Assembly: GCA_036365515.1 (NCBI GenBank)
Contig: CM070874.1
Location: 208,066,297-208,130,296 of the forward strand
Direction: 5' to 3'
Origin: Torymus aiolomorphi
Lineage: Eukaryota > Arthropoda > Insecta > Hymenoptera > Torymidae
DNA length: 64,000 nt
This document shows, one piece after another, positions 1 to 64,000 of this stretch (its first letter is position 1; each line of letters opens with the position of its first letter). The translations under genes and the position numbers were made by a program. Below the pieces are notes generated by a model, which saw only the letters and a list, made by a program, of their open reading frames with translations, did not search any database and was not told the origin of the DNA.

Positions 1-1874
1 ACGGTATTTTTGCTGCCTTTGCGATAACGAACCTCGAAATCCCACTGACTTAATTCCATTGCCCAGCGAGCTAGTCTACTCGATGGGTTTTCTATCTTAT
101 TGAGCCATTTTAGAGATTGGTGGTCGGTTATTACGGTAAACTGATATCCTTTCAAATAATGGCGCATTTTCCAAATACCCCATTTCACGGCTAAACACTC
201 TAGTTCCGTTAGGGAATAATTTTTCTCTCCTTTATTCAGTGATCGGCTCACGTATGCAATGACATACTCCTTCGTGCCGTTGCTTTGTGCAAGCATTGCC
301 CCTAGTCCTTGCAGACTTGCGTCAGTCTGTAGAATAAATGATTTGGTCTAGTTCGGAAAAGCTAGTACGGGGGCTTCCGTTGGTCTACGTTTTAATTCCT
401 CGAAAGCTTCTTGTTGTGCGTTGTCCCAATATCATTTAATTTTCTTTTTGAGTAATTTATTCAGCGGTGAAGCTATCTGGGACACGTTTTTGATGAAACG
501 GCGATGCCACGATAAAAGACCCATGAATTTTTTTAATTCTCTCGTGTTTGCCGGGGGCGATAAATTAGCAATGGCTGCGACTTTTTCGGGGTCGGTGCAC
601 AAGCCCTCCCGGTCTACTACGTGCCCTAGATATGTCAATCTGTTCGGGGTAAAATGGTCTTTCGCGGGATTTGGTTTAAGTCGCGCTTCCCGAAGCCGTT
701 GAAATACTTCAGTCACTTTTTCTATGTGTTTCTCAAACGTATTTGTTACTACGATGATGTCATCTAAGTATGCAAAGGCATTCGGTGCCATTTCGGGTGT
801 AATTACTTGATCTAGCAGACGTTGAAACGTTGCTGGTGCCGCGTGAAGTCCGAAGGGCATGACGTTAAACTCGAACAAGCCTTTCCCCGGTACCGTAAAC
901 GCGGTTATCGCGCGACTTTGTGGCGTTAAGGCTACCTGTCAGTAGCCGTTTTTTAAATCGATTGAGGATAGATATTTTGCTCCTCTGAGTTTATCTAGGA
1001 TTGCATTGATATGCGGAAGCGGGTAAGCATCCTTCTCTGAAATTTGATTTATCTTTTGGAAATCGATACAATATCTGCGTTTTCCGTTTTTCTTTTTCGT
1101 AATTACGACTGGGGGGCTCCACAGGCTTTCTAACGGTTGAATTGCCCCCTCTTCTAATATTTTCTTGACTTCTTGGTTAATTATTTCTTGCATTGCCGGA
1201 TTTCTTGGTCGGAATCTCTGTTTAATGGGTGTCTGATCGATAACCCTGATTTTATGTTGGATTAATGGAGTAACACCTTTAATATTTTCAAACTCGGCCA
1301 TTCTTTGTTCTATGAACTTCTCTAGTTGTTCCTCCTCGGTTACCGTTAACTGAGCTAAACCTACTGGTTCTCCGATGGAACATAGCCCTTCCTCAACGTC
1401 TGTTTCTCCTGCTGTGATCTTTCTCCCGTTCAACGTTAGTTGTAGTCCCAGATTAACGAGTATGTCCATTCCGAGTAAAAAATCGGTTGTTAACCCTTCC
1501 ATAACCAAGAAACGGTGTCGTAATTTTTTGCCTTATACTCTGCACTCTCCAGACATACTGCTTTCAAGAGTGGCAGGCGTACCATCGGCGATCCGCGCTG
1601 CCTTTCGTTCCGCCTGATTTATCCACCCTTGCGTGAGGCATTTATTCGCTGCGCGCGGGTTTATGTACGAGCCTATTGTTCCGGGATATATTAGGCCTCG
1701 AAATTTCTCTCGACCGGCGTTGATTCGAACGAAATAGCGGCTGTCGACATCGAAGGTCTTGTTTGCGCGGGTCGATCCTGTCCCGATGTGGGTCCGACCT
1801 TCTTTTCGTTTCCCGGTGCGTCGATATCGCTGTGACACCGGCAATCGCGTGTTAATATACCGTCTGTTCCACAA
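1..1874 (-). pseudogene. pol: Gypsy pol: protease, reverse transcriptase, RNase H (broken)
   Basis: One minus-strand frame runs through the aspartic protease remnant (about 1620-1720), RT fingers/palm (939-1508), RT with the YLDD catalytic box and PFGL motif (432-878), and RNase H (1-420), which retains its D-E-D set in QTDAS, TELEC and ITDHQSL. In-frame stops occur at 1533-1535, 939-941, 432-434 and near 349. At 939 and 432 the context suggests Trp TGG changed to TGA. The protease core reads YPGT where the family has D-S/T/P-G, so the catalytic Asp is gone. No integrase is visible before the edge. This is an inactive copy. Confidence 0.85.
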
Positions 1875-2836
1875 TATGAAAAAAATTTCCTTTGGTTATT
1901 TCGACAGTTCATTCTCCTATGTCCGCGATGTTTGCATCTCCAGCAGCACGTGTTCCGGTCGTATGTGGTCGTAATTTCCATAATATTCCCGGCGTTATTC
2001 CTCGGTCTTTCTCGTCTTATTCCTTTAACCGATTGTGCAGATACTTCCTCTATTTCTTCTACGCATTGGATGTGTTCATTGACGTTGTTAAAATCCGACC
2101 GTCGAATGTGCAATCGTAATTCGGCGCGCATGTTATAATAAATGTTATCGAGTTGTGTCTCGCGATTTATGTCTCTTCGACGGCGCATTAGTGTACTAAG
2201 TGACGTTGCGTAGCTTCTAAATACTTCGCCATTTAACTGCCTACGTTCGCTTATATGTCGATCAAGATTCCGTCGCTCTCCCGGTGGTTTACAGAAACCG
2301 CGCAACGATTCTTTAAGTTCCGTATAATTATTTATATTTTCTAAATTTTGATACCAAAGTTGGCCTTCCCCCCGTAATAATTCCGGAAACCCTATGAGAA
2401 GATCCGCATCAGTGAAGCCGTATGCTTTCGGTAACTCCTCGACTCTTTGTAGAAACCCATACACATCGCGACCGTCGAAGTGACAATTCCATGTTCGCAT
2501 CTGGTCTAGAGTTTTCGCGGTCGTGTTTTCCACGGTTATATAATTTATATGTGCCGCGGCTGTATCCTGGTTCGGTATTACAAATGGTGTTTGCGTGTTC
2601 TGTGGTGTCGATGCGTTATTTGCCTGTTCCTCCAAATCGCGGGTTCTATCTAATCCCTCATCGTACTCTTCCGCGTCTTCCGGTTGATTTTTAAAATGTT
2701 CCGGACTTATTTTCGCTATCGCTACTAGGCGTTGTCGTAATTCCACTACATTTCCTGTGTTATCAATCTTTAGTTTCGTGAGTTCGTCTATGAATTGCTC
2801 CTTTTGGAGCTTATAACCCCATCCGACTTTCCCCAT
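1691..2836 (-). CDS. gag: Gypsy gag polyprotein (nucleocapsid with CCHC knuckle)
   Basis: This open frame of 381 residues encodes the structural Gag of the gypsy element, which packages element RNA in cytoplasmic particles. Near residues 300-315 there is a retroviral-type zinc knuckle with spacing C-X2-C-X4-H-X4-C, starting at the motif CWRCKHRGH. A second, degenerate Cys cluster follows. The N-terminal region is acidic and hydrophilic. The pol frame overlaps the 3' end (1691-1874) in another frame, so pol would need ribosomal frameshifting, as is common in the family. The ATG at 2834-2836 is the first Met of the frame. Gag is uninterrupted, unlike pol. Confidence 0.8.
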   Translation of the reverse strand: MGKVGWGYKLQKEQFIDELTKLKIDNTGNVVELRQRLVAIAKISPEHFKNQPEDAEEYDEGLDRTRDLEEQANNASTPQNTQTPFVIPNQDTAAAHINYITVENTTAKTLDQMRTWNCHFDGRDVYGFLQRVEELPKAYGFTDADLLIGFPELLRGEGQLWYQNLENINNYTELKESLRGFCKPPGERRNLDRHISERRQLNGEVFRSYATSLSTLMRRRRDINRETQLDNIYYNMRAELRLHIRRSDFNNVNEHIQCVEEIEEVSAQSVKGIRRERPRNNAGNIMEITTTYDRNTCCWRCKHRGHRRMNCRNNQRKFFSYCGTDGILTRDCRCHSDIDAPGNEKKVGPTSGQDRPAQTRPSMSTAAISFESTPVERNFEA

Positions 2837-3124
2837 AATTGCTAGTATTAACCAGTTTCGAAAAAAAAATTTCTTATTTTGCTTTGTATAATTTATTTCA
2901 ATATTAGATACTAGTTGAATGATTTTCTTTCATTATTCCGTGTGAATTGAAAAAACTAGTCTCTGTTCGGAAGCCATGAAACGGTAGTATTCATGCGAAA
3001 GGATTGCTGTCTCATGAGGATAGCTAATCGAGCAGGATTCGAATGGAGAGAGCGATTGAAATAAATTTACAAAGCCAGATAAGTAGAAAAAATAACAATT
3101 TATTCAACTTAATGCTATTAATCA

Positions 3125-3665
3125 TGTTGAAAATAGTATACATCTATATTGTACGCATGAATATATACAGTAGGTATATGTGAGCGCGCGACTGTATCGA
3201 GAGCGCGCAATGTCGTATGAATCCGAATGTAAACATGTACCTCTCCCCTTCCTAGTGTGTGCGTGAGCAAGCATCTAAGTCGAGGAGCAGCGAACGATAC
3301 GCTGCTCTCTCTCTCTCTCTCTACTTTTGTACGCCGAACGAGAAGCACCTCGCGCGTGGCGCAAGGTAGCGCCCTGCAGTCTCAATAAACTCTTTTTGAA
3401 ACTCCGTGCGAGAAGTTCGATTTCTCGCACACTGCGTTAAACGATGCGTGCAAAAATCTCACTTCTCGCACGTCGTGTCAAAAAATACGGTTCGACACTT
3501 GTGTGAGAAGTTGATTTTCTCCACGTGTGACCTTTTCACCCTCGCTTCGCTCGGGTGCAAACAGTCACACGAGGGGAAAATCAAATCCTCGCACTAGTCT
3601 CGAAATGTACTATTATTATATCACTACAGTAAACAAGTCTCTCCTTAATTTACCACACCTCAACA
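3125..3665 (+). repeat. Copia 5' LTR, split by a MITE insertion
   Basis: It begins TGTTGAAAATAG and ends CTCAACA, and matches 7767-8086 throughout except for about 220 extra bases near 3395-3610. It carries a CT-microsatellite (about 3305-3322) that is shorter and interrupted in the 3' copy. CTCAATAAACTC near 3380 provides an AATAAA polyadenylation signal. The insertion lies just downstream of that signal. Confidence 0.92.
3395..3605. mobile_element. Small fold-back/MITE inside the copia 5' LTR
   Basis: This segment is absent from the sister LTR at 8030-8042, so it is an insertion. Its ends are imperfect inverted repeats (TTTGAAACTCCGTGCGAG and, on the opposite strand, TTTCGAGACTAGTGCGAG). 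It contains nested hairpins: GTGCGAGAA with TTCTCGCAC near 3407, and a larger one centred on CTCGCTTCGCTCG near 3541-3553. No coding capacity. The superfamily is unknown, and the target duplication is unclear because the insertion point lies in a T/A-rich run. Confidence 0.75.
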
Positions 3666-3683
3666 TGGTAGAGGAGCGTGGTT
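3666..3683 (+). other. Copia primer-binding site (tRNA 3' end)
   Basis: TGG directly after the 5' LTR, followed by TAGAGGAGCGTGGTT, is the reverse complement of a tRNA acceptor end finishing in CCA. I cannot name the tRNA isoacceptor from memory. It would prime minus-strand DNA synthesis by the element's reverse transcriptase. Confidence 0.6.
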
Positions 3684-3779
3684 GGTTTGCCACGAAGTGG
3701 TAAGTGCTTTTTCTCTTATCTTCTACACGACTCTCGAGTCGTGTAGAGATAATTAAAGTGCCGGGTATGTGAAACGTAT

Positions 3780-6700
3780 ATGGAAGAAGAATCGAAATTG
3801 AAAATCGAGCAAGAAGAAAAGTCCGAACATGAAGGAACGTTCGAGAACGAAGAAGACGAAATGGAGAAAAAGGAAGTCACGATACCGGTGTTTGATGGAG
3901 AAGACTACAGTATGTGGAAGAAAAGAATTACAATGTACCTAAAGATGAACAAGTGTGACGTAGTGATAACCAGATCAAGAGTTGCTGCAGACAAAGAAGA
4001 CTGGGAAGAAAAGGATTTAAAGGCCATAAATTTGATTTACAGTGCCATTTCCAACAAACAATTGGAGTTTGTGTGTCAAGAAGATACGGCGTATAAAATA
4101 ATAAAGAAATTGGATGATATGCATTTGAAAGAGTCTACAGCACTACAAATTATGTGTAGAAATAAATTGGAAAAATTGAGACTAGAAAAGTATAGTGATA
4201 CAGCAACATTTTTCAGTGAATTTGAAAAATCAGTGTATGAATTAAAAAGCGCAGGTGCAAAAATAAGTGAAAAAGAAAACTTGAATTACGTGTTGAACAC
4301 GTTGCCGAGCCAATACAGTTACATTGGCGATTTAATAGACACGTTGAAAGAAGAGGATCAAACAGCATCGTTTGTGAAAAATAAAATCCAGATTGCTGAA
4401 ATGAAGAACAATAACGAGCATAGCGAACAAATGTCAAATGTATTCGCTGCAAAAAAGAACCAGAAAGGAAGCTGCTTCAAATATGGAAGAACCGGGCATT
4501 TCGCATGAGAATGCCAAAATGGTGGACAAGCAGGACAAAGCGGCACAACATGGCGAGGCTCAATACGTGGCCGCGGCCGAGGGATGGCAGGAAGAGGCAA
4601 CTACGGCAGGGGGCGCGGAAACTTCCGTCAGCAAGGAGCCAGCACGAGCGAGCAGAGCGGCGAAGGTGCGAGCACATGGATAGCTACAGCGTATGCGGCG
4701 CAGAGTAACGATAGTCAAGGTAGGCTAGGTAATGAAATACAGTGGTTGCTGGACAGTGGATGTACAGACCACATAATAAATAGCGTAGGCTATTTTGATA
4801 AATTTATTGATCTTAAAGAACCGGTAAATATATACTTAGGGAATAATAGGTATATAAAAGCAACGAAAATTGGAAATGTAGTTAGCTATTTTGACGTGTT
4901 TGGTAAAAAGAATGGAGTTAATATGAGTAATGTTTTTTATGCCAAAAAAATGAATACAAACTTAATAAGTTTTGGGAAATTAACAGATAACTATACGATC
5001 ATTTATCATTTCAAAGGGAAATACAGCAAGGATAATAGATAAAGCTAATAAATTGATAGCTGTAGCATAAAAAGAAAATCGAACTTATAATATAAATAGT
5101 ACCTTGAAACATAGAGAGAATTTTGTAAACACAGCCGACTGTAGCAATAATAACACGTGTTAGGACACGCAAATTTCGGGTATCTAAATAAACTATGTAG
5201 AGAAGAGTTATTAACGGGTATTCCGAATAAACTTGAAACGGAATTTATGAAGTGCAAAACGTGTATAGAGTATAAAATGCATAACTTGCCATTTAGCAAC
5301 GATAGAATAAAAGCTAAAGATATTTTAGAGATAGTTCATTCAGATGTATGCGGTCCATTTAAAACTGCAGGTTTCAATGGAGAAAATTATTTTGTTTCTT
5401 TCATTGATGATTATAGCAAAATCGCGAAGGTTTATTGTATCAACACTAAAGACGAAGTTTTTGATTGCTTAGTTAGATTTATTAATGAATGTGAAAATTT
5501 ATCTGAAAAGAAAGTAAAAGTTTTGAGATGTGATAACGGGAAAGAATATTTAAATAACCGCTTCTATAAATTTGCCAAAGAAAAAGGTGTTATTTTGAAT
5601 GATTGTCCAGTATATGTACATGAGTTAAACGAAACCGCGGAAAGGTTTAATGGAACGATAATGGATATGGCGCGATGTTTACTAACAGAGGCAAACGTTC
5701 ATAAACGGTTTTGGCCCGAGATTATTTGTGCAGCGACGTATTTGAAAAATCGAACGTTGACTAATATGATAGAGAGAGAAAAACTCCGTACGAAATATTT
5801 TTTAGGAGACGGCCGAATGTCAAACATTTACGTTTATACGGGAGTAGAGTTTTTGTTAGAAAACCGGAACAAAAAGGAACTTCTAAATGGGATAAAAAGG
5901 CATACATGGGAATCCTATTAGGATATAGTGATGTAGGACATAGAGTTCTTTTAAATAATAAAATAATAGTTGCTAGACATGTAGAGATTGTGGAAGAAAA
6001 CGTAAAATATATAGGGCTTGATGAAGTAGAGTCAAAATATCCATCTTCTTCTACTTCGACTCTCGAGTCATTTAGAGAAGATCAAAATGATCGTGATGAT
6101 GATTCAAGCGATGACAATGTTTTTCAAAGCGCGGATGATAATAATGAACAGGAACCAAAAGTAGCAAATAAGAAAAATGTAGAACTATTAGAAGTTCCAC
6201 GTAGATCTACACGTGATAGAGAAAGTTCAATAAGATATCCAGAAAATATTTCGAATAATATTTATGTAAATTACTGCAGGGTAGATACTCCATATACATT
6301 TGAGGAGATGATGCGTAGTAATGATAGTGAGAGCTGGATAAAAGCTATGGATAATGAAATAGAAAGTTTAAAAGAAAATAAGACATGGGAATTAATTGAA
6401 AAGATACCAAATGAAAAGGTAATAGATGTAAAATAGGTTTATAGTAAGAAATCTGATGACACATATAAAGCGAGATTAGTCGTAAGAGGATTTCAACAGA
6501 CAAATATTATTGACGACATATACGCTCCAGTTGCTAAAATGAAAACTTTAAAATTTTTGTTTTCCTTTTGTTGCCAGAATGGCCTAATTATAGAACAGAA
6601 GGTTGTAATCACAGCATTTTTAAATGGTGAAGTAAGCTCGGAGGTATATGTCGGTCAACCGAAAGGTTATAGCGATGGAACAGAGTTTGTAAATTACGTA

Positions 6701-7730
6701 AAGCATTGTACGGACTACAAGAAAGTCCAAGGGCATGGTATAAATGTTTGGATGAATATTTGACAAAGATAAAATTTAAAAGGAGTAACGTAGATTATTG
6801 TTTATATACTCAAGGTGAGGGTGTAGATCAAATTTACTTATTAATATATGTCGATGATTTGTTCATTTGTGGTAAGAGTAAAAAGAAAATTAAGAAATTA
6901 AAAAGAGTCTTGTCAGAAAAATTTAAGATGAAAGATCTAGGAGAAGTTAAAGAATACCTTGGTATTAATATAGACTATGATGATCGAAATTATGATATGA
7001 AATTAAGTCAAACTAAGTATATAGAGTCATTAGCGAATAAATATCAATTACAGACTAGTAAATTATATAGCACTCGTATGGAAACGAATCTAAAAATTGA
7101 AAAGGCTGAAATATGCGAGTCAGATATGAAATATAGAAATTTGATAGGTGCATTATTATATATAAGTTCAAGTACAAGGCCTGATATAAGTTATAGTGTG
7201 AATTATTTGAGTAGATATCAGAATAGTTATAATGAGACACATTGGAAATATGCTTTGCGAATCTTGAAATATTTGTATTTAACTAAAGATTTAAAGATGA
7301 ACTATAAAAGAAATGTAAATTGCGAAACTATAGATTGTTATGTAGACGCAGATTGGGCTGGTGATAATGTTGACAGAAAATCTACATCTGGATATGTTAT
7401 TAAAGCATTTGGAAATGTAATTGATTGGAAATCGCGAAAACAAAGAACGGTAACAAAGGCTTCAATGTATGCAGAATATGTAGCCTTATCTGAGGCAGTT
7501 AGTGAAGTAAAGTTTATGATTGAGTTAATGAAAAACTTTAATGTGGAATTGACTGATCCTGTAAAAGTATTTGAAGATAATACAGGAGCGATAAATATAG
7601 CGAATTATGGAAAGAAAACGAAATTGTAATAATTAAAATTGATTCGAATGATAATGTTGCGGATATCTTTACAAAAGCGTTGTGTAAAGATAAATTTGAA
7701 AAGTTCAGAGAATTATTGAATATCATGTAA
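3780..7730 (+). pseudogene. gag-pol: Copia gag-pol polyprotein, multiply interrupted
   Basis: Order: Gag (3780-4508), protease with LLDSGCTDHI near 4747, GAG-pre-integrase LGHAN (5158), integrase (5157-5921), RT with YVDD near 6850, and RNase H with DADWAGD near 7346. The integrase keeps a full triad (Asp about residue 63, Asp 126, Glu 162 of the 5157 frame), with exactly 35 residues between the last two. Breaks: TGA at 4506-4508 inside the zinc knuckle, whose second Cys is Tyr (CFKYGRTGHF); frame changes near 5030-5150, 5906 and 6700; TAG at 6434-6436 where a Trp is expected; and a small deletion near 7626 before the C-terminal end at 7728-7730. It supplied particle protein, maturation, reverse transcription and integration, but is now inactive. 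Confidence 0.9.
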
Positions 7731-7766
7731 TAAATTAAAAGTGTACAATATATATGTAAGGAAGCG

Positions 7767-8086
7767 TATTGAAAATAGTATACATCTATATTATACGCAT
7801 GAATATATACAGTAGGTATGTGTGAGCGCGCGACTGTATCGAGAGCGCGCAATGTCGTATGAGTCCGAATGTAAACATGTACCTCTCCCCTTCCTAGTGT
7901 GTGCGTGAGCAAGCATCTAAGTCGAGGAGCAGCGAACGATACGCTGCTCTTTCTCTGTTTCTACTTTTGTACGCCGAACGAGAAGCACCTCGCGCGTGGC
8001 GCAAGGTAGCACCCTGCAGTCTCAATAAACTCTTTATGATATCACTACAGTAAAGAAGTCTCTCCTGAATTTACCACATCTCAACA
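7767..8086 (+). repeat. Copia 3' LTR (uninterrupted reference copy)
   Basis: The 320 bp match the 5' LTR except for the MITE. The first bases are TATTG rather than TGTTG, a point change. A short purine stretch (AAGGAAGCG, about 7758-7766) immediately upstream is the likely polypurine tract. This copy shows the empty site of the MITE carried by the 5' LTR. Confidence 0.9.
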
Positions 8087-8690
8087 AATCCTTCAGTTAC
8101 ATTAATCATAGCTGACTACGGGTCGCGTTTGGCGGAGATCTGTAACATATAAAACAGCGGAGCGCGAACATTAAATACAAGTTTACGAATTACTAGAATA
8201 TGGTGATCGCGGGCGCGGTTCTCCACGAGTAGGCAAGTGCGCTCCCACTACTCGTGGACAACACCCGGGTAACGAGTGCGCTCGTATACCCGGGGGAATT
8301 GTCTCAGCGGCGCGTCGGGCGCAGAGTAACGAGTGCGCTCGTATACACCACTCCGTCTGCGGGCTCCAGGGCTTAGTCGCTCGCCGTGTGCTGTATAGTT
8401 GGCGCGGTGGGGCGCGCTGTAGCTTGCGCGTCCTGCGCGACGCGTGGTCGCGGCGCTCGGTGAAGAGGGAAGCCGGCTACTCAGTTGCCTGCTCTCTCTC
8501 TCCTCGCTGTACGAGCTCCGGTACGTGTGTATATCGGTGTGTACATTGATGTACACATTTGTACGCTCGCTCTCCCATACCATTGATAGATCCGTCGACT
8601 TTCTCTCTCTAGCGCACGAGTTATCCGAGAGAGAAAGTGTTTCGCATTCGGTTTCTAGTACCGATACGCCTATTGAACAGGTACATCGTT
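8087..8690 (+). promoter_or_regulatory. GC-rich leader/promoter-like block before the LINE
   Basis: This GC-rich stretch separates the copia 3' LTR from the LINE coding region. A TATAAAA box lies at 8148-8154. A hairpin CACGAGTAG...CTACTCGTG spans 8224-8256. A 21-bp motif beginning GTAACGAGTGCGCTCG occurs twice (8269-8289 and 8326-8346). It may be the LINE 5' UTR or the residual gypsy LTR displaced by copia. Its short ORFs look fortuitous. Confidence 0.4.
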
Positions 8691-9128
8691 ACACAAGATT
8701 AGATGCAAGAACAATAAATAATAAGGAGGAATTGGAAGGATGGATAGAGGAGAACACAGGAAGTAACAGTAAGTTTAAAGGAATGTGGAAAACAAAAAAA
8801 GGGGATGAATAGAAGAGGTGCTGAATGCATAGACAGAGAGAAGAAAGAAGATATAATGAAAAGAAAGAACAAGTTGAAGGCTGGCAATGTGTACATTGAA
8901 AATGACAAGACATGGAAAGAAAGAGAAAACGAGAGATAACTAAGAGCATGGGCTAAATGGAAAGAGGAGATGGATGAGATAGAAGGAAAAACGAAATTTG
9001 GATATAATAAAGCATGCATTTGAGGAGAGGAGTGGCGCCTAAATGAAAGGATAGGAGAAATCAAGGTTTTCCGGAAAAAGAGGTTAGAAGTGGATATGGA
9101 TATAGAAACAGTGTTAGAAGAAGAGATA

Positions 9129-9793
9129 CAATAATAGCAATAATATGGAACGTAGCAGGAGCGAAACAAACCTCGGATGAAACATGGAAGAAGATGGAAA
9201 AATATGACATAATAGGACTAGCAGAGACATGGTTAGAAGATAAAGATGACGAATGGATACAGGAAAAATTGGAAGGCTACAGGGTGACAAGTATAGCAGC
9301 AGTGAGGGAAAATAAGAAAGGAAGAGCAAAGGGAGGAATGGCAGTAGCAATAAGAAATGCAATTTTAGTAAAAGAAGAGGAGGAAGAAGAGGAAAGGAGA
9401 AAAGGCAGAAAGATAATAACAGAGAAAGTCACGATAGAGGGAATAGAAATAATAATAATAGTAACATACATGAGAGAAAAAAGAGGGGAAAACTGGGAAA
9501 TAATAGAGAGAATTGCAGAAGAAAATGCTGGGAAAGCAATAATTATCGGAGGGGATTTTAATGCAAGAACAGCAGAAGAAGGAGGAAGAACCACAGGAGA
9601 AAACCCAGGGAGAAGAAGTAAGGACAAGAAAATAAACAAAGTAGGAGAAGAACTGATAAAGAAGATCAGAGATATTGGAATGCATATTATGAACGCAGAC
9701 TCAGAGACGGACAGTGAAGGAGAATGGGCATATCTAGGAGGAGGAGGGAAATCGGTAATTGATTATATAGTTACAAAGAAGGAAGATAATTAA
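9129..9793 (+). pseudogene. LINE ORF2 endonuclease domain
   Basis: Apurinic/apyrimidinic-like endonuclease that nicks target DNA to prime reverse transcription. Family motifs present are IIGLAETWLED (9203 on), IIIGGDFNAR (9540-9569, the metal-binding/catalytic Asp-Phe-Asn) and SVIDYIV near 9752. The region before the first Met at 9194 is in frame and includes IWNVAG, matching the usual N-terminal strand. The frame closes at 9791-9793 before the RT domain, so ORF2 is interrupted here by a stop or frameshift. Confidence 0.85.
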
Positions 9794-10154
9794 TTGAAGA
9801 TATGGAGATAAGAAACAAGACGGAGAAAGAAGGTGGACAACTCAATGGTCAAACGAAGGAATTGAAAAATATGTTGGAAATCTAAAAAAATGGAAAAGAG
9901 GAAAATCATGGAAAGAACTAATAACAAAAATACAGAACAGTATAGTAAAAACAGAAAGAAGGCAAAGAGGAAGAGAGAAAACAGAGAAATGGTGGAACAG
10001 GGCATGCCATGAAAAGAAAATAGAGCTAAAAGAAGAACTTGAAGAATACAAGAAAGGTAGAAAAAGCTAAGAAGAATACAAAGAAGATAGGAAACACTAC
10101 AGAGAATGGATAGCAAAATGGAAAGGAGAATGGAACGAAAAAATATTAGAAGAA

Positions 10155-12180
10155 TTGGAGAAGGATAAAGGTGAAAAAAGCTTCTGGAAGATAGTAAATG
10201 AAAAAAGAAACGAGAAGAAGTACATAAGTATAAAGATCAAAGAAAAGGAATGGATAAAAAACTTTAAAGAGCAATTTGGAGACGTGGAAATAGAGGAAAC
10301 GGAAACTGAGCAAAACGAGGAAAGACAATGGGCAGATAACGAGATAAGATATGAAGAAATACAAGAAGCAATAGAAAAGCTAAAAGAAAAGAAAGCAACA
10401 GAAAAGGACGGGATACCCAATGAAGCCTGGATACACGGAAGGGAACAACTGATAGACGAGCTACAAGAAATACTAAACCACGTATGGAAAACAGGAGAAT
10501 GGAGAGAAGGAATTGTGAAACCGATTTTCAAGAGAGGCAATAGACACGAGGTAAAAAACTACAGAGGCATAACGATGATGGATACAGGATACAAAATATA
10601 CACAGAAATACTAAGTAAGAGGCTAGAAACATACATAGAGGAAGAAAGGAAGCTAGAGGAAACGCAATATGGATTTAGGAAAGGTAGAGACACGATAGAC
10701 GCGATATTTGTACTAAAGAGGACGATAGACAGTGAACTCAGAAAATAAAGAGGTAAAGTATGGGCATTTATGGCAGACCTCAAAGATGCGTTTGACAAAG
10801 TCAAAAGAGAAGCAATATGGAAAGAAATGGAAAGAATGGAAGTAGATGAAAAGATAAGAACATGGATTAGAGTACTGTACTATAGGACGACATGTGGAGT
10901 GGTAATAGAAGGAAAAGCGATAGGAAAGTTCGAAACGAGAGATGGGGTTAGACAAGGATGCTCGCTAAGTCCATCACTCTTCAATATAATAATGACAGGA
11001 CTGGAAACAGAGATGAGGAAAGTACTAGAAGGAGGAATTGTGATAGGAAGAAAAAAGATATATAGTATAGGATATGCAGATGACGTGATAATGTTATCCA
11101 ATAGTGAAAACGGAATGAAAGAGATGCTAAAAAGATTTAAGAGATTTATAGAGAGAAGGGGACTAGAACTGAACATGGAGAAATCATGTGTGATGGAGTT
11201 CAAAAAGAAAGGAAGGAAAGGACACAGAGTACAAATGGTATGAAGAGAAAATCAAAAAGGTGAAAGAAGCAAAATACCTCGGATATATACTACAAAGCAA
11301 TAACGGAGACACGAAACATATAGAACACCTGGCAGGAAAGGCAAATGCGATGCTGGGGAAAATATGGAGTCTAGGAGAAAGGAAATTCAGGGACGACTGG
11401 AGGAAAAGGATTAAAATTTTTGATGGCCTAGTAAAAATTGTAATAAGCTACGGGGCTGAAATATGAGGATAGAGAGAATGGAAAGAGCTGGAAAAGATAG
11501 AGGACAAATACATTAAATGGACTCTAAAAGCAGAGAAGACAACCCCAAGACATATATTACACGAGGAAACAAAAAGATGGAAACTGGCGATACAGTTTGG
11601 AAAAAGGGCAATGAAGAACGAACAAAAGATGATAGGAAGTGAACCAGGGACAATGTGTAGAGAAGTAATGGAAAGTTTAAAGAAAACAGAGATACAAATA
11701 GAAGTCGGAAAGGCGAGAAGAAAATTCTATGAAGATAAGGGTTGGGCAATATCTGAAATAAACAAAAGACTGGAAAACAGAGAGACAATGGGCAGAATTA
11801 ACAGAAAGAGCAATGGACATAGAGAAACAAAGAATGAGAGAAGAAATAAAAGAATCAAGATTTGCAGAGAAATACAAAAAATAATTATGTCGGAAAAACT
11901 GCCAGGATACTTATGAGATACAAAGCAGAGGAACAAGAAAGAATTACAGATTATGACGAGATTTAGATTGGGAAGTGAAAATAAGAGCACGTGATAATGG
12001 AGCAAAGAAGAAGAAAGGAGGTGCAGGTTATGTAAAAGTGAAGAAGAAACTGTGGAGCACATTGTGGAAAAATGCATATACACTAAAGAAGATGGACTAA
12101 GATGGGAAGAAGTTTTGAAAGGCGGTAGGAAAAACCTAGCAAGACTATACACAATACTATGGAAAAGAAAAAGAGTAAAC
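10155..12180 (+). pseudogene. LINE ORF2 reverse transcriptase and C-terminal CCHC region
   Basis: RT motifs run in order: YRGITMMDTGYKIYTEILS (from 10560), QYGFRKGR (10665), LKDAFDKV (10779, first catalytic Asp), GVRQGCSLSPSLFNI (10945) and GYADDVIML (11071, catalytic YADD). A TAA at 10746-10748 interrupts the frame between QYGFRKG and LKDAFDKV, and a frame change near 11243-11260 separates the thumb. Downstream, residues encoded at 12022-12075 form C-X2-C-X8-H-X4-C, the knuckle typical of many LINE ORF2 C-termini. The segment 9794-10154 continues the linker with frame changes. It would copy element RNA into DNA, but is now inactive. Confidence 0.87.
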
Positions 12181-12429
12181 ATGAGCTGTTAGATCATAAA
12201 AGAGAAGGAAAAAAGCAGAAGACAAGGAAAGAGAAAAAGGAATGGAGAAAGACCCTTATGACCAAAGAGAAAAACGGAACTGGACCAATGCGGAAAGACC
12301 CTAAAGAAAAGAATAGATATAGAAGACCAGAAGACGCAACACGTGATAGGAAGAGGTTAGAAAGACAAAGCACACAGAGAAAAGTAACAAAGTAAAAGGA
12401 AGAAAGAGAGTAAAAGAAGGAATAGAAGA

Positions 12430-12980
12430 AGAGAAAAGAGAGTAAAAGAATGAAAAAAATATGGAAGAATTGCTAAGAAGAATCGAGGAGATTGAAAATA
12501 GAGCACAAGGGGATATAGAGAGGAAACTGCAATGAGAAGAGAAGATGAGAAAGGAAATGACCACATTCCAAATGAAAATAGAGGAGAAAATGGAAAATAT
12601 AATGGACAAAGTGGAGGAAATAGAAAAGAACATGGAACACATGGATGGATATGCAAATCGGAAGGGAAACATGGGAGACAAAGCCTATGAGGAATGGAGA
12701 AGGCATGATGTGGATAATTTTCGAGGATGCATTTGTGATGGAATACCTCTGGAGAAAGGCAAAAGTTATCAACCAGGAAGGAATATTTGGACTGGAAGTT
12801 TTGACAGCAGCAGAACTGTGGGAAAGGCGGCACGTTAATGAAAAGGAAAAGGAGAAAAGAAAGCGACAGGAAGAGAAAGACAGAGCAGATAAAGAAAGAG
12901 ATCTGAAGGAAAAACAAAAGCAAGTCGATAAAGAGAACAAAAAAGAGAAGGACGAAGAAAAGAAAGCCAAAGATTAAGGA
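12430..12980 (+). pseudogene. Purine-rich coiled-coil/basic frames at LINE 3' end
   Basis: After the CCHC knuckle the strand still encodes Lys/Glu-rich sequence in shifting frames. A Met-rich heptad-like coiled coil lies at 12545-12660, and a strongly charged tail (EKEKRKRQEEKDRADKERD and onward) at 12835-12977. I do not recognise a domain. It could be a displaced ORF1-like piece, an extra ORF of this family, or low-complexity 3' UTR. The frames overlap and neither is clearly intact. Confidence 0.35.
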
Positions 12981-13212
12981 AGAAAACAGAAATTAGAATA
13001 AAACTCAAGAATATTGACACAAACACAACACACATACAGAAACATTCAGATAGGGATTAACAGGAAATGAACTAAATAGAAAATGTAATAAACATAAAAA
13101 AATTATACATACACAGACAGATACAATTACACAGACACTCAAGTGTTATTTAGAATTAAGAGAAAAATTGTATTTTTGATACACATATAACTAACGTTAA
13201 TAAAGTTTATTA

Positions 13213-13963
13213 TTATAAGTACAGTATTTAGGCTGTAATTAATAATTATAGGTACATCTCCTTTGCGATCCACAATTTAGTTGCCCGTTGATAGATTCAA
13301 GACTTGGATGGCCTTAGCGCAGGAAATATGGGGAATTCTCAGGAACTTTTACTTTTATGTCACTCTTTTTTTAAGCAATTTATTGCTGCTATTAGCGGTG
13401 CGTGAGAAGCACATGAACCAGACAGGGTGTAAAAGCTTCAATTTTTACGTAGAAAACCAGTCCTGTAAACCGTATTAGTGTGCCACGCTTGCCCAATTCG
13501 GAGCATATAAAAAACTGTCGAAAAAACTCAACTTTTCAAAAGTAGACCTTTTCCGACAGTTTTTTATATGTTCCGAATTGGGCAAGCGTGGCACACTAAT
13601 ATGGTTTACAGGACTAGTTTTCTACGTAAAAATTGAAGCTTTTACACCCTGTCTGGTTCATGTGCTTATCGAGTAATAAAAGTTGTAACTAAAGATACTA
13701 CCGATGAGTATACAAAATATTCTATGTAATTCGAAAATTTTGTATGCTTATAGGTACTTAGTATCTTTAGCTATAAGTTACACACAATCAAGGTTGATTT
13801 TGGTCCTCTCGTATAAGTTATCTACAATATTATTTAGTTCATTGGGTCCAAATATATTTTCTACGCTAAGGCCACCCAAGTCTTAAATCTATCATCGAGC
13901 AACTAAATTGTGGATCTCAAAGGAGATGTGCCTATAATTACAGCCTAAAGACTGTACCTATAA
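13213..13963. mobile_element. Nested fold-back (palindromic) transposable element
   Basis: Outer inverted arms of about 125 bp (13213-13340 and 13845-13963) start TTATAAGTACAGT on one side and TTATAGGTACAGT on the other strand. A second, tighter inverted pair sits inside. No transposase is present. It sits directly behind the LINE polyadenylation region and next to the 0.64-kb repeat, so it probably inserted at that junction. It is classified as a fold-back or MITE-like element; the superfamily is not determined. Confidence 0.7.
13407..13667. repeat. Near-perfect 119-bp inverted repeat with 23-bp loop
   Basis: Arms 13407-13525 and 13549-13667 are nearly identical as inverted copies, for example AGCACATGAACCAGACAG against its complement near 13650-13667. 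The transcript would form a long hairpin with a loop around CTCAACTTTTCAAAAGTAG. It is nested inside the larger fold-back element and is an obvious potential source of double-stranded RNA. Confidence 0.9.
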
Positions 13964-14600
13964 GTATACAATATTTACTAAATAAGAAAATTAATAAATA
14001 TATTTCAAAAATTTTTAAATATACTAAAGTATAACAGTGACTAGTGGAGAAAAAAACATCAATTATAATAAATAATAATGAATGTACAAACAATTTATTT
14101 AAAAATCGATTAAAATTAATAAACTAGTAAAGCCATCCACATTTAAATACTCTTTCATATGTAAAGTGCTTTTATAAGTATATCTGAATTCACCAAGACT
14201 AGTCAGGACTCAAATTTTGTAAGATACTTTTTACTTTATTTTGTTATATGAGACTTGGCGTAAAATTTTAGCTGAGTTCTGTCAACGGAGACATCATCGC
14301 CAAGACGACACCTCCTCTCGCTGTCGCTGTCGCTATCATGACTGTTCTTGATAGCTGCAATATCGGGTACACATTCGTGCGCTCGACGTCGTCCTCGTGT
14401 GATTTTGCTATCACGGGTCGGCATCGAGTAGTGCGAGCACGAGACTCGTTGACCATCGTTTCTCCTTTCTACACATTGGCAGACGTGTGAAGTTATGAAA
14501 TGTCAGTGTTCCTTTATACTAAAGTACAAGTACAAGTTATTGTTACCTTACAGTGAAAGAGGAAACTTAGCAGTAAATTTAAAACAATATAATTGTTTTT
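13964..14600 (-). repeat. Dispersed 0.64-kb repeat, copy A
   Basis: It matches 44545-45165 as an inverted copy over its whole length, with scattered substitutions and small indels. AT-rich ends enclose a GC-richer core (14270-14480). Both copies share an outer edge AAGTATACAATATTTACTAA. In the core, a minus-strand frame contains AIKNSHDSDSDS and GDD..VDRTQLKFYA, also encoded by copy B. In copy A a one-base deletion relative to B splits this frame between 14236-14424 and 14268-14456. I do not recognise the family. Confidence 0.8.
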
Positions 14601-14622
14601 TGATGTATGAAGGATGGTGGGC

Positions 14623-14908
14623 TGTAGTGGTTCGAAAAATGAAAAGGCTTTCGTGTAGAGATAAGATGGTGAATTTATTGAGTCTGCCGTTGTGCAGTCT
14701 CAACTGCCGTCGCTCGTTGCTGTCTCTCTTGGCCGTCGCGCGTGAACTTAGCCGGCCGGCACTGCGAAGTGCCGTCGGCGTGTCTTGGTCGAATGGAGGG
14801 GCGGTAAGAGAGACGCGTGGAGAGCGCTGACTGGCACGGCTCTCTCACACATGTATAGGTGGCCGAAGTAGGGGAATGCTCTCGGCTGGTCGCGTTGAAT
14901 CCCGAACA
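14623..14908 (-). repeat. BEL/Pao element 1 3' LTR
   Basis: On the minus strand it starts TGTTCGGGATTC right after the purine-rich AAGGTGGGCGGAA (polypurine tract, about 14909-14922). It contains CTCAATAAATTC (a polyadenylation signal near 14670) and ends around CCACTACA at 14623. It is about 286 bp. The left end is inferred from TG...CA termini, since no second copy exists to compare. Confidence 0.65.
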
Positions 14909-14942
14909 TTCCGCCCACCTTCGCCAAACTGGCGAATGGTCC

Positions 14943-17900
14943 TTATTCGGCAGGGTAGAGACGGACGACCTTGACGATGGGGCGACGAAGAGTTGTAGTG
15001 GTCGTACGAAGCTCGACGACACGGGTGAGGCCATCACTCCCTGGATGGATGGCCGTGATGCGTGCGATGGGCCATTTGGATGTAGGCGTGAGCTCGTTGC
15101 GAACGAGAACGAGTTCGCCCACGGTGACTGAGGGTTGCGGCTGTCTCCACTTCATACCTGAATGCAGAGCCGTCAAGTACTCGGTGGACCACCTGGCCCA
15201 GAAATGTTGCGTGAGCTGACTAATCAGCAGCCAGCGTTTTCCAGGTGGGATGTTGACTTCCTTGACATCTTCTTCGGGAACTAAAAATGATGAACGTTGA
15301 ATAAGAAAATGTGAAGGTGATAGAAACTCAAGGTCAGTAGGATCATCGGTGAGAGCAGTTAATGGTCTGGAGTTAAAGCATGCTTCAATACGGCACATAA
15401 GTGTAGCAAGTTCAGAAAAAGTAAGAACTTGTTCTCCAATGACTCGGCGCAAATGATGTTTCGCCGATTTAACTGCTGCTTCCCAAATGCCTCCAAAATG
15501 GGGTGCACTGGGAGGATTGAAAATCCAGGAGGTTCCCTTTTGAGTAAGAGACCGAACAACACGAGCAGAGAATTCTAACGAAGCGTCTACCATCTGCCAT
15601 AGTTGAGCATCTGCCCCAACGAAGTTAGTACCTTGGTCAGAGTATAACTCTTTACAATGACCTCTACGAGCAATAAATCGATGGAAAGCAGCGATGAACC
15701 CTTCGCTAGAGTAGTCCTCGACTACCTCTATGTGAACGGCTCTAGTAGCCATACAGATGAATATCACGACATATCCTTTCATTGTTCCCTTTCCTCGAGT
15801 TTTAGTAAGTCGAACGTTGATCGGACCGGCGTAATCAACACCAGCTCGTTCGAACGGTGAAGAAGGGGGCACTCGGGCTTTGGGTAGTTCACCCATTAAT
15901 TGAGTGGGCACTCTAGTGGCGTGACGTGTGCAAGTAATGCATGTTCTGATGACTTTTTTAACAGCTGATCGTCCTCTCACTATCCAAAACTGACGTTGAA
16001 GAGTAGCTAGAGTCAGCTGAACACCACCATGCAGAGTGCGATGATGAGCATCTCTTATTAATAGAGTCGTAAACTGACAATCAGCAGGAAGGATGAGGGG
16101 ATGCTTAGCATCTTCTTCGAGAAGAGAATGTGAGAGTCGACCGCCCACCTTGAGCAAATGATTTTGTATCATGGGATTTAATGGTAAAAGAGTACTTTTC
16201 GATGAAAGTCTACCTTTTCTCTGTAATTGTTGTAATTCAAGTTTGAAATACGCTGTTTGAACTAGATATATCAGACAAAGTCTAGTGTTCTTAATCTCAC
16301 TAGCACTTATCTCCTTCGAATTCTGAGTGTGATGGCATAGTAGGGATTGAAGAACAGTGAAAAAGGTAACGCCTGAAATCGAAGACGTCGTACGGACTAT
16401 TTTCGAACAGATTCTATTAATAAATCTGAAGCAGTACGAAGCCATCCTTAACAACTTTTCTAATGAAGAGTACTTTTCAAAGAGACTCAAAATTTCTGGA
16501 GTATTCTCAACAGAAACTGGAGAGCTTTTACTAGCGACTAGAGTGTGACTAGGTTGAAGATTGAGACTATTTACGTTGAAATTGAGCTCGTCATGAGACC
16601 TCGACCAAGGCTCATGACTATCCGAGAGCCAGACGGGGCCTTGCCACCATAAGCGATGCGAAGCTAGTTTTGAAGGCTCAATTCCTCGAGAAATGACATC
16701 GGCGGGGTTGTCAGCAGAACGCACGTGATGCCAATATGCGTCGGGTAATAGAGTGTGAATTTCCGAACACCTGTTAGCTACAAATACACCCCATCTTGAA
16801 GGGTGGCCTTTCAGCCAAAATAGTACATCTGCTGAGTCTGACCATAGATGAATACTCTCAACCTTTATGGGAAAGGATTCGACAAAAGTTTGCACCAGAC
16901 GAGCAAGTAGCAACGCAGCGCAAAGTTCTAAGCGAGGTATGCTTAGTGTTTTAAGCGGAGCTACTCGCGTCTTAGCTACTTGAAGGGTGACGAGCACCTC
17001 TTGTGTATGTATTAAGCGCAGGTAGACTACAGCACCATATGCAAACTTAGATGCGTCAGCGAATCCATGAATTTCAAGAAGTTCACATTGGAGAGACTAT
17101 CCACTCCAGCGAGGGATTTTGATCTCAGAAATAGAAGGGAGATCTAGCAACCAATTCTGCCAACGATCAGAGGTTTCATATGGAAGATCATCATCCCAGC
17201 CTACTTTAAGAATCCACAACGACTGCATAATGATTTTTGCAGTAATCACAACAGGCACTAACCATCCCATAGGATCAAAGATCCGAGCAATTCTCGAAAG
17301 GACTGAACGTTTAGTAAATGGTAGCTCCAAGGGGGTATTCTCAATGTGAAAACTAAAATAGTCGGTGTTAGGTTGCCAATCTATACCTAAAATTGGTACA
17401 GAGGTTTCTGAGGTAAATAATGAAATCGTATCTGCAGCTAACATATTAGAGGGTAGATAGGAGAGAACTTCAGCATTATTTGAAGTCCACTTACGAAGAT
17501 TGAGATGACCTTGCTTAAAGAGTTGAATTAACTTGCTTTTGCAAAGCTTCTTCAAAAGAGTGTGCACCAGAAAGCACATTATCTAAATACATTTCTGTTC
17601 GGACAGCTTCAGCTGCAATTGGATATTTTTTGCCATAGTCTTCGGCTAATTTTAAGAGCGTGCGTATGGCTAGAAAAGGCGAGCATGCCAAACCATACGT
17701 CACTGTGGTCAATCGATAGACCCGAATAGGTTCACTCTTGGCAAAACGCCATAAAATCGATTGATAGGGTTGATCAGCTTGTTCGACACCAATTTGTCTG
17801 AACATTTTTTCCACGCCAGCTGAAAGTGCGGTCTTATACCTACGCTAGGCACAGATCAAAGCGACGGGATTCTGAAGAAGATTGGGTCCAACGTGTAGAA

Positions 17901-19485
17901 GATTGTTGACCGAGACGCCTGTTTTGGTTTTACTCGAACCATTAAACACAGTACGTAATTTGATAGTTGTACTGGTTTCCTTCCACACACCATGGTGTGG
18001 TAAGAAGGCTTGACTTTTGTTAGACAACGGATCGAAATTCGAGGAAAGTGACATATGACCTAGGTCAATGTACTCTTTCATAAACTCTGTATAAGCTATT
18101 TTGAGTTTCTCGTGCTCAGCGAAGTTTGCTTCGAGATGATTGAGTGCGCGTAGCGCAGCCGAATGAGAACTTTCGAGGTGAGTAGAACTCAACTTGTCTC
18201 GACTTCTCCAGGGTAGACTTACTATATATTGACCTGTTTCATCTTGACGAGTAGTTTTCTGATAGAACTCCTCGCATGCTTGTTCGTCAGGCGAGTAAGA
18301 TTTTTTGTCGGCTGCTATTTCCTCCGCCCTCCAAAAATCTTGTACGAGCTCCAAAAGTTTGGCTTCATGCTCGCAGCTGTTCGAACAATGAAGAGATAAA
18401 GGGTCTGGCCCGCTTTCTGGGGGTGACGACGCGAGATTGCCAGTAAGGAGCCATCCAAGTTTAGAACTTAGTGTTATCGGTTGGCCCTTCATTATTCGGC
18501 TTTCAATGATTTGCGCATAAGCGCTTGCACCGAGAAGAGTATCGATGCGTGAAGGTTCGAGATACGTGGGGTCTGCTAGCTGCAGCCCTCTTAAGTATTC
18601 GAGATTAGAGATACCACCTACAGTGGGAGGCTTATACGAAGATAATCTTGGCAAGATTATTGTATCAACTTCTAGAGAATAAGTTGAATCAAAATGGGGT
18701 TGTATAGTAAGGCAAGCTACCTTTGAAGACACGGTAGCTGTCTTTTCTCCTATACCTTGAATGTGCGTATGACTGGTTCTACAATTTACGGAAAGCAAGT
18801 TACACAAAGCTTGTGTGACAAGTGAGATTTGAGATCCAGGATCGATGAGCGCACGAACTTGAATTTTGGTTCCGTTAGGACCAAGGGCGTTAACCCTAGC
18901 GGTAGCTAAAAGTACTCCTGTACATTTAGTACTTACTCCACTATTAAGGGAGGCTGCTTGAGAAGCAGATTGAATGTCGTTAGGGACGACAACATTGCCA
19001 CAATTTGAGCTTGAAGAGTCTAGAACTGAGGCGTTTTGAACAGGTGTTGACGAATTATCCGATAGATTATGCGAAGAACCATTAACGTGTACTAAAGTGT
19101 GATGCTTAGCTTTGCAAATAAAGCATCGATAAGAGGAAGGACAATTCTTTATGGGGTGCTTACCTAAACAATTAAAACAAAGATTGTACGACTTAAGAAA
19201 GTCTTTCCTCTCCTGGCTCGTCTTATTGATGAATTGATCGCATCGATTTAAGTAATGCGGTTCACTACATAGCAAACATTTCCTTCTTTGTTGATTTTTC
19301 ACGTTTTGAGGCGACGCTTGATGAGAATAAGCCGAGTGAGCATTGTCTTGCTCTGGTTTTCGAGATTTTGAATTAGATGACTGAGTTTTCGGGTTATTGT
19401 TCGAAGATGATTTAGAGCCAGCCTCAATGGCCTCTAGAATGAGGGTTTGACTTCGAAGAAAGGCTTGAAGTTGCAAAATGAACAA
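14943..19485 (-). pseudogene. pol: BEL/Pao pol 1: knuckles, protease, RT, RNase H, integrase
   Basis: From 19485 leftwards: Cys knuckles (CLLCSEPHYLNRC, CFNCLGKHPIKNC, CFICKAKHH), protease ALIDPGSQISL (about 18850), RT (17100-18050), RNase H ([13 protein letters not shown] near 16850; NPADVISRG near 16690), an integrase HHCC domain (HHRTLHGG...CITC, about 15940-16050), the catalytic core ([26 protein letters not shown]) and a C-terminal DUF5641-type region ending at 14943. Defects: stops at 17845-17847 (a Trp position) and 17097-17099, and a frame change near 17530. RT motif A reads SAGVEKMF where family members have an Asp, and motif C reads YLDN instead of YVDD, so both metal-binding Asp positions are damaged. 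Confidence 0.9.
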
Positions 19486-20085
19486 TTAAATCACTACCTA
19501 AAGAAGCCGCTCTATTTAGAGAGGTCAGACTAGCGATGGGATTGAAAATTTCCCTATAAATCCGTTTGATTTCCGACGAAGAATCAGCCTTCATGGATTT
19601 AACTGAAAAGATTTCTGAGATGTGAGAGTTAACAATGCGACGTTGATTCTCGTAATATTCGATTAAAGCTGTCCACGCTCGGTCATAGTTATCACCAGAA
19701 ATGGGAAGAGATTTAATCTTCTCAAGTGCCTCACCTGTAAGGTGAGTTCGAAGATAGTGCAATTTTAGAACAGGCATTAAGTCTTCGCGACGATGTATGA
19801 CTGAACGAAAGACGTCTCGAAAATTTTCCCAATCCAAGATTTCCGCGAAAACTTTGGTAGATCTACTTTCGGCAACGATTGAAACGAAACGTTCGTAGAT
19901 CGAGCAGTGCTTGTAGGCACTGGCTCAGCAGTCGAATTAGAAGATCCTTGAGCAGCATCTCTAGTTTCAAGGGTTTCTAAGTAATCAAAAAAGTCTCCTC
20001 TGCGGAGGTAAAAGCTATCCTCAACCAGATCAAAGAGATTAGTTGTAAAACAGGCATGATCTTGATCAATATCCTCAACGAGCAT
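19424..20085 (-). pseudogene. gag: BEL/Pao gag 1 (DUF1759-type), truncated and shifted
   Basis: Frames 19777-20085 and 19424-19837 encode the Pao Gag region: LPKVDLPKFSRKSW leading into DWENFRDVF, then KLHYLRTHLTGEALEKIKSL and YENQRRIV, a signature of the Pao-family Gag fold. A frame change lies near 19800-19837 and another near 19440-19485, before the knuckle region. The N-terminus is missing because the element ends at the head-to-head junction. Confidence 0.8.
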
Positions 20086-20130
20086 AAGTTTCTCGTGATT
20101 TACCCAAAACGACGTAAAATTATAAAAGGC

Positions 20131-20237
20131 CCATCGGAGAAAGTTTTAAGGTAAGGTAAATATACCCACTTTTATATGTAAAAAGTATGAAATAATTAGT
20201 TTACATTTATGTATTCAAATGTGACTTCTTATTTCAG
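20131..20237 (+). other. Junction between the two Pao elements, intron-like
   Basis: The segment between the two head-to-head retroelements has GTAAGGTAAAT at 20151 and a pyrimidine-rich TTCTTATTTCAG ending at 20237, i.e. consensus-like splice donor and acceptor 87 bp apart on the plus strand. The left neighbour is antisense to Gag, so no coding continuity exists. It may be chance or residual leader sequence. Confidence 0.25.
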
Positions 20238-20269
20238 AGAAAAAAGGTGTCTAGCCCCCTTAAGGGAAT

Positions 20270-23200
20270 GATTATGACCGAAGACGAAAAAATGGTACGA
20301 AAGTTTTATAAATCTACGGTTAAAGGCGATGAAACTGGTAGATTTGTAGTTTGCAACAAAGATTCGAGAAAACGCTGATTTGAAGAAAACTTATGCTGAG
20401 TCCATGCAAGAGTATTTAACATTGAGCCACATGAAACCAGTCCCGATTAAAGATCTCGATTTAGATCAATGTTTTTTTCTACCTCACCATGAGGTAATTA
20501 AAACAGTTAGCACTACCACAAAATAAAGAACGGTTTTTAACGCTTCGGCTAAAACGAATCAGGGTTTCTCTCTGAACGATTTCCTTCACGTAGGCCCCAA
20601 CCTTCTCCCAGAGGTGATAGATCTCATAACCAAATGGCCATTTGTCTTTACAGCAGATATCGAAAAGATGTTTCGCCAAATTTCGGTCCATGGAGAGGTT
20701 CAGCCTTTACAGGCTATTCTTTGGAGGGGGGTAGAGAGTGAAGAGTTGAAACGACATTTTTTGACGACGCTTACTTTTGGTCTTGGTTGTTCATCATATT
20801 TAGCCAGTAGAACACTCAAACAATTAGCGTTTGTAGGACAATCGGGTTATCCATTAGCTAGCCAGATATTAGGAAAGGAAATTTATATTGATGATATTTG
20901 TATGGGGATTTCTCGCTAGATAAAGCTAGACTTAAACAGGGACAAGTCATCCAACTATTATCCCAAGCAGGCTTTAAACTTAGAAGATTGTTGACCAATA
21001 ATGATGAACTAAAAGACTGGCTTCCGGAGAATGTATTGGCTACCGAAACTTCTCTCAATATAGGTACGGGCTTTTCGGTCCTGGGGATAGCTTAGAATCC
21101 TGTGGAAGACTGCTTCTATTTTAATTTAAATTTAGCATCTCTAGACGGAGTTGTAACGAAAAGGTCCGTCTTATCTAAAATCGCTAAATTGTTCGATCCA
21201 TTTGGATGGTTAACTCCGATTATCGTAACATCCAAGATTTTCATGCAATCCTTGTGGGCCCTAACGAAAGAATGGGACACGAAGCTTCCTCATGCTTATG
21301 AGAACAATTAGAAACAATGGTACGATTAATTGTCCTCAATTACGAAAATACGTGTTCTCCGGTGGATTGGTGTTCAGTCTCCCACCCAAGCCTTTAACTT
21401 CACGGATTCGCAGATGCTTCAAAGCTAGCTTACGCAGCTGTGGTATATTTGAGAGTGATTGATAAAGAGTCTCTAGTTTATCTTCTTGGCGCTAAGACCA
21501 AAGTAGCCCCGCTGAAAACTCTATCAATACCTGGATTGGAGCTGTGCACGGTACAACTCCTGGCTAAACTTGTTCGTCCCATCGCAGATAATTTTGAATA
21601 CGGCCAGCCCACTGTTCATTTATGGTCAGACTCTAAGAATGTTCTGTATTGGTTGCGAGATATTCCGGCAAAATGGCCTACCTTCATATCGAACAGGTGT
21701 TCGAATATCTCAACTTTGTTACCTGAGGCTTTTTGGCACCACATTGGTTCCAAAGAAAACCCGGCAGACATAGCTTCTCGGAGCTCGTCAGCTGAGAACC
21801 TCTTAGGAAATGAATTATGGCGGTTAGGCTCCAAGAAATTGAGAGATAATGTTGATCAATGGACGTGTTCTCATGATCTTACAGCGGAAGGTGTTGCATT
21901 CGTATTGCACTCACATAACAGTTCAAACCCTGAAACAGTTTGTCTCGATGCCCATGAACTTTCCAACATGGTTGGCAGCACCAAAGATCAACCCGAAATC
22001 TGGCCACTCATAGAAACTTATTCTTCGCTCGCCAAGCTAATGCGTATCACTGTATACATTATGAGATTCATTCGTGCTATATTAGAAAAGAGAGTCAAGT
22101 TGAAGGAAAAGGTTAAAGGATTGTGTTGTCAAAATTTCCAGTACCCTTGGAAGGAGACATCCAAATCGTTGAGATGCGTCACGCCAAGTTGTTATGGAGT
22201 TATTTGACTTAAATGCAACATTTTCGTTCTGAAATAGAAACTCTCGCTCAGGACGGTATTTTAAGGAGATCTTCATTGAAAAATTTAAACCCTACTCTGA
22301 TAGATGGTCTCCTGAAGGTGGGCGGGCGCCTTAAGCACTCTATATTGAGTGAAGACGAAAGCTCACCTATTATTCTGCCGGCTAGAGCGCGTATTACTTA
22401 CTTGCTAATTGATGATTGTCATCACCTGACTATGTACGGGGGAAACACGCTCACCTTGATCAGTCTGAGGCGGATCTTCTGGATAATTAAGGGTAAGCTT
22501 GCTGTGAAGACCTTTATTCGTAATTGCGTGTCTTGTAAAAGGTTTCAAACTTCAACTCCTTCCAACTTATGGGCGGCCTGTTCAAAGCTAGAGTACGACC
22601 ATCGCACCCCTTTCTCCACTCAGGCGTCGACTATGCGGGTCCCTATTGGCTCCATACTACGCGAGATCGCGGATATAAATCCTACAAGGGATACTTTGTT
22701 ATCTTCAAGTGTCTTAGTACCAAAGCCACCCATTTAGAAGCTGTTTCTACCTATGACACCGAGACGTTTATTTCTGCATTTAAACGCTTCGTTGCTCGCA
22801 GGGGCCATTGTGTTCAAATGATAAGCGATCAAAGGACTAATCGGGTGGCGTGGGTGCAGAATTGCGCAGAATGTACACGGAAGGATCGGCTTCCAGCCAC
22901 GCGGTGCTCAATCCCTAGGTCGTGAAGGTACCACTTGGAACTTCAACCTCTCCTGGAGGTTCTTATTTCGGTAGCCTTTGGGAAGCTAGAGTTAAATATG
23001 TTAAATACCACCTCAAAAGAGTAATAGGAGAAACCAAACTCACTTATGAAGAATTTGCTACGATTTTATACCAGATAGAAGCATGTCTTAATTCTCGTCC
23101 TATTTTTCCTTTAACTGACGATGTCACCGAATTGGTTGCTCTAACTCCTGCGCATTTTCTAATTGGAGAACCCCCACTTTTAATTACAGAACTACATTTG

Positions 23201-23569
23201 ACTGAGGAAAAGATTCCTCCACTTCAAACATGGCGTCTGGTGACCCAACTGGTACAATGATTCTGGGATCTTTGGTCTCACGACCACCTTCAGAGTCTAC
23301 AACGCCGTTCTAAATGAATGGGATCCCAGCCGTGTTTCAAAGTGGTAGATATCGTCCTGGTCAAACAGGAGAACTCGTCGCCTACGCACTGGCCCCTGGC
23401 TCGAGTGATCGAGGTGTTCCCCGGCTCCGATGACTTGGTCCATGTGGTCAAGGTCCGCACTACCAACACTGTTCTTCGTCATCTCATCACCAAACTCGTC
23501 AAGATTCTAAGTGATGGCGAAAGACAATGCAAGTCTCAATCAGTGAAGAAACTGGACAATGAAATTTGA
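20270..23569 (+). pseudogene. pol: BEL/Pao pol 2: RT, RNase H, integrase (fragmented)
   Basis: RT: FTADIEKMFRQI (20647) and IYIDDICMG (20882, the catalytic Asp pair present). Then an RT/connection piece with KRSVLSKIAKLFDPFGWL (21157), RNase H (VHLWSDSKNVLYWLRD, 21615; NPADIASRSS, 21763), an integrase zinc region (HHLTMYGG...CVSC, 22421-22540) and core (SGVDYAGPYW at 22621; SDQRTN at 22827, where the family has SDQGTN; FGSLWEARVK at 22968). The C-terminal DUF5641-like part runs to 23569. At least eight frame changes or stops separate 20919, 21095, 21311, 21440, 22207, 22737, 22925 and 23260. It is more decayed than element 1. Confidence 0.88.
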
Positions 23570-23692
23570 TGGATTAACAACTACTTGAGTTTATTTTCAT
23601 AAAATTTAATGATAACCGTTTCCTACTATCAATTGTGACGTGTTTTTTCTCTCTGTTATTTTGACGTTTATAACTAAATGAGGTGGGCAGAA

Positions 23693-23957
23693 TGCCGATA
23701 ATCGTCGGTTTGTTGTTTGTATGTCGGTTAAGCACCCCTGTTTACTGTGCGATACGATAGTGAACCGCCGTGCGACAGTCGGCTTAGCCCGACGCTAGTT
23801 GTCCGAAAATTAGTCTCTCCGCGGATCGCGTGTAGTCAACTTCGCCTCTCACCTCGCGCTCGCGCTCACTAGTCTTTACCTTCAATAAACTTGAGTTCTG
23901 TGGCAAATTGGTTTTAATTACGCTTATACCCCTTTCCTTTTCCCCGTCACACCAACA
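23693..23957 (+). repeat. BEL/Pao element 2 3' LTR
   Basis: It begins TGCCGATAATCG directly after the purine tract ending in GGGCAGAA at 23692, contains CTTCAATAAACTTG (polyadenylation signal near 23884), and probably ends at ACACCAACA near 23957. The arrangement mirrors element 1 (AGGTGGGCNGAA then TG), which supports both LTR starts. The end is estimated; no second copy is present. Confidence 0.6.
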
Positions 23958-23959
23958 CA

Positions 23960-24500
23960 CGGATTTCTTTATCTCTTTTTCATTTTTCATTTTCCTTTTC
24001 TGTATAGATTTTTTGCCATTCATCACTAGTAATAACTGATGAAGTTTTAACTTTTTGTCTGTTTTTAACATTACCTTTTTTGACGATATTGTTATCACGC
24101 CACAGTAAATACTTGTCTATTGACTTAGACACATTCTGCTGATTCGTGATATCATGAAAAGGATTCAATTTCAAACCTGTTTCTTGTTTTATACTAGTGC
24201 TACTATACATGAAATCTTTATTTTGAACTGCTTTGGCACTTTCGTTTTCGTTTACAGGTGTAATACTGTCAATTTCTTGTGTGACCATAGTGCTTATTTG
24301 ATGCTCTTATTCTTGAACATTTTATTGATATACATTTTATATCTGATTCTTTTTTTAACTAAAGCTATCTTCGATATTTTCATTTTCAGCTGCTTTGGCA
24401 TTTTCGTTTGCTTTTATATGTGTAATACTGACAATTTCTTGTGGGAACGGGGTACTTGTTTGCAGCTCCTTTTCTTGAACTATAGCAGGTGAATTATACA
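23960..24500 (-). pseudogene. Possible pogo/Tigger-like transposase C-terminal tail, degraded
   Basis: A minus-strand frame (23980-24288) encodes KYLLWRDN...TSSVITSDEWQKIYTEKENEK, followed after a one-base frame change by EKEIKKSV at the LTR edge. The pattern of a hydrophobic-Trp segment, then V-I-T-S-x-x-W, then a charged Glu/Lys tail resembles C-termini of insect pogo/Tigger (CENP-B-like DDE) proteins. That assignment is from memory of the pattern and uncertain. Upstream (24290-24490) the same segment is duplicated: QEIVSITHIKANENAKAAEN resembles QEIDSITPVNENESAKAVQN. Stops lie between the copies. No catalytic core is visible. Confidence 0.35.
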
Positions 24501-24504
24501 GAGA

Positions 24505-25300
24505 TTGAGTACCGTTACTGAGTGTTAATATTATTTTTGTATCTATCGCAGCAATATTTTCGTGATCATAATTAGTGATGGATTATGCTGCAATATTAGA
24601 AAATATTACTAAAACAGATCTCATGAAGATATAGGATATAAATACTTCGGGGACATAACTGAAATATTTCGAAATGATACATTACATTGTAATATTTCGT
24701 AAATATTTCTCTGTTACTGAGTGTCAATATCTGTTTTGTATCTATCGCAGCAATATTTTCGTGATCATAATTAGTGATAGATGGTGCTGCAATATTAAAA
24801 AATATTACTAGAACAGATCTCATCAAGATATCGGATATAAATACTTCGGGGACATAACTGAAAGATCTCAAAATGATGCATTACATTGTAATATTTCATA
24901 GATATTATTCTGTTACTCTGTGTCAGTATCCCTTTTGTATCTATCGCAGCACTATTTTCGTGACCATAATTAGCGATATATCATACTGCAATATTAAGTA
25001 ATATTACTAAAATGGATCTAAACCATATATCGGATATAAATACTCGAGAGACATAACTGAAAGATTTCGAAATGATACATTACATTGCAATATTTCGGGG
25101 ATATTTCTCTGTTGTAAAGTTGCATCAAGACTGTTCTGTACATCTCAGTAATATTTCTGTGACTTTGATTAATGGTATATCAAGTTGTAATATTAAGAAA
25201 TATTATCTAAATACAATAAAATAAGATATAGCATATGAAGATACTACATAGACACCATGAAGTGTTGTAAATCGAATTATCAGATGAGAGGTACTTTTTT
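24505..25300. repeat. 199-bp tandem satellite, about four units
   Basis: The motif ATCTATCGCA followed by GCAATATTTTCGTGA recurs at 24541, 24740 and 24939, exactly 199 bp apart, with a degenerate fourth unit near 25140. Each unit also holds ATAAATACTTCGGGGACATAA and a GCAATATT core. Units are AT-rich and about 85-95% alike by eye. No coding function; the ORF at 24596-24871 is a by-product. Confidence 0.85.
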
Positions 25301-26221
25301 GTTATTTAATCGTAATATATCAATTGTCTAAATCCATGCAATATATGTTTGCCTTAACTTTATCTCATGTCACGCTATAATATTATAAAATATAAGCGTG
25401 GTAATACAACTAATAGATCACAACACTATCGCAAAAATTTTACCAGTTTCATTTTATAACAGTTACTTATATTTAAGCAACATCATTATTGGCTATATAG
25501 CACTATAATATTACTAAGATATCTGTAAAATATAAAGTAGGAATATTTATAGCACCGTAATACTTGAAAGAATTGCTATAATATTAATGCACAATAGGTC
25601 ACACCTAAATGTTACAGCAATATTCACCAAATATGTACTAGCGATTTATCGCGTGACAACATTCAATACTGAAATATTATGAAATATTCTGATCGCATAA
25701 ATACCAGATATCTCTCGAAACAATAATTCTGCGATACTACTGAATATTATAAAGAATCATGCATCGGCATAACATTGCAAACAACTTGCAGCGGTATAAC
25801 GTAGCAATATATCATCAACCGATATTTCAACAATACTGTTATTAGATATATCACATTACAATATTATACAATTATCTGTACGGTATAAAGTAACAATATA
25901 TCGTGCAAAAATGTTTGAAAATATTGTGATCATATGAAAGCACGATAGGGGACACGTAAATACTTCATAAATATTCGAGTGACATTAATAACTGATACCT
26001 CTCTAAATATAACTTCTGCGGGACTACTGAAAGATTATATAAATATTCCTATGCATCGACGTTGCGAACGTCTTGCAGTGTGGTATATGCGAGGGTGGTG
26101 GTATATCAGTAACCTATATTTCTACATTATTATTATTGATTACATCATATTATAATATAAGTGTCTGTAGAATATGAAGTAACCATATGTCGTACCACAA
26201 ACTTGAGAATTTTGGTCAATT
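25301..26221. repeat. Degenerate AT-rich continuation of the satellite
   Basis: There is no gene here. The motif GCAATATT and variants, spaced irregularly, continue through the region, suggesting eroded satellite units. No inverted ends or ORFs of note. Confidence 0.5.
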
Positions 26222-26945
26222 TGTAACGGATAATTAATTCTCCGGCTGCTCGATAATTATCCAGCTACAAATATAGTGCATGCGGCGGCGAGGCTAGCGC
26301 ACCTCGTGCAATGCACGCCGCATGCGAATCTTAATGATTGAGTTATTAAGGGAAGGAGAACAGGGTAAGGTAAATAACTACTCGCGCGTATAAAGTAGAG
26401 TCTTCGGTTTATTCAATTAATCGGGAAGAAGGGATGCTTTGCGATGCGCGGTCAGCAGGCGCGTAAGGAGGCCCGAGTTGCCGCAGGTCAGAGAGAGAGA
26501 AAGAGAGAGAGAGAGATAAGGCGAGCCGGTGCTTACAAAGTAGCGTAGTATCGCTGTCGCCGGCCTTAGATTGCGCCAGGTCCAACACCTGGTACGTCGC
26601 TCGCTCTCGGTCGCCTCGAGGCTGAAGAAGGCCACGAAGTCGTGGTCGGGTGCACACAAACAGACACTCACTCTCACGGGGAGCGCATCGCCAAATCACG
26701 ATATATACTTCCTTAATTGAAGCGAGAAGCGCAGGCGCTATCCCAAACGAGACTGATTCGACTCTCTTGAGTCTAAAAGGGTCGCGCGCGCTCCTCCTGT
26801 GCTCTCTCTCTCCCTCTCTCTCTCTTTCTCTCTCTATCGGCCGAGCGTTCTTCTGCGTCGTCTGCACCTGTAACATAGTCCGGAAAGGAATTAATACAAT
26901 TATCATACGGGGAGAGAGGAGAATGACGGAGAATAATTTTCCGTC
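26222..26945 (-). repeat. Solo-LTR-like element (about 0.72 kb)
   Basis: A GC-rich block with TG...CA-type ends (TGTAACGGATAATT at 26222; TTTTCCGTCA at 26945) lies in AT-rich satellite. Read on the minus strand it contains a TATATA near 26703 and AATAAACCG near 26410, in the right order for an LTR promoter and polyadenylation signal. CT/GA microsatellites occur at 26490-26515 and 26800-26838. The 165-residue minus-strand frame (26409-26906) is low-complexity and looks non-coding. No target duplication was found, so the interpretation is tentative. Confidence 0.45.
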
Positions 26946-27024
26946 ATAATGTTAAATCATAATATGTCAAACATAAATATTATAGCAATATTCATGTGAC
27001 GTTAAAAACTTATATCTCTCTTAA
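26946..27024. repeat. Satellite remnant between insertions
   Basis: AT-rich sequence with the local ATATT motif resumes between the solo-LTR-like block and the next MITE and again at 27456-27780, consistent with insertions into one satellite field. Confidence 0.4.
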
Positions 27025-27451
27025 GAGTGCTGTCTACCCCGATCGCAACGCCACCTACTGTAAAAAGTGTTTATTGTCAATTAACATAATTTGGGGTAAT
27101 TATAATATAAAATTCGAGTTTTCGCACGTGTATTAGGTATTAAAGTAAACTAGAACAGTTTTTACAAACTAAAGCCAATCAATAAATGCGTATTTTGTAA
27201 AGAAACGCGGGGAGCAACTTACCGCAACGTCAACTGGATGTTTGATATTTCTCTACAAAACACAAGTTCATTATTAATCTAAATTCATGAAACTTGTTTA
27301 AACGTAATCCTTATTAACTTCTACACATGCGAAAACTGAGTTATGATGGATTTAAAATTTATAAGTACATCTAAATTAATGAAAATACGTAGATGAAATC
27401 ATGGGGGCGCTGCGATCTATTCCGGAGTTGGGGTTTAGGTAGAGAGCACTC
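27025..27451. mobile_element. TTAA-flanked MITE (427 bp)
   Basis: Inverted ends GAGTGCTGTCTACCCC and (opposite strand) GAGTGCTCTCTACCTAAACC are flanked on both sides by TTAA (27021-27024 and 27452-27455). TTAA duplication is characteristic of piggyBac-mobilised elements, though the ends do not start with CCC as most piggyBac ends do. No ORF. Both ends have a GC-rich subterminal segment (CGATCGCAACGCC; GGCGCTGCGATC). Confidence 0.75.
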
Positions 27452-27898
27452 TTAACAATATCTTCTCGGCACTATGCAAGATTATTTAATAACATACACC
27501 GACATAAAGTGACAAGCATCTTGCAGCGGTATAATAATATTATTCCAACAATATTATTATTGGATACGTGACACGATAGTGTAACACAAATATCTCTGCA
27601 ACATAATGTATTTATATGTCGCACCGTATTACTTAAAAAAATTCCGTTTTAATATCACACGTAAATACGACACAATATTCGTTTATACGCACACTCACAT
27701 ACAGTCATACACACGCGCGCACGCTTGCAATAGCAGATAGTATATCACATATCATATCAGTGGTAGATACCTATGTATTTTGTATATGAGGAACCGGAAC
27801 AGCTAGAAAATGTTCCTCATATCTATAGATATACTAACTCATGTTAAATCTTATATCTGTAACTTTTTCTTTTTGCGTGAATTGGGTTTTTACGAATG

Positions 27899-28433
27899 GG
27901 TGCGTTTGATTTAGGGTACGATACAATTGTTCTTTTGCCGGCATCGCCCATGCAGTATATCTATATATATACACGGAAAAACTTTCCGAGTAGGTTCTAA
28001 CCTTCACACCGAGCAACAGCAGTGCCGCCATTCGGCGTGGTCAGTATTCCGAAGCGAGCAACAGCTGCGCGTTTTCGGCGCGCTCCGTACTCTTTTCCGA
28101 GTCACGCGCACACAGATCAGCGCAGTGGCTATATCGAATCTGAGTAACCACTACTCAGATCGGAGTAACTGTTACTCCAATGAGAAGTTTAGCGCGTGAC
28201 CCCACGGTTCAGAGTTCCATCTAGACTTGAAGGGTACCAGCTACTCCGAAAGTCTCTCAGTGTATCAATAGATATAGATATATTACATGGGCTACGGAGC
28301 GATTGTACGGTCCAATCGAATCCTGAATCGAACGCACCCTATTTCGTATTTGGGTGTGTTTGATTTAGGCGGTCATGCCATTACTGACCGTCAAGAAAAC
28401 TCCATGTCCTAAATCTAAAATCTAAATCACCCT
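27899..28433. mobile_element. Two adjacent small MITEs with GGGTGYGTTTGATTTAGG ends
   Basis: The inverted pair 27899-27975 / 28255-28345 starts GGGTGCGTTTGATTTAGG and, on the other strand, GGGTGCGTTCGATTCAGG. A second, about 82-bp element at 28352-28433 starts GGGTGTGTTTGATTTAGG and ends with TTTAGATTTAGATCA-like complement before CACCC. Between the arms are repeated GGAGTAAC/GTTACTCC palindromes (28140-28180). Target duplications are not clear. No coding capacity. Confidence 0.55.
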
Positions 28434-29040
28434 TCCGCTTTAGTTACCTAGCCTTCCCGCCTTCGTGCTTTCGAGTCCTTGCCAATCCAGCTTAATCCAA
28501 AAATTTACAGGGATAGATCAAATATGAAAGCGTAAATCAATTGATTTTAAACAAATATTATAAGAGCTAGAACCCATGCTAAGTATATTTTTATAATATA
28601 TTAATTATTTTTCGCTAACTATTTCGATCATTATGATTTTCATTGATCTTTTTGTAGGTTATAAAGACGCAACACGTGGTTTAGTATTTTATACTTAGAG
28701 TTTTAGATTACATCAACGTCTATGTATTACTTGAAGTAATTTCGATTTTCTCACTTTTTTTGGACTTGATCATGTGATGATTAGTCGTTTAGAAGTAGCC
28801 AAAAATGACTTCTACTAGAAACCTTCGTAGAAGGCTTATTAAGTATATTCTTATATATCATCTTTTTGTATCTAATTTAATTATACTATTGTTTTATTCA
28901 ATTATCTATTTTTTTATAGGTTTTAGGTTAAATACGCAAAATTTAACCTGGTGTTATTGTATTACTTTTTAAGTAATTTAGATGTTCCAATAAACTTAAT
29001 TACTTTCTGGTAATCCATTTGGAATCAATGTAGATTCGAT
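28434..29040. other. AT-rich spacer with no recognisable feature
   Basis: No ORF, repeat or inverted end was recognised. Two similar phrases (AGGTTATAAAGACGCAACACG near 28655; AGGTTTTAGGTTAAATACGC near 28917) hint at an old internal duplication. Confidence 0.4.
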
Positions 29041-29187
29041 ACGGATTGCATTTAGATTTCATATGGAAATCAGTCCCAAAACGCCCAGTGGATTTCCACA
29101 GAGAATTCCACGTAGATTCTCACATGGATTTCTATCATAAACGTTTACCGAGCAAAATTTCCATGTAGAAATCCAGGTAAATAGTAG
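29041..29187. repeat. Left remnant of the 107-bp minisatellite
   Basis: TTTCCATGTAGAAATCCAGG followed by TAAATAGTAG matches the repeating unit at 41081-43375 and stops exactly at the P-like element. The unit continues (GTGCTCCACATGG) right of 41087, so the two array parts were one before insertion. Confidence 0.85.
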
Positions 29188-29628
29188 CAGAGATGAATAG
29201 AGAGATTGCCAGCGCCCCGGAAAAAAGTGAGGCAGACTTCTGCGCGCGGCGCGCTGCTGCCTCTCGCGGCCAAAGTAGCGAAGCATGTCCACAATTTCGT
29301 GATTGGTCGTTGAGACGTGTACACGCGGCGCGGGGCGGGGCAAGCGGAAGACGACGGCTCGGCGGCTCAGTGCGCGCGCACCGGTCATGTGTATACACGA
29401 GCGACCCAGCGGCGTGCCCCGCGCTCGCCGTCTGTTTACTTCTCCCGCAACAATCCGACTTCGGCCGAGCGGCCTGACAACCGCCGCTCGGTCGTGCATT
29501 TGTATATTGTATACACGCAAATTAATGAAATTATAAACTTTAAACTGTAAAACTCAAATTCTAATTCACAACCTAAGCCGAAGGGGAGAAGATGAACATA
29601 AACGATTTCAGTGTTAGACATTGACATC

Positions 29629-29703
29629 GTAGCGGTAGCCGTGGTGGCTAAGGCGTGCGGCTAGTTTTGCCGTAATCTTTTGGATCCACGTTCAATCCCG
29701 ACT
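29629..29703 (+). ncRNA. tRNA-Ser-like pol III module in left TIR
   Basis: TAGCCGTGGTGGCTAAGGCG resembles the D-arm/A-box of class II tRNA-Ser (TGGCCGAGTGGTTAAGGCG), and GTTCAATCC at 29690-29698 fits a B box. GGCTAGTTTTGCC between them could form an anticodon-like stem-loop. The acceptor stem is not well formed, so it is not a functional tRNA gene. It is more likely a tRNA-derived SINE head or an internal pol III promoter. Confidence 0.55.
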
Positions 29704-30822
29704 CAATATATATTTTTTTTTTCTCGTGCATAATTTTTTCTATTACATTATTGTAACACAACATACAGAATTTTCACCTTTTTATCATTTAATTATCATT
29801 CTCTAGTAGAATTGATGTTTTAATTTATATTTTAAAGAATGAATAAATTAATTCACCAAGAGTAAACTCATTAAAAATATCGTTATATTTATTTTTTGCA
29901 ATAATATCCCTATCCAATTTATATGTAAAATGTAATCAATCACGGTCAAGATAAACTTTTTTAAGGATTAAGCAGGATAAAAAAAGTATCGTTGACCAAG
30001 CAAGTTCAATTTCAGAAATACATATTATATTCTCATTCCCATTCTCTAATCCCTATAAAATATACGTTATTTGTTCTAAAAGTAAGTTTCTATTAATATT
30101 ATTTATTAAGTGGTAATCAACAAGTAAGCATATAATATAAAAAGCATTTTTAATCGGCCGAAAATGCATAAAGGCTATTCTCAAAAAATGTGCATGTGCT
30201 TCAAATTGTTTTATTTAAGCCTCAAAGATAATCCTGCATAAGATTTGCATTCACATTTGGGACTTAATGAAAACACCATTTTCCTCTGAATTATAATCAA
30301 TAATAGTGTATAACATAAAAAAATGGTATTATATTATACACATTTTTTACTCTAGTAGAGTTGAAATTTAATAATTCGAAAAAATCATATTTTATTCAAT
30401 GTAACAACTCTTCTGTAAAATAAATAATTATGTACATGTTTTTACAGCGATTTCGTCATTTACTCGATTTTCCATACTCTATTTTTTAATCTATTTAAAA
30501 TATAAGTAATCGCCAAGACTTCTGACTTTTCCATATAAATTCTTCAAAATATTTAAATGTAAAAAGTTATTAAATGGCGTTAATCATATAAGAGAAGGCA
30601 AACTTTTTAACATTCTTTCGAAACATCTCTTATATTGACATTTTCGTACTTCTCAAAATAGTTGCAAACAATTTAGAAAATTCCGATAATCTCTTAAATA
30701 ATATCGTGCGAACCATTCAATATTTTTTGAAGCTGCGTTTCTTATTTTCAAAGCGATATTTTAGTAGAGAAATAATCAATCCAGCTGCATTAAAAGCTAA
30801 TAAATAATATTAGTTGAAATTT

Positions 30823-31015
30823 CAATTAATTACTCAGTTTAATTTAAAATTAAAATTTCAATCGTTATTTAAACCCCAGTTTAATTAATAACTAAAAATT
30901 CAATCGTTAACTATACCTGCGTTCAATTCAGAATTAAAATTTCAATCATTAATTAAACGAGCGTCTAATTAAGAATTAAAGTTTGAATCGTTTATTAAAC
31001 CAGTATTTAATTAAG
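30823..31015. repeat. 42-bp subterminal tandem repeats in left TIR
   Basis: AATTTCAATCGTTAATTAAAC-like units recur with CAATCGTT or variants at 30859, 30901, 30943 and 30985, i.e. every 42 bp. The mirrored block lies near 39253-39445. Subterminal tandem motifs in P and other cut-and-paste elements can be transposase-binding sites, but whether the THAP domain binds here is inference. Confidence 0.75.
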
Positions 31016-31648
31016 TTTCTTCGGACCTGATTCTGCAGTAAAAGCGTAGTCCTAAATTCAATTATTTAAGATACGAAAACGGTGAAACAAATCTCTAAAA
31101 GTAGACAGTAAAAGCTAAAATTTATGCCCTGATTCGTTACAAAATTTTGATTTTTCAGGAAGTTACAATCAATCAAAGATAGCGTAAGAAAATATTTAAA
31201 ATGCATGTTTAGTTTAACTGATTAAATGGATTGCATTTTTAGCTTTTTTTTTACTCGACGATCGTGACACATAGACGTAAATTCGTGTTTTCGGCCGTGA
31301 TTCTTTACAAGGACTTTACAATTACTGCTCGGGGATATCGCATTCGACTTCAAAATCCATTAAACGATTAAAATGAATTCTTAATTAAACGCTGCCTTAA
31401 TGAACGATTGAAATTTTAATTATTAATTAACCGATATGAACTTAATTAACGGCTTATTTAACAATTGAAATTTTTATTATTAATTAAACCCGGGGTTTTA
31501 TTAATAATTGAAATTTCAATTTTGAATTAATAATGGTATAATTTACAACCTCGGGCATTATATTATCTCGATCAGAATATTAGATTAGTCCAATTATTAT
31601 ATCCATCCATAATATTCTGCTTTAAAGTTTTTGGCTATCTTTTTTTCG

Positions 31649-32376
31649 TTGACAGCGAGTCGACAAGATTTTACATTGTAGAAAAAAAACTTTAGATTCA
31701 AGACTTTTAATGTATTTATTGTATTTTAAATAAAAAAATTTTTAAAAACCTTTTACAGATTATGATGTACGCGTATTAGCGTAATATTTTGCAGGGATGT
31801 TTTGAATATCATATGACAGTATTATTACGGTCACAAGAGTTTATACAATGTTATTTTCTATAATTTATCCGTTATTACAATTTTTGGTTATCATTTTTGC
31901 ACAGTCTAAAAAAATAACTTGCTACATCTTTTTCTGGACTTTAAACGGTCTGTGCTTTCTTGGAAATCCATCGCGCGCGCGCTCGCGAGCTACGGCGGCT
32001 CGGCATGAGCGCGCGCGTTTGTTGTTGTTACGTGTTTGGCGGGTTAAAGAGCTTGCGTTTGTTTTTATCCGGGCGCTCAGATGCGTGTCGCGTGAAAAAT
32101 TAGTCTTCAGAGTAGTGCAGTGATAGCGATATTTCTAGTGCGTGAGATAAGTAATCAAGTGTATGAAAGTGTCATTAGTGCGAATTTCATGTGCACTTTC
32201 TAAATATTGTGATAGTTTTTAGCTACCGCCGAAATGGTTAACTTTTTGTAGATTATCGATTGCGTTTGTTTTATTTATCATCCGAACTAAGCTATTGGAC
32301 GTACTCTTGTGCAGTGTTTATTATAATGTACGGTATTAATATACTTTTTTTAAAAGTGTGTGAAAGTGTTAAGACT
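31649..32376 (+). promoter_or_regulatory. THAP transposase upstream region and 5' UTR
   Basis: This unique sequence lies between the left TIR and the start codon. A CpG-rich island (CGCGCGCGCTCGCGAGC near 31972) is followed by GCGCTCAGATGCG (about 32072) and CTTCAGAGTAGTGCAGTGA, which resemble arthropod initiators. There is no strong TATA box. The island matches where the transposase promoter should be. An upstream Met at 31848 opens a 91-residue frame that ends before exon 1 and is probably fortuitous. Confidence 0.45.
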
Positions 32377-35300
32377 ATGGCGCAAAAGCAAGAGACGGTC
32401 TACGATCGATGCCAATACTTGCATTGCAACAATAGGAAATGTGATGGTCACCATTTGTTCCGATTCCCTGCTCAAAAGGAAAGGCAAAAACAATTACAGT
32501 GGATAGAACATTCAGGTTAGTGCAGTACTATTTTCTTGTTGGATAAATCTCATTTAGATAAATATATATATGACTTATATAAGATTTACTAAATAAAACA
32601 AAATCTATTTACTTAAATAAGAAAATATCATTTTAAGATAGTTGTATTGTAAATAATTATTTTGTAAGACTAATCTAGTACCTATAAATTTCGTTAATTA
32701 GATAGCTTCCATTTAATCCAAGAAATGTGCTTTATGAATAATTTTTAAAGCAATTAATTTTAATTAAGCGCATACTTTTTGCTTTATTTATTTTAATTTT
32801 GTGATTTTCTTTATAAATTGTAATAATTTTTTTACGCGTTCAATTTTGTGTAAGTTAGTAGATTTAGACTTCTTGCAGTTGTTTTTTCTAAACATTTTTA
32901 ATTAATTGAAACATATTAATAAACACCTGTATATCGTCGGTTGAGTGGAACAAGGTACCAACTCAGGCGAGCGCGTTAACAGGTACCAACTCGCACGGTA
33001 CGCTTTTTAATATCTTAGCGAGCTATTAAAGAGGCCAACAAATATTCCACAAAAAAACGATTAAAGTAGAAAAGGAGAAGTTTAATTTAAGATGAGAATC
33101 GTTTAAACCGTTCGATTCTGTGCAAAGTTACATGCATTTGAAAGTGCAAAGAATGACAAAAAATGAGCGATTTTTTCCCAAATCCACGTAATACTTTACA
33201 TGTTTATCATTTTCATATATTACATTCAAAATTAAACTTCTTCTCATTAATTTTAATTGCTTCTTTGTATTTTTTTTTTGCTTCTTCAATAGCTTGCTAA
33301 ACATTCAAAAGCCGACCGCGCGAGTTGATACCTTTTTACGCGCTCAAAGGAGTTTGTACCTTTTTACACGAACGCCCGAGTTGATACGTTTTCACGCGCT
33401 CGCCCGAGTAGGATCCTTTTTAAGCGCTTGCTCGAGCTAATACCTTGTTCCTCCCAACCGATGATATGTATACATCGCCACTTAAATATTCCTACATAAA
33501 TAAATTTTTATTTTCTCATTTTTATCCCAAATTAAAAATCATACTACATTTAAAAAATACTTTTAGTTATGGTTTTATTAACAAAATTTTAAAATTATTT
33601 CCTATACGTTAAATTGGTGGTATTAACCTTTATGAAACTGAAATTATTAATTCATTATATTAATTACATCGTCCAAAGAAATAAAAAATTTACGTCAAAA
33701 CAAACTTAAATCTTTTTAATTAAAACTTTTATAATAACAGAATTATATTAAAGGACCCCGCACACAATGTATAGGAAAAAATCATTTGGTCAAATTTTGG
33801 GGGGTTTTGCCCATGAGAACTTTTGTTCAGGACCTCAAGATCTATCTTTTCCCCAAGTTTGATCCAATTTGACCGAATGATTATTTTCCTATTTTCCATA
33901 CATTGTGTCCTTTCTTATTTAATTTCTTATTATTTTTTGTTATTTCAAAAAATATTTAAAGAGCTATACGGAATCAAGATATAATTGAAGAACGGTTTTC
34001 TTATTGGTTTATCAAGACAAAATAATAATGAAGGTTATAAATAAATACTTTTAAAAATAAATAAAGGTTTTTAATAAATGGTTTAAAAAATAATAAAAAT
34101 TTGAAATAATAGATATATCTTGTTCCCAAAAATTGATCAAATTAAATAAAATGATATAATGAAGTGTAAAAAATGTTAATGTAACTTTATTATACTTATA
34201 TTTTTCTAAGAATAAAAGAAAGTTCATTTTTACAATATATTTGATAAAAATAAACTAGTAATAAAAGAATATAAATTTTTCTGTTATCATTTTATTAGAA
34301 CATTTCGTCAATTTTTCCTTTTCTTTAAGCTTATAAATGAATGTATAACAAATACATTACAAACTCCATTAATATAAATCCATTTGAAAGCAAATCAATT
34401 CATTTTATTCTCAGTACTGTTAAGCACGAAAAATGTATTTTTTTTATAAAATATTGTTTTCTCCGAAACCAACCAACATAAAAAATAATAATTTCGATAA
34501 ATTACAAATTTATATATTATACATAAACCAAAAAATGTTATCCTGATATTATTTGTTTTTTATTTTAACGTATTATTAAAAGAGTGATTTTCCATAAGAA
34601 CTACGAAGAATAGCTAAAAAAATTTTTTGTTTTTTAAATGTTGAAAATTGAATCCTGCGTCGAGTGCATCATTAATATAAGTTTAACGTTAATTTCGAAG
34701 TCGCAAAAAATGAAAAATTTATTTATTAATTGTAACAAAATTATAGAAATAAAATTAGCTTCGAAAAGATAGAATCTTATATTTTTCTGAATATATTAAA
34801 TGAAATTATATTCACGTTACGATGTGGAGACATTATTTAAAAATAGCGTTTTTCGATTTTAATTGAATTGAAACCCACCATGTCTTTTATGGAACTTTTT
34901 TCTTTTTGCCACAAAGTTGCTGTAGTAAAATAACCATAAATGCTATTAATAGTCGAATAAAATAATTTACTTCAAGATAAATAACAAATTACTGCTAATA
35001 TTAGTTGAATAACTAAAAAAAATAATACGAAACTCTAAATCAATTTTAAATTTTCGCAGGAAACCAAGTACTTTTGAATTGGACGCCAGCTTCACTTAGG
35101 CGTGCAGGACTTTGTCGCCTCCACTTCAGCGAGGATGACGTGCTAGGGTCGACGAGTTTAAAGCGTGGCACAGTTCCCCTTCATTGGCAAAGACTTGAAA
35201 ATGCTAACAATGAACTGCCTGCGCAACTGCAAGCCCAGGTGCAGATGTGTGAAGAAGAAGCCGAAAATCAACAACAACCAAAACAACAAAGGCAACAACC

Positions 35301-37506
35301 ACATCAAGAACAACAACAACAACAACAAGGACAGCAACAACAGCAACCAGAACAACAAGACCAACAACAACAACAAGATCAACAACTAGAACAACAAAAA
35401 CAACAGGTAGCACAAGACATTGTTACTGAAACGACAGAAAAGTCCCAACCGGAAAAAGAAATTGATTTTGTAGGTGTGTTGAAAAGGTCATTGCCAGCTG
35501 TAACTTACCCCTCGGGTAAAGAAATTGTTTCTTTTTCTGAAAAAGATGATGACCTGTCGTTTCTGAATTACGAATCTCCTGTTAAAATTGTTAAAGTAAA
35601 CGTTAGCTCCACAACTGAGGACTCTGCTCCAATTGCTTCACCATTGAGAAAACGCGTTGTTGATACAATGGTTCGTAGTAAAGTTTATATTTGTAAATTA
35701 AAAAGTAAATTATTAGCTGCAGAATCAAAGGTTAAGCAGTTACAGAGATCCCTCAAAACTGAGAAAAATAAAAACAGTCGTTTGACTAGACGTTTACATC
35801 AAAAAGTGTCCAAAAAATTTTCTGATATTAATGATCTTTTAAAAGAAAAAAACATCCCTGATATGGCTAAGACGATGATGAAATTGCAATTGCACAAGCC
35901 CAACGCGCCATACACAACCGAAGAGAAAGACTTGGCAAAACAAATTTATTTTCATTCAGCAGCTTGCTATTCTCGATTAAGGGCGGGAGGGTTAGTTTTG
36001 CCAGCTGAATCAACGGTTAGATCGTGGGTGGCAGAATGTGAAATCGTCCCAGGGATCAATGACGCAATTTTGAAGAAGACAGGAGAATATTTGATGCTGC
36101 TTCCGCCACAAGAGCGACTGTGTGCGTTGAAATTTGATGAAATGTCCATCAGAGCAGCAGAAGAATATTCTAAGAAATATGATGTAATTGAAGGTCTGAT
36201 CGATATGGGAAAAGATCGCAGAGATTGTAAAGTCGCGAAACACGCGTTGCTATTTTGTATTGACAGCATAAATGCAAAAAATTCATGGCGTCAAATAGTA
36301 TCTTTCGGGTTTAACGATAATGGCGCCAGTGCAGAAGAGCTCTTTGAGATTGTTCCCCAAATCGTAACAGAACTTCGAAAAATAGGAGCAGATATTCGTG
36401 TGATTGTATGTGACCAAGGTAGCAACAATCAAAAGTTATTTAAATTATTGGATGTATGTCCAGAAAAGCCTTATTTTATTTTAGATTCTGTTAAGATTTT
36501 TGCAACTTTTGATTGGCCATACCTTATTAAGAGATTGATAGCACAGCTAAGAGCCCACGATTGCATTTATGTCGAAAACGAAAAAATTATTTCTTTTACC
36601 GATTTAAAGCAAACCTGGGAGCTTGACCGCTCTCATGGTACATCAAATTTATTAGGCTTTTTATCCGAAAATCACTTTAATCCTAATAGTTTTGATGCTA
36701 TGAAAGTAAAGCTTGCTTTTCAACTGTTAAGCCGTCGCATGGCCTGTGCAATTAAATTAGCCGGCGAAGACGTTTTATCAGGGTTGTCTTCGAATACATG
36801 GCAAAATTCAGCCAATTTCGTTGAAACAATGGATGCTCTCATCGATGCATGTAATGTATATAGTTTGAAAAATCGCCATGCATTGAAGCGACCATTATCT
36901 GACAGAAATTCAGAAATCCAGCAGCGACTTGAAAGTTTTATCGAGTGGTCAGAGAAATGGAATGTAAAGAAAAAAGGGAACGACAACAAGCCACCTTGTT
37001 TTTTGGGGTTACCTCTGACTGCTCGTGCTTTAGTAAGTCTGTATTTGGAAATAAAATCTTCATTCCCCGACTTTGAATTAGCAACAGGTCTGTGCAACCA
37101 AGATTCTGTGGAACATGCTCACTCCAAGTTGCGTGGCAGAGGTGGATTCAATCCGAATCCTACCTGTAGGATGTATCGTTTGACTCTTAGCCACATAATG
37201 TCAACCGATTTTATTCATACGAGTAAAAAAGGTAACCCAAGTTGCGAAGAGAGCCATTCGTTACTTCCTCAAAATGACGTTGAAAAAGAGACCACAGAGT
37301 TAGTTGCACTACCTGAATATAATTCCAAGGAAATGCAAGAGCTCCAAGAAATTACAGATGCTGCAGACGATTTACTGGATTTCCATCTAAAGTTACAGTC
37401 TTCTAACATGTCAGATATGGACACTAAATTTAGTTATGAACAAAAGGCTATAACATACTTTTCTGGTTATGTGGCGCGTAAATCATTAGAAAAAATCATT
37501 GTCTGA
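32377..37506 (+). CDS. THAP9/P-element-type transposase (two exons)
   Basis: Exon 1 is 32377-32515 and exon 2 is 35060-37506 (GT at 32516, AG at 35058-35059), with phase conserved across the THAP finger. The THAP C2CH zinc finger spans residues 1-88: Cys12, Cys17, Cys65, His68, with FP at 30-31, Trp42 and TVPLHW closing it. A Gln-rich tract (about 110-165) and a coiled-coil-like stretch (about 230-270) follow. The RNase H-like core has Asp406 in KFDEMSI, Asp498 in VCDQGSNN, and Asp728/Glu731 in NQDSVEHAHSKLRGRGG, the same D-x-x-E spacing as D528/E531 of the Drosophila P transposase. It would bind element ends and catalyse cut-and-paste transposition in the nucleus. The frame ends early at 37506, next to an A6 run; the family C-terminus continues in another frame downstream. 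Confidence 0.88.
32931..33467. mobile_element. Intronic MITE with internal AACTCGGGCGAGCGCG tandem motifs
   Basis: Inverted ends ATATCGTCGGTTGAGTGGAA (32931) and ATATCATCGGTTGGGAGGAA (other strand, 33467). Just inside, a unit of the form AAAAGGTACCAACTCGGGCG occurs about two times on the left and five on the right, varying in sequence, in opposite orientations. AT-rich middle. No ORF. The superfamily is not recognised. Confidence 0.7.
33754..33917. mobile_element. Short intronic MITE with ACACAATGTAT ends
   Basis: AAAGGACCCCGCACACAATG at the left mirrors AAAGGACACAATGTATGG on the other strand at the right. The inner parts also pair (TTTGGTCAAATT / TCGGTCAAATTGGATC). About 164 bp, no coding capacity. 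Flanks are AT-rich, so the target duplication is ambiguous. Confidence 0.65.
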
Positions 37507-37940
37507 CATGCGAAAAAGATTTAATGAAAGATGCATCAGAATCTGGAACCAGTAATGAAACATACATCAACTTGAGAGAGTACCCTCATTCTGATCCAGA
37601 AGTTTCATCAGTAATGTTCTTAGTCAGACCAACGGAATAGTTTGCAAAAGTAGTTAATTGTCAATTACAGGCCTTTGACAAAATTTATTTAAAATTTTGG
37701 CATGAGCATGATCTTTCACTTAAGTTAGCTGAAAATGTAGAAGCGTACACTTGTAAACAGTTCCCTGATTGGATTGATCAAGAGAATGTCTGTTATGAGC
37801 ACAGAGTACAAATGCTTAAATTTCTTTTGTTAGTTAAAATTTATGCGAAAACTAGGGAACGTAACAATAATAGGAAAACTGCGTCTAAAAGACCGATTGC
37901 GACAAAATGTAGAAAGCTGAAGATTGTTCAAAATGCATAA
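37507..37940 (+). pseudogene. C-terminal remainder of the THAP transposase, out of frame
   Basis: After the stop at 37506 the adjacent frame reads HCLTCEKDLMK (a C-x-x-C pair typical of the P/THAP9 C-terminus) through to a stop at 37938-37940. It has one internal TAG at 37638-37640 (after VRPTE). The frame change maps to an A6 run at 37490-37495: one extra A would bring this part into frame. Content is charged and Cys-containing (YTCKQFPDWI, CYEHRVQML). It is either a true pseudogenisation or, for the frameshift, a homopolymer miscall; the TAG would remain. Confidence 0.75.
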
Positions 37941-38619
37941 ATTTGGTAGTTACATTTTTTTGTAAATTATTGGAAAAAAATTGCTAAAACTTATAACTTC
38001 ACTTGTTTAAAAAATATTTTACGTGAATTTTTTAATTATTAAATCTAGAGCGTGCTTTTTCTAATGATAGTAACTGAGTTCCCGTTTTTTAATAACAATA
38101 ATAATAACATTGTAATATATGTTCTGATGTAAATACGTTGATCCTGTTCTAAATTATTAATATTTTGCGACTCAATTTTCCGTATTGTTTTGTAATTATA
38201 ATGTATAAAGTTTGTAAATAATATAATTGTTATCCTTTTCAGGATACTTTTCAGGTATATTATACTATAAAATTGATTAGAAAATAATATTATCAAGGTA
38301 AAATAGAATATTATAAGAAAATAAAAAATAATTTAGCATTCCTGTAGCTAATAAGGTATTATCGATTTCAGATAATTTTATTTTCAGATGGCGGGTGGTA
38401 TTGGTTGCCTTCCCGTTGGTGCCCCCCGAAAACAAATGGACTTATTGTAATTGATAAATGCAATACAATAAGTTCCTTTGGCCAAACAACCAATGAATTA
38501 CTTTTAAAATCATTCTGCTCAATGTAAAATGTTAATGAAATTTATCATTTATTTCATATAAAAATCTTTTTACATTTAAAATCTGATTTGTGAAAAGACA
38601 GATAAACAGAGCAACTAAA
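37941..38619. other. 3' flank of transposase gene inside the element
   Basis: AT-rich sequence with several AATAAA-like and TATAAA strings that could end the transcript, for example near 38328. CGGGTGGTATTGGTTGCC at 38393 is a short GC-richer patch. No ORF. Confidence 0.4.
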
Positions 38620-41080
38620 GATAGCCAAATACTTTAAAGCAGAAATAAAAAAGAAAAATGTAATTGGACTAATCTAATATTCTGATCGAGATAATATAAT
38701 ACCCGGGGTTGTAAATTATACCATTATTAATTCAAAATTGAAATTTCAATTATTAATAAAACCCCGGGTTTAATTAATAATAAAAATTTCAATTGTTAAA
38801 TAAGCCGTTAATTAAGTTCATATCGGTTAATTAATAATTAAAATTTCAATCGTTAATTAAGGCAGCGTTTAATTAAGAATTCATTTTAATCGTTTAATGG
38901 ACTTTGAAGTCGAATGCGATATCCCCGAGCAGTAATTGTAAAGTCCTTGTAAAGAATCACGGCCGAAAACACGAATTTACGTCTATGTGTCACGATCGTC
39001 GAGTAAAAAAAAAGCTAAAAATGCAATCCATTTAATCAGTTAAACTAAACATACATTATAAATATTTTCTTACGTTATCTTTGATTGATTGTAACTTCCT
39101 GGAAAATCAAAATTTTGTAACGAATCAGGGCTTAAATTTTAGCTTTTACTGTCTACTTTTAGAGATTTGTTTCACCGTTTTCGTTTCTTAAATAATTGAA
39201 TTTAGGACTACGCTTTTACTGCAGAATCAGGTCCGAAGAAACTTAATTAAATACTGGTTTAATAAACGATTCAAACTTTAATTCTTAATTAGACGCTCGT
39301 TTAATTAATGATTGAAATTTTAATTCTGAATTGAACGCAGGTATAGTTAACGATTGAATTTTTAGTTATTAATTAAACTGGGGTTTAAATAACGATTGAA
39401 ATTTTAATTTTAAATTAAACTGAGTAATTAATTGAAATTTCAACTAATATTATTCATTAGCTTTCAATGCAGCTGGATTGATTATTTCTCTACTAAAATA
39501 TCGCTTTGAAAATAAGAAACGCAGCTTCAAAAAATATTGAATGGTTCGCATGATATTATTTAAGAGATTATCGGAATTTTCTAAATTGTTTGCAACCATT
39601 TTGAGAAGTACGAAAATGTCAATATAAGAGATTTTTCGAAAGAATGTTAAAAAGTTTGCCTTCTCTTATATGATTAACGCCATTTAATAACTTTTTACAT
39701 TTAAATATTTTGAAGAATTTATATGGAAAAGTCAGAAATCTTGGCGATTACTTATATTTTAAATAGATTAAAAAATAGAGTATGGAAAACCGAGTAAATG
39801 ACGAAATCGCTGTAAAAACATGTACATAATTATTTATTTTACAGAAGAGTTGTTATATTGAATAAAATATGATTTTTTCGAATTATTAAATTTCAACTCT
39901 ACTAGAGTAAAAAATGTGTATAATATAATACCATTTTTTTATGTTATACACTATTATTGATTATAATTCAAAGGAAAATGGTGTTTTCATTAAGTCCCAA
40001 ATGTGAATGCAAATCTTATGCAGGATTATCTTTGAGGCTTAAATAAAACAATTTGAAGCACAAGCACATTTTTTGAGAATAGCCTTTATGCATTTTCGGC
40101 CGGTTAAAAATGCTTTTTATATTATATGCTTACTTGTTGATTACCACTTAATAAATAATATTAATAAAAACTTACTTTTAGAACAAATAACGTATGTTTT
40201 ATAGGGATTAGAGAATGGGAATGAGAATATAATATGTATTTCTGAAATTGAACTTCATTGGTCAACGATACTTTTTTATCCTGCTTAATCCTTAAAAAAG
40301 TTTATCTTGACTGTGATTGATTACATTTTAAATATAAATTGGATAGGGATATTATTGCAAAAAATAAATATAACGATATTTTTAATGAGTTTACTCTTGG
40401 TGAATTAATTTATTCAGAATATAAAATTTTCTTTAAAATATAAATTAAAACATCAATTCTACTAGAGAATGATAATTAAATGATAAAAAGGTGAAAATTC
40501 TGTATGTTCTGTTTGCAATAATGTAATGAAAAAAATTATGCACGAGAAAAAAAAATATATTGACTCGGGATTGAACGTGGATCCAAAAGATTACGGCAAA
40601 ACTAGCCGCACGCCTTAGCCACCACGGCTACCGCTACGATGTCAATGTCTAACACTGAAATCGTTTATGTTCATCTTCTCCCCTTCGGGCTTAGGTTGTG
40701 AATTAGAATTTGAGTTTTACAGTTGAAAGTTTATAATTTCATTAATTTGCGTGTATACAATATACAAATGCACGACCGAGCGGCGGTTCTCAGGCCGCTC
40801 GGCCGAAGTCGGATTGTTGCGGGAGAAGTAAACAGACGGCGAGCGCGGGGCGCGCCGCTGGGTCGCTCGTGTATACACATGACCGGTGCACGCGCACTGA
40901 GCCGCCGAGCCGTCGTCTCCCGCTTGCCACGCCCCGCGCCGCGTGTACACGTCTCAACGACCAATCACGAAATTGTGGACATGCTTCGCTACTTTCGCCG
41001 CGAGAGGCAGCAGCGCACCGCGCGCAGAAGTCTGCATTAACTTTTTTCCGGGGCGCTGGCAATCTCTCTATTCATCTCTG
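38620..41080 (-). repeat. Right terminal inverted repeat of the P-like element
   Basis: It is the inverted counterpart of 29188-31648, with the same modules in mirror order: a repeat cluster (38730-38890), 42-bp repeats (about 39253-39445), a tRNA-Ser-like module (40563-40637, minus strand) and a GC-rich outer block (40760-41060). It ends TTCATCTCTG at 41080, followed by ATAGTAG. Differences from the left arm are few and include a small deletion next to the outer GC block (GTGAGGCAGACT against the inverse of AGTCTGCATTAAC). Confidence 0.92.
40563..40637 (-). ncRNA. tRNA-Ser-like pol III module in right TIR
   Basis: This is the mirror copy of 29629-29703. On the minus strand the A-box-like GTGGTGGCTAAGGCG and B-box-like GTTCAATCC (complement of 40568-40576) are both kept, so any pol III activity would run inwards from both ends of the transposon. 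Confidence 0.5.
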
Positions 41081-43375
41081 ATAGTAGGTGCTCCACATGG
41101 ACTTATGTATGGATATAGATACTAATATTTGCCGAAGAAAATTCGTATGGATATTGATCAAAAATCACATGAAGAAATTCAAGTAAATAATAGATGGTTC
41201 ACATAGATTTCCATATGGATTTTTCTTCCACATGGATATCCGTATGGATTTTTCTCCCAACACTTGCCGAGCAAAACCCGTATAGATTTTCATAAAGATT
41301 TTCATGTAGAAAAGCAGGTAAGTAGTAGGTGCTCCACATGGATTTCAGTATGGATTTTTCAACCAACACTTCCCAAGCAAAATTCGTATGGATTCTCATA
41401 AAGATTTCCATGTAGAAATCCAGGTAAAGAGTAGGTGTTTTCACATAGGTTTTCGTATGGATTTTTTTACCAACGCATGCCGAGAAAAATCCGTATGGAT
41501 TTTCATAAAGATTTCCAAGTAGAAATCCAGCTAAAGAGACGGTTCTCCACATGGATTTCTGTATGGATATAGCTACTAACATTTGCCGAAGAAAATACGT
41601 ATGGAGATTCGTGAAGATTTCCATGTAGAAATCCCGGTAAAGAGTATGTGTTCCACATGTATTTCCGTATGGGTTTTTCTCCCAACACTTGCCGAACAAA
41701 ATGCGTATAGATTTTTATAAAGATTTCCGTGTAGAGATCTACCTAAAGAGTACGTATTTTACATAGATTTCCATATTGATATAGCTACTAACATTTGCCG
41801 AAGAAAATTCGTATGGATATTCGTGAAGATTTCCATGTAGAAATCCAGGTAAAGAGTAGGTGTCCCACATGGATTTCCGTATGGATTTCTCTTCCAACAC
41901 TTTCTGAGCAAAATCCGTATGGATTGTCATAAAGATTTCCATGTAGAAATCAAGGTAAAGAGTAGTAGTTCCACATGGATTTCCGTACGGATATAGCTAC
42001 TAACATTTGCCGAAGAAAATCCGTATGGATTTTCATAAAGACTTCCTTGTAGAAATCCAGGTAATGAGTAGGTGTTCCACATGGATTTCCGTATGGATTT
42101 TCCTACCAACACTAGCCGAACAAATCCATATGGATTTTTATAAAGATTTCCATGTAGACATCTACGTAAAGAGTACGTATTTTAAATAGGTTTCCATATT
42201 GATATAGCTACTAACATTTGCCGAAGAAAATTCGTATGGATATTCGGAAAGATTTCCATGTAGAAATCCAGGTAAAGAGTAGGTGTTCCACATGGATTTC
42301 CCTATGGATTATTCTTCCACATGGATTTCCGTATGGTTTTTTCTAGAAACCATTGCCGTGCAAAATCCGTATGGATTGAAATCCAGGTAAAGAGTAGGTG
42401 GTTCACATGGATTTCCGTATGGATATAGCTACTAACATTTGACAAAGAAAATTCGTATGGATATTCGTGAAGATTTCCATGTAGAAATCCAGGTAAAGAG
42501 TAGGTGTCCCACATGGATTTCCCTATGGATTTCTCTTCCAACACTTTCTGAGCAAAATCCGTATGGATTGTCATAAAGATTTCCATGTAGAAATCAAGGT
42601 AAAGAGTAGTAGTTCCACATGGATTTCCGTACTGATATAGCTACTAACATTTGCCGAAGAAAATCCGTATGGATTTTCATAAAGACTTCCTTGTAGAAAT
42701 CCAGGTAATGAGTAGGTGTTCCATATGGATGTCCGTATGGATTTTTCTACCAACACTAGCCGAACAAATCCATATGGATTTTTATAAAGATTTCCATGTA
42801 GACATCTAAGTAAAGAGTACGTATTTTACATAGGTTTCCATATTGATATAGCTACTAACATTTGCCGAAGAAAATTCGTATGGATATTCGGAAAGATTTC
42901 CATGTAGAAATCCAGGTAAAGAGTAGGTGTTCCACATGGATTTCCCTATGGATTATTCTTCCACATGGATTTCCGTATGGTTTTTTCTAGAAACCATTGC
43001 CGTGCAAAATCCGTATGGATTGAAATCCAGGTAAAGAGTAGGTGGTTCACATGGATTTCCGTATGGATATAGCTACTAACATTTGACAAAGAAAATTCGT
43101 ATGGATATTCGTGAAGATTTCCATGTAGAAATCCAGGTAAAGAGTAGGTGTCCCACATGGATTTCCGTATGGATTTCTCTTCCAACACTTTCTGAGCAAA
43201 ATCCGTATGGATTTTTATAAAGATTTCCATGTAGAAATCTACGTGAAGAGTACGTATTTTACATAGATTTCCATCTGGAAATAGCTACTAACATTTGCCG
43301 AAGAAAATTCGTATGGACATTCGTGAAGATTTCCATGTAGAAATCCAGGTAATGAGTAGGGGGTTCAGAGATATT
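41081..43375. repeat. 107-bp minisatellite with 644-bp higher-order repeat
   Basis: The basic unit of about 105-108 bp reads TTTCCATGTAGAAATCCAGG then TAAAGAGTAGGTGTTCCACATGG, then CCGTATGGATTTTTC and a variable CTAACATTTGCCGAAGAAAA. Variants are arranged in a higher-order unit of 644 bp (six monomers): ORF ends at 41942, 42586 and 43230 are each 644 apart, as are 42112 and 42756. Minus-strand ORFs rich in KSIRKSMW are by-products. The P-like element interrupts its left side. Confidence 0.9.
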
Positions 43376-44279
43376 TCCATACGGATTTTTATTCCAACCC
43401 TATTAAAAAAAATCAGCTAAAAAAATAGCTAAAAAAATAGCTAAAAAATATAGCGATTTCGACCTGAAATAGAACTGTATTTCGTTGAATATTTAGTTAT
43501 ATTTTTTATCTTAAAATATAGTTAAATTTTTAGCTGTAAATCCAAGTAAACGATTACGACCTATTAGCAACTGGAAATTTAGCTAAAATTTTTAGCGGTA
43601 TATCTACCTGTTAACAACTGGAAATTTAACTAAAATCCACCTATGAATAACTGGAAATCCAGTTATATATTTAGTGCCATGGGAATTTCCAGCTACTAAT
43701 AGATAAAAATTTAGTTAATTTTTCACTTGTAAATACACCTACAAATTTATTATTAAATGGAAATATAGGTAGATTCAAAGGTGAAAATAGAGCTATATTT
43801 TATTCTCGTATTGGCCATATTTTTTAGCTGTAAATCAATGTATTAATAGATGGATTGTATTGTTAATTTCATTTTATGCTAATAATAACAAAATTTACGG
43901 ATCATTTCTGTGTAACATAAGTATATTGAAAATGATATATTTATATACATAATATTACTATTTAGAACTAAGAAGAACTTTTCTCCTTCAAATATATTCA
44001 AATATATATTTGAGCCGTTATTTACATGGTTTAAATACTGTTGGCGTACCCCAGGTCACCCATACACACTATAAGTATACTAGTGTGTTGACGTGAACGA
44101 CGTCTGAGTTGAAATTATCCAATCTGTCGTTTTCATGATTTCATATGTATGGTTTGCAAGTGATATTAACAAGCGATACTTAATTATTATCACATACCAT
44201 TGAATTAGGAAAAAATCCACGCAGAAAAGAATTTATTTGCAAACATCACTGAGTTTATAAGAAAATTTATTATTTTATA
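43376..44279. other. AT-rich degenerate repeat with TAGCTAAAAA motifs
   Basis: Short phrases TAGCTAAAA and AACTGGAAATTTAGCTAAAA recur irregularly (43420-43760), possibly an eroded minisatellite related to the CCAGCTAT-like phrases of the neighbouring array. A small near-palindrome CACACTATAAGTATACTAGTG lies at about 44066-44088. No gene. Confidence 0.4.
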
Positions 44280-44491
44280 GCGCTGGGACACACTCGACAT
44301 GTGGGATATTTACTGTTTGAATCAGTAATTTTTATGCTTTTCGTAGCAAATTTTACTTTCTAAATAATAATTTTTATTATTGTTGTAGCAAATTTTACTA
44401 TTTGAAATAGTAATTTTTATTATTTTTCAGCAATCATAAAAAGTACTATTTCAAATAGCAAAAATCTCATATGTCGAGTGTGTCCCAGCGC
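44280..44491. mobile_element. TA-flanked MITE (212 bp)
   Basis: Inverted ends GCGCTGGGACACACTCGACA and the inverse complement at 44472-44491 are flanked by TA on both sides (44278-44279, 44492-44493), as for Tc1/mariner-mobilised MITEs. The interior has repeated TTTTACTATTTGAAATAGTAA-like phrases that themselves fold. No ORF. Copy A of the neighbouring 0.64-kb repeat lacks this insertion. Confidence 0.75.
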
Positions 44492-44544
44492 TATTATAAA
44501 AAATAATATATTTTTCTCCATGTCTGTAATAAATATTATATTGT

Positions 44545-45165
44545 TTTAAATTTACTGCTAAGTTTCCTCTTTCACTGTAAGTTATATAACAATAACTTGT
44601 ATTTGTACTCTAGTATGAAGGAGCACTGACATTTCATAACTTTACACCTCTGCCAATGTGTAGAAAGGAGAAACGACGGTCAACGTGTCTCGTGATTGCG
44701 CTACTCGATGCCGTCCCACAACAGCAAAATCACACGAGGATGGCGTCGAGCGCACGAACGTGTACTCGATATTAGCAGCTATCAAGAATAGTCATGATAG
44801 CGACAGCGACAGCGCGAGGAGGCGACGTCTTGGCGATGATGTCCCCGTTGACAGAACTCAGCTAAAATTTTACGCCGAGTCTCATATAACATAAAAAAGT
44901 AAAAAGTATCTTACAAAATTTGAGTCCTGACTAGTCTTGGTGAGTTCACATATACTTATAGAAGCACTTTACATATGAAAGTGTATATAAATGTGGATGG
45001 CTTTAATAGTTTATTAATTTTAATCGATTTTTAAATAAATTGTTTGTACATTAATTATTATTTATTATAATTGAAGTTTCTTCTCCACTAGTCACTGTTG
45101 TACTATAAGGTATATTTAAAAATTATATTTATTCATGGTCTTACTTAGTAAATATTGTATACTTC
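44545..45165 (+). repeat. Dispersed 0.64-kb repeat, copy B (inverted relative to A)
   Basis: It matches 13964-14600 in opposite orientation across the whole length. A plus-strand frame at 44685-44894 reads KSHEDGVERTNVYSILAAIK then NSHDSDSDSARRRRLGDD and ends at a stop after SHIT. Copy A encodes the same peptide with a one-base deletion, while copy B has ACG where copy A has an ATG near the start. A common ancestor with about 75 codons is therefore likely. No family recognised. Confidence 0.8.
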
Positions 45166-45175
45166 CCACATAGGA

Positions 45176-46500
45176 TTATATATTGCAGTAATATCACATA
45201 AATATTTCAATCTGGCAATGTGATATTACTATTATGATGGGTCACGGCAATGCTGTAGTCATATTGCGACGACATTTAATGTCCGCGGCATTTTTATCAC
45301 AGCAATATTGCGTTTTATATTTCCATAAGATTGCTGCAATATACGAAATATAACCCGAAAATTTTCGGAAATACTGGATAATATTGAAGTGATATTGTAC
45401 TTATATGTCAGAGACATTACTGCAATATTACTTTGAAATACTGGGAAATTCAAAATATTAAATAACATAACAACAATATTTTGGCTATATAATGATGATA
45501 TTGCAAAAATGCTTTTTGCAATTTTGTAATACTGGGCGATATTACTGTAATATTTCCATGAAATTGCAGTGTGACTCTCGTATCTATCAATCCTGACGTA
45601 ATATTGCTAATAGCTATTGCCATAATATTTTTATATTGCAGTTACATTCTTGCAATATTTTTAAAATATCAAACTAATATTTATTTAATATTTGTGGAGT
45701 ATTTCAATAATATTATTGCAACAATCTTGCAATATTTCTGAAATATAAAGTCATATTCATTTGATATTTACGTAGTATTTCCTAAATTTTTCTGCATTTT
45801 TTACAATATTGCTCAAATATCTCTGGCCTATTTCTATGATAATAGTGTAGTATTTTAGAAATTTTGCAGTCATATTCTTGCAATATTCATGAAATATTAT
45901 TGTGGTATTTCTTTTATATTTAGATAGCATTACAAAAGAGTTGCTGCAATATTCTTGCTATATTTTGGAAATATTATTGTATTTTTTTTTATATTTACGC
46001 ATTGTTACGGAAATCTTTTTGTAACTTTCTTGCACTATTTCGGAAATATTTTTGTAACATTCTTGCGATATTTTTGGAATATAATCATGCTATTCATTTA
46101 ATATTTACGCAGTATAATGAAAATCTTACTTCAATATTTTGTTAATATTACCTTCATATTCATTTGAAATTTACGTATAATTTGGAAATATTGCTTTAAT
46201 GTTTCTACAATATTAATGAAATATTACTGAAATATTTATTTGACACTAAGGTAGTATTCAGGAAACCTTGCTGCGATATTGTTTAAATGGTTTTCAAATA
46301 TTATCGTGATATTCATAATAATTTACGTAGTATTCTGGTAACTCGTTGCAATATTCCCTCAATATTTCTGAAATATCATTGATCCATTCTTTCATGTTTA
46401 TGTAATGTTATGTCAATATTGCTACAATGTTCTCTAAATATTTTTATAATAGTACTGTAATATTTATTTGAATGCCCTTGAAATATTCCTGAAATATCAC
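45176..46500. repeat. Eroded ATATT-rich satellite
   Basis: GCAATATT/GAAATATT phrases alternate with ATTTACGTAGTATT (about 45764, 46106, 46324 and variants), suggesting a degenerate unit of roughly 70-80 bp. The vocabulary resembles the 24.5-27.8-kb satellite. No ORF of note. Confidence 0.55.
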
Positions 46501-46802
46501 TGCTATATTGATTTAACATCCACGCAATATTTTGTAAATCTGTTTGTAACGTTCTTGCAATATTTGGGAAACGTTTTTGAAGTATTACTATGATGTTCTA
46601 GTGATGCTTGTGCAGTATTTTTAACATCACTGTTATATTAATATTGCTAAATACAATTAGAGAAGAATAATAGTGATATTAAAAATACTGCACAAGTATT
46701 ACTAGAATATCATAGTAATACTTCAAAAACGTTTCCCAAATATTGCAAGAACGTTACAAACAGATTTACAAAATATTGCGTGGATGTTAAATCAATATAG
46801 CA
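46501..46802. repeat. 302-bp palindrome within the ATATT satellite
   Basis: Arms of about 140 bp (46501-46640 and 46663-46802) are almost perfect inverse copies, for example TTGGGAAACGTTTTTGAAG against its complement at 46723-46741. Only a 22-bp AT-rich spacer separates them. Since the arms have satellite character, this is more likely a local inverted duplication than a transposon. Confidence 0.85.
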
Positions 46803-46867
46803 ATAATAATTCAAAAACATTGCCGATATTTTGCAAGAACGTTAATTTAATTAAATAATTTCGGTCT

Positions 46868-47191
46868 ATGATTTGGAAAAAAGCAGTAATTTACGAAAAT
46901 TACTACATAAAAATTGCGAGACATTCCACTAATATGTGGCAAACCATTGCAAAAATTAGCTTTGCCCGCACTCCCGCCAATGGCGACTTAGTCGTCATCG
47001 GCATAAGGAGTGTCCTGACCTTCGACAAGTTCGGACGAATGCTCCGCTTAGGAATACAGGGAGTGACACATGCCGAGCCCTTCTCGGTGTCACTTGGACA
47101 AGGCAGGAACACCGTGGGCAGAGTCTCACCGATCCGCAAAAGGAACTCAATCGCGTATCAGCTCTCTCAATCTATTTATTTTTCATATTAA
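46868..47191 (+). other. GC-rich island with 107-residue frame, origin unknown
   Basis: Between satellite blocks, about 46960-47160 is GC-rich with open frames on both strands (107 residues plus, 78 residues minus). The plus frame includes GDLVVIGIRSVLTFDKFGRM. I recognise no domain on either strand. It could be a fragment of an element or of a foreign gene. Neighbouring 47200-47640 is AT-rich with nothing recognisable. Confidence 0.25.
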
Positions 47192-47641
47192 CTTTTTTCA
47201 TAAATCTTTTAATCTTTTGCTCTACCGCGATTAAAATTTTATTTTACGCATTTTTTTAACCACCTTTTTTCCAATCTCCTCAACCTTCTTCTTACATCCT
47301 CTCATGCTCTCCCACGCTGAGCTTACAGCAACAGATAACCAAAATGTGAAATTCTGAAAAGTTATACTACCCATGCAGTAACTCCCTCACTTACCTTATT
47401 TATTATTTAGGATTTTATCAATATGTGAATGAAATGAATAAAAAGGAGAAATAGAAGTAGTTTAATTATTTAATATTTATTCTTAAATAAAATTAATAAT
47501 AGGGAATAAAATATTATTTATCAAAATTTTGGTAGTTAAAAGATGTGAAATTTTTTTTTTCTTCTTAAAGACTTTGTTGTTCTGCTGTCTTTGTCTCGCT
47601 GGTGTACTTATTATTATTTTCCTTGTTCTCTTTTTCTCTGA

Positions 47642-47650
47642 AAATTATAG

Positions 47651-47745
<95 letters not shown>
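47642..47745. repeat. (TA)n microsatellite, about 100 bp
   Basis: An essentially pure TA dinucleotide run directly abuts the left arm of the giant palindrome. Confidence 0.95.
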
Positions 47746-49785
<2,040 letters not shown>

Positions 49786-52700
49786 TCCAGAAATCCCGTA
49801 TATACAATTTTCAGCAAAATCCAGTAATATTTCAATATGTAACAGCCATTATCGATTGGCAATTTGGAATTCTGAAAATCTGAGTTGAGATTCGTAATCT
49901 AGAAATCCCCTAAATACATTTATTAGCAAAATCCAGTATTATTTAAATATTTTGCCGCCATTTTCAATTTTTAACATCTAAGCACAGATTCGTAATCATC
50001 CAATCTAGAAATCCCGTACATACAATTTTCAGCAAAATCCATCAATGTTTGAGTATTTGTCCTCCATCTTCGATCCGCCATTTTGAATTCTGAAAATCTA
50101 AGTTCAGATTCGTAATCAGCGAATATATAAACCTCCTATATACAATTTTTAGCAAAAGCCAGTATAATTTAAATATTTTGCCGCCATTTTGAATCTTTAA
50201 AATCTGAGTTCAGATCCGTCATAATCGAATCCAGAAATCCCGTATACGGAAAGAAGAATTCACAGCTGTAGCCCGTGACGCGCGAGAAAAAAATAGCGTG
50301 CCATATAGCATCGCCGGATGTCGTGACATATGCGTCTATGACTGTGACTGTGGTCATTTCGATGAACGGTGCTCGCGTGACACAGATGTAGGCCGTGACT
50401 ATCACTGAGTTCAAGCTTTAACGTGCACGGCGGCAAGCGTGAGTGGCACGTCTGACAACTGCGGCAGTCCCCCCGTATAGCGTTGCCTAGAGAGCATCGT
50501 TGACATGCCTGAATGTCGCGCCGTCACACGGTGGCAGAGAAGGTACCCGCTTACTCTGTTATAACTCACGGCCTATAGCTCTGAATGCTTCTTTCCGTGT
50601 ATATACAATTTTCAGCAAAATTCAGTAATATTTCAATACGTGGCAGATATTTTCGTTCCGCCATTTTGAATTTTCAATATCTGAGTTCAGATTCGTAATC
50701 AGCTATTCGGAAACCCAATACATACAATTTTTTTGCAAAATCCAATATTATTTCAATATTTTACTGCCATTTTGAATTTTTAAAATCTGAGTTCATATTC
50801 GTAATCAGCGAATCCAGAAATTCAGTACATTCAATTTTTAGCAAAACAGAAATGTTCAATTTTTGGCCGCCATCTTGGGTATGCCATTTTGAAGTTTCAT
50901 AATCTGAATTCTGATTCATCATCATGCGAATCCAGAAATTTGCCATATGCAATTGTAAAATTCAGCAATATTTCAATATTTGGCAGCCATTTTGAATTGG
51001 CAAAATATGAGTACAGATTCGTAATCAGCAAATCCAGATGGGTTTCCTATATACAATTTTCAGCGAAATCCAGTGATATTTGAATATTTGGCCTCCATCT
51101 TGGATGCGCCATTTTGAATTCTGAAAATCTGAGTTCCAATTCATAATCAGTGAATCAAAATACCCAACATACAATTTTCAGCAAAATCCAGTAATATTTC
51201 AATTTTTGGCAGCCATTTTGTATTTACAAAATCTGATTTCAGATTCCTAATCAGCGAATCGGGAAACCCATAATATACAATTTTTAGGAAATTCCGGTAA
51301 AATTTCAATTTTTGGCCGTCATCTTGGGTCTTCTATTTTGAATTTTCAAAATCTGAGTTCAGATTTATAATCAGCGGATCCAGATACGCCTATATACAAT
51401 TTTCAGCAAAATCCAATAATATTTGAATATTTGGCCTCCATCTTCGATCAGCCATTTTGAATTCTGAAAATCTGAGTTCAGATTCATAATCAGCGAATAT
51501 AGAAACCTCCTATATACAATTTTTGGCAAAAGCCAGTATAATTTAAATATTTTGCCGCCATTTTGAATTTTTAAAATCATAGTTCAGATCCGTCATAATC
51601 GAATTCAGAAATCCCGTATATACAATTTTCAGCAAAATCTAGTAATATTTCAATGTTTGGAAGCCATCTTGGGTCCTCTATTTTGAATTTTCAAAATATG
51701 AGTTACGATTCCTAATTGCCGAATCCGGAAACCCACTGTAGACAATTTTGAGCAAACTCGAGTAAAATTTCTATTTTTGTTAGTCATCCTGGGTTCACCA
51801 GACTGAATTTTCAAAACATATGTTCAGATTCATAATCAGCGAAACCAAAAATCCGGTATATACAATTTTCAGCAAAATCCAATAATATTTCAATATTTGA
51901 CCACCATCTTCGAATCGGCCATTTTGAATTCTGAAAATCTTAGTTCAGATTCGTAATCAGCGTATCCAGAAATCCCTTTTATACAATTTTCAGCAAATCC
52001 AGTAGTATTTGAATATTTCGCCTCCGTCTTCTATCAGCCATTTTGAATTCTAAAAATCTGAGTTGTGATTCGTAATCATCGAATCCACATACCCCTTATA
52101 TACAATTTTCAGCAAATTCGAGTAGTTTTTGAATATTTTGCCTCCATCTTCGATCAGCCATTTTGAATTCTGAAAATCTCAGTTGTGATTCATAATAAGC
52201 GAATCCACATATCCCGTATATACAATTTTCAGCAAGTTCCAGTAGTTTTGGAATATTTCGCCTCCATCTTCGTTCAGCCATTTTGAATTATGAAAATCGG
52301 ATTTGCGATTCGTAATCAGCGAATCCAGATACCCGTTATATACAATTTTCAGCAAAATCCAGTAATAATTCAATTTTTGGCGTCCATCTTGTGTCCTCTA
52401 TTTTCAATTTTCAAAATCTGAGTTACGATTCTTAATTGGCGAAACCGGAAACCCACTCTATACAATTTTTAGCAAAATCGAGTAAAATTTAAATTTTTGT
52501 TTGGGTCCACTAGTCTGAATTTTCACAATATATGTTCAGATTCGTAATCAGCGAAACCAAAATTTCCGTATATACAATTTTCAGCAAAATTCAATAATAA
52601 TTCAATATTTGACCACCGTTTTCGAATCCGCCATTTTGAATTTTCAAAATCTGAGTTCAGATTCGTAATCAGCGAATCCAGAAATCCCTTTTATAGAATT

Positions 52701-53645
52701 TTCAGCAAATCCAGTAATATTTGAAAATTTCGCCTCCATCTTCGATCAGCCATTTTGAATTCTGAGAATCTGAGTTATGATTCGTAATCAGCGAATCCAC
52801 ATGCCCCTTATATACAATTTCCAGCAAATTCCAGTAGTTTTTGAATATTTTGCCTCCATCTTCGATCAGCCATTTTGAATTCTGAAAATCTGAGTTGCGA
52901 TTCGTAATCAGCGAATCCAGATACCCGTTATATACAATTTTCAGCAAAATCCAGTAATAATTCAATTTTTGGCATCCATCTTGTGTCCTCTATTTTCAAT
53001 TTTCAAAATCTGAGTTACAATTCTTAATTGGCGAAATCGGAAACCCACCCTATACAATTTTTAGCAAAATCGAGTAAAATTGAAATTTTTTTAGCGATCT
53101 TGCCTCCACCAGTCTGAATTATCACAATATATGTTCAGATTCCTAATCAGCGAAATAAAAAATCCCGTATTAAGATAATAAAAATTTCAGCAAAATCTAA
53201 TAATATTTCAATATTTGACCACCATCTTTGAATCGGCCATTTTGAATTTTCTTAATCTGAGTTCAGATTTGTAATAAGCGACTCCAAAAACTCCTTATAT
53301 ACAATTTTCAACAAAATAAAGTAATATGTCAATATGTGGCCGACATCTTCGATCCGCCATTTTGAATTCTGAAAATCTAAGGTGAGATTCGTAATATAGA
53401 AATCCCCTAAATACAATTATTAGCAAAATCCAGTATTATATAAATATTTTGCCGCCATTTTCAATTTTTAAAATCTAAGTTCAGATTCGTAATAATCGAA
53501 TCCAGAAATCCCGTATACACAATATTCAGCAAAATTCAGTAATATTTCAATTCGCGGCAGACATTTTCGTTCCGCTATTTTGAATTTTCAAAATCTAAGT
53601 TCAGATTCCTAATCAGCGAATCTCGATACCCCCTATATACAATTT
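49786..53645. repeat. Tandem array of 106-121-bp units (about 30 copies)
   Basis: The unit consists of GCCATTTTGAATTTTC, AAAATCTGAGTTCAGATTCG, TAATCAGCGAATCCAGAAA, TCCCGTATATACAATTTTCA and GCAAAATCCAGTAATATTTC. The GCAAAATCC landmark is spaced 106-121 bp (49813, 49925, 50031, 50151 and so on). Minus-strand ORFs with SDFQNSKWLIEDGG are by-products. The unit is homologous to the subterminal repeats of the piggyBac element (GCCATCTTGAATTTGG, CATAATCAGCGACCCAAAA, CCCAATTTTCATG, GGCCGCCATATTGGATCC), with the same module order. Confidence 0.9.
50247..50599. mobile_element. GC-rich MITE (353 bp) inserted in the array
   Basis: Ends CGGAAAGAAGAATTCACAGC and (other strand) CACGGAAAGAAGCATTCAGA are inverted repeats of about 33 bp. 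TATA flanks both sides (50243-50246, 50600-50603), and removing the element restores the array phrase CCCGTATATACAATTT. No ORF of significance. The base composition contrasts sharply with the AT-rich array. Confidence 0.82.
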
Positions 53646-53674
53646 TCAGCAACATATCTATAAGAGATTAGTTG

Positions 53675-53935
53675 TAGTGGGGTAGGTGGAGGGGTATGTG
53701 GAGGGGTATGTGGAGGGGTAGGTGGAGGGGGCGTGGAGGGTGTGGAGGGGGGTAGAGGGGGTGGACGGGAGAGGAGGCGGGTGGGGGTGGAGGGGGGGGA
53801 GGCGCAGACGCCCTTCAAAATAACGTAAAAAATGAAAGAATTTAAGGGTAAAAAGTGGCGAGGCGGTGGAGGGGTGGTGGAGGGGAGTGGAGGGGGTGGA
53901 GGGGAGTCAAGGGGGGTGGAGAGGATAGGTACCCA
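53675..53935 (+). repeat. G-rich (GGTGGAGGGG)n minisatellite
   Basis: Tandem GTGGAGGGG/GTATGTGGAGGGG units at 53678-53812 and 53858-53930 are separated by an AT-rich 45-bp stretch. Many runs of four or more G on the plus strand could form G-quadruplexes. The minus-strand Pro/Thr-rich frame is a by-product. Confidence 0.9.
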
Positions 53936-56559
53936 TTTTTGCCCTTGTTATGAAACCGTCTACGATCTTGCATAAAATAAATTTTTTTTATTACTTTCTA
54001 TTATTTAGGATATAGTTCAAAATATTTCCTATTTGATGAATCACGATCATAACCCTGAACCACTACTACCCTACCGACACTACTGTACCAAGGGTTGTGA
54101 GTTGTGAGCTGCGTCACTCGAAGCTTCCACAAGCTGCCATAAAACGTCGACGCGGCGTATGCCTTAATCTTGAATTATAAATTCTTATAATTGCCTTTTT
54201 CCTTATATTTCGGGTTTATATTAAACGGACTGTAAACTTTCTTTTCTTCTTGACGAAGAACAAACATTATTTTCAATAAACTAAAATATTGTAATCAACT
54301 ACACCTACGACCACGAGTGTAATAAAATATAGTATTAAATCATTTATCGAAAAATATTACAAAATAAGTAATTCACTCTAGAGAACTGTTCATCACTAAT
54401 TAATTATTAACACAACATAATTATGAAACAATCCGAATAAGAAAATGATATTTACATAAAAATAGTAATAGTACCCTTAGTTAAATTACAATAATTCAGC
54501 ATTATGATTTTTATTTAAACCACCTCAGTTGTATTAACGCGCTATTTATAAATTATGGTCAATTTTCTACAAAGATATGTTTAAATAATAGCTTAAGTAT
54601 GAGTTGTTAATTATAATTTTACTTTTATATGTTGACTGAATATTTTGTATTTTTATATATAAGTTAAGTTAAATAAGTACAATACATATTAACTAACAAC
54701 CGTTCAGGCGTGGGATGAAAAGTGTATAAAATATAACGTTGTAAAATAGATTTAAGTTTATAGTAATACTTTAAGCCACACTCCAGAAGGATTATTTTCT
54801 CTACCTGAGTAATAAAACTCATTTCAATCTTTGTTCTTTTACCTCTATAAAAGAAAGCCCACCAAATAGCAAGGTATTCGGCTACTATAAAAAAATTTCT
54901 TGTTACAAATAAATAAATTTTTAACAACATAATAAATAAATAAATGAATGTTTTTCAGTTTAAAATAACTATATACAAAATTGAAAATACTCTTTCACAG
55001 TGTGAATTAGCTTTAAGGGACGCTTTTTCCGAGCGGATGCGTTATCTCGATGCTACAGTACACATGGCCCATACTAAAAATAGCTCACCCCAACTTTTTC
55101 GAGGAGACGCATTTTCCAACTTTTCGGGCCTCAACATACAATAGCACGAGGAAATTATTTTAGAATAACATTGAATATCTCAATAATTATAAGTAGGAAA
55201 ATTATTTGATTTATAGCGAACGATAGATTTAGAATAAATAAAGATGAAAAATTAATAAACACTACTCTTGTTTTATTTCGTTTAGTTTAACTAAAACTCT
55301 CTTTTGGAATCAAATAATGAAATTATAACAAGGTTTAAATTATACTATAACCTGTATGTATTCTAAATAATTATATATATATATATATATATGTATTATT
55401 AATGAAGAATTTCTATTTTGTTCATGCAAACCTTATAAAATATATATATAGAAATATTCTAAATAAACAGTAACATGTTTTTTATTTGTTTTTCACGTAA
55501 CATTATAATAAGTAATCGGTTAAAATTTAAATATTTCAAATGAATAAAAAGTCCACAAAAGTGTATAAAATCAGTAAAATAATTTAACGAAATTATTCGA
55601 GTTCTAATTAGAATGAACAAATTAATATTTTATAAAGTCTGCATAGGAAATTTCATTAATTAAATAAAATAATACATTTCATGTGAAAACCGTTACTAAG
55701 GTCCTACACAGGAAGTCTCGCACATCTGGAAACTCTTATCTTCCCCTAGGATGCTGCGTAGCATATACAAACAGCGAAAATACGATTTTTATTCAAGAAA
55801 ACCTTTCGTTTCTTTACCCTGCGACAAATATTATTTTCCAATCTTGAAACTTATAAGACTTATATTTACTTAACTATTTTACATTTTTAATTTCTAACAA
55901 CACAGTTCAGCTGCAATAATTTTTCTTTACATTTTGATATAAAATCCATCTCCAAACAATATTTTAAAAATAACTGTTTGTTTATAATTTCAATGATTTA
56001 TTATTATTTTTCTTGTGGAAACTTAGTAGTTTTATATTCTTATAATAATTGCATTTTCTAGCAATTACAAATATTTACATCCAAAGCTTGAAAGACTGAT
56101 TACTTAATTAATCGATTAATAAATATAAAAATAATAAATTTTATGATTGGAAATAATCTAAAAAAACATTCTATATAAACCCTAAGAGAATCACTTATGT
56201 CACTGCGTTAATATTAAGTAAAACGTTATAATTAAATAAATAATAGCGATATTTACGACAATTTTGTAAACATGTTTATAATATTTAGCTTGACTGTTTA
56301 GTTTCACCATTTCCTATGAAACTTCATATTATTGTAAAATTATATTAATTATTTTTCTGTGAAACTAAAATTATATTTTTCGATTTTTTATATTCACTAT
56401 AACTCCACTTCTAATCAACGTATAATATAACCACCGCTCAAATTTGTAATAGCTTATTATAAAAATACCTATTAAAATAAAATATTAACTAATTTGTGAA
56501 ATTGCGATATCTAACAATATTAAATAAAGTAAAGAAAACTGTGAAAAAGTCAGTGACAA
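53936..56559. other. AT-rich region with no recognisable gene
   Basis: Short frames (54664-54930 minus, 54944-55144 plus) show no domain. GC-richer scraps at 54050-54160, 55015-55145 and 55710-55760 may be fragments of old elements. A (TA)n run lies at 55371-55392. Confidence 0.4.
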
Positions 56560-57060
56560 GATTGAAGAGTGAGGGAGATAGGTATATCTTCTGTCTCTCT
56601 CTTCTCTCTTTCTCTGTCACTCCTATAGCGTTCTCTCTCACTCCTTAAGGAAGATACGAGCCGCCGGAAAATACCATAGAGAAGGGATGAGCGACCGCTC
56701 TCTACCGCTCTCTATGTTAAAACATAGGATTTTCTCCCACGCAACTGAAAATCAACGTTGGGAAGGGATGTCGCCCTCACACCATTGGACACCCCTTTTT
56801 CGCACCACAACATTACGAGATATGCAAAGCATCCCTCGCCGCCGAATATATCACCAATAATACGTTATCATAAAATGACGCAACCACCCGATTCGACACC
56901 GCAGCTTTAGAAACAGGAGAAGAGGAGGAGCAACTGATTTAAATACGCCGAACGCGCATTGCTGAGTGTGCAGTTCACCACAAGCCTCACAAGCTTTTCT
57001 GAACTGACCAAAGCAGTCAACACAAGCCTCACAAGCTTTTAGACTTGTAAAAAAAAAAAA
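56560..57060 (+). promoter_or_regulatory. Promoter-like island (possible LTR or first exon)
   Basis: A GC-richer block with CT-rich repeats (56590-56645), a TATA-like GATTTAAATACGC at 56937 and, about 35 bp downstream, TGTGCAGTTCACC resembling an arthropod initiator. Then comes a duplicated CACAAGCCTCACAAGCTTTT (two copies, about 56980 and 57021) and an A17 run at 57051. It may be the promoter of an LTR or an unseen transcript. No coding sequence follows. Confidence 0.35.
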
Positions 57061-57222
57061 AAAAATTTCATTTCAAAATTCAGAATAAATATTCAAACAT
57101 TACCAAAAATTCAGTTTTACTAAAATTATTTTTCCAAATTTCAAAATTCTAAATTATTTCAAGAATTCAACAATACATTCAAATTCAAACAAAAGGGTGA
57201 ATAAGATAAAGAAAATAAAAAT

Positions 57223-57580
57223 AAAAATAAATCTATAATTAACTTTGGATTTCGAATAAAAATTTGGCCTTGGTCCTAAGGATTTTAAGTGACATCATTA
57301 TTCGAAATTACAAGTCATCTAGTGAGACGTCTTAAGGACTCTGATGCAATTTGACTTGACAAAGTAAATATTCATTTATTTATACAAAAGGAATTATCAA
57401 GAAAATTTATTGAAAATTATAATCGAATTCACAAATAAAAATAAATCTATAATTAACTTTGGATTTCGAATAAAAATTTGGCCTTGGTTCTAAGGATTTT
57501 AAGTGACATCATTATTCGAAATTACAAGTCATCTAGTGAGACGTCTTAAGGACTCTGATGCAATTTGACTTGACAAAAGC
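57223..57580 (+). repeat. Direct duplication, two about 144-bp copies 214 bp apart
   Basis: AATCTATAATTAACTTTGGA through GCAATTTGACTTGACAAA occurs at about 57223-57366 and 57437-57580, nearly identical (one C/T difference noted). Between the copies is AT-rich sequence. Function unknown; it could be a tandem duplication of an LTR or UTR segment. Confidence 0.85.
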
Positions 57581-57589
57581 AATTATTTA

Positions 57590-58084
57590 TTTAATTCAAA
57601 GATATACTATTTCTCTGACACGCATTAAATTCATTGAAAACTCCAGTAAATTTTATTCAACATAATTTGAGAAATTAAAGAAAATTATTCATGATACTTA
57701 GTTTGTTAACTCGGAGCCCAAGTGTTTACTCTCTATCTTATAATTTAAATTAATACACAGTGGCTTATGAGCACCAGCTCTCGAGAGGGACGGGTGAACC
57801 TGAGATTTTTTCCTGAGATTGGGTAAAATTTGTTTTCTCCTAAACCTTAAACTCCTGGGTTCGTGACCTACATCCTATCCATACAAGGGACGTGTGCAAC
57901 AAAACTGTTCTTAAGGGACAAGTGTGCCGTACCTGTTGGTCCTGATAAATTTCCAAAAATTCCCTACCAACAAATATTTAAAATCACTACAAGAGCGCCT
58001 TATACTTCCAACTCAAAGCTCAACCAAGGTTAATTAGCTAACGCAGCTACGGCCTAAAAAGAGCGTAACTCTTAATCGAGTTAA
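57590..58084. other. Spacer between duplication and piggyBac, no gene
   Basis: Mixed-composition sequence with GTGGCTTATGAGCACC (57760) and GGGACGTGTGCAACAAAAC-like phrases; no ORF. It continues after the piggyBac element as CAATCCCAGTCGTGTTGTGT, so the transposon split a single older sequence at TTAA. Confidence 0.4.
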
Positions 58085-58880
58085 CCCATTAAGGACCAGA
58101 GGGACACTTTTTTCATACTTTTTTCGACGGCATTATTTTATATGAAAATGGCTGCAAAAAAAATTAAGATAGGTCGTTATCGATGTAAAATCATCGGATC
58201 TTTTGATTGGTGTGGTCAGAATTTAAAAAAAATGCATATTAAAAAAGTTGTTATTGTTTATTTAACAAAAACACAAAATTTCAATTAAAAAAAACTTTTT
58301 GTTCAATATTTTCACATCGAAGCTGCAGGCAGATTTTCTCAAACTGTATATTTTTTGCGTCCATGGACCCTAACCTTCAAAATCCCCCACGGGGTTTTTC
58401 GAATTTGAACATGGCAGTATCCAATATGGCGGCTTCAAGCCAAAATTTTTTTGCTATTCTATTATTTTTGAATAAAACAACTGGTTTATGATAAATGTTC
58501 GAGAAAATTAGTCTATGGGGGTTTTTTGGGACGCTGATCATGAATCTACTATTGGATTTCAGAAATTCAAAATGGCGGATCCAATATGGCGGTCAAAAAT
58601 TTTCAAAATTATTCAAATTTCATAAAAATTGGGATATAGGGTTTTTTGGGTCGCTGATTATGAATCTGCTATTCGTTTTTCCAAATTCAAGATGGCGGAT
58701 CCAATATGGCGGCCAAAAATTTTCAAAATTGCTTAAATTTCATGAAAATTGGGATATAACGGTTTTTTGGGTCGCTGATTATGGATCTGCTATTAGTTTT
58801 TCCAAATTCAAGATGGCGGATCCAATATGGCTGTCAAAAAATTTTTAAATTATTTAAATATCATGAAAATTGGTATATAG
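58085..58880 (+). repeat. piggyBac left inverted repeat with 120-bp modules
   Basis: The outer 350 bp are unique AT-rich TIR. Then modules containing ATGGCGGATCCAATATGGCGG recur at 58571, 58691 and 58812 (120-121-bp spacing). The outermost module (CCAATATGGCGGCTTCAAGCC, about 58411) is variant. The ORF at 58495-58848 mirrors 61510-61881 and is a by-product of the repeats. Confidence 0.93.
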
Positions 58881-59408
58881 GAGTTTTTTAAAAAAATTCA
58901 AAAATATTAGTATGTAGTAGAAAATTTTTGACTTTTTCTTCGTAAATATGTTATTAGATTCTTTATTTTTGAAAAGTTGGATACAACGCAGCTGGAAACG
59001 ATTGTTAGCGTGTCACATTCTTATAGAAATTATTATGTTGATATACTAAGAGCCACGAGCCATAATATTCTTACTAAAACCCATACACTTGGATTGTTAT
59101 ATTATCTAAAATAGTTACTCTATAGCCTCTAAGTATTATGTAATTATTTTTATATCAAAAATAAATCAAATGTTTTGTTTAATATCAAATTTATCTTATT
59201 ATACTGTTATACCAAGCAATTTTGTGAAAATAAAATAAATAAATAAACATTTTTTTTATTGAAATCTTGTTTGTGATAGTTTTATGAACTTTCTAAAAAA
59301 ATTTTCGTAAATGATAACGGATTAAACAATACTTTTACTCTTTATATAATAGTCCAAATAGTTTATTTACAAACTTGTTTCTTAGAGGGTATGAAATAAA
59401 TTTTTCAA

Positions 59409-61083
59409 ATGTCACATCAAAAATCAAAACGTCAAAAGCGATCTCACAATGACAATGTTGAGATCGAAGAAAGCGAAAATGGGGAGTATAATGCAATTTA
59501 TATTCCGGATATGAATGATTCTGGAGATTCTAGTTCGGATTCAGAGTTGGATGCTCAATCTGATGAAGAACTTTCATATCCAAATACCTTTGAAGGAATA
59601 TCTAATGTCTCATATCGTCAAGTATTAGATAGCTACACAGAAAATCAAACACAATTAGAACCAGAGCATACTTATCAATGGCTTGATGGAGAAAAAAAGT
59701 ATAATGAATCGTTTAAAAATGAGATTCTACTTTCTGATCGTACGAAAAAATGATACATAATTTATCTGCAGTAGAATTGTTTGAACTTTTTTTTTCCAAG
59801 GAAATAAAGAGTTATATTATTGAATGTACAGTTTTGAATGGTTACAACCTTACTGAAGATAAATTGGACATTTTTATAGGAATATTAGTGTTATCAACTT
59901 TTAATCAAAGAAAAACACAAAAAGACTATTGGTCCACAGATCCACTTCTTGCATGTCCAGCCGTTTCTTTAGCAATGAGTCGCACTACATTTATGAAAAT
60001 AAAAACAAAATTGAAGATGAATAAATCAGAAGATAAAAATGATAACGATAAAGCGTGGAAAGTTCGCAAAGTCCTTCAAATTTTCAGAAAAAATCTACAG
60101 CAATTTGGTTTTTTTCAACCGCACTATCCGTTGATGAGATGATGGTAAAATTTCATGGTCGTACAAATTTACAACAGTTCATGCAAAACAAACCTGACCG
60201 TTGGGGGATCAAAGAATGGGGAATTGCTAGTCCTGAAGGATATTTGTTCGACTGCGACATATATTGTGGAAAAGGTTCAAATATTTATAATTCTGGTGAA
60301 GCAGCTAAACTTACAAAATGTGCTTTAGGAAGTCGTGTAGTACTTTTGATGACTCAAAATTTACTATCGTCGGTTGTACCTAGAAAGTTGATTCAATATC
60401 ATTTATATTTCGATAATTATTTCACTAATCCTGACTTATTGGTTCATTTGAAAAAAATGGGATTGAAAGCTACGGGCACGGTACGGATAAATAGAGTGAA
60501 AGTGAAAAACTATGTCGATAAAAAAGCAGAAACAGGTACTTATTGTGTAAAGCTTGAAAAAAATTGTGGACTCAACTTTATTACAGTTATGGATTCAAAA
60601 TGTGTATCAGTGCTTTCAACAGCTGCAGGAGTTTCTCCTTCATTTGAAGTAAATCGATTTTCTTTTGCTGAGAAGAAAAAAATTGCCATATTATTTCCAC
60701 ATGCCTTCAAAATTTACAATATGTTTATGGGTGGTGTTGATTTACACGATTCGCATTGTAGTAATTTGATGTCATGCATAAGAGCCAAAAAATGGACTTG
60801 GCCCATCTTTATGAGATTCATTCAATCTTCGATGGCTAATGCAACCGTTCTTTGGAATTACATACATGAAAGAAAAATAGGTTCAAAACAACTCGCTATG
60901 GATATTGCAAAATATTACCTTGCAAAAGCAAAAGTAAGCAAATCACACACATCTGTAACTGTTAGTTCAAAAAAAATTGTCAAAATTTCAAACAGTGTGC
61001 TTCAAGAACAAAAAAAATGTGTAAAGACTGCAATGTCTATTCATGTTCCGTATGTTTTCCACTTTTACACCAATAAATTATAA
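59409..61083 (+). pseudogene. piggyBac transposase, frameshifted at homopolymers
   Basis: DDE transposase that excises the element precisely and reinserts at TTAA. An acidic, Ser/Asp-rich N-terminus (59409-59753) is followed by the core: Asp in LSVDEMMVKFHGR (codon 60133), Asp in YFDNYFTNPDLL (60412) and Asp in GGVDLHD (60739 and 60748), i.e. the family catalytic set. Frames change at three places: an A6 run at 59743-59748, a T7 run near 60110 and an A8 run at 61010-61017. Past the last run the alternative frame gives a Cys-rich tail (MCKDCNVYSCSVCF) like the family C-terminal zinc finger. One base added in each run would make the frames continuous. It may be a very young pseudogene or an intact gene with sequencing errors. 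Confidence 0.92.
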
Positions 61084-61496
61084 CATAATAACGTAAAAAA
61101 TATAAAAAACTAAAAAAAAAAACAAAATATATAAAAAACTTAAAAAAAAAAAAAATATAAAAAACTAAAAAAAAACAAATAATATAAAAAACTAAAAAAA
61201 CAAAAAATATAAAAACAAAAAAATAGAAAAAAGAGGCTCTTAGTATTATCGTTTACCTCCACGTGGTAAGAGCTGGGCAACGTAAATTCACGGCTAAAAA
61301 ACGATTTTATAATAAATACCTAATTCAAATTAATAAATTCTACGTTTTCATACAATTGGCGATCTTAAAAACTCCTACATTCTAATTTTTATAAAATTAG
61401 TATGGTTTTAAACATAAACCGTCACCATATTAGATTCACCATCTTGAATATGGAGAAACTAATAGCAGATCCATAATCAGCGATCCAAAAAACCCT
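61084..61496. repeat. A-rich low-complexity tail plus one extra subterminal module
   Basis: 61084-61232 is (AAAAACTAAAAA/ATATAAAAAAC)-type low-complexity sequence after the transposase stop. 61233-61375 is unremarkable. 61376-61496 is a further, more diverged 120-bp module (CACCATCTTGAATATGG), so the right end has one module more than the left. Confidence 0.7.
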
Positions 61497-62292
61497 TATA
61501 TCCCAATTTTCATGAAATTTGAGTAATTTTGAAAATTTTTGGCCGCCATATTGGATCCGCCATCTTGAATTTGGAAAAACTAATAGCAGATCCATAATCA
61601 GCGACCCAAAAAACCGTTATATCCCAATTTTCATGAAATTTAAGCAATTTTGAAAATTTTTGGCCGCCATATTGGATCCGCCATCTTGAATTTGGAAAAA
61701 CGAATAGCAGATTCATAATCAGCGACCCAAAAGTGCCTATATCCCAATTTTTATGAAATTTGAATAATTTTGAAAATTTTTGACCGCCATATTGGATCCG
61801 CCATTTTGAATTTCTGAAATCCAATAGTAGATTCATGATCAGCGTCCCAAAAAACCCCCATAGACTAATTTTCTCGAACATTTATCATAAACCAGTTGTT
61901 TTATTCAAAAATAATAGAATAGCAAAAAAATTTTGGCTTGAAGCCGCCATATTGGATACTGCCATGTTCAAATTCGAAAAACCCCGTGGGGGATTTTGAA
62001 GGTTAGGGTCCATGGACGCAAAAAATATACAGTTTGAGAAAATCCGCCTGCAGCTTCGATGTGAAAATATTGAACAAAAAGTTTTTTTTAATTGAAATTT
62101 TGTGTTTTTTGTTAAATAAACAATAACAACTTTTTTAATATGCATTTTTTTTTAATTCTGACCACACCAATCAAAAGATCCGATGATTTTACATCGATAA
62201 CGACCTATCTTAATTTTTTTTGCAGCCATTTTCATATAAAATAATGCCGTTGAAAAAAGTATGAAAAAAGTGTCCCTCTGGTCCTTAATGGG
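61497..62292 (-). repeat. piggyBac right inverted repeat
   Basis: It is the inverse copy of 58085-58880 (coordinates sum to 120377) and ends GGTCCTTAATGGG at 62292. Few differences from the left copy are visible (for example GGCAGATTTTCTC against the inverse of GAAAATCCGCC), so the arms have been kept similar. Confidence 0.93.
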
Positions 62293-62340
62293 TTAACAAT
62301 CCCAGTCGTGTTGTGTCTTAGGACGTGACACCCTTACAAC

Positions 62341-62413
<73 letters not shown>

Positions 62414-62622
62414 TATGAAACGCTAGTTATGCAGACACTTTCCGAAATTTAAATAGACTTATGCAGACAGAGACCGACTTATGCAGACGTCAGCATAAGT
62501 AGAGAGATTATTTCTTTAGTCACGCTAGACTTGTGCAGACACTTGTATAAACGGTACTACACTTATGCAGACAGGTCACGTGGTCTTATACATTTATGTC
62601 AGCATTAGTGCATGTTTAGATG

Positions 62623-62670
<48 letters not shown>

Positions 62671-62700
62671 TATATATATATATATATATATATATAATCT
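62341..62700. repeat. (TA)n tracts flanking five CTTATGCAGAC motifs
   Basis: TA microsatellites at 62341-62410 and about 62625-62695 bracket a 200-bp segment with TTATGCAGACA or variants at about 62426, 62459, 62478, 62528 and 62564. ATTTCTTTAGTCACG here also occurs near 48549 in the palindrome. No ORF. Confidence 0.7.
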
Positions 62701-62719
62701 ATCTATAATATAAAAATAT

Positions 62720-62995
62720 TTCGCCGCTGTCGCCGCCGCCGCCGCCGCCGTGTCGTATAATCGGGCGTAAAGAGCCACTATGCTCCCGTCGGGCGTAAAG
62801 AGCCATTTTAGATTTAAGAGGGGCTATTCTCCCGCCGGGAGTAAAGATACGCTTTACTCTCGCCGATCGTAGAGACCCATTTTTACTTCCGCCGGGCGTA
62901 AAGAGCCATATTACTTCCGCTGGGCGTAAAGAGCCATATTACTTCCGCCGGCTGTAAAGAACCATATTACTTTCGCCGGGCGCACTTTACTATTT
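62720..62995 (+). repeat. CCG microsatellite and 28-bp GC-rich minisatellite
   Basis: GCCGCCGCC repeats at 62723-62750 are followed by a unit TTCCGCCGGGCGTAAAGAGC then CATATTA. This is 28 bp long in its most regular part (62885-62990), with diverged copies upstream (62760, 62790, 62835). Each unit can form a small CGCCGGGCG hairpin. No ORF. Confidence 0.85.
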
Positions 62996-63305
62996 TATAG
63001 TATAAGTAAAGCATGTCGACGTAGTCGTTAGTCATAGAAAATATAATTTCGAAAATTAAAAATGTAACTTGAGAAAATCAGCTATCATTTGCTTTTTTTA
63101 TAATTATAACATGTTTGTTCCTTCCAAAGTTATGAAAGTTCAAAGTAAAACATCGAAAATATACTGATTAATCCCTAATATTAAACTGTTTAATGGCAGA
63201 CATATTTTTTATGCACTTTCAATGATCTATTTTAAACATTCATAAGTTTGGAAGGAATCAATATTTTACTTATTATTTTTATCATTAAACAATATTACTT
63301 ATGTC

Positions 63306-63504
63306 GACTGTAATCTAATATCAACTGATAAGAATTTTTTTATCGGTATTACAGTTCAGGTTTTAATTAAGTTTCTATTTCAGATTCTACGGGGGTGATT
63401 ATAAACAAGGGCAATCTGACTGCCATTAGTATTTATAATAATTTAATTTATAAGAATGTAAGACCGATAAAAAAATTCTTATCAGTTGATATTAGATTAC
63501 AGTT
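63306..63504. mobile_element. Small MITE with about 40-bp inverted ends
   Basis: ACTGTAATCTAATATCAACT (63307 on) and its inverse complement (ending 63503) flank about 115 bp of sequence. The arms extend through GATAAGAATTTTTTTATCGG. No ORF; target duplication not evident. Confidence 0.75.
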
Positions 63505-63529
63505 GATATTATTTTTATAATCGAGAAGC

Positions 63530-64000
63530 ATGCTCTTTTCCGTTATTTTATGCGATTTTCCGACTAGATTTGTTATATTACGTTAATTTCACGTTATTTT
63601 TACGTTATATTATGATATTTTATATGAAATTAACGTTTAGTAATGAAAAAAATATCGTAGAATAACATAAAAATAACGTAAAAGCTAATTAAAAATAGTC
63701 TTTTCTTACTCGCCCACCCGAAAGTACGTACTTTCGGCCCGCATCTCCGGGCCGAAAGAGAAACTTTCGCATCCTATTTTAGACCAACCGCGCGCTCTGA
63801 TGGGCTGCCGAAATTTCCTGACCCGCGGCGCTTCAGCGCCCGCGCGCATGTCCGAGGAAAGATATTGTTCATGTAAAATACTGAATAAAAATATTTAGAA
63901 AAATATATTGAATGATGCAAAAATTATATTCGTCGATTATGAGGAAAAAGGATATTATACAACGGAAAAATATTCAGCATTAAATAATATTATCTTTTCC
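63530..64000. other. AT-rich inverted phrases, then GC-rich palindromic patch
   Basis: 63540-63690 has inversely related TTACGTTATTTT/AAAATAACGTAA phrases. 63719-63850 is GC-rich with an 18-bp perfect palindrome CGAAAGTACGTACTTTCG, GGCCCGCATCTCCGGGCC and GCGGCGCTTCAGCGCCCGC. It could be the end of an element or a promoter patch. The remainder to 64000 is AT-rich without features. Confidence 0.4.

Follow-up and report, generated by a model that had tools for sequence, protein, structure and literature searches.

The question raised by this locus is whether positions 29188-41080 of the window, meaning the whole 64,000-nucleotide stretch of DNA that was analysed, hold a complete P-type transposon with kilobase inverted arms and, if so, how that transposon relates to those already described. 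The interval is very probably a defective copy belonging to a family of P-superfamily DNA transposons, which would move by cut and paste. It is best filed as a new, Galileo-like P transposon variant, the comparison with Galileo being one by description only. Three traits are new here: arms of this length on copies that carry a transposase, the split THAP domain and a tRNA-like unit in each arm. Kilobase arms, internal repeats and 7-bp duplications are already known in the P superfamily from Galileo of Drosophila. An initial annotation had called the family unusual and perhaps undescribed, which stands for the length of the arms on such copies, for the split THAP domain and perhaps for the host, but not for kilobase arms as such, for which Galileo is the precedent.

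Boundaries, arms and insertion site

The element is 11,893 bp long with a 7-bp ATAGTAG duplication on both sides, and its termini lie where the initial annotation had placed them (Table 1). The inverted arms, for which kilobase length had been claimed, are 2.4 kb long and align to each other with 97.0% identity over 2,471 columns (BLAST, element bases 1-2455 against 11893-9430); the longest ungapped block covers 1,617 nt and is 98% identical. It had also been claimed that the surrounding satellite is restored exactly when the element is removed. The flanks, joined with one duplication taken out, do match 13 places in the 106-bp satellite array, each alignment crossing the junction and containing 1-10 gap positions. 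However, identity was 75-81%, and "exact" is too strong a word because the satellite units differ among themselves. The empty-site comparison for this copy rests on only 34 bp of left flank within diverged satellite, and on at most 193 bp of right flank.

Long, near-identical inverted repeats are prone to misassembly, and an inversion artefact of the assembly had been named as the finding that would undo the arms. However, the two arms of a single element are 1.7-2.9% apart in all 10 of 10 subfamily A copies, 270 private and 79 shared variable sites were counted over these 20 arms, and arms of this kind are found again at other sites, flanked there by other duplications. Given these within-copy differences and private variants, it is extremely improbable that the arms were produced by misassembly or by an inverted duplication after insertion.

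Each arm is layered into a GC-rich outer part, a tRNA-like unit, an AT-rich part and 42-bp arrays. The 42-bp tandem repeats were found in the left and right arm alike, in agreement with the tandem subterminal repeats of the initial annotation. The tRNA-like module that it reported holds as a resemblance in each arm, but not as a scored tRNA: no tRNA was returned by ARAGORN over the window, by ARAGORN in standard and -ps85 modes on the left arm, or by Rfam at E<=1. The loosest ARAGORN setting (-ps70) gave 10 candidates in the left arm, and among those listed the 2 that overlap the unit need introns of 120 and 319 bases and are not credible. That the unit is a functional tRNA or a SINE dispersed through the genome was rejected as unproven, ARAGORN at its standard and -ps85 settings and Rfam being blank. 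The unit had 56 matches among the 73 sequences compared; within the window these are just the two arm copies, and the remaining matches fall in loci taken for element ends. Among the 16 loci L001-L016 the unit is present in 15 and absent from L009. It is no better conserved between subfamilies than its surroundings.

The outermost 450 bp of the two subfamily A arms tested are enriched in a GTGTAYAC-type motif, with 4 clusters in each against 0.13-0.14 in shuffles. The enrichment is weaker elsewhere (subfamily B, 1, a count reached in 19 of 300 shuffles, and 3; subfamily C, 2; a fourth type, 2). The motif is a lead only, because it was chosen after inspection and with the P-element site in view.

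Table 1. Features of the element and its surroundings, in window coordinates
Feature	Position	Strand	Evidence or remark
Left target-site duplication ATAGTAG	29181..29187	.	Sequence
Left inverted arm, 2,409 bp	29188..31596	+	BLAST match continues to 31642
Outer 75 bp, majority bases same in subfamilies A and B	29188..29262	+	Next 25-bp bin has identity 0.48
tRNA-like unit, left arm: A-box-like, B-box-like, then T run	29622..29708	+	Resemblance only
42-bp tandem array, 4.3 copies, left arm	30835..31015	+	Repeat analysis
Further 42-bp repeats of related sequence, in reverse orientation to the first block	31376..31536	-	Self-comparison
Predicted exon 1, first THAP half	32377..32515	+	Present in 13/13 transposase-bearing copies; donor GT in 12/12 checked
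Predicted intron, 2,544 bp	32516..35059	+	Donor and acceptor conserved, 12/12 copies checked
Exon 2: remaining THAP, Q-rich linker, helical stretch, RNase H core with GTP-binding insertion	35060..37506	+	
C-terminal coding remnant, other frame, one stop	37485..37931	+	Matches P0001 residues 583-730
Right inverted arm, 2,420 bp	38661..41080	-	BLAST match reaches 38617
42-bp tandem array, right arm	39242..39420	-	Repeat analysis
tRNA-like unit, right arm copy, 98.9% identical	40558..40644	-	Sequence comparison
Right target-site duplication ATAGTAG	41081..41087	.	Sequence
106-bp satellite array adjoining the insertion	41226..43360	+	Related sequence reaches the junction

The transposase gene

The P/THAP9-type transposase that had been proposed is borne out by Pfam domains, by sequence similarity, by the fold predicted for the protein and by its catalytic residues. 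The spliced exons match the THAP domain PF05485 (E 9.4e-7, above the cut-off), and the RNase H core with its GTP-binding insertion matches PF21787, PF21788 and PF21789. The transposase aligned to PDB 6p5a with E 2.5e-26, and Foldseek matched the predicted fold to 6pe2 with E 8.8e-28, the TM score by target being 0.80-0.81 for 6pe2/6p5a. All three residues of the catalytic triad, D230, D303 and E531, were matched, aligning to D360, D452 and E685 of exon 2, as were 6 of 8 GTP-contact residues. The element carries the features by which the P superfamily was recognised, namely the RNase H core with GTP insertion, the D/D/E triad, an N-terminal THAP domain and terminal inverted repeats with a duplication. 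It departs from the P element proper in having a 7-bp rather than an 8-bp duplication and 2.4-kb arms rather than repeats of about 31 bp.

The transposase gene of this copy is, as it reads, broken. Exon 2 stops early, and the main exon is interrupted or partial in 11 of the 13 transposase-bearing copies, this one included; one of the other two would run into a stop where the predicted splice joins the exons. The D(2)H motif has Tyr in this copy and His in P0001 and two other copies. The protein was evidently under past selection; dN was 0.063 and dS 0.283 when one subfamily A copy was compared with one subfamily B copy across the 681 codons that begin at the catalytic core and run to the protein end.

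Copies, target choice and subfamilies

A genome search with the ends, as the initial annotation had proposed, found them to be termini elsewhere, with duplications. The 25-bp terminus had 502 matches in the 1.08-Gb genome (<=3 mismatches), the reversed-pattern control none, and among the 100 ends listed there were 27 inward-facing neighbour pairs within 31 kb and no outward or same-direction ones. Across 30 end pairs, the 7-bp duplication was exact in 26, had one mismatch in 3 and differed at 4 of 7 bases in 1 (one set, 18 of 21 exact and 3 of 21 with one mismatch; a later set, 8 of 9 exact). No exact 8-bp duplication was found in the 28 pairs tested for one. Because pairs were selected by terminus identity, 27 of them for an outermost 25 bp free of mismatches and 3 for high identity across the outer 200 bp, well-preserved ends are favoured in these counts. 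The one pair in 30 with non-matching flanks, at C2:44784644-44795234, is as expected of ectopic recombination.

The preferred target is palindromic, roughly STANTAS. T at position 2 together with A at position 6 occurred at 28 of 37 sites against a background of 10.6% (P 2.5e-20), and 10 of 37 target sites fit TANTA against 0.85%; the motif was weaker in the nine later pairs (T2/A6 in 5, TANTA in 1). For the copy at C1:8.29, the joined flanks matched an empty site over query bases 1-393 at 97.0% identity (394 columns, one gap), and at the junction the first 70 of 73 compared bases match without gaps. The matching stretch sits in another copy and coincides in part with a reading frame for a LINE-like endonuclease, whose Pfam match (E 3.2e-4) falls short of the curated cut-off. 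Unrelated interiors in five copies were considered and rejected, as a two-strand comparison gave the same interior in opposite orientation. In a scan of viral contigs 25 stretches were matched and no relative was confirmed.

The layered arms could fit a composite, in which the transposase gene came from a P-type source and was taken up by an element with long arms, Foldback-like or other. However, the transposase accompanies the arms not only in ten subfamily A copies but also in three of the divergent subfamily B, and the 7-bp target resembles that of Galileo, so that a capture of this kind is quite improbable. A P transposon with arms of its own is the preferred reading, and another P family with long arms, whose many copies have diverged little, would be a natural comparison for the arm parts that the transposase needs, because the outer 75 bp of subfamilies A and B agree while the THAP domain and inner arms differ. 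Galileo subfamilies have about 40-50 bp of terminal sequence in common. Doubleton variants common to both arms of one element numbered 20 of 47, against 2.5 expected, and near-identity of the arms through arm-to-arm sequence exchange is supported statistically.

The THAP domain may bind candidate sites within the arms, and the GTP-dependent catalytic core would cut at the CAGAGATG ends, with insertion through a 7-bp stagger; exchange between the 2.4-kb arms would hold them nearly identical. In its design and choice of target the element works in the manner of Galileo.

Relation to Galileo and other P transposons

In the Galileo papers found, which concern drosophilids, Galileo is a P-superfamily transposon whose arms measure 0.3-1.2 kb (published range, PMC3573991) and contain tandem repeats, and which is flanked by 7-bp duplications (PMC4168063, PMC3573991, PMC3688188). 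Its arms reach 1.6 kb in one copy whose transposase is partial and 4.2-4.7 kb in another that has none (PMC4168063). The element described here likewise has long, internally repetitive arms and a 7-bp duplication with a looser STANTAS preference, which would suit a true member of Galileo, arrived by transfer to another host or from a common ancestor. However, Galileo is reported as intronless (PMC10990002), whereas a predicted intron with conserved splice sites divides the THAP domain here in 12 of 12 copies checked. The named high-scoring protein relatives also come from ant and sawfly, and membership is unlikely.

The first two protein searches gave 7 and 8 proteins, at a guess because glutamine-rich words filled the candidate list, and a search with a restricted region gave 31; no named Galileo or 1360 transposase was among the proteins returned by those searches. 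The core of the D. melanogaster P element lies far off in a tree computed without Galileo and 1360, although on a long branch. This distance, the split THAP exon and the very long arms favour acquisition of long arms and a 7-bp target independently of Galileo, by convergence within the P superfamily, an explanation that falls just short of probable. However, the STANTAS/GTANTAC motif and the 7-bp spacing are common to both, which argues for a shared transposase property. A more tentative and somewhat doubtful proposal is that long arms and the 7-bp STANTAS target mark an ancient P branch spanning drosophilids and other insects, in which the arms would be active machinery kept identical by exchange, with the THAP domain and inner arms co-diverging between subfamilies and the outer 75 bp fixed. 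If this is true, chromosome rearrangement by such families could reach far outside Drosophila. The long arms of Galileo are linked to natural chromosomal inversions (PMC2775673), though the functionality of kilobase arms is described as uncertain, a consensus Galileo transposase having given no transposition (PMC3688188).

A literature search by title and abstract, with Repbase and most subscription journals outside its scope, returned no long-arm P elements other than Galileo. The 1360/Hoppel/ProtoP elements of Drosophila belong to the same superfamily as this element and presumably share a terminus starting CAGAGA, but to our knowledge they have not been described with kilobase arms. The P elements of D. 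melanogaster and Anopheles have the same domain content, catalytic triad, GTP-binding insertion and THAP domain, but are reported with 27-31-bp repeats and 8-bp duplications (PMC1562414, PMC7776569) in place of 2.4 kb and 7 bp. THAP9 and the zebrafish P-like elements share the superfamily and THAP domain, and the latter, unlike this element, have 13-bp repeats and 8-bp duplications (PMC7776569). The closest likeness is to Galileo, which also combines a P-type transposase with THAP, 7-bp duplications with the consensus GTANTAC, a genome holding several subfamilies, numerous non-autonomous copies and occasional non-matching flanks (PMC4168063, PMC3573991, PMC2775673). As Galileo is described there, this element differs in its split THAP exon, in a tRNA-like unit per arm, in arms on transposase-bearing copies that are about twice as long, and in a length of about 12 kb against 4.4 kb for a nearly complete D. 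willistoni Galileo copy.

A multicopy P-superfamily transposon

The element is 11,893 bp long, and its arms, termini and 7-bp repeats were found where the initial annotation had placed them. The arms align at 97.0% identity over 2,471 columns, and their cores measure 2,409 and 2,420 bp. The left arm is layered: its outer part is GC-rich, and it also has a tRNA-like unit, an AT-rich stretch and a pair of 42-bp repeat blocks in opposite orientations; the right arm is its mirror image in layout. The joined flanks minus one duplication, to which the left flank contributes 34 bp, match 13 places in the adjoining 106-bp satellite array across the junction at 75-81%. The outer arm also contains GTGTAYAC-type near-palindromes, which are commoner than in shuffles for subfamily A of this family and may, as an observation made post hoc, point to THAP sites. 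Other mobile elements surround the element.

Features of the element and its surroundings
Feature	Position	Remark
Element	window 29188-41080	
tRNA-like unit	element bases 435-521	left arm; resemblance to tRNA
Near-palindromes	window 29317-29324, 29389-29398, 29508-29516	outer arm
Short exon	window 32377-32515	completes THAP domain
28-bp tandem repeat	window 33317-33436	4.3 copies; within predicted intron
Exon 2	window 35060-37506	transposase
gag-bearing LTR element	window 1-24000 or 60052-61083	
copia-type element	window 1-24000 or 60052-61083	
Endonuclease-bearing LINE	window 1-24000 or 60052-61083	
Pao/BEL-type elements	window 1-24000 or 60052-61083	
DDE_Tnp_1_7 (piggyBac-like) transposase	window 1-24000 or 60052-61083	

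The element is a real multicopy transposon of the P superfamily. When the genome holding the window, 1,084,570,280 bases in 21 contigs, was searched, its outer 25 bp gave 502 matches at up to 3 mismatches and the reversed control gave none; as an upper figure, 502 ends would correspond to about 250 two-ended copies. Among the 100 matches listed, all exact, 27 neighbouring end pairs face inward within 31 kb (spacing 3,662 to 30,008 bp, median 12,039), and no neighbouring ends within that distance face outward or in the same direction. Two listed ends, at 63.17 and 79.76 Mb on contig C1, have an identical 20-bp flank, which suggests a duplicated segment or a repeated target. These 27 pairs and 3 further ones made up the 30 pairs examined, the window's included; well-preserved copies are favoured among them because the selection was for a perfect outer 25 bp in 27/30 and for high identity across the terminal 200 bp in 3/30. 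The 7-bp duplication is exact in 18 of the first 21 pairs and has one mismatch in the other 3. Nine later pairs, read at their ends, comprise 8 with an exact duplication and one with differences at 4 of its 7 bases.

The annotation of a P-type transposase agrees with several kinds of evidence. Exon 2 matches three TNP-like Pfam domains as well as 6p5a, the structure of P transposase (E 2.5e-26), and its predicted model (pLDDT averaging 64, mostly 70-95 in the core and low in the termini and linker) gives a TM of 0.80-0.81, by target, against 6pe2/6p5a. All three catalytic residues of P transposase are aligned in exon 2. Under predicted splicing the short exon completes a THAP domain (E 9.4e-7); it is present in all 13 transposase-bearing copies among 15 whole copies, with predicted splice sites conserved in 12/12 copies checked. 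Of the eight GTP-contact residues listed in PMC7776569, six are aligned in exon 2. The copy in the window is itself defective, since its frame ends early, the C-terminal part lies in another frame interrupted by a stop, and the D(2)H histidine of the database protein P0001 and of two other copies is a tyrosine. Exon 2 is uninterrupted in 2/13 transposase-bearing copies, one of which would meet a stop where its exons are predicted to join.

Subfamilies and arm history

Ten of the 15 whole copies belong to subfamily A and are 97-98% alike across most of their length. Subfamily B (3/15) is about 84-88% identical to A inside and 79-80% in the outer arm, and subfamily C (2/15) lacks the transposase. 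Two further copies are short; one of them is a deleted version of A, and the other represents a fourth type whose arm is mostly 88-92% identical to that of A. For the region that runs from the catalytic core to the protein end, one A and one B copy give dN/dS values of 0.063/0.283; for 88 THAP codons the values are 0.260/0.660. They indicate that both proteins were formerly constrained; in THAP, the higher dS could reflect past recombination between subfamilies or few-codon noise. In the outer 75 bp the majority bases of A and B are identical, and identity is 0.48 in the next bin; between A and C it is 1.00 in the first bin, 0.88 in the second and 0.80 in the third.

Within subfamily A, the two arms of one element differ by a mean of 2.20%, same-side arms of different elements by 1.72% and 1.95%, and opposite-side arms by 2.45%; the within-element and opposite-side figures are slightly inflated because 11 of 12 side-specific sites lie at or past the arm end (1 inside). 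These arms have 270 private and 79 informative sites, and of 47 variants found in exactly two arms, 20 are in both arms of one element versus 2.5 expected. This pattern is consistent with copies having arisen in a burst and changed little afterwards, together with arm-to-arm exchange. From the low divergence between copies, the family is judged to have been mobile recently.

Target sites and copies with unusual flanks

An empty-site match exists for the copy at 8.29 Mb on C1, whose joined flanks match a stretch within the subfamily C copy L031 (query bases 1-393, 97.0%, 394 columns with one gap), and at the junction the first 70/73 bases match ungapped in a local alignment. This is compatible with precise insertion of 12,088 bp plus a 7-bp duplication. 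A reading frame overlapping this stretch gives a weak match to an endonuclease domain, as in LINEs (E 3.2e-4, below the curated cut-off). Among 37 target sites, counted after two pairs of sites sharing a flank had been reduced to one site apiece, T is at position 2 in 33, A at position 6 in 30 and both in 28 (background 10.6%), and TANTA fits 10 (background 0.85%). In the nine later pairs, outside this set, the counts are 8, 6, 5 and 1.

The copy at C2:44784644-44795234, which in other respects is a subfamily A element with internal alterations, has flanks GTAGCGC and ATAGTAT, differing at 4/7 bases, as would be expected of ectopic recombination. The two subfamily C copies (C1:146.06 and 161.02 Mb) are 97% identical in both flanks; their insertion site itself seems to have been duplicated, 15 Mb apart. 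Their interiors contain other transposon frames, such as a Mos1-type transposase in L031.

Relatives and comparison with Galileo

Of 7,991 candidates scored in a region-limited protein search, 31 reached E<=1e-5; the three with a named organism come from Lasius niger (ant), Neodiprion pinetum (sawfly) and, as a weak match, Callosobruchus chinensis (beetle); a separate search added Pectinophora gossypiella (moth). The 33-row tree, built from sequences other than Galileo and 1360, combines 29 of 37 database proteins (P0008, P0009, P0024, P0029, P0030, P0032, P0033 and P0034 were left out) with three of this genome's copies and a single P-element fragment, whose position is unsure because of its long branch. 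The genome's copies group with P0001 and P0002 with full support, in a clade that includes the ant and sawfly proteins.

Galileo arms are given as 0.3-1.2 kb and called the longest of the superfamily (PMC3573991); D. willistoni has 1.6-kb arms in one copy with partial transposase and 4.2-4.7 kb arms in one without (PMC4168063). The target-duplication consensus of Galileo is reported as GTANTAC, which the palindromic STANTAS pattern of this family resembles (PMC4168063). Its THAP domain binds twice within the arm repeats and also at about 70 bp from the element end (PMC3688188). Exchanged duplications at Galileo copies mark Galileo-made inversions in D. buzzatii (PMC2775673), to be compared with the mismatched flanks of the C2 copy. 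In its layout and target preference the element works like Galileo. However, Galileo is stated to have no introns (PMC10990002) whereas this family has a predicted intron; because of this difference, and of a tree drawn from non-Galileo sequences, the element is not assigned to Galileo.
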